Source: Bacteroidota bacterium
GTDB lineage: Bacteria; Bacteroidota; Bacteroidia; UBA7662; CANHCV01
DNA length: 57,518 nt
Reading direction: 5' to 3'
NCBI GenBank assembly: GCA_947459245.1
Contig: CANHCV010000007.1
Location: 1-57,518, forward strand
Shown here: piece after piece, positions 1 to 57,518 of the stretch
How positions within the stretch are numbered: the first letter of the stretch is position 1
How the letters are laid out: each line of letters opens with the position of its first letter
Notes under the pieces: model-generated
Database searches by the model: none
What the model saw: the letters and a program-made list of their open reading frames with translations, nothing else
Told to the model about the DNA's origin: nothing
Made by a program: the position numbers and the translations under genes

Positions 1-55
1 CAATATACAATCGATCACAACGATCTGAAAACAACGCATAAACCGTAAACATCTC

Positions 56-93
56 AAAAAAAAGAAGGCCAACTTTCGTAGGCCTGCTTTTTT
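56..93 (-). terminator. Probable terminator after the tRNA-derived array
   Basis: An imperfect hairpin (AGGCC at 66-70 with GGCCT at 81-85, extended by flanking AAG/CTT) is flanked by an A-run at 56-63 and a T-run at 88-93. Read on the minus strand it ends in a U-tract, so it could stop transcription of the tRNA gene after the repeat array. The 1-55 stretch shows nothing recognisable. Confidence 0.5.
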
Positions 94-300
94 CGTAGCG
101 AGGACGAGAGTTGAACTCGTGTCCGCCAGCCGGCGGATAGGAATCCGACCAACTATTTTTTTCGTAGCGAGGACGAGCCTTGAACTCGTGTCCGCCAGCC
201 GGCGGATAGGAATCCGACCAACTATTTTTTTCGTAGCGAGGACGAGAGTTGAACTCGTGTCCGCCAGCCGGCGGATAGGAATCCGACCAACTATTTTTTT
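94..300 (-). repeat. Three 69-bp tandem repeats derived from the 3' part of the adjacent tRNA
   Basis: Three units (94-162, 163-231, 232-300) repeat at exactly 69 bp, and the tRNA gene follows in register at 301. On the minus strand each unit carries a remnant of the D-loop (AGTTGGT), a shortened anticodon-like arm without the anticodon, a hairpin of TCCGCC-GGCT-GGCGGA, then the intact T-arm and the 3' acceptor strand (CCTCGCTA) of the tRNA, ending in an A-run. The 5' acceptor strand is missing, so the units cannot fold as complete tRNAs. Unit 2 differs from the others only at two T-loop bases, and its T-stem remains paired. A short reading frame across these repeats is an artefact. Confidence 0.9.
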
Positions 301-302
301 CG

Positions 303-376
303 TAGCGAGGACGAGAGTTGAACTCGTGACCTCCGGGTTATGAATCCGACGCTCTAACCAACTGAGCTACCTCGCC
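303..376 (-). tRNA. tRNA-Met (anticodon CAU)
   Basis: The minus strand folds as a 74-nt cloverleaf: acceptor GGCGAGG pairs with CCTCGCT (first pair G-U), D-arm GCTC/GAGC, anticodon loop TTCATAA, T-arm ACGAG-TTCAACT-CTCGT and discriminator A. No CCA is encoded. The first pair is not the C-A mismatch expected of an initiator, so an elongator tRNA-Met is most likely. A CAU anticodon could also belong to a lysidine-modified tRNA-Ile2, which cannot be excluded by eye. Confidence 0.92.
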
Positions 377-386
377 AAAGGGAGTG

Positions 387-417
387 CAAAAATAAAAACA
401 AAAATCGGTTACAACAA
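387..417 (-). promoter_or_regulatory. Bacteroidota-type promoter of the tRNA gene
   Basis: On the minus strand a TATTTTTG element (394 to 387) matches the Bacteroidota -7 consensus TAnnTTTG. A TTG (417 to 415) lies 20 bp upstream, matching the -33 element. The box ends 10 nt before the mature tRNA 5' end. Confidence 0.65.
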
Positions 418-425
418 GACCAAAC

Positions 426-464
426 AAAAAAAAGGTGGACTTAATGAAGGTCCACCTTTTTTTT
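426..464 (-). terminator. Terminator of the giant T9SS protein gene
   Basis: A perfect GGTGGAC/GTCCACC stem (434-440 with 450-456) is flanked by an A-run on one side and a T-run on the other. It lies just past the stop codon at 478 and reads as a rho-independent terminator on the minus strand; the symmetric tails would let it work in both directions. Confidence 0.8.
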
Positions 465-477
465 AGAATCGAGTCAA

Positions 478-3400
478 TTAATGTTGAATGATCAATTTTC
501 CTTGTACTTTATTTTGGTTTTCAGTGATGGTGTAAAAATATACCCCATCTTTCAGGAAATGAACAGGAATAGTTTGAATGGCAGAACCATTCAACTTTTC
601 TTTCAATACTACTTGACCAAGGGAGTTATGGATTTCAAACATGGCTTGATTCATGGAATTAAATTCAAGTGTAATGGTTGATTTTGCAGGATTTGGGTAA
701 ACCAAAACACCCAAACCATTCACATCTGAAGCACCAACATTGGAAAGAATGTTAACACACGTTGAATCGTTTCCACGGCTTGCATCATTGAACAAAGACG
801 TTGAAACACACATTCTTACGGCTCCAGGAGCCACCAAATTGTAGTTATTGGTGAATTGGAACAAGGTAGAATCGCCAGGAAGAATGTTTCCAGCAAAGGA
901 TTGAGTAAGTGCATTTGTTCCATTAACGGTCAAATTAACATCGAATACATTCGCGGTTGTTGTTCCATAGTTTTTAATCCATACTTGTGGGCGAATGGTT
1001 GCAGTTCTAGTACCAACGGTTGGAGATACCACACGGGCAATTCCAATGTCGGTGATGCTGCTACCGCGTCGCTTCAATTCAAAATTGATATCATCCAATG
1101 CCACTTCACAAGCAGTTGAAGTTCCACGCGTGGTAACAAAACGAACTTGAATGGATTGACCACGGTAAGCATTTAAGTTGATGGAAGTGTCTTCCCAAGG
1201 AGCATTGTTCGACAATTGTTGTTGTCCTGTAATGGTCATCAAGCTCACCCATGAGTTAGAACCTGCAACGCGAGCCTGAACTTCCAACTGGGTAATGGTA
1301 GCACCATACATGTGGAACCAGAAGTTCAAACGAGCGGTATCAACTCCAGAAAGATTGATACATGGAGAGGTTAAAATGGTTGAATCTCCGGCTAATCCGG
1401 TTACACCGTAGGAGTAAATGTATTTTCCAAGAGTTGTTCCCAAAGTTTTATCTACTGTTGGGCCAGAAAGGGTGGTACCAACGCTACCGTTTGCAATTTG
1501 GAATCCGTAGGTAGAACCGGAAACGCTGCGAATGCTCCAACCTTTATTGATATTGGAAGGAACAACGGAACCCTCAAAATTCTGGGTATCGTTCGCAACG
1601 ATGGTTTGATTGTTATACGTTGCAAGAAGGGTATCATTGGAACGGGTTTGGTCGGAAGCTAAACCTGAAACAACTCGGAAGTTATACAAGCCTACAACTG
1701 AAGTATTCACGGTTGTACCAAAGGTAAACAAAGCCGTATCTCCAGGATTAATGCGAGGAATAACACCGTTCACGATGGTTCCAGAAGGCAACAACTGGTA
1801 CGAAACGGGAACGTTGGTTTGAAGGGTTGTTCCAAAATTAGCTACTCGAATGCGAACGGAATCTACACCTGAAGTACAACCACCGTTATTTGCAGGCGAT
1901 ACCAAAGCAACGGGTGCTACATCGTTTCCAACCTGGTTAAAGAATAAGAAATCATCAACAGCCATATCTCCATAGAATGATGTACCCTTTGTTGATGCAA
2001 AGCGAATTTTGGTGGTAGTTAAAGAACCTTTATTGAAGGTATAACGACGATTCACCCAAGGATCTGTTTCTGCAGTTTGAATTTGTCCAACCAAAGAATC
2101 AATATTCACCCATGTCGATCCATTTAAATATTGAATGTACATGGTACCTAAAGTTGAACCATAGCGGTGCGTAAAGAAAGAAATGGCTGGATTAGAAATA
2201 TTGGTTAAGTCAAAACATGGACTTTCAATAAAGGCAGTATCGGTGGTTGACCCATAGGAAGCCTCGGTATAAATGTATTTACCAGATGTAGTACCGAGCG
2301 TGTTATCCACAGTTGGTCCTGTTTGAACTGATCCTGTAGATCCAGAAAACAAATACCAACCATAAATACCAGTACCATTCGGTCTAGCCGACCAACCTGC
2401 AGGCATAGTACCGGTAGCATTACCACTTCCCGAAACTCCCGATTCAAAATTTTCAGCAAATGGGAAAGCAGAAACCACTGAATTTACAATGGATGCTCTT
2501 GTGGTATCATTTGTTCTTAAGGTATCCGCTGGAGAAGCCGTGAAGGTCACCAAATTATAGGTTCCAAATGCGGCCATGTTAGCACGAGTTGTGAAAGTAA
2601 CGTGAATGGTATCGCCAGCACGAACGGAATCGGTAACTGTTTGAGTAACTGGAGTTCCATTATTTACGATGTAACCAGCGGTAAAGTTACGAGCCGTTGC
2701 AGAACCTTGGTTGCGAACCACGACTTTGATTTGTTGATTGGCCGACAAAACATTGCAGCCAACCCCTGAGGAAGGAGAAATAAATCCGGCTGATTGAAGA
2801 TCTGTTGGGGGAGCTTGATAAATTTCAATATCATCAATCGCGATGTATTGATTTCCACCCGTTCCGTTTTTAGGAGCTCGGAAACGAATTTTTACCGTTG
2901 AGCGGGCAAATTGATTCAAACTCACCACGCGACGCGCCCAAGGATCGAATTTTGCAAGTTGCTGTTGTCCAACAATCGAATCGATCACAATCCAGTTTCC
3001 ATTTCGCTCAGCTTCAACATAAAGGGTTCCAATATTGCTACCAAACATGTGATACCAATATGCCAACCTTGGAGCCGCAACATTCGTAAAATCAAAACAT
3101 GGTGAAGCGATAATTGCATCCGGTCCTGCACCTGCCCCATATGTAACCATGTAATTTCCAGAACCGGCTACACCCGTTGTTTTATCGAATCCAGGACCTG
3201 AATTCGTGGTGTAATTGCCATTGAAAGCAAACCATCTCCATACAAATCCGTTATCCGGATTCACATTCCATCCCAAAACATTGGTTCTTGATCCTGGACC
3301 TGTAGCCTGTCCCACAAACGATTGAATATAGGGGAAGGTGGTTACAATGGGATTGAAATAACTGCGTGAAGCGGTATCATTGATGAAATTGATATCACCA

Positions 3401-5964
3401 TTTCGGATAGACCAAACGCGCAAAGTGTAATTACCACCTGCAGCCATGTTGGCACGTGCATTGACCATGGTGTATTGAATAACTGTTCCACTTGGAATAA
3501 TGGTTCGAATGGTATCACGTCCAATGATCGTTCCATTCAATTCAGCAACAATAATGATGTTGTTTACTGCGTTGGTACCAAAACTTCCAACAGAGATGCG
3601 GATCGGCTCAGCAGAAGAAAATCCACATGCCGCTGATCCGGTAGTTGGAGTATCAATGCTTACAACACCAGCATCGTTGGAAATGGGCGTGAACTCATAA
3701 GCACCAATGTCTGGAGTTACCACATTCCTACCTACACCCAAGATGTCATCGGTAACGTAAGATGGAGATCCCAAATTGTTGAACGATGAAATGGATGGAA
3801 TCGGATTCAATGCTGAAACGATTTGGGGATTAACCGTTAAGGATGCATTATCCTGATTGTACGTTCCTCTCCAGTTCAAGAAAGTTGGATAATCGGTGGT
3901 TCCAACTCGGAAAAGCTGATTGGTTCCCCCATTGATCCAATAATTGTTGTTATCTGAAATGAGCGACTTCACCGCGAACGTATCGTTGAAATTCAAGGCT
4001 CGGTAAGTTCCGTCCAAAGTAAATCCAGAACCGGCTTTCACCACAATGTTGTTGTTGATGAATTCTAATCCACTCAACGCAAATACTCGTTGGTTAAATG
4101 TAGAACGATTAAAATAAAATACCCCAACTCCATTATTCGCGGTGTTATTGCTACTCGTGGTTATATTGATGGTGTTGTGCACAAATGAAAGAAAATCAGG
4201 AAGAGTATCCACCGTTGCCGTAGAATCTTGTCGAATATTCGCATAAACCACAACGGGGTTTGATGTCGTGTTGAAATTACAAGAGAAAACATTGTTGTAA
4301 AACTTATTAGGAGCTGAAGCATCACCATCCATTGCACTTAAGTACAAACCGTAATTTCCTTGCTGGCCCAAGAACTTATTATTGTAAAAGTTTACATTGT
4401 CGCAAGAAATCATATAGCCACCGTAAGAAAAAGTTGAATAACCCGTGAAGTTATCTTCAAAACGGTTCCCAAACATGGTTAAGCTAGATTGATATAAGAT
4501 GTACGCTCCATAGTAAGCGGAATTTTTGATCAAATTATTCGAAAACTCATTGGTATTGTCCCTGGATGAAATAGAAGAACCTGAAGCATACAAACCGTAA
4601 TACCCATTTTCAATGGTATTATTCGTGATAACAGAGTTGCTTGTACGCTCAACATTTAAAGTACGATTGAACGTGTTTCCTCCATTCAAGTTATGAACCA
4701 ATCGGCATCCTTCAACACGAATATCGGAACAACCGGTAATGTTCAAAGGGTAATCACCCGTAGCAAAAGTGGTTCCGGTACGAGTGATGGTTAAATCGTT
4801 CAAATGTACGTTTTGCACATTATCCAAGCGGAAAACGCAACCGGTTGGGTTGGTAATCACCACATCTTGAGCACGACCCGTAGCCGACTCAAAACTCAAA
4901 ATGTAAGAATTCAATCCAGCAATCGGTCCACGCAAAGTGTGAGTTCCAGTATAGGTCCCCGAATCAATTCGAAACGTTACGTTTCCAGCAATACCACCGC
5001 ATTGTACAGCTGCAATGGCATCCGCAACCGTTCTGAAATTGGTACCGGTACGATTACCTACCGTGTACGTTCCTCCATTCATCGCAAAACAAATGGTGGT
5101 ATACAAGGTGTCGTTGAACGGATTCAAATCGGGATTCACGTTATTTGGCCCTTTAACCCACGTTTTCAAAACGTGTTGACCCGTTGTAGGCAGAGAAAGT
5201 GTACCTGGAAAATTGTGGGTAGCTGTTTGTAGCGTGGAAATATTACCAGTCCAAGAACCCGTGATGGGAGTATTATTATTGAATTGGTATCCAACAGATG
5301 CTGTAGTAATGGCATTGGAAGCATTGTTGCGAATTTCAATTGCAACGGGTACATTCTGCCCAGCAATGAATGGAGCAACCGGGGCGATTAATCGGGAAAC
5401 ACCCGCATCGGTACCGTTTGCAAATCGATACGAAATAGCACCGTTGAACTGACGTGGGTGGTTAACTGGCGTAGGCATATTACCACCGTAACCAATGTTT
5501 TGTCCAGTGCGAATTACCAAATCATTATTCGTAAATGTATCCAAATTAGAGGCATTCCAAGTTGTGTATGTTACACCTACGTTGCTTCCTACCGGCGATC
5601 CAATGTAAAAACCATAGGTTTGTCCACCTGAAAGCAAGGGCGACATAGCACCGGAAACTGGAACACCTACAAAACCTGCTCCACTTACAGGAAAACTAGC
5701 AACCAGCTCTACCCAGTTTGGAGCTTGAATCGGAAAGCTAGAAGTTCCATTGATGGGGGTTGGGGAGTACCAAATGGAAGCCGTACCCGATCCGCTGAAC
5801 TGACACCAAACGGTATCTACATACAACCCTACTTTTGGCGATAGGTTGAACGTAATACCACCTGCACCATTCCCACCGGTTAACGGTGGAACAGTGGTTA
5901 AATACTGCCCTTTTGAAGAAAAAAAGACAAAAAACAATGTGAAAACAAGGAATAGTTTTTTCAT
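478..5964 (-). CDS. Giant T9SS-secreted surface protein with beta-helix and repeated jellyroll-like modules
   Basis: This 1828-residue protein starts with a signal peptide (MKKLFLVFTLFFVFFSSKGQ); the frame extends 24 codons further upstream, but the Met at 5964 is the one followed by the signal. Residues about 300-760 look like a right-handed parallel beta-helix (runs of short Asn-rich strands such as NNLIKNSAYYGAY). Three related modules at about 880-1080, 1165-1360 and 1455-1635 each contain an 'SPCFDLTN...FWFHMYG' pattern and a 'DDI' ending, typical of choice-of-anchor J/MAM-like domains, separated by CARDB-like segments. The last 75 residues form a type A T9SS sorting domain (VYPNPAKSTITLEF, ending KLIIQH). 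It is probably exported across the outer membrane and anchored or released at the surface. The ligand is unknown; adhesion is a guess. Confidence 0.88.
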   Translation of the reverse strand: MKKLFLVFTLFFVFFSSKGQYLTTVPPLTGGNGAGGITFNLSPKVGLYVDTVWCQFSGSGTASIWYSPTPINGTSSFPIQAPNWVELVASFPVSGAGFVGVPVSGAMSPLLSGGQTYGFYIGSPVGSNVGVTYTTWNASNLDTFTNNDLVIRTGQNIGYGGNMPTPVNHPRQFNGAISYRFANGTDAGVSRLIAPVAPFIAGQNVPVAIEIRNNASNAITTASVGYQFNNNTPITGSWTGNISTLQTATHNFPGTLSLPTTGQHVLKTWVKGPNNVNPDLNPFNDTLYTTICFAMNGGTYTVGNRTGTNFRTVADAIAAVQCGGIAGNVTFRIDSGTYTGTHTLRGPIAGLNSYILSFESATGRAQDVVITNPTGCVFRLDNVQNVHLNDLTITRTGTTFATGDYPLNITGCSDIRVEGCRLVHNLNGGNTFNRTLNVERTSNSVITNNTIENGYYGLYASGSSISSRDNTNEFSNNLIKNSAYYGAYILYQSSLTMFGNRFEDNFTGYSTFSYGGYMISCDNVNFYNNKFLGQQGNYGLYLSAMDGDASAPNKFYNNVFSCNFNTTSNPVVVYANIRQDSTATVDTLPDFLSFVHNTINITTSSNNTANNGVGVFYFNRSTFNQRVFALSGLEFINNNIVVKAGSGFTLDGTYRALNFNDTFAVKSLISDNNNYWINGGTNQLFRVGTTDYPTFLNWRGTYNQDNASLTVNPQIVSALNPIPSISSFNNLGSPSYVTDDILGVGRNVVTPDIGAYEFTPISNDAGVVSIDTPTTGSAACGFSSAEPIRISVGSFGTNAVNNIIIVAELNGTIIGRDTIRTIIPSGTVIQYTMVNARANMAAGGNYTLRVWSIRNGDINFINDTASRSYFNPIVTTFPYIQSFVGQATGPGSRTNVLGWNVNPDNGFVWRWFAFNGNYTTNSGPGFDKTTGVAGSGNYMVTYGAGAGPDAIIASPCFDFTNVAAPRLAYWYHMFGSNIGTLYVEAERNGNWIVIDSIVGQQQLAKFDPWARRVVSLNQFARSTVKIRFRAPKNGTGGNQYIAIDDIEIYQAPPTDLQSAGFISPSSGVGCNVLSANQQIKVVVRNQGSATARNFTAGYIVNNGTPVTQTVTDSVRAGDTIHVTFTTRANMAAFGTYNLVTFTASPADTLRTNDTTRASIVNSVVSAFPFAENFESGVSGSGNATGTMPAGWSARPNGTGIYGWYLFSGSTGSVQTGPTVDNTLGTTSGKYIYTEASYGSTTDTAFIESPCFDLTNISNPAISFFTHRYGSTLGTMYIQYLNGSTWVNIDSLVGQIQTAETDPWVNRRYTFNKGSLTTTKIRFASTKGTSFYGDMAVDDFLFFNQVGNDVAPVALVSPANNGGCTSGVDSVRIRVANFGTTLQTNVPVSYQLLPSGTIVNGVIPRINPGDTALFTFGTTVNTSVVGLYNFRVVSGLASDQTRSNDTLLATYNNQTIVANDTQNFEGSVVPSNINKGWSIRSVSGSTYGFQIANGSVGTTLSGPTVDKTLGTTLGKYIYSYGVTGLAGDSTILTSPCINLSGVDTARLNFWFHMYGATITQLEVQARVAGSNSWVSLMTITGQQQLSNNAPWEDTSINLNAYRGQSIQVRFVTTRGTSTACEVALDDINFELKRRGSSITDIGIARVVSPTVGTRTATIRPQVWIKNYGTTTANVFDVNLTVNGTNALTQSFAGNILPGDSTLFQFTNNYNLVAPGAVRMCVSTSLFNDASRGNDSTCVNILSNVGASDVNGLGVLVYPNPAKSTITLEFNSMNQAMFEIHNSLGQVVLKEKLNGSAIQTIPVHFLKDGVYFYTITENQNKVQGKLIIQH

Positions 5965-6056
5965 GTAGGGTTGATTTTGGGGTGAAAATACAAAAGAAAT
6001 GCGTAATTCACCCCACCATTCTTCCATAAATTCCAAAAAAATGTTTCCTTTGCGGT

Positions 6057-7049
6057 ATGCATCACCTGCCCAATTCCTTTCAAATTTCTGCTCTCAGCAA
6101 AGATTTTATTTCCTTAAAATCATTGAATCAAATTCCTACCATCTTTGAATCAGCCTCGCTTCCCATTCTCATTTTAGGTGGCGGTTCGAACATCCTACCC
6201 ATGGACCATTTTGAAGGCACCGTGATTCATAATGAAATTGTTGGGATCTCCATCATCGAGGAAAATGATTCCAGCATTCTCATTGAAGTAGGTGCCGGGA
6301 TGAATTGGCACGAATTGGTGATGTACTGCGTGAACCAAAACTGGGGCGGCCTTGAAAACCTCGCCCTCATTCCCGGAACCGTTGGGGCCGCACCCATGCA
6401 AAACATCGGGGCGTACGGTATTGAAGCCAAAGACAGCATTCAAACCGTACATTTTTATCGCATCTCAACGAAAAACTTTCAATCGATTTCCAACGAAGAT
6501 GCTCAATTCGGCTACCGAACATCCATTTTTAAAACCCAACTAAAAAACGATTGCCTCATCACATCTGTCGTTTTTAAACTATCGAAAAACCATCATCCTC
6601 TTCATCTTTCCTACGGAAGCATAGGAGAAGTGCTGCAAAACAAAAACATCAGCAACCCATCCATTGCCGACGTTGCCCAAGCCGTCATCGAAATTCGGCA
6701 ATCGAAACTCCCCGATCCTGCTAAAATCGGAAATGCAGGCAGTTTTTTCAAGAATCCGTTGATTTCTAAATCAACAGCAGAAGAAATAAAAAAGAATTTT
6801 CCCGAAATCAACGTTTTTGAAGTTGACCATCAAACTTCAAAAATTTCAGCTGCCTCACTCATCGAAGGATGCGGTTGGAAAGGAAAAATCATTGGAAACA
6901 CAGGAACCTACAAAAACCACAGTTTGGTTTTGGTTAACCATGGGAATGCGACTGGAGCTGAAATCATTCAACTTTCCAAAGACATTCAAGCTTCCGTTTT
7001 CTCAAAATACGGCGTGGAAATTGAACCGGAAGTGAACATCATTTCCTAA
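6057..7049 (+). CDS. murB: UDP-N-acetylmuramate dehydrogenase (MurB)
   Basis: A 330-residue cytoplasmic flavoenzyme that reduces UDP-GlcNAc-enolpyruvate to UDP-MurNAc with NADPH, an early step of peptidoglycan precursor synthesis. The FAD-binding motif GGGSN is at 41-45, the PGTVGAAPMQNIGAYG stretch at about 106-121, the substrate Arg in FGYRTSIFK at 154, the catalytic Ser in GNAGSFFKNP at 229, and the C-terminal catalytic Glu in GVEIEPEV at 325. Length and motifs fit the type I (E. coli-like) form. The start follows a TTCCTTTG element by only four bases, suggesting a very short leader. It is transcribed divergently from the giant T9SS gene and converges on the ribosomal protein operon. Confidence 0.95.
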   Translation: MHHLPNSFQISALSKDFISLKSLNQIPTIFESASLPILILGGGSNILPMDHFEGTVIHNEIVGISIIEENDSSILIEVGAGMNWHELVMYCVNQNWGGLENLALIPGTVGAAPMQNIGAYGIEAKDSIQTVHFYRISTKNFQSISNEDAQFGYRTSIFKTQLKNDCLITSVVFKLSKNHHPLHLSYGSIGEVLQNKNISNPSIADVAQAVIEIRQSKLPDPAKIGNAGSFFKNPLISKSTAEEIKKNFPEINVFEVDHQTSKISAASLIEGCGWKGKIIGNTGTYKNHSLVLVNHGNATGAEIIQLSKDIQASVFSKYGVEIEPEVNIIS

Positions 7050-7061
7050 CTTCCAACAAAA

Positions 7062-7090
7062 AAGCCCTCCGGATACCGAAGGGCTTTTCT
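7062..7090. terminator. Bidirectional terminator between murB and rplT
   Basis: An AAGCCCT/AGGGCTT stem (7062-7068 with 7080-7086) has A residues on the left and a T-run on the right. It sits between two convergent genes and can serve both. Confidence 0.8.
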
Positions 7091-7112
7091 TATTGTTTTG
7101 ATGGTAATCCGC

Positions 7113-7457
7113 TTATTTTACGGAACCGATTACGGCTTTGAACGCATCTGGGTGATTCATTGCTAAATCAGCTAAAACCTTACGGTTCAAACCAACATTA
7201 GCTGCGTGAACTTTACCCATGAATTGGCTGTAGCTCAATCCTTCCATGCGAGCACCTGCATTGATACGCGCAATCCACAAAGAGCGGAAATTGCGTTTTT
7301 TGGTGCGGCGATCGCGGTAGGCATACTTCAAACCTTTTTCAACCGCATTTTTCGCTACGGTGTACACGGAGTGACGGGCTAAGAAATAGCCTTTCGCCAT
7401 ATCCATGATTTTTCTTCTTCTTCTACGAGATGCGACGGTGTTTACTGAACGTGGCAT
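7113..7457 (-). CDS. rplT: 50S ribosomal protein L20
   Basis: A 114-residue basic protein beginning [16 protein letters not shown], with the Arg-rich N-terminal tail and [17 protein letters not shown] core of L20. It binds 23S rRNA early in large-subunit assembly. It is the last gene of the operon TPR lipoprotein-thrS-infC-rpmI-rplT; infC-rpmI-rplT is the widely conserved order. In other bacteria L20 represses its own operon, but I see no recognisable operator here. Confidence 0.97.
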
Positions 7458-7513
7458 AGTTTATCCTTTCTAAGATTTCAGTGGTTAAAAACGCTTTGGT
7501 ACTGAATCTTGGT

Positions 7514-7708
7514 TTAAATGTTTAACAATCTTTCTACGCGTGGGGCATCAGCAGTAGATACCAAACCATAATGGGCCAAACGACGCTTACGCTTGGTTGA
7601 CTTCTTGGTCAAAATGTGATTTTTAAACGCGTGCTTGCGCTTAATCTTGCCAGTTCCGGTAAGGCGAAACCTCTTTTTGGCACCGGAATTTGTTTTCATC
7701 TTAGGCAT
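7514..7708 (-). CDS. rpmI: 50S ribosomal protein L35
   Basis: A 64-residue very basic protein starting [20 protein letters not shown], the conserved L35 N-terminus, followed by a [22 protein letters not shown] stretch typical of the family. It is a structural part of the large subunit and lies between infC (12 nt upstream) and rplT (56 nt downstream) in the conserved order. Confidence 0.97.
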
Positions 7709-7720
7709 AACAATGAATTT

Positions 7721-8281
7721 TTATTTTTTTACGCTTTTAGGGTCAATAATTACAAACATGCGCTTTCCTTCAAGTTTAGGAAGGGCTTCAACTTTACCCA
7801 AATCCACCAACTCTTGAACAAATTTCAACAACAACAATTCACCACGATCCTTGTGAACAATGGTACGTCCGCGGAAATGCACATAAGCACGAACCTTGGA
7901 ACCTTCTTGCAAAAATTTGCGCGCATGATTGAGCTTAAACTCGAAATCGTGATCGTCGGTATTCGGACCAAAACGAATTTCTTTAACAACGGTTTTCGCC
8001 GTTTTTGCTTTAAGCTCTTTTTCTTTCTTCTTTTTTTCAAACAAGAACTTCTTGTAATCAACAATTCGGCAAACGGGTGGGTTGGCGTTTTCGGTGATCA
8101 ACACCAAATCCATTTCCAATTCTTGCGCCTTTGCCAAGGCTTTGTGCGTTGGGAAAACCCCATCTTGCTCTTCTCCTAAACCAACAACACGCACCTCCGG
8201 TACACGAATTTCATCGTTGAGAGCATGTTCGTATTCAGGTTTCCGAGGTCCCCTGAAATTTCTTTGGTTTGGATACGCCAT
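7721..8281 (-). CDS. infC: Translation initiation factor IF-3
   Basis: A 186-residue protein with the IF-3 N-terminal domain (NDEIRVPEVRVVG, about 23-35), a Lys-rich linker (FEKKKKEKELKAKTAK) and the C-terminal domain ending in the usual basic tail. It binds the 30S subunit, prevents premature 50S joining and checks the initiator tRNA. It begins with an ordinary ATG, unlike the AUU start used for autoregulation in E. coli. The ATG overlaps the thrS stop by one base (TAATG), which suggests translational coupling. Confidence 0.97.
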   Translation of the reverse strand: MAYPNQRNFRGPRKPEYEHALNDEIRVPEVRVVGLGEEQDGVFPTHKALAKAQELEMDLVLITENANPPVCRIVDYKKFLFEKKKKEKELKAKTAKTVVKEIRFGPNTDDHDFEFKLNHARKFLQEGSKVRAYVHFRGRTIVHKDRGELLLLKFVQELVDLGKVEALPKLEGKRMFVIIDPKSVKK

Positions 8282-10221
8282 TAATGTTGGTTCAGTTCTT
8301 TATTGATTTCGTTTTGAAGCAATTCTTTGAATGCTTCCATCGACATCGATCCAAGATCACCTTCGCCCCGTTTGCGTACGCTAACGGTTCCGTTTTGGGC
8401 CTCATTCTCCCCTACAATAAGCATAAAGGGCATTTTTGAGGTTTCCGCATCACGGATTTTGCGACCAATTTTCTCATCCCGATGGTCAATCGAACCGCGA
8501 AGTTCGTAAATATTTAGGAATTTTGAAACTTTTTCTGCGTATTCATTGAATTTTTCTGAAATCGGCAACAAGGTAAACTGCTGATTGGTGAGCCAAAGTG
8601 GAAAATGACCCCCGCAGTGCTCCAACAAAACCGCAACAAATCGCTCCATCGAACCAAATGGTGCACGGTGAATCATCACTGGGCGGTGTTTCATGTTATC
8701 GCTTCCGGTGTACTCCAATTCAAATCGATCCGGCAAATTGTAATCCACCTGAATCGTTCCCAATTGCCAACGACGTCCCAAGGCATCTTTCACCATGAAA
8801 TCCAATTTCGGACCATAAAACGCAGCCTCTCCCAATTCCGTTACGGTACGCAATCCTTTTTCTTGGGCTGCTTCAACAATGGCTTGTTCGGCCTGTTCCC
8901 AATATTCATCTTTACCAATGTACTTTTCCTTGTTCTCTGGATCGCGCAATGAAATTTGAGCAGTATAATCTTGGAAACCCAACGATTTGAAAACGTACAA
9001 CACCAAATCGATCACTTTGATGAACTCATCTTTTACCTGATCGTTGCGGCAGAACAAATGCGCATCGTCTTGGGTAAATCCTCGCACCCGAGTTAACCCG
9101 TGCAATTCCCCACTCTGTTCGTAACGATAAACGGTTCCGAACTCGGCAAAGCGCAACGGCAAATCTTTGTAACTGCGAGGCCTACTTTTATAAATCTCGC
9201 AGTGGTGAGGGCAGTTCATCGGTTTAAGGAAGTACTCCTCCCCTTCTTCCGGCGTATGAATGGGCTGGAAAGAATCCTTTCCGTACTTGGCGTAGTGGCC
9301 GGAAGTAACGTAAAGTTCCTTATTTCCAATGTGAGGCGTTACCACCGGCAAATACCCCGCCGCCGTTTGAGCACGCTTTAAAAATTGCTCCAAACGATCG
9401 CGAAGCATTGCTCCATTGGGCAACCACAACGGCAATCCTTTTCCAACTTTCTCAGAAAAAGCAAACAAATCCAATTCCTGACCTAATTTTCGGTGATCCC
9501 GCTTTTTTGCCTCTTCCAGCAACTCCAAGTGCTGCTTCAATTCATCTTGTTTAGGGAAGGTGATGGCATACAAACGTGTTAATTGCTTGTTTTTCTCGTT
9601 TCCTCTCCAATAAGCTCCGGCCAAGCTCAAAATTTTCACCGCTTTGATGAATCCTGTTCTAGGAAGATGTGGACCTCGGCACAAATCGGTAAAATTCCCC
9701 TGTTCGTAAAAGGTAATTTGGCCATCTTCCAAATCCCGAAGCAGCTCCAACTTGTACGGATCTCCTTTGGATTCGAAGTAAGCCATTGCATCGGCTTTCG
9801 AAACTTCTTTACGGATGTAAGGCGAATCGTTTTTCGCCAACTCCTTCATTTTTTGTTCAATGGCTTCGAAATCGTTGGAAGTCAAAACCCGGTCGCCGAA
9901 ATCAATATCGTAATAAAATCCGTTTTCAATCGGCGGACCAATCCCCAATTGAATTCCCGGGTACAACGCTTCCAAGGCCTCGGCCATGAGGTGAGCAGAA
10001 GAGTGCCAAAACGTTTGCTTCCCTTCGGTATCGTCCCATTTTAGAAGACGAATGGAAGCATTTTCGTGAATAGAACGGGTGAGATCCCAAACGGTTCCAT
10101 TAACTTCAATAGCTAGCACAACGCGTGCTAATCCTTCGCTGATGCTTTGCGCAATCTGAAGTCCGGTAATTCCGGCTTCGTAGTTCCGTACGGAACCATC
10201 GGGTAAGGTAATGTGAATCAT
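8281..10221 (-). CDS. thrS: Threonine--tRNA ligase
   Basis: A 646-residue class II synthetase that charges tRNA-Thr. In order it shows an N-terminal TGS domain ([17 protein letters not shown]), the editing domain with its [11 protein letters not shown] metal-binding pattern, the catalytic core with motif 2 ([15 protein letters not shown]) and motif 3 near [11 protein letters not shown], and the C-terminal anticodon-binding domain. Length is normal. Its ATG overlaps the stop of the upstream TPR gene (TAATG) and its own stop overlaps the infC start in the same way. No T-box leader is visible. Confidence 0.97.
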
Positions 10222-11303
10222 TAGTTTTGGGATTTCATTCGACCCAAGGCTTGGAGCACATCGGGTTCATTGGGGTATTGCAATAAAATTTTTCGGTAAT
10301 CGCGGGCCGATTGGAATAAATCGCCCATTTCCTCGAAGGCCATGGCTCGGCCCTTCAGGGCTGGAGCATACGTACTATCAAATTGAAGAATTTGGGTAAA
10401 ATCTTTCTCGGAATTCTTCCAGTTTTTAAGGGCGAAAAAACAAACAGCTCGGTTGTACAAGGCATCGACTTGGGTGGGGTAAACCTTTAAAATTCGGTCG
10501 TAATCGGTTTTTGCCCGCTCCCAATCCTGCAAATTTTGGTACAACAATCCGCGGGCATACAAGGCTTCATCGTTAAAAGAATCTACCTGAATGGCATTGC
10601 TCAAATAAGAAATCGCAATTTTCTTGGCATCATCCGTTTGAAGCGTATCCTTGAAAGCACCTCCAAAAAGTTGACCCAATTGCAAGTAAGCCGAATAATA
10701 ACTGGGATCCACTTCAATGGCCGTTTGAAAACTCGAAATGGCGAGTTTGTAATTGGTTTCTTCCAAATAAATCATTCCCTTCCAAAAATAAGCCTCAGGA
10801 AGTTGCGCATTTTTCTTGAGCGCATCGTTCAATAACGTAAATGCAACGAGGTGATTTTTAAAATCGGGATTACAAATAAAGGTATTCTTGGCTTTTTTGA
10901 TGAGGATTTCCGGATTTAGAGAATCCAATTTTTGGGCTTTTAGAAGAAACAGGTTCGCGTCGGAACACGACGTTTTTACCGCCATTTTCAAATAGATGTC
11001 CGACAGCAACAACATGTAGGCTGCATTGTTGGAATCCAATTTTTGAAGGCGTTTCATGTCTTCCAAAGCCCCGATGGGGTCGCCATAAAAAAGGCGCTTT
11101 TGTGCTCGTTGAAAAAGCGTAGATGCCGTAGCGCCTTGCTTGTTCAACAAGGTATCCAAGCGGTAAAGGGGATGGATTTTTGAATACACCAAATTCGAAT
11201 CGGCAGCGGTGGGCAAAATGGAGGTTTTTCCTTCTTTGGAACCGCTGCAACTTGAAAGAATCAAGGCAAACAAAAATGCGAACAGAAACAAACCTTTTTT
11301 CAT
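10221..11303 (-). CDS. TPR-repeat lipoprotein
   Basis: A 360-residue predicted lipoprotein. The signal [19 protein letters not shown] ends in a lipobox with Cys19, which fixes the start at 11303 although the frame is open 60 codons further upstream. The mature part holds about six to seven tetratricopeptide repeats (for example [25 protein letters not shown] split over adjacent helices, and [21 protein letters not shown]). TPRs mediate protein contacts; the partner is unknown. It leads the thrS-infC-rpmI-rplT operon and ends in a TAATG overlap with thrS, so it is probably co-translated with it. Confidence 0.88.
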
Positions 11304-11310
11304 CTGTGTG

Positions 11311-11318
11311 CAAAGATA
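11311..11318 (-). promoter_or_regulatory. -7 box of the TPR lipoprotein-thrS operon
   Basis: The minus strand reads TATCTTTG, an exact TAnnTTTG match, seven bases before the ATG at 11303. No convincing -33 TTG lies at the expected distance. The short spacing implies an almost leaderless transcript. Confidence 0.5.
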
Positions 11319-11400
11319 GCCACCAATGGGAAAAGGATGGTTCAAAAATTTGGAAACGCTTCTATACGGCTCACCGTTTTTTTCGTTCGAATTTCGCACC

Positions 11401-12102
11401 ATGAAAAAGATGCTTCGCACGTGGTTTTTCGACCTCTGCAATTGCCTGTACCCCAAAATTTGTCCGGTATGCAAATCGCCCATCCGAACGTGGAACCGAT
11501 TTTTATGCTACGGTTGCCACAAAAAATTAGCTTACACCCACTCCTGGAAAATGAATCAGCACCCCATGCATGCCATTTTTTGGGGAAGGGTTCCCATTCA
11601 ACGCATCGATGCTTTGTTCCATTACCGAAAAAACTCACCCATTCAAACCATTTTACATCGCATCAAATACCACTATTATCCCGAATTGGCCGAAGAATTG
11701 GGAAGATATTACGGGAATTACCTGGCCAAATCGGGGAAGTACACCGAGGTTGACTGGCTTGTTCCCATCCCCATGCACCCCAAAAAAGAACGGGAGCGCG
11801 GATACAACCAAGCCGCTTGTTTTGCCAAAGGCCTTTCAGAATCTTTAAAAATTCCCATTCACCAAAAAATCATTCATAAATCGATATTTAGCAGCTCCCA
11901 AACCAAAAAAAATCGTTCGGAAAGGAACCGAGAACTGGCCCAAAGTTTTTCATTAAATCCACGTTTTCGAAGAGTAAATCAACATTTTTTATTGGTTGAT
12001 GATGTACTCACCACCGGCGCCACCTTGGATGCTGCTGCCTCGCAGCTGCTGAACCTGAAGGGCGCGAAAGTAAGCATCGTTACTTTAGCGGTGGTAATTT
12101 GA
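11401..12102 (+). CDS. ComF family phosphoribosyltransferase-like protein
   Basis: A 233-residue cytoplasmic protein with an N-terminal zinc-finger-like pair (CPVCKSPI and CYGCHKKL) and a C-terminal phosphoribosyltransferase fold marked by VDDVLTTGATLDAAA. This is the ComF architecture. In Bacillus and Haemophilus ComF takes part in DNA uptake, but many non-competent bacteria carry a homologue, and I see no other competence gene nearby. The start at 11401 (MKKMLRTWFF) is chosen over an in-frame ATG 75 bases upstream because the upstream codons lack family character. It is divergent from the TPR lipoprotein gene. Confidence 0.88.
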   Translation: MKKMLRTWFFDLCNCLYPKICPVCKSPIRTWNRFLCYGCHKKLAYTHSWKMNQHPMHAIFWGRVPIQRIDALFHYRKNSPIQTILHRIKYHYYPELAEELGRYYGNYLAKSGKYTEVDWLVPIPMHPKKERERGYNQAACFAKGLSESLKIPIHQKIIHKSIFSSSQTKKNRSERNRELAQSFSLNPRFRRVNQHFLLVDDVLTTGATLDAAASQLLNLKGAKVSIVTLAVVI

Positions 12103-12113
12103 TCAACGACCCT

Positions 12114-12121
12114 TATTTTTG
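12114..12121 (+). promoter_or_regulatory. -7 box of the subtilisin-sigma factor operon
   Basis: TATTTTTG matches TAnnTTTG and ends four bases before the ATG at 12126. No clear -33 TTG lies 19-21 bp upstream. Confidence 0.45.
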
Positions 12122-12125
12122 TTTC

Positions 12126-15100
12126 ATGCAGAAGACCCTATTTCTGATTTTCTTTTTTACCTCCTCCTTCATTTACGCTCAAGAAACCATTCCCCGTTTG
12201 AATGCTTTTTTCAGCAAAGCTTATCAAAATGCCATTCTCCATAGCGATTCTTCAACCCGCGTTGTGGTTTATGCTCAGGGGGAAAAACAAAAAATTTTCA
12301 GCCAATTGGAGAACTGGGGGATTCCTTCAATATCTCAATATGGCAATGTTTACCGATTTGAATTGCCTGCCTTCAGGCTTTTGGATTTAGCTCGAACGGA
12401 AGGGGTCATTGTTTTAGAGGAAGGCCGAAAAAGCGCGAATGCAATGGATGATTCTGCCCGATTCAACAGCCGGGTTGATTCGGTTTTTTCCGGACAAGGA
12501 AACCTCAGCAGTTCTTACACCGGCAAAGGAGTGATCATGGGAATTGTTGATTCGGGTGTTGATTACACCCACGGCGATTTCCGCAACCCCGGCGATTCGC
12601 TAACCCGAATTCTGCGATTTTACGATTACAACGTTACTCCACCCCGCGGATATTCGCAATCTCAAGTTAACCAAAGCATCAGCAACCCAACCCTGCCCAT
12701 CGACGATAGTTGGCACGGAACCCACGTGGCAGGGGTAGCGGTAGGAAACGGAAATGCCTACGCCCGATTTCGTGGCATTGCTCCGGAAGCGTCGCTCTTG
12801 GTTTCCGATCTTACCCCCGAGCAATGGTTCGATGACATTATTTCGTCAACCGATTCCATGTTTGCGTTTGCTTATGCTCAACAAAAACCCTGCGTCGTTA
12901 ATTTGTCGCTGGGTTCCAATTACGGGCCTCACGATGGAACCGACAGCTATTCGCAAGCGTTGGAGGCCTTGGCGAAGGCCGATTCTGGAAGAGCCATCGT
13001 CATCGCTGCCGGCAACTCCACTACCCTCTTCCCCCATTTGGGTTACACCCTATCTGCAGACACCAATTTTACCTATTTAACGGCTTCAACCGCCTACCCC
13101 GTTTATACCCAAACGTACATTCAAGCTGCGCAAACCAATGCTCGTTTCAGAATTAGTTTAGACACTTTGGGTAGCGGATCGAGGTACCGCCGCTTTGCCT
13201 CAAGCCCTTTCCGAAGCATCAGCAACATCCCTTCCACCGGGGTAAAAGATACCTTAAGGCATCCCAATCAAACACCGTACTGCATTGTAACCACCTATGC
13301 ATCCAACTACACCAACAATCGGGTATTGATTGAACATGAAATCGCCTATTTGAATCCAACAGGATTAAGAACCCCATTGTACCGTTTCGAAGCCACTGGA
13401 AGTGGTTCGTTTCATTTGTGGACGGAAGACGGCAGAATGGTAACGAACACCACCACCATCGGGCGAGCGTTTCCCGATTCTTCCAAATACCGTCGGCCAG
13501 ATGATCGGCATAACATGGCCGGTTATTTCAATTGCGCCCGAGATTTAATTGCGGTGGCCAACTACACCGCACGCTCGGCTTGGATCCCTTGCGGAACAAC
13601 GGCCGATCAATCGTTGAGTCAAATTGCTGGAAGCATTTCGTTCAACAGCAGCTTTGGACCCAATGTTGATGGATTTCAAAAACCCGATATTGGCGGTGCC
13701 GGCGACAACACCATGGGTGCTCGATCGAGCAATGTCCCAACACCCGATAATCGTGCAACCATCGGTTGTTTTCACCGACGTGCGCGAGGAACCAGCAATG
13801 CAGCTGCGGTCATTACCGGAGCACTTTGTTTGTATTTTCAAGCGAATCCAACCGCCGGGTGGGCAACCATCAAACAAGATTTAATTCAAACGGCACTTCG
13901 AGATGGTTTTACGGGAGCCACCCCGAATTCACTTTGGGGATATGGCAAGCTGAATGCCATGGCATTCGTGGAAGCTGGTCAAAATCGTTCTTGCCGAAAT
14001 CTTCAAGGAGTTTCCAGATTAAAAATCATGGTTTCTTCCCTAAAAGATTCCATTTGTTTGGGGGAAAGTGTAAACCTTTCAGCAACGGCTTCAGGAAGTT
14101 CCCTTTCCTTTCAATGGTTGAATGCTGGAAATACCACTTCGGTGATCCATGTCCAACAACCGGGCAGTTACCGCGTTGTGGTATCGGATGGATTGGGTTG
14201 TACCGATACCTCATCACCCAAAATCATTTATGCCAAGCCCTCCTTTGTTGGTAGCATTACTGGAACCAGCAAACGAATCGGTTCTCCAATGCAATTAGCA
14301 TCCACTGCGGCAAACTGGGAATGGCAATTTTCAAGTGGAGGTGCGTTTTCAACCTTATCGGGATCTACGAATCAAGGAAATTGGATTGCTACGCAAAACG
14401 GGCAATACCGCGCTGCTCTTTTTCATCCCAACGGGTGTACGTCTTACTCCGACACGTTCATCATTTCGGCTCCACCGGTCGGACAATACGATTGGGTTTT
14501 GGGATTGAATTCGGTTTCAAGAGCCCGCATTACTCACCTAACTGCCTTTGGCAATCAACTTTTTTGGGCGGGCGTTTACGAAGATTCGCTTTCCATTGGA
14601 ACCACCGTTTACCGAACCAAAGGACCCCGAAAATCGAACGCTTTTCTTTTATCTACCGATTTGGCTGGCAACCTTTTGTGGTTCCAAGAATTTGCCGGAA
14701 TTTACGACGAAGAATTTACGGCCCTTACCGTTTCTCCAAACGGTAAAATTTGGGCAGCAGGGAAATTCAAATCAAGCTTCACCTACGCACAATCCACCAC
14801 ATCCAACCAATCCTCGATCAACCAAAACTGTGTTTTGATGGAAATTGAAAAATCCTCTGGAATAGATTTAAAGAGATGGATCTTGCCCGGCAATTCCAAT
14901 CGAAGAATCACCTCCATGGTTTTCGATAGCGCCGAGAACATTTATTTGGGCGGTTGGTACAATGGGCAGGTTTTTTCTCATTCAAATTCTGGCGAAATCG
15001 ACCTGTTTATTGCAAAAATTGACTCGAATTTTCAAGTGATTTGGTCCAAATCTGAAGGAGGAGTAAACCAAGATGTTTGCACCCAGATTTACCATCAAAA

Positions 15101-16220
15101 CGGGAAAATTTTTGGAACCGGGTATTTTGGTGCGATGCGAACTCCAGGTGCTTTTGGTTTATCCTCCTCGGGTACCTACAACGGGTTGTTTTTTGAATTG
15201 AACGCGATAAATGGCAGCACCATTGGAGCCGAAAACATTGGTGGAAGCGGATTGGAATACGTGTGGGGAATTACTGGCAATGGACGGGATAAACTATGGA
15301 TCACGGGGTCGATGAGCAGGGATTTAATCCTTCGGAACCAACGATTCTCCAACGCAACCAACGAAGATTTCTTTTTAGCGGAATGGAGTGAAGGAGGACG
15401 AAATTGGAATTGGATTCGCCGAAGTTCTTTGGGTGGATTTGAACGAATGACAACCCTTCAATACGCTCAAAATCAATTGTTTTTAGGCGGATATGCCGGA
15501 ACTCAATTTCAGTTTGATCAAATTACGACCACCTCGCCCAATTCCATCAATGGAATCCTTGGAAGTGTTGATACCTCTGGAAATGCTTGGTGGTGGCTGC
15601 GCCCCAATCCGTCATCGGGGAATTTGGCGACCGCGTTTTTTGCGCATCAAAACAAGGTTTATTTTGGAGGTTATCAAACAGGGAATACGCAATACGGTGC
15701 TCATTCCCTCAACACCTCCAACGGATTAACCGCCGTTATGGGAGCAACATCTCAATCCAGTAACACCGTTCAAACCTCAACTCCGGTAGAGCGTCAGCGC
15801 CATCTTCCGTTAGAAATTTTCCCCACTTACCTTCTCGAAAACGGAGAGTTATCCTTCCTTGAATCGGCTCCCCAATCCATTTCGGTTAACCAACAAGCAC
15901 CGGAGGCGGGAAAGCAACGCATTCCCATCTTTTCATCTACCCAATACCTGCAAGCAAATTGGGAAAATGGCGGTTTCTTTGAAATGCGTTGGAATGAAAA
16001 CGGTTCCATGCCTATCAACAGCATTCCTTGGGATGGGTTTCAATATGTGTTGAGCGAACCTGCCAACTGGAGCATCGTAAACATGCAAGGGCAAGTGGTG
16101 TTCACCAAATCTGAATCCATGAATTTGATTCCTCCTCCGTTGCCCAAGGGAGTTTATTGGATGGAAGCAAAAGTGAAAAATGGTGATCGATTCGCATTAA
16201 AAGTTGGTTTGGGAGAATGA
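12126..16220 (+). CDS. Secreted S8 (subtilisin) serine protease with T9SS-like C-terminus
   Basis: A 1364-residue protein with signal peptide MQKTLFLIFFFTSSFIYAQ. The S8 triad is visible: Asp142 in GIVDSGVDYTHGD, His197 in SWHGTHVAG and Ser557 in RGTSNAAAV. The catalytic domain is followed by Ig/PKD-like segments (about 645-785) and a region of beta-propeller-like repeats (about 790-1220). The final 60 residues (from SIVNMQGQVVF through LPKGVYWMEAKV) resemble a type A T9SS sorting domain but lack the usual YPNP motif. It is probably an extracellular protease. The stop overlaps the ECF sigma gene start (ATGA), so the two are translationally coupled. An upstream TTG codon at 12099 is a less likely start. 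Confidence 0.9.
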   Translation: MQKTLFLIFFFTSSFIYAQETIPRLNAFFSKAYQNAILHSDSSTRVVVYAQGEKQKIFSQLENWGIPSISQYGNVYRFELPAFRLLDLARTEGVIVLEEGRKSANAMDDSARFNSRVDSVFSGQGNLSSSYTGKGVIMGIVDSGVDYTHGDFRNPGDSLTRILRFYDYNVTPPRGYSQSQVNQSISNPTLPIDDSWHGTHVAGVAVGNGNAYARFRGIAPEASLLVSDLTPEQWFDDIISSTDSMFAFAYAQQKPCVVNLSLGSNYGPHDGTDSYSQALEALAKADSGRAIVIAAGNSTTLFPHLGYTLSADTNFTYLTASTAYPVYTQTYIQAAQTNARFRISLDTLGSGSRYRRFASSPFRSISNIPSTGVKDTLRHPNQTPYCIVTTYASNYTNNRVLIEHEIAYLNPTGLRTPLYRFEATGSGSFHLWTEDGRMVTNTTTIGRAFPDSSKYRRPDDRHNMAGYFNCARDLIAVANYTARSAWIPCGTTADQSLSQIAGSISFNSSFGPNVDGFQKPDIGGAGDNTMGARSSNVPTPDNRATIGCFHRRARGTSNAAAVITGALCLYFQANPTAGWATIKQDLIQTALRDGFTGATPNSLWGYGKLNAMAFVEAGQNRSCRNLQGVSRLKIMVSSLKDSICLGESVNLSATASGSSLSFQWLNAGNTTSVIHVQQPGSYRVVVSDGLGCTDTSSPKIIYAKPSFVGSITGTSKRIGSPMQLASTAANWEWQFSSGGAFSTLSGSTNQGNWIATQNGQYRAALFHPNGCTSYSDTFIISAPPVGQYDWVLGLNSVSRARITHLTAFGNQLFWAGVYEDSLSIGTTVYRTKGPRKSNAFLLSTDLAGNLLWFQEFAGIYDEEFTALTVSPNGKIWAAGKFKSSFTYAQSTTSNQSSINQNCVLMEIEKSSGIDLKRWILPGNSNRRITSMVFDSAENIYLGGWYNGQVFSHSNSGEIDLFIAKIDSNFQVIWSKSEGGVNQDVCTQIYHQNGKIFGTGYFGAMRTPGAFGLSSSGTYNGLFFELNAINGSTIGAENIGGSGLEYVWGITGNGRDKLWITGSMSRDLILRNQRFSNATNEDFFLAEWSEGGRNWNWIRRSSLGGFERMTTLQYAQNQLFLGGYAGTQFQFDQITTTSPNSINGILGSVDTSGNAWWWLRPNPSSGNLATAFFAHQNKVYFGGYQTGNTQYGAHSLNTSNGLTAVMGATSQSSNTVQTSTPVERQRHLPLEIFPTYLLENGELSFLESAPQSISVNQQAPEAGKQRIPIFSSTQYLQANWENGGFFEMRWNENGSMPINSIPWDGFQYVLSEPANWSIVNMQGQVVFTKSESMNLIPPPLPKGVYWMEAKVKNGDRFALKVGLGE

Positions 16221-16768
16221 AAAGTCTTTCCAATTCGGAATTGATAAAGGTTTATTGCCAAGAGCAAAAGGCCGATGCCTTAGCGGAACTCTTTCGGCGT
16301 TACCTGCACCTTTCGTTGGGAATTTCCCTGAAATATTTGAAAAACAAAATGGAGGCCGAAGATTTGGTTTCCGACTTGTATTTAAAGTTGCAGGTGGATC
16401 TCTGCCGATTCAACATTTTGGATTTTCCCGCGTGGGTAAGCATGGTGACCAAAAACATGGCTTTATCTCATTTGAGAAGTAAATCAAGAAAACCGCAGGA
16501 AGAATCTTTGGAGAATTTTGTGGAAATAGCCAGCACCGATCATCTGTTAGAAGTGGAAGAAAAAGAAACCTTGCTTTTGTGTTTGGAGCAATGCCTTGAA
16601 CAATTGCAAGGAAACCAAAAACAGTGTGTTTCTTTGTTCTTTTTGGAGAATAAATCGTATTCTGAAATTCAGGAAATGACCCAATTGGATTTTAAATCAG
16701 TCAAAACCCATCTTCAAAACGGAAAGCGGATGCTACGTTTATTGATGGAAAAACAATGGAAGTCATGA
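16217..16768 (+). CDS. ECF-type RNA polymerase sigma factor
   Basis: A 183-residue sigma-70 family protein of the extracytoplasmic-function type. Region 2 runs from about 20 to 90 (LFRRYLHLSLG, MEAEDLVSDLYLKL, WVSMVTKNMALSHLRS), and region 4 from about 120 to 180 with helix-turn-helix text (SYSEIQEMTQLDFKSVKTHL). It would direct RNA polymerase to a small regulon in response to an envelope signal. The start overlaps the protease stop and the stop overlaps the next start (both ATGA). The partner protein downstream is a likely regulator. Confidence 0.93.
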   Translation: MKSLSNSELIKVYCQEQKADALAELFRRYLHLSLGISLKYLKNKMEAEDLVSDLYLKLQVDLCRFNILDFPAWVSMVTKNMALSHLRSKSRKPQEESLENFVEIASTDHLLEVEEKETLLLCLEQCLEQLQGNQKQCVSLFFLENKSYSEIQEMTQLDFKSVKTHLQNGKRMLRLLMEKQWKS

Positions 16769-17571
16769 CCGATCGAAAATCATTTTTGCAACGTGCCTCC
16801 CAGCAAAAGCTTTCGATTCCCTACGAGAAAGAAGCTGCCGATGGTTTGGATTACATAGGAAGTCAAGAAGAAATTGAATCAGGGCTTGAAATTTTGGAAA
16901 AGAAGCTGGGCATTGCGGCTTCAACCACAAAAAGTTTTCCTTGGATTTGGGTTGCGGCCAGTGCCATCATCTTAGTAACTGCTTCGGTTTTTTTGTTTCA
17001 AACAACTTCACCAACAAAACAAGAAATTTTGGCCAATGCGCCCAAACCGAAAAGTGAAGAACCTATTGCGTTGTTGGAATCTAAAGAAGAAACCAAAAAT
17101 CCAATCCCCACGATTCGTCACCAGGATCCTCCAAAAATTGAGTCGAATACTAACGATGCTCTACCTTTGGTTGAAAAGGATCAACCGAATGCGGTTGCAT
17201 TGAACTCGGAACCACCCATCGAAATCGACGCAACCGATCAATCTCGAAAGGAAAAACTGTTTTCCGGAACCGATGACCAGGATAAACAGTTGGTTGTTAG
17301 TGATTTAGCTACTCCCAAAACTTTAGCCGCTCCGAAAAAAATAGGGAGGGGAACCTGGGAAGAGCAGCTTATCCATTGCGGTGTATGGGACGGAAAGGAA
17401 AATTTGTTTCCAACGAGAATCCCCGCAACGGTGGTTGATGGCAAATTAAAACTAAAACGAACCCCTCGTTTTTCGGATAGCAAATGGAACTCTTTGGATT
17501 CTTTGATTCAGAATTATTCTGAAAACGATTTAAGAAAAGGCAGCATTGAATTACTTCTTCCTCTCCGCTAA
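16765..17571 (+). CDS. Probable membrane-anchored anti-sigma protein
   Basis: A 268-residue protein that I do not recognise as a named family. It has a charged N-terminal segment of about 55 residues with the motif YEKEAADGLDYI, one transmembrane helix at about 57-78 (FPWIWVAASAIILVTASVFLF), then a Pro/Glu/Lys-rich linker and a C-terminal region without recognisable domain. Position directly after an ECF sigma gene, with an ATGA overlap at 16765, and single-span topology suggest an anti-sigma factor whose N-terminus holds the sigma factor in the cytoplasm. No HxxxCxxC zinc anti-sigma motif is present. An in-frame ATG lies three codons upstream at 16756. The 3' end overlaps the convergent gene by 21 bp. 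Confidence 0.7.
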   Translation: MTDRKSFLQRASQQKLSIPYEKEAADGLDYIGSQEEIESGLEILEKKLGIAASTTKSFPWIWVAASAIILVTASVFLFQTTSPTKQEILANAPKPKSEEPIALLESKEETKNPIPTIRHQDPPKIESNTNDALPLVEKDQPNAVALNSEPPIEIDATDQSRKEKLFSGTDDQDKQLVVSDLATPKTLAAPKKIGRGTWEEQLIHCGVWDGKENLFPTRIPATVVDGKLKLKRTPRFSDSKWNSLDSLIQNYSENDLRKGSIELLLPLR

Positions 17572-17763
17572 TTTTTGGAGGCGTTTGCTCATCCAGAAGT
17601 GAATGCCCAATAGAACCAAGAAAATACAGGCAAACATCAAGTTGTTGGAGGCGCTTCCTCCTAAATACAATTTCTCAATCTTTCCCAAGTAAACCACGGC
17701 ATTGAACAATGCCAACGACCCGTACAAAATGGGGCGAACGATGGTGCTGTATTTATTCATCAT
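17551..17763 (-). CDS. Small two-span membrane protein of unknown function
   Basis: A 70-residue hydrophobic protein (MMNKYSTIVRPILYGSLALF...) with two predicted transmembrane helices at about 10-30 and 38-56 and a basic C-terminal tail (KRLQKLAERKK). I do not recognise the family. The start at 17763 is supported by a complete promoter whose -7 box ends four bases upstream; a longer frame to 17823 would begin before that promoter. It overlaps the convergent anti-sigma gene by 21 bp. Confidence 0.75.
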   Translation of the reverse strand: MMNKYSTIVRPILYGSLALFNAVVYLGKIEKLYLGGSASNNLMFACIFLVLLGIHFWMSKRLQKLAERKK

Positions 17764-17767
17764 GAAA

Positions 17768-17797
17768 CAAAGGTAATTCAACAAAATTATTGAGCAA
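17768..17797 (-). promoter_or_regulatory. Promoter of the small membrane protein gene
   Basis: On the minus strand TTG (17797-17795), a 19-bp spacer and TACCTTTG (17775-17768) match both elements of the Bacteroidota consensus. The -7 box ends four bases before the ATG. Confidence 0.7.
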
Positions 17798-17823
17798 CCT
17801 CTTCCCACATTACAAATGATCAA

Positions 17824-18040
17824 AGGATGTAGGATTTTTTTTCAACTTCACTATTTTTAAAATCGGATTCCCCAATAGGTAGAATCCTAAAACGCAAGAA
17901 ATCTAAAAAAACTGTAATATGGACACAGAAACAACGTTTTTCAACAACTAAATTCAACATACCAGGCAATCAAGTTCAAATAAAATCTCAAGAAACCAAG
18001 GAAAGGAAAAAAGATAAATATGATTTTTTTTAATTCAATG
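17824..18040. other. AT-rich intergenic stretch
   Basis: This divergent intergenic region between the small membrane protein and the M43 protease gene contains no open reading frame, RNA-like fold or repeat that I can support. It is rich in A and T tracts. Confidence 0.5.
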
Positions 18041-18071
18041 TTTGGAGGTTTGAATTTTTTTGTTAACTTTG
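18041..18071 (+). promoter_or_regulatory. Promoter of the M43 metalloprotease gene
   Basis: TTTG at 18041-18044, a 19-bp spacer and TAACTTTG at 18064-18071 match the -33 and -7 elements. The predicted leader of about 35 nt contains AGAGAAAGG, a weak purine-rich stretch. Confidence 0.7.
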
Positions 18072-18112
18072 AACCATAACCTTACAGAGAAAGGTTTTTA
18101 AAAGTAGAAGTT

Positions 18113-20050
18113 ATGAGAAAGTTGTTCATCGTTTTCGCCGCCATCATCGCAGTTTTAGGAGCTCAAGCTCAACGCAATTGTGGATCCATGGAAGTTTTGG
18201 AGCGTTTAAAAACTGAAGATCCTTCCTACGCAGCCAAAATGGGTGAAATTGAAGAACACACGGCCGAATTCGTTCGCAACCACCAAGGTTCAACCGAAGC
18301 AGTTATTACTATTCCTGTTGTTGTTCACGTACTTTATAACACCGCTGTTCAAAACATCACCGATGCTCAAATCCTTTCTCAAATCGCTGTTTTAAACGAA
18401 GATTTCCGTCTTTTAAACGCTGATAATGTAAACACTCCTTCCGTTTTTGCAGGTTTGAAGGCCGATTGCGAAATCAACTTCGTTTTAGCAAAACGCGATC
18501 CTAACGGAAACGCAACCACCGGAATTATTCGCAAATCAACGACCGTTACTTCTTGGTCTTCCAACGACTACGTGAAATATTCTTCACGCGGTGGAGATGA
18601 TGCATGGCCAGCAGGTTCGTATTTGAACATTTGGGTTTGTAACCTTGGCGGTGGTCTATTGGGTTACGCTCAGTTCCCAGGTGGTTCTGCTATTACCGAC
18701 GGTGTAGTGGTTGGTTACCAATATTTCGGACGCACAGGTACGCTTTCTGCTCCTTTCAATAAAGGAAGAACTGCTACCCACGAAGTTGGTCACTGGTTGA
18801 ACCTTCGCCACATTTGGGGAGATGCAAACTGCGGTAACGACCTTGTAGACGATACCCCAACCCAACAAACTTCCAACTACGGTTGCCCAACTCACCCAAA
18901 AGTGACTTGTCAAAATGTGAACGGTGACTTATTCATGAACTACATGGATTATTCCGATGATGCGTGCATGTATATGTTCACAGCTAAACAAAAATTGCGC
19001 ATGCAAGCTGTTCTTGCTGCGGGTGGATCTCGTGCCACTTTAGCAACCTCTCTTGGAGGAACAGCACCAACCGGTGGAACAACTTGTTCTGCACCGAATG
19101 GATTAACCTCTTCCAACGTAGCAAACACCACCGCAACCCTCAACTGGAACAGCACTGGAGCTACTTCCTACAACGTTCAATACAAATTAGCTACAGCTAC
19201 AACTTGGACTACTACTTCTACTACTGCAACATCGTTGGCTCTTACAGGACTAACTGCAGGAACCTCCTACCAGTTTCAAGTTCAATCTGTTTGCTCTGGA
19301 GGAACAACAAGTGCTTATTCTGCTACCGTTACCTTCTCTACACTTTCTTCAACCGGTTGCGGTGTAGATGCTTTTGAATCCAACAACACGGCTGCGACTG
19401 CAAAAGCTGTAACTGTTTCTTCAACCGTTGCAGGAACTAGAAATGGACTAATTTGTCCAGCTGGAGATATCGATTGGTTCTCTTTTGCCAATACTACTGC
19501 TGCAAAAAACATCAAAGTTACATTAACCAACCTTCCAGCTGATTACGATATTTATTTGTATCGTTCAAACAACTCAACCAGAGTTTTAGCTTCTTCTGTA
19601 AAAACCGGTACAACTTCTGAATCCATGACATTAAACAACGGTACAGTTGGAACATACTTGGTGAAAATTCAAGGCTACAACAATGCAACCAATGCTTCTG
19701 GTCAATACACCTTAACCATTCAGATTGGTTCTACCACCTTCCGCATGAATCAAGATGGTACACAACAAACCATCTCTGGTTCCGATGAAGAAAGCCTCAA
19801 CAACGTAAACATTTACCCTAACCCTGCTAACAGCATGGTGAATCTTGAGTTCAACGCTACTCAAGCAGGTCAGGCTCAAATTCGTTTCATCGATCAAATG
19901 GGACGAGTAGCTCAGACCTACTACCAAACAACCACTGCTGGTAACAATTTGATGAATTTAGACATCAATGCTGTGCCTGCTGGAGTGTACTTTGTTCAAA
20001 TGATTTCCAACGAACAAACCATCACCAAACGCCTTGTAATTAGTCACTAA
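18113..20050 (+). CDS. T9SS-secreted M43 (pappalysin-type) zinc metalloprotease
   Basis: A 645-residue protein with signal peptide MRKLFIVFAAIIAVLGAQAQ. The zinc site HEVGHWLNLRH spans 223-233 with Glu224 as catalytic base, and a Met-turn follows in FMNYMDY, as in the M43 metzincins. The usual Gly of HExxHxxGxxH is Asn230. After the protease come a fibronectin type III domain (about 325-415), a pre-peptidase C-terminal domain (about 420-545) and a type A T9SS sorting domain (NIYPNPANSMVNLEF, ending RLVISH). It should be a secreted protease; the substrate is unknown. It is a single-gene unit with its own promoter and terminator. Confidence 0.92.
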   Translation: MRKLFIVFAAIIAVLGAQAQRNCGSMEVLERLKTEDPSYAAKMGEIEEHTAEFVRNHQGSTEAVITIPVVVHVLYNTAVQNITDAQILSQIAVLNEDFRLLNADNVNTPSVFAGLKADCEINFVLAKRDPNGNATTGIIRKSTTVTSWSSNDYVKYSSRGGDDAWPAGSYLNIWVCNLGGGLLGYAQFPGGSAITDGVVVGYQYFGRTGTLSAPFNKGRTATHEVGHWLNLRHIWGDANCGNDLVDDTPTQQTSNYGCPTHPKVTCQNVNGDLFMNYMDYSDDACMYMFTAKQKLRMQAVLAAGGSRATLATSLGGTAPTGGTTCSAPNGLTSSNVANTTATLNWNSTGATSYNVQYKLATATTWTTTSTTATSLALTGLTAGTSYQFQVQSVCSGGTTSAYSATVTFSTLSSTGCGVDAFESNNTAATAKAVTVSSTVAGTRNGLICPAGDIDWFSFANTTAAKNIKVTLTNLPADYDIYLYRSNNSTRVLASSVKTGTTSESMTLNNGTVGTYLVKIQGYNNATNASGQYTLTIQIGSTTFRMNQDGTQQTISGSDEESLNNVNIYPNPANSMVNLEFNATQAGQAQIRFIDQMGRVAQTYYQTTTAGNNLMNLDINAVPAGVYFVQMISNEQTITKRLVISH

Positions 20051-20073
20051 GTTCGCAGCTTAGGTTATTTTAC

Positions 20074-20104
20074 AGCCGGTTCTGTCGCAGGAACCGGCTT
20101 TTTT
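20074..20104 (+). terminator. Terminator of the M43 protease gene
   Basis: A nine-base-pair stem AGCCGGTTC/GAACCGGCT (20074-20082 with 20091-20099) is followed by a T-run. It lies 24 nt after the stop codon. Confidence 0.9.
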
Positions 20105-20105
20105 A

Positions 20106-20147
20106 TTGTCAATTTGTCAGCAAATCGTAAATGGCAAAATCCTTGCA
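20106..20147 (+). promoter_or_regulatory. Sigma-54-like promoter with TTGTCA direct repeat before htpG
   Basis: TGGCAAAATCCTTGCA at 20132-20147 matches the sigma-54 -24/-12 consensus (TGGCAC-N5-TTGCA) in every strongly conserved base, with GG and GC separated by exactly ten bases. Two TTGTCA copies at 20106-20111 and 20114-20119 lie just upstream at an 8-bp spacing and may bind a regulator. No TAnnTTTG box is visible before htpG. The predicted start site is about 12 nt before the ATG. Confidence 0.5.
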
Positions 20148-20169
20148 AAAGATTTAAAAAATCAATCGT

Positions 20170-22022
<1,853 letters not shown>

Positions 22023-22026
<4 letters not shown>

Positions 22027-23006
22027 TCCTTCCGATACCACATCATCAACCGATCCATTTGTTGGTGAATGTTGTGATGGGTTTCAACAAAAGTCCTGGC
22101 CTCCTCGGCTAGGGCTTTTTTCTTTTCGTTCGGCCAGGACAAGTAATCCTCTAATTTTTCAGTCAAATTCGTTGTATTCGCTGAGATGACCGGCACCTCA
22201 CCAATGCCGGTGGGCAAATAATCCGACTGGATGTGAACAACTACTGGAATGCCCATGGCCATCATTTCAACGGCAACCTTTCCGTACCAACCGATGATCA
22301 ATTGATCGAATCCGAGGTTTCCACGGTTCATGGCCTGCATGGGTGTTGCATTTCCTTCAATCATCTCCAAAGGAATATGGAGTTGTTGAGCGGCCCTTTC
22401 AAAGTAGGGTGTTCCCTTTAAATTCCTTCGAGTTGGAGCATGAATGGCCAATGGAGTAGAAAAATCTCGATGAACGAACGGCCACTCGGAAACATCAATC
22501 ACCTGAGGCATCCACGTTGCACGTGGCGAAACACCCAATAAATCGGGCGTGGAAACCAATATAACATCGGCGTATTTCTCCCAAGTATGAGCCCATTTCA
22601 ATCGCTTTGGAGAAAGATGCTCCGGTTCTATGTCGAACTTTTTTTCGCCCGATAAATGCTGATAATGTTGCGGATTGACCAATTCAGATCCCCGAAAATG
22701 AACCACCACTTTCTTGCCGAGTAATTTCAATAACCACAAATCCAAGTGGTGGAACCTCCAAACCGAGACCAACGATACACCGTAAAAAAAATGGAAAGCA
22801 TCGAAGTGGAAAATGGCATAAAGGGCAAACCAAAGCCGTCGAAAATCCAAGAAAATGCCTTTCTGTTGGAAATTGTATTCATTGGAAAAAAAACGTTCAT
22901 CCTTTCCTATGTTCACGGAAATGGCCTCGTGTCCGCGGTTCCTGGCTTCCTGAGCGTACAAGGCCATTTGATTGCCCACCTCGTGTCCGAAATACAAAAT
23001 CTTCAT
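22023..23006 (-). CDS. Glycosyltransferase, GT-B fold
   Basis: A 327-residue protein resembling GT4-like glycosyltransferases. The N-terminus (MKILYFGHEVGNQMALYAQEA) looks like the acceptor-side Rossmann domain; KKVVVHFRGSEL and the GKVAVEMMAMGIPVV stretch near 265-280 resemble the donor-binding site with its conserved Glu. The natural substrate is unknown; a surface polysaccharide or lipid sugar is likely. Its ATG overlaps the upstream stop (ATGA), coupling it to the unknown exported protein at 23003-24907. Confidence 0.78.
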
Positions 23007-24907
23007 TTCTTCCTTGCAGGTAAAGTCAATAGCTCGAATCTTTCATTTTGCGAAAGAGAACCTCCAAAGAAAAGTACTTCCTTCTTCCCATTCATGGAAA
23101 AGGGTCGTGGTTGTTCCCAATTATCCTTCAAAACAACGTTCTTCTTTTTCTTCCAATCTACAAGTTGAACTTCTCCCTTTTTCTTTTTTTCATTCCAACC
23201 TGAAATCAACAGCTGATCGGGTTGAACGAAGGCAAGGACCGATTTATTGGGTGCATTTTTGTCCTTTTGAACAGTACCAACGAAGCATTTACCCAAATCT
23301 TTTCCATCCCTTAAATTGCCAATCAAAATGGAATCTTTGAACCAAGCTCCAATCAAACCCGATTCCGGATGAATCGCGTAAGAAAAATTTCCCGATAAAC
23401 TTCGAATTCCCCTTGGTAAGTCAACGGTTTCAACCCCATTGCTTGTGAGTTCAAAGGCTTTGAGCTGTTCTTCCGCTTTTGTTCGACAAAAAAGAAGGAT
23501 TTTTTTTCCGTTGATTACCAGTCCTTCCCCTTTTACCATTGTAAAAACTGAATCTAATTTCACTTCCCAAGGTTGATCCAGAACTTTGGTTTGGGAATGG
23601 TACCGCCATACCTCGAACCCGGTTCGATCTCGGTCATTTTTTCCCAAGAAATACACAAAAGGGGTTGATTCTGCAATGGAAATGAAATATTTGGGGAAGG
23701 CGTTTTTTGAAACAAGTAAATTCAAAGAATCACCGTCGAACAGGGCTATTTTTGATGGGTAACCGGCAATGATGAGCTGTTCGGTTCCGCCAAGGGCGTA
23801 GGTAGAAATGGCATCATTTCGGAAAGAAAACTTGGCAGATTCCGTAGTGGAATCCAGGAAATAGACATCTTGATATTTTCCGCTGGTTCCTACCCATCCC
23901 CACTTGGGGTGATGAACTACCCATTCCATTTTTTGAAGATCCACTGGAAGGTTAAAGGCAAATTCTCCAGGTTTCCCATTGACCAAGTAGGAACAAACGC
24001 CTTTCGCTCCGTTCAATGCGACTTTTTTCAGGTTGGCTGATTTCGAAATGGTTGGAGTACCTTGTTGTTCAAAATCTTCCGGAAAACGAACGGAAGCAGC
24101 GGTTAATTGATTTCCACGCTCATCAAAAAATCTCCATTCTACTTTTTTCTGTGTGTTTTTCACCCGAACGGCAATGGTTTCGCTCCCATTTTTGGATCGG
24201 AGAATGGGTGATGGAGTGAGTTCTTTACCTAGAAAAACCGTGTATTTCTGGCTGCCGTCTCGGTTTTGGTAATACACGTAATACCCTCCATTTTTATCGT
24301 CCCGGTAATTCATGGCCCAACCTTTGGGTGTAACTACCGAATAAAAACTGGTTCTTCGAACATTCTTTGCTCCATTTAAAAATTCGGCTTGTCCTATATT
24401 TTCAATTTTCCCCGATGGAAGATGAAACCGGAAAAATCGACCCTTGGGGGTTGCTGTGCCATAATACCAACCATCGTTTTCTTTTTTCCAATGGAAACTC
24501 ATGTTATCCAACACCCTATTTTCTCCTTTGGTTAAAAACTCGAGGGTTGCCGAATCTTTTCCGGAAGTAAGCTTCCAAATGAGCATGGGTTGCCGATTCA
24601 ATCCAACAAAAGCATCAGCGGCAGAATCGTATTTCGGTGGGTCCAAAACCCCTTCAATCATATCAAAAATCTGAAGTTTTTTGCTCTCCACCTGGTAGTA
24701 AACCATCGGGTTGTTCTTTCCAACGGTTGAATTTCCACGGCGATATCCGATGAAAATATGGGTCTTTCCCCATTTATCGGTTAAAATGGTTTGGTATTGG
24801 GGAGTAATTCCAAAAGTACGGTTCGGAATGGATTTCCAAGTTTGGCCAAAAGCACAACCCGAAAAACCAACAAAGAAAAAGAAAAGAAGATTACTTAACC
24901 AATTCAT
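23003..24907 (-). CDS. Unknown exported protein, beta-strand rich
   Basis: A 634-residue protein that I cannot assign to a family. The N-terminus MNWLSNLLFFFFVGFSGC is a signal peptide; the Cys could be a non-canonical lipobox or the signal may be cut after AFGQ. The body is rich in short beta-strand patterns with Trp/Gly turns (for example WGWVGTSGKYQDVYFLD), which would suit a beta-propeller. It begins 17 bp inside the DUF4249 gene and ends in an ATGA overlap with the glycosyltransferase, so it belongs to the same operon. An alternative start lies eight codons upstream. Confidence 0.72.
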   Translation of the reverse strand: MNWLSNLLFFFFVGFSGCAFGQTWKSIPNRTFGITPQYQTILTDKWGKTHIFIGYRRGNSTVGKNNPMVYYQVESKKLQIFDMIEGVLDPPKYDSAADAFVGLNRQPMLIWKLTSGKDSATLEFLTKGENRVLDNMSFHWKKENDGWYYGTATPKGRFFRFHLPSGKIENIGQAEFLNGAKNVRRTSFYSVVTPKGWAMNYRDDKNGGYYVYYQNRDGSQKYTVFLGKELTPSPILRSKNGSETIAVRVKNTQKKVEWRFFDERGNQLTAASVRFPEDFEQQGTPTISKSANLKKVALNGAKGVCSYLVNGKPGEFAFNLPVDLQKMEWVVHHPKWGWVGTSGKYQDVYFLDSTTESAKFSFRNDAISTYALGGTEQLIIAGYPSKIALFDGDSLNLLVSKNAFPKYFISIAESTPFVYFLGKNDRDRTGFEVWRYHSQTKVLDQPWEVKLDSVFTMVKGEGLVINGKKILLFCRTKAEEQLKAFELTSNGVETVDLPRGIRSLSGNFSYAIHPESGLIGAWFKDSILIGNLRDGKDLGKCFVGTVQKDKNAPNKSVLAFVQPDQLLISGWNEKKKKGEVQLVDWKKKKNVVLKDNWEQPRPFSMNGKKEVLFFGGSLSQNERFELLTLPARKK

Positions 24908-25820
24908 GCGAACTCGTTGCTTTCGAACCAAACACTCCCAACCCGCCTTGAATGTTAGAGATGATCCTTACCGGTTCGGAAAATGGATTGTTTCCCACCT
25001 CTTGTTGCATTCTCAAACTGCGCTCGTGGGTAAACAAAACTTTGGAATAACGAATCAAAACCAAATTAACCTGACTTGAGGTAATGTGGTAATAGCTCGG
25101 ATAATGAATTTTAAACGACCTGGTTTGTCCATCAAAAAATGCATCTGAGAAAAAAGGCTCATCCAAATAGAAACCCAATGAAGTTTTATCCGGGCCAAAA
25201 GCGCCTTTATCGGTAAATTCATTGATGATCAAATCATTGGTGTAAAAGGGTTGTGGAAATGGAAAGGGGACAAAAGAATCATTAACAATCAATTGGAGCT
25301 GGTAATAATCATTACTTCCTGAAGGATCGGAAATTTGAAACGTGCATTCATTAAAATAATCCTGATTGAGGAAGGCCGTTGAATCTTTTCTCACAATATT
25401 GTCCAAAGAAACAGGTGCTACGCATTGGGCAGATGCCGAAACCGTTTCGGTGTTGGGTGCAGAAACTTCAAGTTGATACACGGTTCCGGCCGCTGGTTTT
25501 TGCCCGGGTAGCGTAAAGAAAAACAGGGTATCGGCCGTAGGGCTCCAGCCCCCGCCAAACGACAATTCCTTTTCAACGACCCAACCGGATAGCGGGGTGC
25601 CATTCGCTTTGAGCGATACCGAAGCATTGGAAATGGACGTTACTGGTGTAACCACCCCAACCGAAGGTCCCGATTTCCCAACCAAAATTTTCCAACTTGA
25701 ATCAGAATTGAAGGGAGCGTTAACCACCAACTTCGGTGCTTCATCGGGAATGTTCAAGTCGATGACTTTGGTGCACGAAAAAGATTGGAATAAGACTAAA
25801 ATAGCAAGAATTCTTTTCAT
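24891..25820 (-). CDS. DUF4249 lipoprotein paired with TonB receptor
   Basis: A 309-residue lipoprotein with signal MKRILAILVLFQSFSC and the family-typical start of the mature protein (CTKVIDLNIPDEAPKLVV). DUF4249 proteins regularly follow a TonB-dependent receptor gene in Bacteroidota and are thought to act as surface-exposed partner lipoproteins, although the exact role is not established. It begins three bases after the receptor gene ends and overlaps the next gene by 17 bp. Confidence 0.88.
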   Translation of the reverse strand: MKRILAILVLFQSFSCTKVIDLNIPDEAPKLVVNAPFNSDSSWKILVGKSGPSVGVVTPVTSISNASVSLKANGTPLSGWVVEKELSFGGGWSPTADTLFFFTLPGQKPAAGTVYQLEVSAPNTETVSASAQCVAPVSLDNIVRKDSTAFLNQDYFNECTFQISDPSGSNDYYQLQLIVNDSFVPFPFPQPFYTNDLIINEFTDKGAFGPDKTSLGFYLDEPFFSDAFFDGQTRSFKIHYPSYYHITSSQVNLVLIRYSKVLFTHERSLRMQQEVGNNPFSEPVRIISNIQGGLGVFGSKATSSHELVK

Positions 25821-25823
25821 GAC

Positions 25824-28163
25824 TTAAAATTTAAATCCGTAAGAGATGGATGGAATGATGGGGAACAAGCTTACTTGATTTACGGTTCGGGATGGATTTC
25901 CCCAACGGTCGAAATTGGAAATGTAAATGAAGTAAGGATTGAGTCGGCTGTAAGCATTGTAAATGCTGATGTTGATGGTTTCATCTCCCCATTTGCGCTT
26001 CTTGGTTTTATTCATGCCCAAGTCCATGCGGTGGTACGGCGGCATTCGGTAACTATTTCGTTGCCCGTAATCGTAAAATCCTGAACCTCCTCCAAAGGAT
26101 CCGGGCAAGTTGAAGGAATTACGAGGGAAAGACATGGCATTTCCCGTTCCATAAACCCAAGTAAAAGAAACGGTTAAATTCTCCCGCAACTCGTAGCTCG
26201 CTACCACAGAAACATCGTGCCTGCGGTCGTAACGGTACGGATACTTCAAACCGTCGTTTAAATTCTCAAACTGCCTCCAAGTCCAACTCAAGGTGTAACC
26301 CACCCAACCGGAAAGTTTTCCCGTTTTCTTCTGCAAGAAAAGTTCCGAACCGTAGCTCCAACCTTTTCCTCCTGTTTCAACTTTGTTTTGCCAATCGGAA
26401 CTACCTAAAAAACTCTCTCCTTCTTTGTATTCGATGAGGTTCGTCATGGTTTTGTAGTACCCTTCCAAACTCAATTCGTATTCGTTGTTTTTCAACCCTT
26501 TAGCAAACCCCGTTGCCCATTGATTCGAAACCATGGGAGCAACTTTATCGGTAGCTGGCAACCACAAATCGGTAGGCAAAGAAATTCCAGAATTGCTCAA
26601 CAAGTGAATGTACTGCTGCATTTTCGCATACGAAGCCTTCCAGGCAATGCTTCCGGGTAATAAATAGCGCATGGAAACCCTCGGCTGTAAGCTGTGGTAC
26701 CATTTTTCATTCACAAAAAACGTAGAGAAATGAAGGCCGTAGGCCACATTGAATTTTGAATTCACCTTCCATTCGTCTTCCGCATAAGCAAACGATTCAA
26801 TACCATTGATGGGAGCGGAAGGCGAAAGGGTCGTATCGAATTGATTGACCCCGTTATTATACTTTTGCGTAATGGCATCAGGAGTAAAGCGGTGGTGAAT
26901 GGAATTCACTCCAAACTTCACGCTGTGATCGGGATGCGGTGCATAATCAAAATCCATTTTTACCGCAAAATCCCGAATTCCCGAGAAGTAACGCAAATCG
27001 AACTCCTCGGTTAACACCTGTTGACCATTGAACCTTTTGGAATAACTGTTTGCCGACACTTCATAGCGATATCGGCTGTAGGTGGCGGTAACATTGGAAA
27101 ACAATTTGGGGGAGTATTGGTGGTTCCACCGAACGGCCGACATGGAATTTCCCCATGCCAAACCAAATTTAAATCGCTCTTCGTATTGAAAACTTTGCGT
27201 TTTGGAAGATGCGTAGAATTTATCGTCTCCGTTGTAAGTACTCAAATAAATGCGATCCTTGGGCGAAATTTCCCAATTCACCTTCGCATTTAAATCGTAA
27301 AAATAATACCCCCCCGTTCCTTGTCCTTGAGTAGCGATGGCAATGATGGGTGCAGCCAAAATATCGATGTAAGTCCTTCGGGCTGAGACAATGTACGAGG
27401 CCTTGTTTTTCAAAATGGGACCTTCGAGGGTAAGTTTAGAAGAAACCAAACCGATGCTTCCTTCTCCATGAAATTCTTTGTTGTTTCCTTCCTTCATTTG
27501 AATGTCCAACACCGAACTCAAACGGCCACCGTATCGAGCCGGATACCCTCCTTTGGTGAGTTGAACACTTTTCAAAGCATCAGCATTGAACACGCTAAAG
27601 AAACCAAACAAGTGGCTCACGTTGTACAAAGGAACCCCATCCAAAAGAATGAGATTTTGATCGGGGCCGCCACCGCGAACGTACATTCCGGTGGAGCCTT
27701 CTCCCCCGCTGTGAACGCCTGGGGTAAGTTGCAGTACTTTGATCACATCCACCTCGCCCATGAATGCGGGAATCTTTTTGATTTGAGCAACAGGAATATC
27801 GATAGTACTCATTTGCGTTCGTTGCTCAATGGCGGCATCGGCGGTAATATCTACCCCGGAAAGGGTTTCTCCTACTCCCAATTCTACATTCCAAACTTCG
27901 GTTTTCCCGGCTGTAAAACTTCGAATTTCCGACTTAAACCCAATGCAAGAAACCTTGAGCACCGCCTTTCCAGCGGGAAGGGTTAACGAGAAGAATCCGA
28001 AATTGTTGGTGTAAATCCCTTTTTTGCTCACCGTATCAAAGACCGATACGAACGGCAATCGCTCCCCCGATTTTTGGTCGGTAACGTAACCCGAAAGTGT
28101 CATTTTTTGTTGGGAAAACAGAGCAATTGGGAGAAGGCAAAAAAGAACAAAAAGTTTATTCAT
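25824..28163 (-). CDS. TonB-dependent receptor with carboxypeptidase-like N-domain
   Basis: A 779-residue outer-membrane receptor. A signal peptide (MNKLFVLFCLLPIALFSQ) is followed by a carboxypeptidase regulatory-like domain (GYVTDQKSGERLPFVSVFD to about 115), a plug domain (VDVIKVLQLTPGVHSGGEG, MYVRGGGPDQNLILLDGVP) and a beta-barrel ending in SYGFKF, with the C-terminal aromatic residue expected of outer-membrane proteins. It uses proton-motive energy from TonB for uptake of an unknown ligand. The start at 28163 is chosen because it begins the signal; the open frame reaches 62 codons further into aroQ. It overlaps the aroQ 3' end by 8 bp. Confidence 0.93.
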   Translation of the reverse strand: MNKLFVLFCLLPIALFSQQKMTLSGYVTDQKSGERLPFVSVFDTVSKKGIYTNNFGFFSLTLPAGKAVLKVSCIGFKSEIRSFTAGKTEVWNVELGVGETLSGVDITADAAIEQRTQMSTIDIPVAQIKKIPAFMGEVDVIKVLQLTPGVHSGGEGSTGMYVRGGGPDQNLILLDGVPLYNVSHLFGFFSVFNADALKSVQLTKGGYPARYGGRLSSVLDIQMKEGNNKEFHGEGSIGLVSSKLTLEGPILKNKASYIVSARRTYIDILAAPIIAIATQGQGTGGYYFYDLNAKVNWEISPKDRIYLSTYNGDDKFYASSKTQSFQYEERFKFGLAWGNSMSAVRWNHQYSPKLFSNVTATYSRYRYEVSANSYSKRFNGQQVLTEEFDLRYFSGIRDFAVKMDFDYAPHPDHSVKFGVNSIHHRFTPDAITQKYNNGVNQFDTTLSPSAPINGIESFAYAEDEWKVNSKFNVAYGLHFSTFFVNEKWYHSLQPRVSMRYLLPGSIAWKASYAKMQQYIHLLSNSGISLPTDLWLPATDKVAPMVSNQWATGFAKGLKNNEYELSLEGYYKTMTNLIEYKEGESFLGSSDWQNKVETGGKGWSYGSELFLQKKTGKLSGWVGYTLSWTWRQFENLNDGLKYPYRYDRRHDVSVVASYELRENLTVSFTWVYGTGNAMSFPRNSFNLPGSFGGGSGFYDYGQRNSYRMPPYHRMDLGMNKTKKRKWGDETINISIYNAYSRLNPYFIYISNFDRWGNPSRTVNQVSLFPIIPSISYGFKF

Positions 28164-28584
28164 GCAATTTTTTTTCAAGGGTTTGAATGCCGAAATGGTA
28201 TCCTGAAAATCCCAAACCAGAGATACAACCGATGCAGGAAGATGCAGTGATGAGGGAATGTCGGAATGATTCCCGCTGAAAAACGTTGGAAAGGTGAACT
28301 TCGATGGCCGGCCCTTGTACAATTCGAAGGGCATCTGCCAAAGCAACACTGCTGTGGGCCAGCCCTCCCGGGTTGATCACCCAACCTTGGACGTTGGAGC
28401 GATTCTCGTGGAGGAAATCGATCAATTCCCCTTCGTGGTTGCTTTGAAAAAACGTAAACGTGTGAATGGGAAAGGCGAGTTTGATTTCATTCTCTAAATC
28501 GAGAAGGGTTTTCGACCCGTAAATCTCGGGTTCGCGAATGCCCAACCACTGAAGGTTAGGGCCATGGAGAATTCCAAAATGCAT
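28156..28584 (-). CDS. aroQ: Type II 3-dehydroquinate dehydratase
   Basis: A 142-residue enzyme of the shikimate pathway that converts 3-dehydroquinate to 3-dehydroshikimate. Conserved elements are HGPNLQWLG at 7-15, the active-site Tyr in EIYG at 22, INPGGLAHSSVALADAL with the catalytic His77, and EVHLSNVFQRESFRHS with substrate-binding residues. Length is typical for a dodecameric type II enzyme. The start is fixed by this N-terminus and by a TATCTTTG box four bases upstream; the frame extending to 29190 is antisense to queA and not coding. Confidence 0.93.
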   Translation of the reverse strand: MHFGILHGPNLQWLGIREPEIYGSKTLLDLENEIKLAFPIHTFTFFQSNHEGELIDFLHENRSNVQGWVINPGGLAHSSVALADALRIVQGPAIEVHLSNVFQRESFRHSLITASSCIGCISGLGFSGYHFGIQTLEKKLHE

Positions 28585-28588
28585 GGTA

Positions 28589-28596
28589 CAAAGATA
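28589..28596 (-). promoter_or_regulatory. -7 box of the aroQ operon
   Basis: The minus strand reads TATCTTTG, four bases before the aroQ ATG. No good -33 TTG is seen at 19-21 bp. It could drive aroQ, the TonB receptor and the three genes behind it. Confidence 0.5.
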
Positions 28597-28699
28597 GGAT
28601 GAAACGGCGGGCGATTGTTTGCAAAAAAGGAACGGAGGACGGGAAAAAATTCGTATCTTGCGCCCGATTTTTTTGGTATCATTTACCCTCCATTCATTT

Positions 28700-29746
28700 A
28701 TGAAACTTGTTGAATACAAATTTGATTTACCCGAACATTTGATCGCTTCTGAACCGGTTTCCCGTGGGGAAGGCCGAATGATGGTGATTGATCGGAAGAC
28801 AAAAACCATCTCCCATAAAAAAGTGAAAGACATCTTGGAGTATTTCGACGAGGGCGATGCATTTGTTTTTAACAACACCAAAGTTTTTCCGGCCCGAATG
28901 TACGGAAACAAGGAAAAAACCGGTGCCATGATTGAAGTTTTCTTGCTTCGGGAATTGAACAAAAAAATGCGTCTTTGGGACGTTTTGGTTGATCCTGCTC
29001 GTAAGATTCGCGTTGGAAACAAACTGTATTTTGGAGAAGAAAACGAATTGGTTGCCGAGGTTATTGATAATACCACCAGCCGCGGCCGAACCATTCGCTT
29101 CATTTTTGAAGGTACCGACGAAGAACTTCGCGATGTATTGTACACCATGGGCGAAACCCCGGTTCCTCCCGTTATTGGTCGTGGAACCAACGAAAACGAC
29201 GAAGAGGATTATCAAACCGTTTTTGCCAAGCACGTTGGAGCGGTTGCAGCTCCTTCTGCTGGTCTGCATTTCGACAAACCGCTCTTAAAACGATTGGAGT
29301 TGAAAGGCATCGAAGTGGGAGAAATTACCCTTCATGCTGGCTTGGGAGGATTGCGTATGGTGGAAGTTGAAGACCTCACCAAACACAAACCCGAATCGGA
29401 GAGCTACGAAATCAATCCTGCCACTTGCGATTTGGTGAACCACGCTTTGGAAGGCAAAAAACGCATTTTGGCCGTTGGTGGAACCGTTTTGCGCACGCTT
29501 GAATCGTCGGTTTCGGCGAACAACCGTTTAAAACCCGCCCAAGGCTGGACCGATAAATACATCATTCCACCGTACAATTTCCAAATTGCCAACGCTTTCT
29601 TCACCGGATTCCATTTGCCTCAAACCACCTTATTGATGATGGCCACTGCATTTGGAAGTTACGATTTGGTGATGGAAGCTTACAAATTAGCCATTAAAGA
29701 GGAATACCGTTTCTCCGTTTACGGCGATTCCATGTTAATTCTATAA
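28700..29746 (+). CDS. queA: tRNA preQ1(34) S-adenosylmethionine ribosyltransferase-isomerase
   Basis: A 348-residue enzyme that transfers and isomerises the ribosyl group of S-adenosylmethionine to preQ1 in tRNA, forming epoxyqueuosine. The text follows the family closely: [52 protein letters not shown] and TLHAGLGG. The start at 28700 ([16 protein letters not shown]) is the conserved one; the open frame begins 27 codons earlier. It heads a long plus-strand run and is followed by gcvT after two bases. Confidence 0.95.
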
Positions 29747-29748
29747 CC

Positions 29749-30831
29749 ATGAAGAACACTGCACTAACATCCGTTCACACTGCATTGGGAGCCAAAATGG
29801 TTCCTTTCGCAGGATACAATATGCCCGTTTCCTACGAGGGAATCATTCAAGAACACCATACCGTTCGAAACGACGTTGGGGTTTTCGACGTTTCTCACAT
29901 GGGCGAATTTTTGTTGGAAGGCGAAGGCGCTTTGGATTTGATCCAAAAAGTCACTTCCAACGATGCATCGGTTCTGATCGATGGGAAAGTTCAATATTCT
30001 TGCTTGCCCAACGGCAAAGGCGGAATCGTTGACGATCTTTTGGTTTACCGCATGTCGGAAAACAAATACTTGTTGGTGGTGAATGCTTCCAACATCGAAA
30101 AAGATTGGAACTGGATTTCTTCCCACAATTCTTTTGGAGTGAAGATGACCAATTTGAGCGATGACACGTCGTTGTTGGCCGTTCAGGGTCCGAAAGCGGC
30201 TGAAGCATTGCAATCCCTCACCCAAATCGATTTGGGTAGCATGGAATACTACAGTTTCCAAGTGGGAACGTTCGCCGGTATGAACGACATCATTATTTCT
30301 GCAACCGGGTATACCGGCGCTGGCGGATTCGAAATTTACTTCCCCAATGCCGTTGCTGAACAAATGTGGAATGCCATTTTCGAGGCAGGTAAGGATTTCG
30401 GCATCAAGCCGATTGGCTTGGGAGCCCGAGATACCTTGCGTTTAGAGATGGGATTTTGCCTGTACGGAAACGACATCAACGACGAAACCTCTCCGCTGGA
30501 AGCGGGGCTGGGCTGGATCACCAAATTCACCAAAGATTTTATCGACAAAGATTATTTGTTGAAGCAAAAAGAAGCCGGACTAACGCGCAAATTGGTTGGA
30601 TTTGAAATGATCGATCGCGGTATTGCGCGTCAACACTGCATCGTGAAAGACGAAAACGGAAATGAAATGGGTGAAGTTACCTCCGGAACCCAAAGTCCTA
30701 CTTCCGGAAAAATCATCGGAATGGCATACGTTGCTACCCCTTTTTCGAAGTCAGGAACAGAAATTTACATGGATATTCGCGGCAAATTGATGAAAGCAGT
30801 GGTAACAAAAGCTCCTTTCATTCAAAAGTAA
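29749..30831 (+). CDS. gcvT: Glycine cleavage system aminomethyltransferase (T protein)
   Basis: A 360-residue tetrahydrofolate-dependent enzyme that takes the aminomethyl group from the lipoyl H protein and releases ammonia and methylene-THF. Conserved stretches include [22 protein letters not shown], the catalytic Asp region ([18 protein letters not shown]) and [18 protein letters not shown]. Length is normal. It lies two bases after queA; the other glycine cleavage genes are not in this window. Confidence 0.97.
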
Positions 30832-30842
30832 AAATCCATGGT

Positions 30843-31256
30843 ATGGCCAAGAAATCTGAATTCGACTACGATTTCCAAGAGTCTACCCTTTGGGGGGTAA
30901 GCTCGGCCTTAGAGGCGTTCCAAGTTTGCATTGAGATCAACCAACACTTGGGATGGGAAATGCGCAGGCTATCTGATTTTGAGGTTGAAACCATTGCTTT
31001 TAAAAGATTTGGCTGGTTTGATCGGGAAACGAGCTACTTCCAATTTTTGGTCAAGAATAAGCAGGTTACCGATTATTTTTTACCTGAATTGAAGCAGTTT
31101 GATTATTTGCTTTACCTCGAAGCCGATCCTGATTTGGTTCCTTTGAAAGAAATCCATGGTCAATTGAAACAACTGAAGAACATTTTTTTCAGTTTAATGG
31201 ATGTAGATTCATTGAAACAAAAACAAAAATTAAGTTACTTGCATGCAAACGAATAG
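30843..31256 (+). CDS. IPExxxVDY family protein
   Basis: A 137-residue cytoplasmic protein of a small Bacteroidota family commonly found just before pyruvate kinase. The characteristic motif appears here as LPELKQFDYLLYLE (about 80-93). Its function is unknown. The 3' end overlaps the pyk start by 14 bp, so expression of the two is probably coupled, which points to a role linked to pyruvate kinase or its regulation; this is inference from context. Confidence 0.82.
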   Translation: MAKKSEFDYDFQESTLWGVSSALEAFQVCIEINQHLGWEMRRLSDFEVETIAFKRFGWFDRETSYFQFLVKNKQVTDYFLPELKQFDYLLYLEADPDLVPLKEIHGQLKQLKNIFFSLMDVDSLKQKQKLSYLHANE

Positions 31257-32679
31257 AACCAAAATCATTGCCACCCTTGGGCCGGCCTCTTTCGCTCCGG
31301 CGGTTTTGCGTGAACTCGTTCAGGCCGGAACCAATGTGTTTCGCATTAATTTCTCCCACGTGGATTATTCCATGTTGCAGGAACTTATTCAAAATATCCG
31401 TACCATCGAGGCCGAAGAAAAAAAGCACATCTCCATTTTGGGCGACCTTCAAGGACCCAAAATCCGAGTTGGGGTGGTTGAGGGCGAAGGAGCTTTCCTC
31501 GAAGACGGAGCCATAACAACAGTCACCACGGAACTTTGCACTTCCAATAAAGACCGAATTTTCATCAATTACGAACCACTTGCACGCGAGGCGTCTCCCT
31601 TGGAAGAATTTCTGATCGATGACGGAAAAATTAAATTGCAAGTCGTTAAACGCCTTTCTCCTACCGAACTTGAAATGAAGGTAATTCACGGTGGAATTTT
31701 AAAATCGAAAAAAGGCGTTAACCTTCCAAATACCCCCATTTCTTTGCCCGCTCTCACCGAAAAAGACCGCAAAGATTTGGATTTTATCTTATCCAACGAT
31801 TTCAATTGGGTAGCCTTGTCGTTCGTTCGTTCCGTGAACGACATGCTGGAATTGAAGCGAATCATTCGCGACCGCGGGGTTGACATTGGGGTAATGGCGA
31901 AAATTGAAAAACCTGCCGCGCTCAAACAATTGGAAGCCATCATTTCTGAATCGGATGCAGTAATGGTAGCTCGTGGCGACCTCGGGGTAGAAATGCCCAT
32001 TGAAGAATTGCCCATGATTCAGCGTAGAATTGTGAAGCTGTGCATGGCTGCCGCGAAACCGGTGGTGATCGCCACGCAGATGATGGAAAGCATGACCACC
32101 GCTTTTCTTCCCACCCGTGCCGAAGCCAGCGATGTTGCCCACGGAGTTTTGGAAGGAGCTGATGCCCTGATGTTATCGGGGGAAACTTCGGTGGGTGCCC
32201 ACCCTGCTCGGGTTGTTGATTACATGCGAAAGATCATTGCTCAAGTAGAATTGGCCGACAGCATTTATTACAAAAACTTTGAAATCCCGAATGCAGAACT
32301 CACTTTTCACAGTGACCTCATTTGTGAAACAGCCGTAAAAATGGCCAAAAAAGTAGAAGCAAAAGGATTGATTACCATGACGTTTAGTGGATATACTGCT
32401 CTTCGAGCTGCCAGCTATCGTCCGAAAACACCGGTTTACTGCTTTACTTCCAACGAAAAACTACTGAAACGAATCCCGCTTTTTTGGGGTGTGCGCGGAT
32501 TCCGTTTCGAAAATATGGAATCGACCGACGCGGGGATTCAACTTTCTCATGAAATTTTGACCCGAAAAGGGTATCTTAACGCCGGAGACGTTGTCATCAA
32601 CTTGGCGAGCATGCCGATTCAAGACCGCCAAAGAACCAACACCCTCAAAATTTCTCAAATATCGAATCATGATCAATAA
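31243..32679 (+). CDS. pyk: Pyruvate kinase
   Basis: A 478-residue glycolytic enzyme making pyruvate and ATP from phosphoenolpyruvate and ADP. Motifs: TKIIATLGPAS at the N-terminus, FRINFSHVD, GDLQGPKIRVG, MAKIEKPAALKQLE with the catalytic Lys, VARGDLGVEMP, and TRAEASDVAHGVLEGADA. The C-terminal allosteric domain is present. The ATG lies within the end of the preceding IPExxxVDY gene; the 3' end overlaps the DUF3467 start by 11 bp. Confidence 0.97.
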   Translation: MQTNRTKIIATLGPASFAPAVLRELVQAGTNVFRINFSHVDYSMLQELIQNIRTIEAEEKKHISILGDLQGPKIRVGVVEGEGAFLEDGAITTVTTELCTSNKDRIFINYEPLAREASPLEEFLIDDGKIKLQVVKRLSPTELEMKVIHGGILKSKKGVNLPNTPISLPALTEKDRKDLDFILSNDFNWVALSFVRSVNDMLELKRIIRDRGVDIGVMAKIEKPAALKQLEAIISESDAVMVARGDLGVEMPIEELPMIQRRIVKLCMAAAKPVVIATQMMESMTTAFLPTRAEASDVAHGVLEGADALMLSGETSVGAHPARVVDYMRKIIAQVELADSIYYKNFEIPNAELTFHSDLICETAVKMAKKVEAKGLITMTFSGYTALRAASYRPKTPVYCFTSNEKLLKRIPLFWGVRGFRFENMESTDAGIQLSHEILTRKGYLNAGDVVINLASMPIQDRQRTNTLKISQISNHDQ

Positions 32680-32980
32680 CGAAGAAAATAACGAACAACA
32701 AATCAGCATCGAGTTGACCGAAGAAATGGCAACCGGTTCTTATACCAATTTGGCCATCATTTCTCATTCACCAACCGAGTTTGTTTTTGATTTCATTCAA
32801 ATGATGCCGGGTGCTCCCAAAGCGAAGGTGAGAAGCCGCGTATTGATGCACCCCATGCACGCCAAACGTTTACTCATGGCTTTGAACGAAAATATTCAAA
32901 AATTTGAAGAGCAATTGGGCGAAATTGATATCAATCAAGGCGCAGCTCCCATGAATTTCGGTCCAACCGGAATGGCTTAA
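32669..32980 (+). CDS. DUF3467 domain protein
   Basis: A 103-residue acidic protein beginning MINNEENNEQQISIELTEE and containing the family text GSYTNLAIISHSPTEFVFDF and LMHPMHAKRLLMALNENI. DUF3467 proteins are small and of unknown function. The start at 32669 is preferred to an upstream in-frame ATG because the family begins near here. It overlaps the end of pyk by 11 bp and is followed by ricT after 22 bases. Confidence 0.85.
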   Translation: MINNEENNEQQISIELTEEMATGSYTNLAIISHSPTEFVFDFIQMMPGAPKAKVRSRVLMHPMHAKRLLMALNENIQKFEEQLGEIDINQGAAPMNFGPTGMA

Positions 32981-33002
32981 TATCAACCTAAAATAAGAAA
33001 AT

Positions 33003-34712
33003 ATGGGTTGTGGATCTTGCAGTACAGGAAGCTGTTCTCCCGCTGGATGCGGAAGTTCAGGCCGTTGTGGAACGGGCGGTTGCAACCGCTTGAATACCCA
33101 CGATTGGCTTTCCGAAATCATGTTACCCCAAGGGGCCAACATTTATCCTTACGCAGAAGTGCGATTCAAAGGATCGAGAAAAGAATTTTTTAAATACAAC
33201 CCACAAGAGCTCGACTTGTATACGGGCGACTGGGTTATTTGCGAATCAAAATCAGGATACGATGTCGGCCGCATCAGCCTAAAAGGGGAATTGGTGCGCC
33301 TTCAAATGCTGAAGAAAAAAGTAAAAGAATCCTCGGAAGACGTTCGCGTTATCACCAAAAAAGCAGAAGATGCCGATTTGGAAAAGCTCAAAGACATTCG
33401 AGCAAAAGAACCCGAATTGTTAACCCGAACCCGCGCCATCATCCAAACCGAAGGAATGGAAATGAAACTTTCAGAATTGGAGTTTCAAGGAGATGGTTCG
33501 AAAGTGTTTTTCTACTATACCGCCGAAGAACGAGTAGATTTCCGAAATCTCATTCGAATCCTCGCTAACGAATTCAAAGTTCGGGTAGAAATGCGCCAAA
33601 TCGGAGCACGACAAGAAGCCGCTGTTTTGGGTGGAATTGGTATTTGTGGACGTGAATTGTGTTGTTCAACGTGGTTAACCGACTTTAAAAGTGTTCCCAC
33701 TTCGGCAGCTCGTTACCAAAACCTATCCCTCAATCCGGTAAAATTGGCCGGACAGTGTGGTCGATTGAAATGCTGTTTAAATTACGAGCTCGACACTTAC
33801 CTTGATGCGCTTAAAGCTTTTCCTGAAAAAGCCGATTATTTGTACACCGACTCTGGAAAAGCCGAATTGTTCAAAACCGATGTGTTCAAACAAATCATGT
33901 GGTACGTTTACAAAGAGGGAAGCAACCATACTCCCTACCCTGTAGATGTAGAAACCGTGAAAGAAATTTTAGCCATGAATGCTAACCAACAAAAACCTGA
34001 AAGCCTCGAAAGCATGGCCATTCAGGAAGAAGAGTTGGCACCAAACGAAGATTTCTTGGATGATGTAACTTCCGACATGAGTTTGAACCGATTTGATCGG
34101 AGCAAAAAGAAGAAAAAGAAAAAACCACAAGGAAATCAACGTCCCGCTGGAGTGGCTGGTACCGCCGAAAGGACAGCAACCGGCACCCCCAACCAAGGAG
34201 GTCAACGTCCGAGAAACGAAGGACAAAACCAGAATCGAAATCAACCCCGTCCACCACGAGGCGAGGGTCAAGACCGCACCCCTCACGGTGAACGCCGCCC
34301 CAATCAACCGGGCGAACGTCGTCCAAACCCAAATCAGCAACGGAATCCCGGTGAAAACGGTGGTCCACAAAACCAAAATCCGAATCAACAAGGAGAACGA
34401 CGTCCGAATCCGAACCAACAACGGAATCCTGGTGAAAACGGTGGTCCACAAAACCAAAATCCGAATCAACAAGGAGAACGACGTCCGAATCCGAATCAAC
34501 GACGGAATCCGGGAGAAAACCGAGGTCCTCAAAACCCGAATCCCAAACCCGATCCATCGGCAGCCACCGGCGTAGAAGGCACGACTGGAGCTGAAGGCAA
34601 CAGCGGTAACAATACTGAAAATCCTAATCAGGGAAAGAAAAACTTCCGCCGAAACAACCGCAATCGCCCACCCCGAAATCCGAACAATCCCAATTCCGGA
34701 GGTGAGTCATGA
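33003..34712 (+). CDS. RicT/PSP1 domain protein with repetitive C-terminal tail
   Basis: A 569-residue protein. The Cys-rich N-terminus (MGCGSCSTGSCSPAGCG, then CGTGGCN) is followed by the PSP1 domain (about 45-290) with the Cys motifs GICGRELCCSTWL and GQCGRLKCCLNYE. In Bacillus, RicT (YaaT) joins RicA and RicF in an iron-sulfur complex that affects RNase Y and mRNA processing; whether that holds in Bacteroidota is not known. Residues about 365-569 are a low-complexity, Asn/Pro/Arg/Gln-rich basic tail with 27-residue repeats, probably disordered and possibly nucleic acid binding. The stop overlaps the gldH start (ATGA). In many relatives holB is the neighbour, but here holB is 18 kb away. 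Confidence 0.88.
   Translation: MGCGSCSTGSCSPAGCGSSGRCGTGGCNRLNTHDWLSEIMLPQGANIYPYAEVRFKGSRKEFFKYNPQELDLYTGDWVICESKSGYDVGRISLKGELVRLQMLKKKVKESSEDVRVITKKAEDADLEKLKDIRAKEPELLTRTRAIIQTEGMEMKLSELEFQGDGSKVFFYYTAEERVDFRNLIRILANEFKVRVEMRQIGARQEAAVLGGIGICGRELCCSTWLTDFKSVPTSAARYQNLSLNPVKLAGQCGRLKCCLNYELDTYLDALKAFPEKADYLYTDSGKAELFKTDVFKQIMWYVYKEGSNHTPYPVDVETVKEILAMNANQQKPESLESMAIQEEELAPNEDFLDDVTSDMSLNRFDRSKKKKKKKPQGNQRPAGVAGTAERTATGTPNQGGQRPRNEGQNQNRNQPRPPRGEGQDRTPHGERRPNQPGERRPNPNQQRNPGENGGPQNQNPNQQGERRPNPNQQRNPGENGGPQNQNPNQQGERRPNPNQRRNPGENRGPQNPNPKPDPSAATGVEGTTGAEGNSGNNTENPNQGKKNFRRNNRNRPPRNPNNPNSGGES
34314..34541 (+). repeat. 81-bp tandem repeat inside the ricT tail
   Basis: Two full units (34314-34394, 34395-34475) and a diverging partial third (34476 to about 34541) encode a 27-residue motif starting GERRPNPNQQRNPGENGG. 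Units 1 and 2 differ at a few silent positions, so they are not brand-new duplicates. An open frame on the minus strand here is a by-product of the repeat. Confidence 0.85.
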
Positions 34713-35194
34713 CGCGTTGGTTGTTCGGCATCTTCCTACTCCTTTTTCTTGCTTCTTGCGAGGGAACCGCCTTGTTGAACGATTTCACCTCCATCAACGG
34801 TGGAGAATGGAAATACGGCGAAAAGGTAAGCAGCCAGGTAGACATTGAAGATACAACCCAGGCCTTTCAACTTTCGGTGAACGTTCGTCACGATGTTGAA
34901 TACGAATGGGCAAATCTTTTCTGCATCCTTCACATTCAACATCCCGACGGTAAAAAATTTGAGCAACGCATCAATTTGATTCTTGCCGAACCCGACGGTC
35001 AATGGAAAGGAAAAGGAATGGGCTCCATCAAGGAGGCACGCATTCCTGTGGCGTTGGTTAAATTCCCTAAAAAAGGAAAATACACTTTTCAATTGGAACA
35101 AAACATGCGTTTAAACCCTTTAAAAGGGATTGAAGACATCGGTTGTTATCTTGGAAAAGAAGAAATTGTAACCGATTCCGTTTCGGTAGAATAA
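34709..35194 (+). CDS. gldH: Gliding motility lipoprotein GldH
   Basis: A 161-residue lipoprotein with signal MTRWLFGIFLLLFLASC. The family features are the near-N-terminal aromatic and charged stretch, WANLFCILHIQHPDGK and the C-terminal NPLKGIEDIGCYLGK motif. GldH is required for gliding in Flavobacterium johnsoniae and is part of the envelope set linked to type IX secretion, which matches the T9SS cargo proteins in this window. Its start overlaps the ricT stop (ATGA). Non-gliding Bacteroidota also keep gldH, so motility itself is not proven. Confidence 0.92.
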   Translation: MTRWLFGIFLLLFLASCEGTALLNDFTSINGGEWKYGEKVSSQVDIEDTTQAFQLSVNVRHDVEYEWANLFCILHIQHPDGKKFEQRINLILAEPDGQWKGKGMGSIKEARIPVALVKFPKKGKYTFQLEQNMRLNPLKGIEDIGCYLGKEEIVTDSVSVE

Positions 35195-35246
35195 TTTGTG
35201 GATAGCAATTCACAAATGCCATTTAACTTGTCAAAAAAAGCTCTCG

Positions 35247-36644
35247 GTGGGAAAAAATAAAGAAAATCAAGAAATTCTGCTTCTGGTGAATCGTTTTCAA
35301 GCGTTCATCCAGGAGGGAACGCCTGGATTTTTCAGTACGGAAGAGTTGGAGGATCTATTTTGGCACTACTTCAGCAGCTTGGATTTGGACTGGGCTTTGG
35401 AGGTGGTTCAGTACGGTCTTCAAACCTATCCGTATCACGGATTTTTTTTAATTCGAAAAGCACAAATCAGTTTGGCCGATACCCAATGGGAAGAGTGTTT
35501 GAATTTGTTGGAACAAGCGGAAGTTTTGGAACCCAACAACCACGAAGTTTTTCTTTTGAGGGGTACTGCATACGATTTGCAGGGAAAAACCAGGGAAGCG
35601 TTGAAAGCATTTCGGAAGGCCGAGGAAATGGCCCACGAAGATAAAATGCAAGTGCACGCAGCCCTCGGCCATTTCTACCAAAACCGAGAAAAATACGCTA
35701 CTGCCCTTCATTACTACAAATCTGCCCTACCTCTTGCCGAAGAAAATCCGGAAATTCTCTACGAATTGGGATTCAGCTATTTTCAATTGGGAGAAGACGA
35801 GGAAGGATTTAAAGTTTTTCAGCAGTATTGCGACGATTACCCGTTTAACGATGCCGGTTGGTACAATTTAGGAACCATTTGCAACCGTTTGAATCGTTTC
35901 GAAAAAGCAAAAGAAGCCTTCGAGTTTGCCTTGGCTTTGGACGAGCAAAACATTACGTTTGAATTCAGTTTGGGGAATACTTTATTGAATTTAAATCAAC
36001 CAGGAGATGCATTGGCGCATTTCTTAGAAGCCTTTCGTCAGGAAGACGGCAATGCCATGTTTGCCACCAGCATCGCCGTTTGCCACGAGAAGCTCAACGA
36101 GTTGGATGTGTCCCTTTACTGGTACCGAAAAGCTGCGGAACTGGATCCGCATTTGCCCGATCCTCAATTGGGGATTGGCTATTGTTACTTACTCAAAAAC
36201 GAATTGGAGCCGGCCCACCAGTATCTATCGAAAGCGGTAGGCATGGAGCCCACCAATGCCGATTTTCGTTACCATTTGGCCGAAACCTTAGCTCGGATGA
36301 ATCGCGAAGAGGAAGCCATTGAACAGTACCGAGCTTCCTTGAATTTGGATCCCGAATTTGTGGAGGCAAGAGTGGAATTGGGCAATCTCTTAACCGATAT
36401 GGGTTATGAACAAGAAGGAATTCAATTGTTCCGAGATGGAAAAAAAATCCATTTCGATGATCCTTATTTCATGTACCGTTTTTCGGGTTTCTTGTTGGAA
36501 CATGGCTTGAATGAAGAAGGCCTGAATAATTTACAGGAATCCCTTCACAACAATTTGAACGACCTTTCTATTTTTGAAGAATACCACGGAGATCTTCTCC
36601 TTATTCCAAGTGTTAAAGCAATTATTGATCAATTCAGATGTTAA
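35247..36644 (+). CDS. Tetratricopeptide-repeat protein
   Basis: A 465-residue protein without signal peptide, made almost entirely of TPR helices (about ten or more repeats, for example AGWYNLGTICNRLNRFEKAK and YRKAAELDPHLPDPQLGIGY). The N-terminal part (FFSTEELEDLFWHYFSSLDLD) resembles a Bacteroidota TPR family that commonly starts with a similar acidic helix pair. It is probably a cytoplasmic scaffold. The start is uncertain: GTG at 35247 gives MGKNKENQ, whereas a TTG at 35196, two bases after gldH, is also in frame. It overlaps the next gene by 7 bp. Confidence 0.85.
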   Translation: MGKNKENQEILLLVNRFQAFIQEGTPGFFSTEELEDLFWHYFSSLDLDWALEVVQYGLQTYPYHGFFLIRKAQISLADTQWEECLNLLEQAEVLEPNNHEVFLLRGTAYDLQGKTREALKAFRKAEEMAHEDKMQVHAALGHFYQNREKYATALHYYKSALPLAEENPEILYELGFSYFQLGEDEEGFKVFQQYCDDYPFNDAGWYNLGTICNRLNRFEKAKEAFEFALALDEQNITFEFSLGNTLLNLNQPGDALAHFLEAFRQEDGNAMFATSIAVCHEKLNELDVSLYWYRKAAELDPHLPDPQLGIGYCYLLKNELEPAHQYLSKAVGMEPTNADFRYHLAETLARMNREEEAIEQYRASLNLDPEFVEARVELGNLLTDMGYEQEGIQLFRDGKKIHFDDPYFMYRFSGFLLEHGLNEEGLNNLQESLHNNLNDLSIFEEYHGDLLLIPSVKAIIDQFRC

Positions 36645-37402
36645 ATTACCATTTAGATTTTTTACCTGAACGTCCATTAAAGCCACGTTTAACCGGCTTC
36701 ACCATGGTGATGGACAAAGGACTTTCTGTTCGACAAGCCGAAGATTTCATGGAATCTGGGGCGGAATATACCGATATCATCAAATTGGGTTGGGCCACCT
36801 CGTTGGTAACCCCAAAATTGGAAGAAAAACTTAAAGTTTACCGTTCTTGCGGTATTCCTTTTTATCTCGGAGGAACCTTGTTCGAATGTTTTTTGGTTCG
36901 AAATGCATTGGACGAATACAAAAAATTGTTGAATCGTTTCGACATCGAGCACGTAGAAATTTCCGACGGTAGCATTGAAATCAACCACGAAAAAAAATGC
37001 GAGATCATTGCCGATTTTGCTAAAGATTTTCGGGTGCTATCGGAAGTGGGAAGCAAAGATGCTGAAAAGATCATTGCACCCTACAAGTGGATTCAGATGA
37101 TGTTGGATGAAATTTCTGCAGGATCTGAACGCGTTATTGCCGAAGCAAGAGAAAGCGGAAATGTAGGAATTTTCAGAGGAACGGGTGAAGTACGATCGGG
37201 CCTTGTTGACGAAATTCTAACCAAAGTTCCCAATGACAAAATCATTTGGGAGGCTCCCAACAAAGCACAACAAACGTGGTTCATCAAATTTGCTGGTCCA
37301 AATGTGAATTTAGGAAATATTGCTCCTTCGGAAATCATTCCATTGGAAACCCTTAGAATTGGAGTTCGAAGCGATACTTTCCACGAATTTTTGCCGAAAT
37401 GA
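36638..37402 (+). CDS. Phosphosulfolactate synthase (ComA-like)
   Basis: A 254-residue TIM-barrel enzyme of the ComA family, which adds sulfite to phosphoenolpyruvate to make phosphosulfolactate, the first step of archaeal coenzyme M synthesis. Family text includes TMVMDKGLSVRQAEDFMES, YTDIIKLGWATS, YLGGTLFECF, HVEISDGSIEI and LSEVGSKDAE. Coenzyme M is not expected in this organism. A role in making sulfonated metabolites, perhaps for sulfonolipids, is an inference. It overlaps the TPR gene by 7 bp and the next gene by ATGA. Confidence 0.9.
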   Translation: MLNYHLDFLPERPLKPRLTGFTMVMDKGLSVRQAEDFMESGAEYTDIIKLGWATSLVTPKLEEKLKVYRSCGIPFYLGGTLFECFLVRNALDEYKKLLNRFDIEHVEISDGSIEINHEKKCEIIADFAKDFRVLSEVGSKDAEKIIAPYKWIQMMLDEISAGSERVIAEARESGNVGIFRGTGEVRSGLVDEILTKVPNDKIIWEAPNKAQQTWFIKFAGPNVNLGNIAPSEIIPLETLRIGVRSDTFHEFLPK

Positions 37403-37812
37403 GTGCCACCAATTCTTTTTTAAACCGATCATTGAAAGCCACTTTGATCAGTGTGGCTTTCAATGCCATCCTTTTTCAAATCTCAAAAGTTATGGGCTTT
37501 TTCCCAGAAGGCATGTCGTTTGAAACCCCTGAAGGACATCTTCAAGGATTTCATGCGCCCCTGGTTATTGGAGCAACCCTTACTTTTTGCTTTTTTGGCG
37601 CCTTGGTGTTTTTCGTGTTGGATCGTTTGATGGAGCACGGTGCGCCCTGGTTTTTAGGGCTTTCCCTCATCATTTTAATGACTTCTTTGCTCACGCCCTT
37701 TACCATTGAAGGTGCTCCATGGAGCATGATCATCACCCTCGAAATCATGCACATTTCCACGGCCATGATTTTGCTTTATTTTTTCATTCCGAATTCCTTC
37801 AAGAAAATTTGA
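37399..37812 (+). CDS. Four-span membrane protein, DUF6069-like
   Basis: A 137-residue membrane protein with four hydrophobic segments (about 11-30, 50-73, 82-100, 108-130). The arrangement and the motif FFPEGMSFETPEG between the first two helices resemble DUF6069 proteins, whose function is unknown. The start overlaps the phosphosulfolactate synthase stop (ATGA), making it the tail of the long plus-strand run. It overlaps the convergent epimerase gene by 37 bp. Confidence 0.75.
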   Translation: MSATNSFLNRSLKATLISVAFNAILFQISKVMGFFPEGMSFETPEGHLQGFHAPLVIGATLTFCFFGALVFFVLDRLMEHGAPWFLGLSLIILMTSLLTPFTIEGAPWSMIITLEIMHISTAMILLYFFIPNSFKKI

Positions 37813-38798
37813 CCGGTTTTTTCAATCGCCGCTTCTAAGGATTCATAATTTATCCCACTCATTCGGTTGAATTTTGAGCCATCGTAATGAGTTGTTGAGT
37901 AGGCCGACCTCACCGTAGATTGAGTAATTAGGGGTTCTGATTTCGTGATTTTCGATTTCCATTCGATGAACCGCCAAGCCAGTTCGGAAAGCCATCGGGG
38001 CGGACACCATTTTGGCGGTTGAACGTTGAGTGCTTGGGCTACCGAACCGAAGAAATGGGCAAAACTGCGATTTTCGGAAACTAACACAAATCGTTCACCC
38101 GATACTTCCGTTTCCAACCCCCAAACCGCAGCCCGAGCAACATCCCACACCGAAACATAACCGGTCATTCCAGGAGAAAAGAATGGAAGCCCTCCGTGCA
38201 CCGTTTGAAACAACCGAGCAGAACTATCGTTCCAAAATCCGGGACCAACAATTACACCCGGATTTAGAATTAAGGTAGAAAGTCCTTCTTCTTGTCCTCT
38301 CCAAACTTCCATTTCCGACTTGAACTTACTGATGGAATAATCGCTTACTTCTGCAGCTGGATCCCAGGGAAATGTTTCATCTACTTTGGTGAGATTTCCG
38401 GGAGTTGCGCCCAAAAAAGGGACTTTGCCCAGGGAAGCAATGCTGGAAATATGGATGAGTTTTTCAATTCCAAAGGAAGCACAGCAATTCACCACATTGG
38501 CCGTTCCTTCGATGTTGATGCGGAACATTTCAGCCGATTTGGGCGGCCAATAACTCACCACAGCAGCAGCGTGAATAACGTGGGATACCCCTTCAAAAGC
38601 ACTTTCCAAATCATTGAGTTCGGTAATATCGCCCTCAAACCATTCCAAATTTTCGTGATTAACCCACTCTTTCAAGGTTGGATGATCGGTTGCACGACTG
38701 GGACGTCGGCAGAAAGCTCTCACTTTCTTTCCCAACTCCAACAATTGAACCACTGTTGCAGCTCCAACCAATCCTGTAGCACCCGTAACTAAAATCAC
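37776..38798 (-). CDS. NAD-dependent epimerase/dehydratase family protein
   Basis: An extended short-chain dehydrogenase of about 340 residues. The NAD(P)-binding motif VTGATGLVGAA is at the N-terminus, HAAAVVSYW around 75-83, and the catalytic YxxxK appears as YSISKFK near 158. Substrate unknown; sugar nucleotide or steroid-like substrates are typical. The GTG at 38798 is preferred because a TATCTTGC box lies only three bases upstream, which would place the ATG at 38828 before the transcript start. If that box is not used, ATG 38828 is the alternative. Confidence 0.88.
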   Translation of the reverse strand: MILVTGATGLVGAATVVQLLELGKKVRAFCRRPSRATDHPTLKEWVNHENLEWFEGDITELNDLESAFEGVSHVIHAAAVVSYWPPKSAEMFRINIEGTANVVNCCASFGIEKLIHISSIASLGKVPFLGATPGNLTKVDETFPWDPAAEVSDYSISKFKSEMEVWRGQEEGLSTLILNPGVIVGPGFWNDSSARLFQTVHGGLPFFSPGMTGYVSVWDVARAAVWGLETEVSGERFVLVSENRSFAHFFGSVAQALNVQPPKWCPPRWLSELAWRFIEWKSKITKSEPLITQSTVRSAYSTTHYDGSKFNRMSGINYESLEAAIEKTGQIFLKEFGMKK

Positions 38799-38801
38799 GC
38801 T

Positions 38802-38809
38802 GCAAGATA
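38802..38809 (-). promoter_or_regulatory. Possible -7 box of the epimerase gene
   Basis: The minus strand reads TATCTTGC, one base off TAnnTTTG, three bases before the GTG at 38798. It would give a leaderless message. Confidence 0.35.
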
Positions 38810-38839
38810 GCACGAAACCATGTTTCAAAGAAAATGTCC

Positions 38840-38847
38840 TACCTTCG
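38840..38847 (+). promoter_or_regulatory. Possible -7 box of the dtd operon
   Basis: TACCTTCG is one base from TAnnTTTG and ends four bases before the dtd ATG at 38852. Confidence 0.4.
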
Positions 38848-38851
38848 AATC

Positions 38852-39304
38852 ATGAAAGTGGTGATACAACGAGTGAAACATGCTGAAGTTGAGGTAGCCG
38901 GCCAAAAAACGGGTAGCATTGAAGATGGACTGCTGGTTTTGGCCGGGTTTGTTTTAACCGATACCCAGGAAGATTTAAGCTGGATGGCCAAAAAACTGGT
39001 GGGATTGCGGATTTTTAATGACGACGACGGAATCATGAATCGTTCCATCCACGATGTACAAGGGGATATTTTATTGGTTAGTCAATTCACCCTTCACGCT
39101 TCAACCAAAAAAGGGAATCGCCCCAGTTACCTCAAGGCCGCAAAACCCGAGGTTGCCATCATCTTGTATCAACAATTTCATCAAATACTAGAAATAGAAT
39201 TGGGGAAAACCGTTCCAACCGGCATTTTTGGGGCAGATATGAAAGTATCCCTATTGAACGATGGACCAGTAACCATTTTGATTGATACCGAAAACAAAGA
39301 ATAA
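38852..39304 (+). CDS. dtd: D-aminoacyl-tRNA deacylase
   Basis: A 150-residue DTD1-type enzyme that hydrolyses D-amino acids and misattached glycine from tRNA. The start MKVVIQRVKHAEVEV, the SQFTLHAS motif (about 78-85) and the C-terminal NDGPVTILID with the cross-subunit GP motif are all present. Length is standard. The start at 38852 is the family start, preferred over an ATG six codons upstream. It is followed by mazG after 3 bases. Confidence 0.96.
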   Translation: MKVVIQRVKHAEVEVAGQKTGSIEDGLLVLAGFVLTDTQEDLSWMAKKLVGLRIFNDDDGIMNRSIHDVQGDILLVSQFTLHASTKKGNRPSYLKAAKPEVAIILYQQFHQILEIELGKTVPTGIFGADMKVSLLNDGPVTILIDTENKE

Positions 39305-39307
39305 TTC

Positions 39308-39640
39308 ATGGAAAAAAGTTTATCAAACCTTCAGGAAGAAGTAGATCATTGGATTAAAACCGTTGGGGTTCGCTATTTCAATGAACTCACCAATACCGCA
39401 ATTTTGATGGAAGAAGTTGGTGAATTGGCCCGACTGATGGCCAGAACTTATGGAGAGCAATCGTTCAAATCCAGCGATCAAGATCGCGATTTGGGGGAGG
39501 AAATGGCGGATGTGTTATGGGTATTGCTTTGTTTGGCCAATCAAACAGGCGTGAATTTGGAAGATGCTTGGGCCAAAAAGATGGAGAAGCGAACCCAGCG
39601 AGATTTACATCGGCATCAAAACAACGAAAAATTAAAATAG
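39308..39640 (+). CDS. MazG-like nucleotide pyrophosphohydrolase
   Basis: A 110-residue all-helical protein with the MazG metal-binding motifs EEVGELARL (about 36-44) and EEMADVLWVLL (about 64-74). Enzymes of this single-domain type hydrolyse (d)NTPs to monophosphates and pyrophosphate as house-cleaning; the exact substrate is not evident. It lies three bases after dtd. Confidence 0.9.
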   Translation: MEKSLSNLQEEVDHWIKTVGVRYFNELTNTAILMEEVGELARLMARTYGEQSFKSSDQDRDLGEEMADVLWVLLCLANQTGVNLEDAWAKKMEKRTQRDLHRHQNNEKLK

Positions 39641-39699
39641 TCGTTTGAAATTCGAATAAAATGGGGTAAATTAGGTGCCCCAATTAAAAAATATGTGTT

Positions 39700-40428
39700 A
39701 TGGCAGGAATCAATAAGTATTCAGAGGAGGAAATTACCAAGCGATTTGTTCCCAAAAACTGGACTGAAAAGCAGGCCAGCAGTTCGTGGATGTTGTTTAA
39801 AATTATGGCCGAATTCGTTGACGGATTTGAAACGTTGAACGCCATCGGCCCATGCGTATCCATTTTTGGATCGGCCAGAACCCAACCCGATAATCAGTAT
39901 TACCAACTGGCCGAAGAAATCGCCGCCAAAATGGTGGAAAAAGGATACGGTGTGATTACAGGCGGCGGACCAGGAATCATGGAAGCGGCCAACAAAGGAG
40001 CTCAGAAAGCTGGTGGAAAATCGGTAGGATTAGGCATTGAGCTCCCTTTCGAAACCGAACCCAACCCCTACATCGATCACGATAAATACCTCAATCACCG
40101 CTTTTTCTTCGTCCGAAAAGTGATGTTCGTTAAGTATTCCCAAGGATTTGTGGTGATGCCTGGCGGTTTTGGTACCATGGACGAACTTTTTGAAGCCCTT
40201 ACCCTTATCCAAACCGGTAAAATCGGCAAATTTCCCATTGTACTGGTTGGAACTTCCTATTGGAAAGGATTGGTGGATTGGTTGATCGAAACCATGGGAA
40301 AAGAAGAGAAAAACATTCATTTGGAAGACATGGATTTGATGAAAATTGTAGATACCGCCGAAGATGCCGTTCAACACATCGACGATTTTTACTCCAAATA
40401 CATGCACCAATTGTCGCCCAACTTTTGA
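39700..40428 (+). CDS. LOG family protein (TIGR00730 Rossmann fold)
   Basis: A 242-residue cytoplasmic protein with the lysine decarboxylase-like/LOG signature PGGFGTMDELFEALT (about 151-165) and the nucleotide-binding stretch GVITGGGPGIMEAAN. LOG proteins are cytokinin riboside 5'-monophosphate phosphoribohydrolases or related nucleotide 5'-monophosphate nucleosidases, so AMP-like substrates are plausible. The TGA stop overlaps the next gene's ATG by one base (TGATG). Confidence 0.92.
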   Translation: MAGINKYSEEEITKRFVPKNWTEKQASSSWMLFKIMAEFVDGFETLNAIGPCVSIFGSARTQPDNQYYQLAEEIAAKMVEKGYGVITGGGPGIMEAANKGAQKAGGKSVGLGIELPFETEPNPYIDHDKYLNHRFFFVRKVMFVKYSQGFVVMPGGFGTMDELFEALTLIQTGKIGKFPIVLVGTSYWKGLVDWLIETMGKEEKNIHLEDMDLMKIVDTAEDAVQHIDDFYSKYMHQLSPNF

Positions 40429-42524
40429 TGAAACCCCTCCTCGCCGTCGCATTTTTCCTGTCTGCAATAAACGTTTTTGCTCAATCTTCCTTTTCACCCG
40501 TTCTACCGGTTGATAGCCCCGTTCTACTATCGGGTACATTTGGGGAGATTCGAAGCCATCACTTTCATTCGGGAATTGATATACGAACGGGAGGCGTGGA
40601 AGGGTGGAACGTGCGTTCCATCGAAAAAGGAGTTGTTCGAAGAATCAAAATTTCCAGTTACGGAAATGGAAAAGCCCTTTACGTGGAACATCCACAAGGC
40701 TACACCTCGGTGTATTGCCATTTGATGGTTTTTTCAAAAAAAATACAGGATTTGGTGGATTCCATCCAACGAAAGCAGGAATTTTTCGAGTTGGATACGG
40801 TTTTTACAGGAGCTGGAATTCCGGTAGAAAAATCGGAAATGATTGCCCTTTCGGGAAACAGTGGAGGATCGGAAGGACCACATCTGCATTTTGAAATTCG
40901 CGACTCCAAAAACGAGGAGCCCTTGAACCCTGAACTGTTTTATCACGGTAAAATATTGGATTCTGTTTCTCCAGTGATGGGGGTGATTCGTTTGTTTGTT
41001 CCTTCGGGATTGGACGGGACTTTCCGTATTTCCCAAGGAAAAGATACCCTAGAAATGGAAGCTTCCCGGAGTTGTTTCTATTGGACCATTCAATTTTCCG
41101 ATGATCAAACCCGAAAGGGGAATCAGAACTTTCCGTACGAAATTGAATTGAAGGAAAACCAGAATTCGTGGTTTCATTTGAAGAACGATCGGTTTGCCTT
41201 TTGGCAATCGCGTTGGGTGGATGGCACCGTTCAATATCCGAAAAGCGAATTTCAGGCGTTGCGCATTCCCGCCCTTCCCGGCAACCGAATGCCTTTGCTA
41301 AAAACATCCAACAGGGCGGAATACCTTTGTCAGCTCGATACGCAATGGAAACATTACTCGGTTCGGATTTCGGATTCCCGGGGAAATGAAACGAGAAAAG
41401 TTTTGGCGATCCGCACCCCGGGAATGGAACACCCCGTTGATACCTTAGCCCTAATCAGTTCACCCATTTCCGACAAATCTTTGAAGAATGAAGGATTTGA
41501 GGCATTTATTCCCAAAGAAGCCCAATTTGAAACAAGGGAAGAAATCGCCATTTATCCTGGAAAAAACATTTCAAAAGCGGTGGTGGCCATCATGCCTTTA
41601 GGAATTCCTTTCGCATCTCCCATCACTGTTCGAGTTCCTAAAAACCAAGTCCCAACCGAATTAAGTCGAAAATTGATGTTCATGGTTTCCGATCATCAAG
41701 GAAAACGAACCATCGTTATTCCCAAAATTACCGAATCTGATTATGTTTTTTCATTGCGGGAAACAGGCATGATTTATTGGGATATTGATACCGTTTCGCC
41801 TGAATTGAAAAATTTATTCGATGAAAATCGCGTGATTTATGGGGGCGACACCTTGAAAATTCAGGTGAAAGAAATGTTGAGCGGAATTGGTTCCTACCGA
41901 GCTAGCATCGACAACAAGTGGGTGTTATCTGAATACGAACCCAGAAGCAATCAATTCTGGATTTTCATTCCAAAAAACATTGGGATGGGGAATCGTGTTA
42001 TTCAACTTAAGGCTTGGGACACCAAGGGCAATGCATCAGAATTAAAAATTAAATTGAGAACCATGAATCATCCAGAAATTGGAAAAGCAGCACCTGCTTT
42101 TTACGGAAAAAACCAAAAAGGAGAGGACATCTCTTTGGAACAATTCAAAGGCAAAAAAGTATTGTTGTACTTCTACCCGAAAGACGATACTCCGGGTTGT
42201 ACGGCCGAAGCCTGCAATTTGCGCGACAATTATTCAACGTTAACGTCGGCAGGTTGGGAAGTGATTGGAGTGAGTACCGATTCGGTAAAAAGCCACGATA
42301 AGTTTGCCGTGAAGTTCGAGTTACCTTTTCATTTGTTGGCAGATGAAGAGAAGAAAACCGTTGAAGCTTACGGCGTTTGGGTTGAAAAGAGCATGTACGG
42401 AAGAAAATACATGGGAACCGATCGCAAATCCTTCATCATTGATGAAAATGGAGTTTTAATCAAAATCATTGAAAAGGTTGATACCAAAAACCACACCCAA
42501 CAAGTGTTGGACGCTTTAAAGTAA
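40428..42524 (+). CDS. M23 peptidase fused in frame to a Bcp-type peroxiredoxin
   Basis: One open frame of 698 residues without interruption. The N-terminal part has a signal peptide (MKPLLAVAFFLSAINVFAQ), then an M23/LytM domain with the zinc motifs SHHFHSGIDIR (about 42) and GPHLHFEIRD (about 150), followed by a beta-rich region to about 545. From Met546 the text is a complete 153-residue Bcp peroxiredoxin with peroxidatic Cys in DDTPGCTAEACNLRDNY. M23 peptidases cut peptidoglycan in the periplasm; Bcp normally reduces peroxides in the cytoplasm. The fusion may be real, or an internal start at ATG 42063 may make a separate cytoplasmic Bcp. The start overlaps the LOG stop by one base. Confidence 0.88.
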   Translation: MKPLLAVAFFLSAINVFAQSSFSPVLPVDSPVLLSGTFGEIRSHHFHSGIDIRTGGVEGWNVRSIEKGVVRRIKISSYGNGKALYVEHPQGYTSVYCHLMVFSKKIQDLVDSIQRKQEFFELDTVFTGAGIPVEKSEMIALSGNSGGSEGPHLHFEIRDSKNEEPLNPELFYHGKILDSVSPVMGVIRLFVPSGLDGTFRISQGKDTLEMEASRSCFYWTIQFSDDQTRKGNQNFPYEIELKENQNSWFHLKNDRFAFWQSRWVDGTVQYPKSEFQALRIPALPGNRMPLLKTSNRAEYLCQLDTQWKHYSVRISDSRGNETRKVLAIRTPGMEHPVDTLALISSPISDKSLKNEGFEAFIPKEAQFETREEIAIYPGKNISKAVVAIMPLGIPFASPITVRVPKNQVPTELSRKLMFMVSDHQGKRTIVIPKITESDYVFSLRETGMIYWDIDTVSPELKNLFDENRVIYGGDTLKIQVKEMLSGIGSYRASIDNKWVLSEYEPRSNQFWIFIPKNIGMGNRVIQLKAWDTKGNASELKIKLRTMNHPEIGKAAPAFYGKNQKGEDISLEQFKGKKVLLYFYPKDDTPGCTAEACNLRDNYSTLTSAGWEVIGVSTDSVKSHDKFAVKFELPFHLLADEEKKTVEAYGVWVEKSMYGRKYMGTDRKSFIIDENGVLIKIIEKVDTKNHTQQVLDALK

Positions 42525-42529
42525 TCTCA

Positions 42530-42549
42530 GGGGCTTCGGCCCCTTTTTT
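42530..42549 (+). terminator. UUCG-loop terminator after the M23-Bcp gene
   Basis: A GGGGC-TTCG-GCCCC hairpin (42530-42543) is followed by six T residues, six bases after the stop codon. The stable UUCG tetraloop makes this a convincing terminator. Confidence 0.9.
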
Positions 42550-42622
42550 ATACCTGATACCCACCAAAAATTCTCGAAATGGGAATAAATTTCAAATATG
42601 GAAAAGAAACGGTGAAATTGCT

Positions 42623-42630
42623 TACCTTTG
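42623..42630 (+). promoter_or_regulatory. -7 box of the FIST protein gene
   Basis: TACCTTTG is an exact TAnnTTTG match, 19 bases before the ATG at 42650. No good -33 TTG is apparent at 19-21 bp. Confidence 0.5.
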
Positions 42631-42649
42631 AAAACACTGATTATTATTC

Positions 42650-43789
42650 ATGAAGCACGCCCAACATATTTTTCAAGGAGACCTGAACCAATTTAGGTTA
42701 GCGGATTATTTCCCTGAGACATACGATTGGGTTTTGGTTTTCGGCAACCGGTTTTTATTGGAGAATCCCGAAAATCAAGCAATTCTCGCGAATCAATTTC
42801 AAGGAAGCATCATTTCTGGTTGTTCCACCTCGGGGGAATTCAGTGGAAGCGATGTGGGAGAACCAACCATTTCCATTACCGGAATTACTTTTGAAAAAGC
42901 CAAGTTGGTTCAGAAATCCGTTCAAATTGCTAGTTTTCCTTCTTCAAGAGATGCTGGAAAACACCTCATTTCTTCTTTTGAGGAAGAAAACCTAAAGCAC
43001 GTGTTCATCATTTCCGATGGTACGTTGGTGAATGGTTCACAATTGGTAGAAGGAATGAATCATGTATTGGGCGATTCCATCACCTTAAGTGGCGGATTGG
43101 CAGGAGATGCCGGTTTGTTTGAAAAGACTTTGGTTTTGAACCATCAAGGGAAGTGGGAACAAGGCATCATCAGTGCCGTTGGTTTTTACGGAGATGTTGA
43201 AGTGAGTTGTGGATCGGCAGGCGGATGGACCAGTTTTGGAATGGAAAAAACCATCACCCAATCCAAGGCCAACGTGTTGTATGAAATCGACGGGCAACCG
43301 GCCTTGGAAATGTACAAGAACCTCTTGGGCGATCGTTCCAAAGAACTGCCGGGGGCAGCATTGCTTTTCCCCCTCCTCCTTTCCGTTCAAAACGAAAGCG
43401 AACCCGTTGTTCGAACCATTTTAGGTGTTAACGAAGCCGATCAAAGCCTCACTTTTGCTGGAGATATGCCGGTTGGATCCATCGTTCGACTCATGAAATC
43501 CAACAACGAAAACCTGGTGTTGGGAGCCCACGAAGCTTGCGTTGCAGCCACCCAACATCTTTCAGAAGTCCCACAATTAGCCATTTTGGTGAGTTGTGTT
43601 GGACGAAAATTGGTTTTAAAAGATCAAGTATTTCGGGAAGTTGACGCCATTCGAACCTACTTCGATAAACAAAAAAATGTGATTGTTGCTGGGTTTTATT
43701 CCTACGGCGAAATTGCACCTTACTACCGAACCATGGATTGCAAGTTGCACAACCAAACCATGACCGTTACCCTTATTCGAGAATTTTAA
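42650..43789 (+). CDS. FIST N- and C-terminal domain sensory protein
   Basis: A 379-residue soluble protein with the FIST N domain (about 30-215; IISGCSTSGEF, SGGLAGDAG) and FIST C domain (about 230-365; ALEMYKNLLGD, FYSYGEIAP). FIST domains are thought to bind small ligands, often amino acids, and are usually joined to or beside histidine kinases, GGDEF proteins or chemoreceptors. No signalling gene adjoins it here, so its output is unknown. It is a single-gene unit with its own -7 box; the 3' end overlaps the convergent GH3 gene by 17 bp. Confidence 0.9.
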   Translation: MKHAQHIFQGDLNQFRLADYFPETYDWVLVFGNRFLLENPENQAILANQFQGSIISGCSTSGEFSGSDVGEPTISITGITFEKAKLVQKSVQIASFPSSRDAGKHLISSFEEENLKHVFIISDGTLVNGSQLVEGMNHVLGDSITLSGGLAGDAGLFEKTLVLNHQGKWEQGIISAVGFYGDVEVSCGSAGGWTSFGMEKTITQSKANVLYEIDGQPALEMYKNLLGDRSKELPGAALLFPLLLSVQNESEPVVRTILGVNEADQSLTFAGDMPVGSIVRLMKSNNENLVLGAHEACVAATQHLSEVPQLAILVSCVGRKLVLKDQVFREVDAIRTYFDKQKNVIVAGFYSYGEIAPYYRTMDCKLHNQTMTVTLIREF

Positions 43790-45293
43790 TTTTTGGAAGA
43801 ATCGCCTCCAAAATTTCTCGATCATTGCACAATCTAGGCACTTTGTTTTGCCCACCCAATTTCCCCTTTTCTTTCAACCAATTGTAAAACGTATCGGCAG
43901 AAGCGGCATGCACCAACGGAGGATTCATTCCCATGTTTTCCTTCCGCTTTGCGGCATAATCGGAGTTAACCAACTGCAGTTGCTCATCCAAAGCCGCAGC
44001 AAAATCGTTCAAATCCTTTGGCTGCTTTTCAAATGCGATGATCCACTCGTGTCCCCCACCCTTTCCATCCTTCATGTAAACCGGTCCTGCTGTGTAATCA
44101 GCCATCACCGAATGGGTCATTAAACATGCTTTCTCTATCGCAAAATCGGCATTTTCTATCATCAACTCTTCACCAAACACGTTGATAAACAGTTTGGTTC
44201 GCCCAATAATAACGAATCGATGAGGAAAGGTAGATGTAAACCGAACGGTATCTCCAATGAGGTAGCGCCAAAGTCCGCCATTGGTGCTGATAACCACCGC
44301 ATACGCCTTTCCAACTTCCACCTCACCGATGGTTTTGGTGGAAGGAAACGGCTGACCCAATTCCGATAGAGGAACAAACTCGTAAAAGATACCATAATCG
44401 AGCATCAGCAACATTTCGTTTTTGTTGGGATCGTCTTGAATCCCAAAGAAACCCTCGCTCGCGTTATAAATTTCTACCGTTTTGGGCATTTTTCCACCGA
44501 AGATCGATTTGATGGAATCGCGATAAGGGCCAAATCCAACACCTCCGTGAAACAAGACTTCGAAATTGGGCCACACTTCGCGCACGTCTTGTACCCCTTT
44601 TCGCTGCATCACCCAATGGAACAACACCATCATCCACGTTGGAACGCCCGATACGCTGATGACATTTTCGATGATGGTATTTTCTCCAATCTTCACAATT
44701 TTCGACTCCCAATCTTCCATCAAAGCGATCGACAAATCGGGCGTTCGGATAAACTGGGCCCAAAAGGGCAAGTTTTGCATGATCACGGCCGACAAATCGC
44801 CATAAAACGTATCTGGATTCCAGTGATTTTGTTGGTGGCTACCACCAAGCGACAAATTTTTGCCAGAAAAGAGTTGGGTATTTTCAGACGATTGGCAATA
44901 AAGGGCCAACATGTCTTTCCCTCCTTTAAAATGACAATCTTCCAAGGCTTCTTGGGTAACCGGAATGAATTTAGATCGCGCATTGGTGGTACCTGATGAC
45001 TTGGCGAACCAACGAATCTCGGTAGGCCACAACACGTTGGGTTCGCCTTTTAACGTTCGCTCGATGAAAGGATAAAGGCCTTCGTAATTTACCACCGGCA
45101 CCCGTTCTTGAAATTCGCGAACCTTTCCCATGGAGGAGAACTGATACTTATTTCCAAAAACGGTGTCTTTGGATTGACTGATAATTCTTTTCAGATTTTC
45201 TTGCTGAACTTCTTCCGGGTACTTCATGAAAAGCTCCATCTGATGGATGCGCTTTTTCATGATCCAACTCATGATGGAATTGATGACCCTCAT
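43773..45293 (-). CDS. GH3 auxin-responsive promoter family protein
   Basis: A 506-residue member of the GH3 acyl-acid-amido synthetase superfamily, adenylating enzymes related to firefly luciferase. The ATP-binding motif [16 protein letters not shown] (about 90-105), [13 protein letters not shown] and YRLGDTVRF-like [14 protein letters not shown] are visible. Plant members conjugate amino acids to acyl acids; the bacterial substrate is unknown. The ATG at 45293 overlaps the lptB stop (ATGA), and is preferred to an upstream GTG at 45299. It is the last gene of recJ-lptB-GH3. Confidence 0.9.
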
Positions 45294-46027
45294 TCCCACA
45301 CTTTTTCGTGAAAAATAAATCCTTTCCCGATGTATTTTTCTCTTACTTCCGGGTCTTCAACCAACTCGGCGGGGCGACCTTGTTTCAAAATTTTTCCTTC
45401 GTACAACAAGTACACCCGATCGGTGATGTTCAACGTTTCTTGAACGTTGTGATCGGTAATTAAAATTCCAATGTTTTTCTTTTTCAATTGATAAACAATG
45501 GATTGAATATCTTCTACTGCAATGGGATCGACCCCAGCGAAGGGCTCATCCAATAAAATAAAATTGGGAGAGGTGGCCAAACATCGGGCGATTTCGGTTC
45601 TTCGGCGTTCACCGCCCGACAACACTTCGCCTTTGCTTTTCCGAATTTTGGTAAGGGAAAACTCCTCCAGCAGTTGTTCCAACTTTTGGGATTGCTCTTG
45701 TTTGGAAAGGGAGGTCATTTCTAAGATGGCTTGAATGTTTTCTTCCACTGTTAGTTTTCGAAAAACCGAAGCTTCCTGAGGCAAATACCCAACACCTTTT
45801 TGTGCCCTTTCGTACATAGGAAGATGGGTAATGTCTTCTTGATCGAGGAAAACTTTTCCTTCATCGGGTTTCACCAAACCGGTAATGATGTAAAAACTGG
45901 TGGTTTTCCCCGCTCCGTTGGGGCCCAATAACCCAACGATTTCACCTTGATTCACTTCGATGGAAACCCGGTTTACCACCGTGCGCTTTTTGTACACTTT
46001 CAGCAGTTCCTCGGATCGAAGTTTCAT
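45290..46027 (-). CDS. lptB: LPS export ABC transporter ATP-binding protein LptB
   Basis: A 245-residue ABC ATPase: Walker [10 protein letters not shown] at 35-43, the signature [13 protein letters not shown], Walker [13 protein letters not shown], and the H-loop TDHNV. These, together with [19 protein letters not shown], are specific to LptB. It powers extraction of lipopolysaccharide from the inner membrane with LptFG, which are not in this window. The start at 46027 ([14 protein letters not shown]) is two bases after the recJ stop. Confidence 0.95.
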
Positions 46028-46029
46028 AA

Positions 46030-47745
46030 TCAGTACTTGATGTCTTTGATGGTTAATTTGATGGAAGATTTTCCCTTCCAAATGTTTTCTTCAACGGTGT
46101 AAACCATATCGAAAGGAATTCCTTTGGCAATTTTTTCGAAATGGTCGCCTTGATTGAAGGCAATGGCCGCGAAGGAATTCGACATTTCTTGTTTTACAAA
46201 CAATTGCAAGTGATTATTTCCAACCACTCGAATATTTCCGGTGGCATAAACGCCTTTGGAAAGGAAAACCGGCTCTGGGTTTCCAGGTCCAAAAGGAGCA
46301 AATTGCTTGAGTGTACGAACGAATTTAAGCGTAATTTCACTCATGTTCAACACTTCGTCGATTTCAATTTTTGGAACCAACTGATCATCGGAAATGGTAG
46401 AAGCTACAATTTCTTCGAAACGATCGCGGAAGGTCGTGTAATGCTCTTCCAAAATGGTTAATCCAGCTGCATATTTATGCCCGCCAAATTGTTCCACCAA
46501 GTCGCTGCAATCGGCAATGGCTTGGTAGATGTTGAAATCCTTCACCGAACGTGCAGAACCCGTGAGTTTATTGTCCTCGGTTTTGGTAAAGACGATGGTG
46601 GGTTTGTAGTGCTTTTCAATCAAGCGAGAAGCAACAATTCCAATCACCCCTTTGTGCCACGATTCTTGGTACAAAACGGTTGACTTTCTTCCTGCCATGA
46701 TGTCGTTCCCATCCATAAAATCCAAGGCCTGTTCGGTAATGGAGGAATCGATATCTCGTCGTTCTTGGTTGGTATTGTTGATGAGGATTGCGGCCTCTTC
46801 GGCTTGAGCGCGCTCATTAGCGAGGAGCAAACGTACGGCCGCTTTGGCATCGCCCAAACGACCGGCAGCATTGATGCGCGGACCAATGGAGTGAACAATG
46901 TCGGAAATGCTGACCTCTTCGTTTTTGACGAAATTATCAATCAATACTTTTAATCCCAAACAGGGATTGGTGTTCAACTTCTTCAATCCAAAATAGGCCA
47001 AAATACGATTTTCACCGGTAATGGGCACCAAGTCGGAAGCGATACTTACGACCACCAGATCAATCAATTGATTGATTTTAGCCAACTCAAAATGGTTCTT
47101 TAGGCAAATGGCGTGCGCCAATTTAAACCCAATTCCACAACCAGAAAGGTTGGTATACGGGTACGTGCAATCTTCTCGTTTGGGATTGAGAATGGCAACG
47201 GCCGGTGGAAGATCCCCATTGGGCAAGTGGTGATCGGAAATGATCACCTGAATGCCGTTCACGTTGGCATACTCCACTTCATGAAATGCGGTAATGCCGC
47301 AATCCAAGGTAATGATCAATTTAAATCCGTTTTCTACCGCATAATCGATGGCTTGATTGGACAAACCGTAACCTTCGTGGTACCGATCGGGGATGTAATA
47401 GCCTACTTTATTGTAGAAACTACCCAAAAAAGAAACCATCAAGGCGACGGAAGTCGTGCCATCCACGTCGTAATCGCCGAAAACCAAAATGGGCTCGTTG
47501 GCCAGAATGGTTTCGTTGATGCAATCTACCGCGCGATCCATGTCTTTCAACAAATACGGATCGTGGAGATAGGAAAGCTTGGGTCGGAAATAGAAGTTGG
47601 CCGCTTCAGCGTCGGCGATTCCCCTTTGGGTGAGGAGTTCGGACAAAGCGGGATGGATTTGTAGGGTTTGACTCAAAACAGCAATTTCTTCTAAGGGACC
47701 TGCTGCTTTAATCGCCCAATTTCTATCCAATCCTCTACTTTGCAT
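46030..47745 (-). CDS. recJ: Single-stranded-DNA-specific exonuclease RecJ
   Basis: A 571-residue 5'-3' ssDNA exonuclease of recombination and repair. DHH-family motifs are present: [11 protein letters not shown] (about 90), the SDHHLPNG motif (about 167), and the DHHA1 region [15 protein letters not shown] and [10 protein letters not shown]. Length matches the family. It heads the operon recJ-lptB-GH3 behind a TAAATTTG box at 47764-47771. Confidence 0.96.
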
Positions 47746-47763
47746 AATTCAAAAAATGAACCT

Positions 47764-47771
47764 CAAATTTA
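47764..47771 (-). promoter_or_regulatory. -7 box of the recJ operon
   Basis: The minus strand reads TAAATTTG, an exact TAnnTTTG match, 18 bases before the recJ ATG. No TTG at the -33 spacing is evident. Confidence 0.45.
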
Positions 47772-47797
47772 CGGAATAAAATCCATCGACCCGAAGA

Positions 47798-50506
47798 TCA
47801 TTTACCTTTTTTGGATTTCTTGGTGGGCACGAATCGAATTTCTTCCAACTTTTCTAAAATGATGGGAAAAATCTGCTCGTATTCTTTCAATCCTGCATTT
47901 TGTTGAAGGTCACGAACATCGGCTTGCAAGCGACCAATCATCAAATTCCATTCTCCAGCCACATCGTTGTTGACTTGGTTTTTGAAGGCATTTGCTAAGA
48001 TTCCATACACCCCTGCGTGTTTTCCCAAAAACACATCTTTCATGTTGGATTCGGTTGTTTCTCTCATTTGCTTTCCGAACCAAACCATTCCTTCTTCCCA
48101 TTCCAGCATGTTGTTGATGCGTTCGAGGTAGCTCAAATATTCGTCCAATACACCTTTTCGAAATTTAAACGATTCCGGATTTTTGAATTGATTTTGAAAG
48201 ATGGAGGATGAATTCTCGGGAAGTGTGGACGAGTAAATGGAGAAATACGCGGGGAAAAGGTCGGGATCTTTCGACCATTCAGCAAGGAAAGGAGCTGTTT
48301 TGGCCGTATCAACTTCCCACATGGCTTGCATGGACGCTTTTTTTACGGCCAGCGATGAATCTCGGTCAAATGCTTCTTTCAGAAAAGGCCAACAAGTTTC
48401 ATCGGCAATGGCAAGTGCTTGCAAGGCCCAATACCGCTGATCAATGACCTTGCTGTTTTGAATCGTATTTCTAAAAAATGTGGTCAGTTCGGGGTAAATT
48501 TCCTCCAGTGGATCCACCAATCCGAACACCTTTTTTACCACGTTCTCGTACAAGGAGGCGCTTTTTGATTGCTCCGCTTCGTTTAAAAGCTGAAGCACTT
48601 CTGCCATTTTAGGAGCAAAAAACCGGGAGGTATCTTCTTCATTTTCGAACAATTCCGATTTCCCTTTCCATTGTTTGATGAAAATGGACCGATCGATGAT
48701 TCCCGTTGAAGCGTGGAACAATTGAAGCCACTCTTGCTGGGTTTGAGTCCATCCGTAGGTTGCCAGCAATTCTTTTCCAGGATCGAAATTAACCAAAACG
48801 CTATCGTAATCAACAGCGAATTCATAGTTTTCCTTCACCTCATCGATCAAAATAGATTTCCGATCAACCACCTTTCCTTGATGAATCAACTCAATGTTCA
48901 TGGGCAAACGGAAAGGGCCAAATCGTTCATTCTGCTCAATGGCAATCTTTAATTTCCGTTGCACCGTTTGGTACTGAACATCCAAAATGGGGTGACCTTC
49001 TTTTTTGAACCATTGATTGAAAAACCAGGCCCAATCTTCCCCGGTAACTTCTTCAAAAGATCGGCGTAAATCATCAATTTCAGCCGTTTTGAAAGCATTC
49101 GCAGTGAGGTAATGTTTCAATCCAGCATAAAAAGCCTCATCTCCCATGTGGCGGCGAAGCATGTTCAACACCACTCCTCCGCGAGCATACGAATGCGAAT
49201 CGAACAAATCATCGGGATCTTGGTAGTAATGCCGAATGGGAACAACACGTTTGTTATCGATTTCGTTGAAGTAGCTCGATTTCTTTTGCAACAGTTCGCG
49301 TTGTAAACCAACTTCGCCCTCGGTGTGTTCCGCCCACATGAGCTCGCCGAAGGTGGCGAAGCTTTCGTTCAAGGGCAAATGGCTCCAACTTTCGCACGTT
49401 ACTAAATCGCCAAACCAATGGTGAAACAATTCGTGGGCAATGGTCATGTCGGCGTTATCGTCCACCAATTCTCGTTTGGTTCGTTGGGCAAAAGCGCCAA
49501 AGGTTACCGCGGTGGTGTTTTCCATGGCTCCTGAAACAAAATCCTGAAGTACCACTTGGCTGTATTTCTGCCAAGGAAACGGCACACCCAATTTTTCCGA
49601 ATAAAAGGAAATCATGCTGGGAGTTTTTCCGAAAATGGCCTTTGCCGTTGGCAGATAGGCCGAATCCACGTAATACTCCAGTTCTTTTCCTTTCCATTCG
49701 TCGCGTACGACCGCCCAAGGACCGGCTGCCACCATCACCAAATACGGTGCATGGGGTTGTTTCATCGACCAATGATCGGTGCGATGGGTGGCAGAAGATT
49801 GTTCCGAAAACTCCAATTCGCCATTGGAGAGCGACACCCAATTTTTGGGAACGGAAATGGCGATGTTGTGGGTAAGCTTTTGGTTCGGTTGATCGATGGT
49901 AGGAAACCAACACCGATTTCCTTGGGTTTCGCCTTGGGTCCACACTTGCTCGATCGTTTTTCCGAACTCATCTTTCTTCTTGATGAAGAAAAATCCTTTC
50001 TCGTCTTTCGGTGCCTCGGCTATGTTTCCTTTTGCTTTTCCGGGTTGCACCGAATAATCGACCACCACCGTCACCGGTTTTTGTAAAGTACTTGGTTCAG
50101 GGAAAAACAAGGTCAATACGCTATCGTTGTAAGCGTATTTGAGCGGTTTATACACGTCTTTCGATTTCCATTCCACGGAATGAAGGGTGAAACCTCGGGC
50201 GTCCAGGCAAACCGAATCTTGGGGATGAAAGTGGGCTTTCATTTGAATGCTAGCTCTTCCAGACACTTCTTCTTTTTCCTGATTGAAAGAAAGTTGAAGG
50301 TCCATGTGGATGATTTCCATCCGTTTGGATTCTGAGCCACGGTAATCGGCCAGGGGGCGGAAGTTGTCTTTCTGAAAATAGGGGGGCTTGGGTTCAATCG
50401 ATGTGGTGTCGGACACGACTGTTTGGGCCGAATCTTTTTTCTTGAAGGAGGAACATTGTACGGTGAGCAGGGCTACAAACAGAAAAAGGGCCTGGGTAAT
50501 TTTCAT
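47798..50506 (-). CDS. M1 family aminopeptidase lipoprotein
   Basis: A 902-residue metallopeptidase of the aminopeptidase N/leukotriene A4 hydrolase type. The N-terminal signal MKITQALFLFVALLTVQC ends at a lipobox Cys18. The substrate-binding GAMENTTAVTFG motif and the zinc site HELFHHWFGDLVTCESW with the distal Glu (LNESFATFGE) are intact, about residues 315-380, and are followed by a helical HEAT-like C-terminal domain. It likely trims peptides in the periplasm or at the cell surface. The start at 50506 is chosen for the lipoprotein signal. It stands between rpmA and recJ, all on the minus strand. Confidence 0.93.
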   Translation of the reverse strand: MKITQALFLFVALLTVQCSSFKKKDSAQTVVSDTTSIEPKPPYFQKDNFRPLADYRGSESKRMEIIHMDLQLSFNQEKEEVSGRASIQMKAHFHPQDSVCLDARGFTLHSVEWKSKDVYKPLKYAYNDSVLTLFFPEPSTLQKPVTVVVDYSVQPGKAKGNIAEAPKDEKGFFFIKKKDEFGKTIEQVWTQGETQGNRCWFPTIDQPNQKLTHNIAISVPKNWVSLSNGELEFSEQSSATHRTDHWSMKQPHAPYLVMVAAGPWAVVRDEWKGKELEYYVDSAYLPTAKAIFGKTPSMISFYSEKLGVPFPWQKYSQVVLQDFVSGAMENTTAVTFGAFAQRTKRELVDDNADMTIAHELFHHWFGDLVTCESWSHLPLNESFATFGELMWAEHTEGEVGLQRELLQKKSSYFNEIDNKRVVPIRHYYQDPDDLFDSHSYARGGVVLNMLRRHMGDEAFYAGLKHYLTANAFKTAEIDDLRRSFEEVTGEDWAWFFNQWFKKEGHPILDVQYQTVQRKLKIAIEQNERFGPFRLPMNIELIHQGKVVDRKSILIDEVKENYEFAVDYDSVLVNFDPGKELLATYGWTQTQQEWLQLFHASTGIIDRSIFIKQWKGKSELFENEEDTSRFFAPKMAEVLQLLNEAEQSKSASLYENVVKKVFGLVDPLEEIYPELTTFFRNTIQNSKVIDQRYWALQALAIADETCWPFLKEAFDRDSSLAVKKASMQAMWEVDTAKTAPFLAEWSKDPDLFPAYFSIYSSTLPENSSSIFQNQFKNPESFKFRKGVLDEYLSYLERINNMLEWEEGMVWFGKQMRETTESNMKDVFLGKHAGVYGILANAFKNQVNNDVAGEWNLMIGRLQADVRDLQQNAGLKEYEQIFPIILEKLEEIRFVPTKKSKKGK

Positions 50507-50552
50507 GGTTTCAGAGGTGATGAAGAACGAAAATAAGTAAAATTTAGACAAT

Positions 50553-50583
50553 AAAAAAACCCCGACGGAAGTCGGGGCTTTTT
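50553..50583 (-). terminator. Terminator after rpmA
   Basis: A CCCCGAC-GGAA-GTCGGGG hairpin (50560-50566 with 50571-50577) with an A-run at 50553-50559 ends the rplS-rplU-rpmA unit on the minus strand. A T-run on the other side makes it symmetric. Confidence 0.88.
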
Positions 50584-50601
50584 TATGATTGTTTAGAATA
50601 A

Positions 50602-50859
50602 TTACGCGTTCGGACGAACTGATACGTAGGATTTGTTGTTGGTTTTCTTGCGAAAAACAACGGTACCATCGATCAATGCGAACAAGGTGTGGTCTTTACC
50701 TAAGCCCACGTTTTCACCTGGGTTGTGTACGGTGCCACGCTGACGAACGATGATGTTCCCAGCGATGACAGATTGTCCACCATAAATTTTTACACCTAAT
50801 CTTTTGCTGTGAGATTCACGGCCGTTCTTGGAACTACCTACTCCTTTTTTGTGTGCCAT
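50602..50859 (-). CDS. rpmA: 50S ribosomal protein L27
   Basis: An 85-residue protein starting [20 protein letters not shown], the mature-type L27 N-terminus without the cleavable extension known from Firmicutes. The N-terminal tail reaches the peptidyl transferase centre. It lies 13 bases after rplU in the universal rplU-rpmA order, before a strong terminator. Confidence 0.97.
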
Positions 50860-50872
50860 GGAATTTTACGAT

Positions 50873-51178
50873 TTATCCGAGGGACTCGATTTGGATTTGG
50901 GTTAAATACTGACGGTGACCGATGGAGCGCTTGTAACCTTTACGGCGCTTTTTGCGGAAAACCAATACTTTCTCTCCTCTCAAGTGAGCAACTACCTTAG
51001 CTGTCACTTGAGCGCCAATGTAAGGTGTACCTACCTTAACGTTTCCACCTTCGGCGGTCAAAAGAACTTTGTCAAAAGTGACAGTTGTTCCTTCTTCTGC
51101 GCCTAGACGGTGAACGTACAAGGTTTGGTCCTTAGCTACCTTGAACTGTTGGCCTGCGATGTCTACGATTGCAAACAT
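50873..51178 (-). CDS. rplU: 50S ribosomal protein L21
   Basis: A 101-residue ribosomal protein: MFAIVDIAGQQFKVAKDQ at the start and KVLVFRKKRRKGYKRSIGHR near the C-terminus are typical of L21, a 23S rRNA-binding protein of the large subunit. It sits between rplS (10 bases upstream) and rpmA. Confidence 0.97.
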   Translation of the reverse strand: MFAIVDIAGQQFKVAKDQTLYVHRLGAEEGTTVTFDKVLLTAEGGNVKVGTPYIGAQVTAKVVAHLRGEKVLVFRKKRRKGYKRSIGHRQYLTQIQIESLG

Positions 51179-51188
51179 GTTTCTCTAA

Positions 51189-51533
51189 TTAAATTTTTGC
51201 GGCTTTAACTCTTGCTTTTTTACCCTTCGCTGTACGTAGGTAGAACAAACGGGCTCGGCGAACTTTACCAACCACGTTAACAACCACCCTCTCGATGAAG
51301 GGGGAAGTTAAAGGGTAGATACGCTCTACTCCTACTCCATTCGAAATCTTACGCACGGTAAAGGTTTCGGTTGTACCGGTTCCGCGACGTTGAATCACTA
51401 CACCGGTGAAAATTTGTTTACGTTCTTTGTCGCCCTCCACAATGCGGTAGTGTACACTAACGGTATCACCGGCTTTAAAATTGGGGAGTTCAACGCGCTG
51501 AACCTGCGACTGTACAAATGACAATGCGTCCAT
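51189..51533 (-). CDS. rplS: 50S ribosomal protein L19
   Basis: A 114-residue ribosomal protein of the 30S-50S interface with text [41 protein letters not shown] and [18 protein letters not shown]. The start at 51533 fits the family and lies 22 bases after a full promoter. It heads the unit rplS-rplU-rpmA; in many bacteria rplS is instead with rpsP-rimM-trmD. Confidence 0.96.
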
Positions 51534-51555
51534 AACTCTATCTAATACGGAAGCG

Positions 51556-51586
51556 CAAAGATATAGGAATCTTCCCAACGGAGCAA
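51556..51586 (-). promoter_or_regulatory. Promoter of the rplS-rplU-rpmA unit
   Basis: On the minus strand TTG (51586-51584), a 20-bp spacer and TATCTTTG (51563-51556) match both Bacteroidota promoter elements. Confidence 0.7.
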
Positions 51587-51666
51587 CCCCTTTCCCAAAA
51601 AAGATGCAAATAATTTGAAATGCCTAAAATTCAAACTTTTGCACCCGAAATTTGTTCACCAAAGTT

Positions 51667-52407
51667 ATGGGAAACGTCCAATTGATTCGCCGATGGGGTC
51701 TGCCAATGGCCCTTTTTATCCTTCTTTCCTGGGGAATTTCCACCGGGCTCTTGCTAAGCTCTCCGCTTTCTACCCTGCCACTCATCATTCTTTTCATTTT
51801 TTTGCAGACCCATTTGTACACAGGTTTGTTCATCACTGCCCACGATGCAATGCACGGAACGGTGTCGTTAAATAAGCGTTGGAACACGGCCATCGGCCGC
51901 ATCTGCCTTACCTTATTTATGTTCAACCGGTGGAGTAAACTATTGCCGGCCCATCACCGTCACCACGATTTTGTGGCGACCGAAAACGATCCCGATTACC
52001 ATCCACCGCATCCGATCACGTGGTACATCAAATTTTTATGGGGGTATTTATCGTGGCAGCAATTGGTGGCCATCGCTTTGCTCTTCAATTTCTTTCAGTA
52101 TGTTCTTCATGTAGAGGTGATCAACCTCATTCTTTTTTGGATTATCCCTTCTTTCCTCAGCACTTTTCAACTCTTCTATTTCGGAACGTACTTGCCGCAC
52201 CGGGGGGAGCATGAAAACGCCCACCACTCCAGCAGTCAAAAGAAGAATCACGTTTGGGCGTTCATCAGCTGTTATTTTTTTGGGTATCATTACGAACACC
52301 ACGATCAACCGGCTTGTCCTTGGTGGCTTTTATGGCAAGCCAAAGACCGATCCATCCTCCCAAACAATTCGCCACATGGTCCAAAGGATCAGCCGATCGC
52401 TGGATAA
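51667..52407 (+). CDS. crtW: Beta-carotene ketolase (CrtW-type fatty acid desaturase superfamily)
   Basis: A 246-residue membrane di-iron enzyme. The three histidine boxes are HDAMHGTV (about 60), HHRHHDF (about 97) and YHYEHHD (about 214), with the ketolase-specific FGTYLPHR and PWWLLW motifs. CrtW adds keto groups to carotenoid rings, giving echinenone/canthaxanthin-type pigments. No other carotenoid gene is nearby. The ATG at 51667 is chosen over a TTG five codons earlier. The last 143 bp overlap the vanZ-like gene on the other strand, including the third His box. Confidence 0.88.
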   Translation: MGNVQLIRRWGLPMALFILLSWGISTGLLLSSPLSTLPLIILFIFLQTHLYTGLFITAHDAMHGTVSLNKRWNTAIGRICLTLFMFNRWSKLLPAHHRHHDFVATENDPDYHPPHPITWYIKFLWGYLSWQQLVAIALLFNFFQYVLHVEVINLILFWIIPSFLSTFQLFYFGTYLPHRGEHENAHHSSSQKKNHVWAFISCYFFGYHYEHHDQPACPWWLLWQAKDRSILPNNSPHGPKDQPIAG

Positions 52408-52648
52408 AAAGGAAAGCTTGAGCCAATTCCGTGGCACCGGAATAAAGTACAACCAAAAGGGCAACGGCCAACCGTGAAAAGTTTGCTCGAGCCAATAAAA
52501 CCGCCCAAATTCCAAACAATGCGGCGTGAACCAATTTATCCAATCCCGGCAACGGCAGCGGAATAGACGGGAAACGGTAGCCGGGTAACCCCACCAAAAC
52601 CAACATGAACGTGGCCCAAATCCACGGAAAAATCAATTTCCATCTCAT
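52265..52648 (-). CDS. VanZ-like membrane protein
   Basis: A 127-residue membrane protein with three or four hydrophobic helices and the VanZ family core: LDKLVHAALFG (about 37-47), TELAQAFLFIQRSADPLD and HVANCLGGWIGLW (about 88-102). The founding member is in a glycopeptide resistance cluster, but most VanZ-like proteins have unknown roles. The ATG at 52648 overlaps the stop of the upstream gene (ATGA). The C-terminal third overlaps crtW tail to tail. Confidence 0.85.
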   Translation of the reverse strand: MRWKLIFPWIWATFMLVLVGLPGYRFPSIPLPLPGLDKLVHAALFGIWAVLLARANFSRLAVALLVVLYSGATELAQAFLFIQRSADPLDHVANCLGGWIGLWLAIKATKDKPVDRGVRNDTQKNNS

Positions 52649-53280
52649 CGGCAATAATATTCTTCTTTGTCTTTGTACTTCACCCGAATGAGGCCGGCCG
52701 CCAACAAATCCACCACAATTCTCCGTGCTCGGCGCAATCCTAAATTCATCAAATCGCTGTACTCTTTAAGGGTAATGTGCGGATGTTCGTTCAGGTAATC
52801 CAATAAAAACTGTTCTTTTGAGCCCAATTCAATGGTGATGGGTTCGTCCATGCTTTGGCGTTCCAGCACTTCTACCATGGTTTTCGTGGCCAACATGCTT
52901 TCGTCTTTCACTCGGATGTACACCATCCATTGATCGTCTTCCCGAAGGGAATAAACCGGTTTTTGGTGGGATTCTGGGACGGTAACCTCTAAAATTCGGT
53001 AAGTTCCGATGCGATGAACCTTGAATTCGAGTTCCAAAGGCGGATTGCAAAAATGTTCGGCAGCTTGTTCGAGGCGATGCTGTTCGCCCAAAGGATCGAT
53101 GCTGCGGAACGTGCGGTTATCCCGAACTCCAACCCAAATCGTTCCTCCTTTGGTGTTCGCCAAAGAACCCATGGTTTTCGCAATTTTCCGCTCCGATGAA
53201 ATGGTTTCTTTAAAATCTTGAAACTCGGTTTCACCCAAAGCGAGGCGATCAGAAAAGGGTAAAGAAGAATTTGGATTCAC
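52645..53280 (-). CDS. AlbA_2 (Schlafen-type) domain protein with winged-helix C-terminus
   Basis: A 211-residue cytoplasmic protein. The N-terminal AlbA_2 domain runs from about 15 to 125 (ETEFQDFKETIS, GSLANTKGGTIWVGVRD), and the C-terminal 65 residues look like a winged helix (HITLKEYSDLMNLGLRRARRIVVDLL). The domain is linked to nucleic acid or nucleotide binding; it is often annotated as a putative DNA-binding regulator. The start is GTG at 53280, backed by a CATCTTTG box four bases upstream. It is coupled to the VanZ-like gene by an ATGA overlap. Confidence 0.87.
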   Translation of the reverse strand: MNPNSSLPFSDRLALGETEFQDFKETISSERKIAKTMGSLANTKGGTIWVGVRDNRTFRSIDPLGEQHRLEQAAEHFCNPPLELEFKVHRIGTYRILEVTVPESHQKPVYSLREDDQWMVYIRVKDESMLATKTMVEVLERQSMDEPITIELGSKEQFLLDYLNEHPHITLKEYSDLMNLGLRRARRIVVDLLAAGLIRVKYKDKEEYYCR

Positions 53281-53284
53281 AGTT

Positions 53285-53292
53285 CAAAGATG
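53285..53292 (-). promoter_or_regulatory. Possible -7 box of the AlbA_2-vanZ pair
   Basis: The minus strand reads CATCTTTG, one base off TAnnTTTG, four bases before the GTG start. Confidence 0.4.
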
Positions 53293-53334
53293 CAAAACCA
53301 ACCTCAATTTTCTCCATTTTTTTGCTTTTTTCCC

Positions 53335-53342
53335 TACCTTTG
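53335..53342 (+). promoter_or_regulatory. -7 box of holB
   Basis: TACCTTTG is an exact TAnnTTTG match, ending seven bases before the ATG at 53350. Confidence 0.5.
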
Positions 53343-53349
53343 AACTTCC

Positions 53350-54468
53350 ATGCAATTTCAACAAGTCATCGGACAAATTGAGCTAAAAAAACAACTGATC
53401 GGCAAGGTTAAGTCGGGAAAAATCCCGCATGCCCTGTTGTTTTTGGGTCAGGAAGGAGTTGGAACTCTTCCGTTGGCCATCGCTTTTGCCCAATTTGTCA
53501 ATTGCTTGGAGCCAACGGAAATCGATTCTTGCGGACAGTGCAGCTCTTGCCGAAAAACTGAAAAGTACATCCACCCCGACCTTCATTTTTCCTTTCCATT
53601 CATCAAATCTACCGATGTAAAAACCACCGATCCCATCCTTCCTCAATGGAGGGAGTTTTTGGAAAAGAATCCCTATGGAAGTTACCGAAGCTGGATGGAT
53701 GCCATTTCGGCCGAAAACAAACTAGGGAATATCCCCAACGAAGAATGCAAAAATTTCCTCTCCAAGCTTACCCTCATGAGCTTCGAAGCGAAATACAAGG
53801 TGCTGATTTTGTGGATGCCAGAATTTTTAGGACAGTCGGGGAACATCTTGCTAAAAATGATTGAAGAACCGCCGGCAGGAACATTGTTTTTGTTGGTAGG
53901 ACGCGAATCGGATAGCATTCTTCCTACCATTCTTAGTCGGGTACAAACGGTGAAAGTTCCTGGGATTGAAACCGAACACCTCGCGTATTATTTGGAACAC
54001 ATTTTAGGTGTTCCATCCAACAATAGCGTAAGTTTAGCCAACGTTGCCGAAGGGAATTTAAACGAAGCCATTCGCCTTTTTGAAAATGAAGCTTCCAACA
54101 ATGAAGATCTGTTTAAACGTTGGATGCGCTTGTGCTATTCGTTGCCACAGGGGGCCGACGAGTTGGTTCAGTGGATTTTATCGGTTTCTGTATTGGGACG
54201 GGAAGCGCAAAAAGGCCTGCTCAATTATGGCTTATTCCTCATTCGTGAGGCCTTTTTATTCAAATTCGGCGCTTGTAAAAAAGAACGATTGAACGAAACG
54301 GAACATGAATTTGTTGCGAAATTTTCCAACTTGGTGAACGAAAAAAATGTTCCGCTTTTTAGTCAAATTCTCAGTGATGGTCAGGGTTACATCGAACGAA
54401 ACGGCAATCCAAAAATCATCTTTCATGCTCTGAGTTTGGACATCAATGCCGCATTCCGAAAAGCATGA
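53350..54468 (+). CDS. holB: DNA polymerase III subunit delta'
   Basis: A 372-residue AAA+ clamp-loader subunit. The zinc-binding cysteines CGQCSSCRK (about 62-70), the defective Walker A (GQEGVGTL, lacking the Lys, as is usual for delta'), and the Arg-finger region TILSRVQTVK (about 196-205) are present. It is a non-hydrolysing part of the complex that loads the sliding clamp. Its stop overlaps the glycosyltransferase start (ATGA). In many relatives it is beside ricT; here it is separated. Confidence 0.93.
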   Translation: MQFQQVIGQIELKKQLIGKVKSGKIPHALLFLGQEGVGTLPLAIAFAQFVNCLEPTEIDSCGQCSSCRKTEKYIHPDLHFSFPFIKSTDVKTTDPILPQWREFLEKNPYGSYRSWMDAISAENKLGNIPNEECKNFLSKLTLMSFEAKYKVLILWMPEFLGQSGNILLKMIEEPPAGTLFLLVGRESDSILPTILSRVQTVKVPGIETEHLAYYLEHILGVPSNNSVSLANVAEGNLNEAIRLFENEASNNEDLFKRWMRLCYSLPQGADELVQWILSVSVLGREAQKGLLNYGLFLIREAFLFKFGACKKERLNETEHEFVAKFSNLVNEKNVPLFSQILSDGQGYIERNGNPKIIFHALSLDINAAFRKA

Positions 54469-55229
54469 TTTCCGTTGCCATCATTACCTTTAACGAAGAA
54501 AAAAACATAGAACGATGCCTTCGTTCGCTTTGTTTTGGACCACAAGGATGGGATGAATTGTTGGATGAAATTGTTATTCTCGACAGTGGCAGTACCGACC
54601 AAACGGAGGCCTTGGCGAAAGCCTTTCCGAAGGTTCGATGGGAGGTTCAACATCCGTTCTTGGGACATATTCAGCAAAAGCAACTCGCAGCTCAACTGGC
54701 CAAAAACGATTGGATTTTGAGTCTCGATGCCGATGAATCGTTAACAGATACCCTTCAAAACTCCATTCTCCATGCATCGTTGAAGATGGGAACGGCTTTT
54801 TTGTGGAATCGGTTAAACCATTTCGGAGGGAAACCCATCCGCCACGGACGTTGGTACCCCGATGCGAAGGTTCGGCTATGGAATCGATTGGAAGGAAATT
54901 GGGGAGGAATCAATCCGCACGACAAAGTGATGCTGGAACCCCAAGTAAAAATCCTCCATTTAAAGGGCGATCTTCTTCATTTTACCTGCCGAAACGAAGC
55001 CCATTTCAAGGAAACCATGCGCAACTACGCAGCGTTAGGAAATCGGGCTAGGGCCGAAATGGGCAAAAAAAACCACCCGATTCAAGGGTGGTTGGGTGGC
55101 ATTTTTCATTTTGTGGCCGATTATTTTTTCCGCCTTGGAATTTTGGACGGAAAAGAGGGATGGATCATCGCCCGGGAACAATTCTGGTACACCGTTCGGA
55201 AGTACCGAAGTTCCGTTATCCAAAAATAA
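54465..55229 (+). CDS. Family 2 glycosyltransferase, WaaE/KdtX-like
   Basis: A 254-residue cytoplasmic glycosyltransferase with GT-A fold: [18 protein letters not shown] at the start, [12 protein letters not shown], and the metal-binding LSLDADESL motif (about 83-91), then [16 protein letters not shown], which is typical of LPS core heptose glucosyltransferases (WaaE/KdtX). It probably adds a sugar to lipopolysaccharide core. It is coupled to holB by ATGA; the 3' end overlaps convergent tyrS by 14 bp. Confidence 0.9.
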
Positions 55230-56490
55230 TCAAACAGTAATTTTTCTTTCCTTTTTGAACCAACAGGTATTTTCCGTTGAGGGTATCCTCCTGTTTAAAC
55301 AGTTGATCTTGAGCAACAATCTTTTTCCGGTTGATGGCTACTCCCCCGCCTTGGATCATTTTTCTGGCTTCTCCCTTGGACGGAAAAAATTGGGAATGAT
55401 CGGTTAGAAGCTCGATGACAGAAACGCCTTCTTCGAGAAGATTTTTAGGTAAATGTGCCTGGGGAACCCCTTCGAAAACGGAAAGCAACATGGCCTCAGG
55501 AAGGGTGCCTAAACGGTCTTCGGTTTCTTTTCCAAAAAGAATTTCCGAGGCCTCTTGCACTTGTTTAACCGCCTCAGCTCCGTGCACCCGCGTTGTAATA
55601 TCCTCGGCTAAAGCGCGTTGCAAGGTTCTTAAATGTGGAGCTTGCAGGTGCTCTTCCACCAATTTTTGAATGCTGGTTTGATCCAAGAAGGTGAAAATTT
55701 TGATGTACTTTTCAGCATCTTCATCGGCGGCGTTGATCCAGTATTGGTAGAAAGCATAAGGACTCGTTTTAGCGGGATCCAGCCAAACGTTTCCGCTTTC
55801 GGTTTTTCCAAATTTGCTGCCGTCGGCCTTGGTAATGAGCGGAGTGGTGGCTGCAAATGCTTCTCCACCTTCCATGCGGCGAATCAATTCAGTTCCGGTG
55901 GTGATGTTCCCCCATTGATCGGAACCGCCCATTTGCAAACGGATGTTGTGGTTCTTCCACAAATGGTAGAAATCGTATCCTTGAATGAGCTGGTACGAAA
56001 ATTCGGTGAAGCTGATTCCGGTTTCGATGCGTTTCTTCACCGAATCTTTGTGCGACATGTAGTTCACGGTGATGTGTTTTCCCACTTGACGAAGAAAATC
56101 CAACAATTGAAAATTCTTAAACCAATCGTAATTGTTTACGATAACGGCTGCATTGCTCCCTGAAAAATCAAGGAACTTAGCTAACTGATTTTTTACGCAA
56201 TTTTGATTATGAAGCAAGGTTTCTTCATCAAGAAATTTGCGTTCTTCAGACTTTCCAGAAGGGTCTCCCACCATTCCGGTGGCACCGCCAACCAATGCAA
56301 AGGGAGTATGCCCAGCGCGTTGAAAGTGAACCAAGATCATGATTTGCACCAAATTACCGATGTGCAAGGAATCGGCAGTTGGATCGAAACCGATGTACCC
56401 AGCAATTTTTTCTTTGGTAAGGAGTTCTTCGGTTCCGGGCATCACATCGTGAAGCATCCCACGCCAGCGCAATTCATCTAAAAAATTCAT
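55216..56490 (-). CDS. tyrS: Tyrosine--tRNA ligase
   Basis: A 424-residue class I synthetase that charges tRNA-Tyr. The HIGH motif appears as LHIGN in [13 protein letters not shown] (about 36-48), and KMSKS as KFGKTESG (about 230). [11 protein letters not shown] binds tyrosine, and an S4 RNA-binding domain ends the protein. The ATG at 56490 is four bases after a TATTTTTG box. The 3' end overlaps the convergent glycosyltransferase by 14 bp. Confidence 0.97.
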
Positions 56491-56494
56491 GCTT

Positions 56495-56502
56495 CAAAAA
56501 TA
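56495..56502 (-). promoter_or_regulatory. -7 box of tyrS
   Basis: The minus strand reads TATTTTTG, an exact TAnnTTTG match, four bases before the tyrS ATG. The nearest TTG is 16 bp upstream, shorter than usual. Confidence 0.5.
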
Positions 56503-56520
56503 CGCACCGAGGCCCGAACA

Positions 56521-56551
56521 AAAAAAAAGCGTTGAAGTTTCCTTCAACGCT
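56521..56551 (-). terminator. Terminator after the rhodanese-DUF2892 pair
   Basis: A nine-base-pair stem GCGTTGAAG/CTTCAACGC (56529-56537 with 56542-56550) preceded by an A-run at 56521-56528 gives a U-tract on the minus strand. It lies 21 bases after the DUF2892 stop. Confidence 0.85.
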
Positions 56552-56571
56552 ACAAACAAAAAATTAAAAGA

Positions 56572-56799
56572 TTATTTTCTTTGAGGCATTTCACAATTAC
56601 CGGCAGCACAATTTCCACTGCCACATCCCAAGCCGAAAAGCCCCATGGAAAACAGGTAAACTCCCATTGCGATCCCCAAATAATCGCCCCGAAATGCTGT
56701 TTGAAAAACAACGATGGGGCCCAAGATGAGATAAAGAACCCGAAAGGGAGTCCAATTATTTTTCACGCGGTACGGGATGGATTTGATGAAGGTTTCCAT
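56572..56799 (-). CDS. Small DUF2892-like membrane protein with Cys-rich tail
   Basis: A 75-residue protein with two transmembrane segments (about 20-38 and 40-58) resembling the DUF2892/YgaP transmembrane domain. The C-terminal tail holds three cysteines (GCGSGNCAAGNCEMP). DUF2892 is often fused to or beside rhodanese domains, and here it follows a rhodanese gene by two bases. The cysteines could accept a persulfide or bind metal; this is inference. Confidence 0.8.
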   Translation of the reverse strand: METFIKSIPYRVKNNWTPFRVLYLILGPIVVFQTAFRGDYLGIAMGVYLFSMGLFGLGCGSGNCAAGNCEMPQRK

Positions 56800-56801
56800 A
56801 T

Positions 56802-57035
56802 TTACAGGTTACTCATCCAACCGCCTGCATTATTGCATTCAATTCCCTGAGCTCGGAGGTAGGCGGTGGCCTGTCCACTGCGTCCGCCGCTCAGGCAGCA
56901 GAGGTCGATGGGGCCTTGGATGGCACGAATTTCATCCAATCGTTGGGGGATTTCATTGAGCGGAATGTTGATGCTTCCGGGAACGTTTCCTGCCTGAAAT
57001 TCGGCTGGGGTGCGAACATCGATAAGTGTTTTCAT
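56802..57035 (-). CDS. Rhodanese-like single-domain protein
   Basis: A compact 77-residue rhodanese domain without signal peptide. DVRTPAEFQAGNVPGSINIPL is the family start, and the active-site loop is CLSGGRSGQA with the catalytic Cys preceded by a second Cys (LCCLSGG). Such proteins carry sulfane sulfur as a persulfide. It is shorter than the usual 95-110 residues but keeps the catalytic core. It is followed two bases later by the DUF2892-like membrane protein, suggesting joint work in sulfur handling. Confidence 0.88.
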   Translation of the reverse strand: MKTLIDVRTPAEFQAGNVPGSINIPLNEIPQRLDEIRAIQGPIDLCCLSGGRSGQATAYLRAQGIECNNAGGWMSNL

Positions 57036-57131
57036 TTTTTGAGCGTATTAATTTCAATATGTCAAACTAACTTTCACGAAATTAGTTTAGTTCCTCCCAA
57101 CACGTTTTTTTTTCTTTGCATCCCTCCAAAC

Positions 57132-57160
57132 AAAAAAGGGAGCCAATTCGGCTCCCTTCT
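57132..57160 (-). terminator. Terminator of the partial T9SS protein gene
   Basis: A GGGAGCC/GGCTCCC stem (57138-57144 with 57150-57156), extended by AA/TT and preceded by an A-run, lies just past the stop codon at 57163 on the minus strand. Confidence 0.85.
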
Positions 57161-57162
57161 AC

Positions 57163-57518
57163 TTATCGTTGAATGATAAACTTTTGCGTTTCCGTATGAT
57201 GGATATCCGAATATCGAATCCAGTACATTCCCGGCTTCAAATGTTCCAAGTCAATGGTCGTTTGTGATTCATTGGAACGCACTTTCGATGCCACTTTTCG
57301 GCCTGAACCATCAAATACTTCCAATAATCCAACGGCTGCCTCGCCTCTCCAATGTACGTTCAATTGACCCTGGGTAGGATTGGGGTAAACCGAGAATTTG
57401 AATTCGGTATTGAACGCTTTTTCGGTAGGCAGCAACTCTTTATCGATATCTACATCTCCTAAAACAGCATCTTTTACAACAATTGGCGTTGAATATGCCC
57501 AGCAATTGAACCCATTTC
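57163..57518 (-). CDS. C-terminal part of a T9SS-secreted protein (5' end outside the window)
   Basis: The frame is open to the window edge, so only the last 117 residues are seen. They end in a type A T9SS sorting domain: FSVYPNPTQGQLNVHW, LLEVFDGSGRKVAS, LKPGMYWIRY and the closing KFIIQR. The segment before it (NGFNCWAYSTPIVVKDAV, then LGDVDIDKELLPTEK) has no recognisable domain. The protein is exported by the type IX system; its function cannot be told. The shorter frame beginning at 57435 would use a TTG and is not a true start. Confidence 0.85.
   Translation of the reverse strand, partial: NGFNCWAYSTPIVVKDAVLGDVDIDKELLPTEKAFNTEFKFSVYPNPTQGQLNVHWRGEAAVGLLEVFDGSGRKVASKVRSNESQTTIDLEHLKPGMYWIRYSDIHHTETQKFIIQR

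Follow-up and report, generated by a model that had tools for sequence, protein, structure and literature searches.

A sigma-54-type htpG promoter with a conserved proximal element and a candidate receiver-less activator in a member of the Bacteroidota

As reported, 5'-end mapping combined with motif discovery in Flavobacterium psychrophilum located sigma-54 promoters (SM4) before groESL, lon, dnaK, grpE-dnaJ, htpG, and clpB, and all of these but clpB, whose product is assigned to cluster B415, fall in co-expression cluster B254 (PMC9723704). In contrast to the system described below, the portion of that account consulted here names no upstream element and no activator; three PF00158 proteins are noted and the activator is left unassigned (PMC9723704). 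The sigma-54 set of F. psychrophilum also takes in gliding genes (PMC9723704). Across the Bacteroidota, chaperone families, with HSP90 among them in the Bacteroidia, are enriched behind predicted sigma-54 promoters (PMC12316311). This latter regulon is statistical and is built on the -24/-12 element only, and the terms "UAS" and "TGTCA" are absent from the text of that paper. The same paper describes grpE and groES of B. thetaiotaomicron as sigma-54 dependent (PMC12316311); the title of the reference cited there concerns Blattabacterium, and the statement is not relied on here.

In this study, we analyzed the region before htpG in a window, that is, the whole stretch of 57,518 nucleotides from the genome of a Bacteroidota bacterium, for which a sequence-only reading had proposed a sigma-54 promoter. 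In general, sigma-54 promoters require an enhancer-binding protein (EBP), and EBPs usually bind farther upstream than -45. Among the EBPs of Proteobacteria, PspF lacks a receiver domain, and NorR recognizes palindromic sites similar to GTCA-N3-TGAC. Compared with the arrangement found here, the sites of both lie farther upstream and their regulons are different. Similar to F. psychrophilum, the genome studied here carries sigma-54-type promoters before htpG, grpE-dnaJ, dnaK, and groESL, three PF00158 proteins, and an EBP gene adjoining lptE. There is hardly any doubt about the type of the promoter, which for this phylum has ceased to be a surprise: since sigma-54 htpG promoters have been mapped in F. 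psychrophilum (PMC9723704), the htpG promoter of this genome joins a known kind. The interest lies in a second element next to it and in a candidate activator. In the open-licence literature, as far as its consulted portions extend, we found no description of a phased proximal element or of its pairing with a receiver-less EBP.

The features of the htpG promoter are collected in Table 1. The sequence-only reading had described an exact GG-N10-GC geometry placed 22 nt before the ATG, no housekeeping TAnnTTTG box, and a TTGTCA direct repeat just upstream, and each of these observations was borne out. The GG and GC lie in a TGGCA / TTGCW context. No intact housekeeping box is present in positions 20051-20172, where the sole TAnnTTTG-like string with at most one mismatch, TCAATTTG at 20109, falls within the TTGTCA repeat. 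The repeat itself coincides with the conserved second element, and because TGNCA is self-complementary, TGTCAATTTGTCA is both a direct and an inverted repeat. A terminator-like stem-loop follows the preceding gene, and thus htpG probably depends on its own promoter. By eye, this preceding gene (18113-20050, + strand) encodes a secreted metalloprotease (HEVGHWLNLRH) whose C-terminal tail resembles a type IX secretion sorting domain.

Table 1. Features of the htpG promoter region, in window positions
Feature	Position	Strand	Remarks
Intrinsic terminator stem of the preceding gene	20074..20099	+	Terminator-like stem-loop, followed by a T run
Proximal element TGTCAATTTGTCA, TGNCA-N3-TGNCA	20107..20119	+	Centre at -45 from the predicted start; putative EBP site
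Sigma-54 -24/-12 element TGGCAAAATCCTTGCA	20132..20147	+	GG 20133-20134, GC 20145-20146, N10 spacer
Predicted transcription start, A	20158	+	12 nt past the C of GC; predicted from sigma-54 geometry
htpG, 618 aa	20170..22026	+	Product Hsp90

Taken alone, the sigma-54 string is near chance and not enriched. The strict pattern has nine matches in the 2.35-Mb genome versus six for the reversed control, and with at most two mismatches it has 109 matches in the window versus 108 expected from shuffles. Motif counting by itself is uninformative, and the significance of the site derives from its position and conservation. Two of the nine strict matches are intergenic and face a gene start, namely those before htpG and before grpE-dnaJ on contig C96; the remaining seven sit within open frames. 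Similarly, TGNCA-N3-TGNCA occurs once in the window (shuffle mean 1.0), and that single copy is the one before htpG. A combined 40-nt pattern, derived from the htpG and grpE sites, has one match without mismatches in the window, and shuffles yield 0.16 matches at up to three mismatches.

We sought htpG in 60 genomes, including the one studied here, and found it in 48; 47 upstream regions were taken, and the start was recognized by script in 45. Within the 220 nt before htpG, 44 of these 45 relatives have a best sigma-54 match with at most two mismatches, versus about 2.9 of 45 for shuffles. Under the same rule, 65 of the best 80 named contigs listed in a second set, at least two of which are apparently genomes of the first, carry such a site, and the wider consensus TGGMAY-N4-TTTGMW is matched with at most three mismatches in 77 of the 80. 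In many Sphingobacteriia- and Cytophagia-type genomes (L079-L134), the -24 box of htpG reads TGGAAY rather than TGGCAY. The site is absent in L095, L109 (Dyadobacter), L151, and G045. Loss of rpoN or of the candidate EBP as the cause was rejected, as both genes are present in all ten genomes tested, four of them without the site; the loss in these four genomes is thus local.

To describe the spacing of the second element, we counted all copies with at most one mismatch in the 44 relatives by their distance to the -24 box. At 12 nt there are 26 copies, with 5 at 13 nt and 2 at 11 nt; 6 lie at 22 nt, 2 at 23 nt, and 2 at 20 nt, and single or few copies occur at 2, 4, 42, 45, 54, and 55 nt. When the best copy per locus was taken instead, with ties resolved towards 12 nt, 29 of the 44 relatives have it at 11-13 nt and 8 at 22-23 nt, 5 have it elsewhere (2, 4, 4, 45, and 55 nt), and 2 are without any. 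Among 77 named loci, 65 best copies lie at 11-14 nt, 6 at 23-24 nt, 4 at 33 nt, and 1 at 4 nt, and one locus is without any. No best copy lies at 15-21 or 25-32 nt in the 44 relatives or the 77 named loci. Such steps, of about 10.5 bp, point to a protein that, bound at TGNCA-N3-TGNCA, would keep to one face of the helix. Furthermore, neither half-site varies in its G or C among 23 relatives, partly by construction, these relatives having been picked for a spacing of 12 and at most two mismatches. We consider the second element to be very probably functional.

In one relative with a genome of 0.49 Mb (G044), a perfect TGTCAAAATGTCA stands before grpE with no recognizable -24/-12 box (L282, G044:C1:255000-264000, about 4065-4110); this genome keeps rpoN and a single strong EBP match. 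Moreover, the -12 box reads TTGTA instead of TTGCA in the two sister genomes. Both cases warn that the picture may be incomplete.

The sequence-only reading had suggested a scan of other heat-shock genes for the same two motifs. In the genome studied here, sigma-54 sites stand before grpE-dnaJ, groESL, and dnaK as well as htpG, and both motifs recur at grpE-dnaJ; at groESL the second element is weak. On contig C96, grpE-dnaJ repeats the htpG layout (element, N12, TGGCA-N6-TTGCA, N22, ATG), with one mismatch in its second element TGACATTTTGTCG. For groES (C24), the sigma-54 site TGGCATAATGCTTGAA lies 33 nt before the ATG, and the element, with two mismatches, is at 23 nt. For dnaK (C16), the sigma-54 site TGGCACAAAGTGTGAA lies 51 nt before the ATG, and the second element CGACAAACTGTCA, with one mismatch, is 43 nt upstream of that site. 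For the clpC-like gene on C4 no good site was seen, and clpB starts right at the edge of its contig.

A model of both elements, R1, was built purely from the sequences of the htpG promoters of the 23 relatives picked for spacing, with the genus studied here excluded. In our genome, where scoring covered 150 of 1120 first-look candidates, R1 placed htpG at rank 1 (E 1.3e-6) and grpE at rank 2 (1.4e-4); ranks 3 and 4 (E 0.5 and 1.1) lie within coding sequence and were set aside, rank 5 is the sigma-54 half of groES (E 2.6), and dnaK is not among the matches listed. Across the 60 genomes, with 100 candidates scored per genome, 52 have a match at E <= 0.1. We followed up all 52 matches at E <= 0.0115 outside htpG and outside our genome, two of which are grpE of the same genus, taking as target the longest frame whose start falls in the 130 nt downstream. 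The targets are GrpE (19), Lon (9), thioredoxin (8), Hsp70 (4), Hsp20 (4), and one each of a DnaJ-type protein, GroES, and ClpB, so that 47 of 52 concern protein quality control or trxA; the other five comprise one glycosyl transferase, two proteins without a Pfam family, and two cases without a usable frame. R1 saw htpG only and yet found these targets, and a protein-quality-control regulon is thereby recovered. As an R1 match needs a good score in both elements, the frequency of a missing second element is not measured by these counts. At groES sites identified independently of R1, the elements are weaker; 4 of 7 cluster loci have a scored groES site, and the best element there carries one to three mismatches.

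The genome contains one intact rpoN gene, whose product carries the three Pfam domains AID, CBD, and DBD, and three EBPs, each with a match above 160 bits. The sequence-only reading had argued that sigma-54 control of htpG would imply a stress-sensing EBP, and a good candidate is indeed present, with binding and the stress signal as proposed properties. This candidate, P0002 (G000:C24, 413 aa), is a receiver-less PspF-like EBP with a Sigma54_activat domain, a GSFTGA (GAFTGA-type) loop, and a Fis-type HTH_8, and its gene stands in the order miaB-EBP-lptE-TPR-secG-groES-groEL. A full-length ortholog (at least 50% identity) occurs in 58 of the 60 genomes; of the other two, G025 has a partial ortholog and G055 (69% complete) a weak match only. 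The recognition-helix residues 397-405 (ISERTLYRK) are identical in all 31 aligned proteins, and the linker averages 47%. In ten relatives whose EBP stretch was fetched, groES-groEL lies within the stretch in six and is absent from it in four; the stretch of G044 holds miaB and the EBP only. Among 12 genomes searched for PF00158, the candidate is the sole match above 100 bits in G013, G067, and G044, and the first two keep the htpG promoter and element. Because sigma-54 promoters require an EBP, it is the obvious candidate in G013 and G067, within draft genomes that are incomplete. P0003, one of the two remaining EBPs, carries a receiver and a GSFTSA loop. P0004 (G000:C54:13128-14528; L050:5128-6528, + strand) has a receiver-AAA+ arrangement with a degraded GSHSMI loop and no HTH_8, and it may be no sigma-54 activator at all. 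Both are less likely readers of the element. From its clustering with groESL, its standing as the sole strong PF00158 match in some genomes, and its conserved recognition helix, P0002 likely reads TGNCA-N3-TGNCA.

Could the sigma-54-like string be a chance match, with a housekeeping promoter driving htpG? The near-chance motif counts in genome and window would fit this, as would the one-mismatch -7 box at 20109. However, the site is kept in 44 of 45 relatives, grpE has a like layout, a model that saw htpG alone recovers the regulon, and the second element explains the -7-like string, so that this explanation is scarcely credible. The housekeeping promoter itself was rejected: there is no intact box, and the sole sigma-70-like site in 19900-20300 falls inside htpG. 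The geometry, the rpoN gene, the conservation, and the mapped htpG start of F. psychrophilum (PMC9723704) all support the proposed promoter, which is almost certainly of the sigma-54 type.

Given such a promoter, TGNCA-N3-TGNCA might still bind a repressor or another regulator, with the EBP acting without DNA binding or from elsewhere. The site is close to the polymerase (-45), which suits a repressor or a class II-like factor; the element of G044 before grpE has no visible sigma-54 box; and activators lacking a DNA-binding domain occur in many Bacteroidetes (PMC3372290). In contrast, the candidate EBP retains HTH_8, the recognition helix of which is identical in all 31 aligned proteins; the helical phasing to the -24 box suits direct contact with the polymerase. 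Moreover, no CIRCE inverted repeat with at most five mismatches is found in the htpG, grpE, dnaK, or groES loci of this genome, and HrcA control through CIRCE at these four loci was rejected on this ground. We consider a different regulator at the element rather unlikely. Even less probable, to the point of being very unlikely, is that the element is an extended, UP-like contact of the sigma-54 holoenzyme and no regulator site. In the majority of loci the element keeps a mostly constant distance to the -24 box, which would agree with this; however, its two half-sites form a symmetric 13-bp pair, and unlike a fixed polymerase contact the element shifts by whole helical turns (22-24 and 33 nt, and 43 nt at dnaK of this genome).

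Our preferred reading is that sigma-54 RNA polymerase would transcribe htpG from the -24/-12 element in 20132-20147, with a predicted start near 20158. The closed complex would be opened by a protein that occupies TGNCA-N3-TGNCA at 20107-20119, some 45 bp ahead of that start and on a constant face of the helix, and this protein would most likely be P0002, encoded between miaB and lptE. Upon protein misfolding, the presumed signal, P0002 would activate htpG, grpE-dnaJ, groESL, and dnaK together. How stress might be sensed is a guess; release of the EBP from a chaperone, as one example, seems doubtful. With the weak groES element and the distant dnaK element of this genome, and a position at -45 that is closer than usual for an EBP, counted against it, the explanation as a whole, comprising the sigma-54 promoter, the proximal element, and P0002 as shared chaperone activator, appears quite likely.

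More broadly, we lean towards a heat-shock regulon of the Bacteroidia that would operate through one receiver-less EBP at TGNCA-N3-TGNCA, at -45 or whole turns farther out, as a class-wide sigma-54 counterpart of RpoH/HrcA with its enhancer beside the polymerase. If element and EBP are right, heat-shock control of a large environmental and gut class would become testable through a single gene, a single 13-bp site, and a rule for its spacing, and an enhancer would be seen acting at a fixed phase directly beside its promoter. The proposal also addresses the activators of the F. psychrophilum sigma-54 co-expression clusters, left open in the consulted portion of PMC9723704.

Finally, thioredoxin follows an R1 match in eight loci (L214, L243, L245, L247, L248, L266, L269, and L209), which suggests that trxA is part of the regulon in some relatives.
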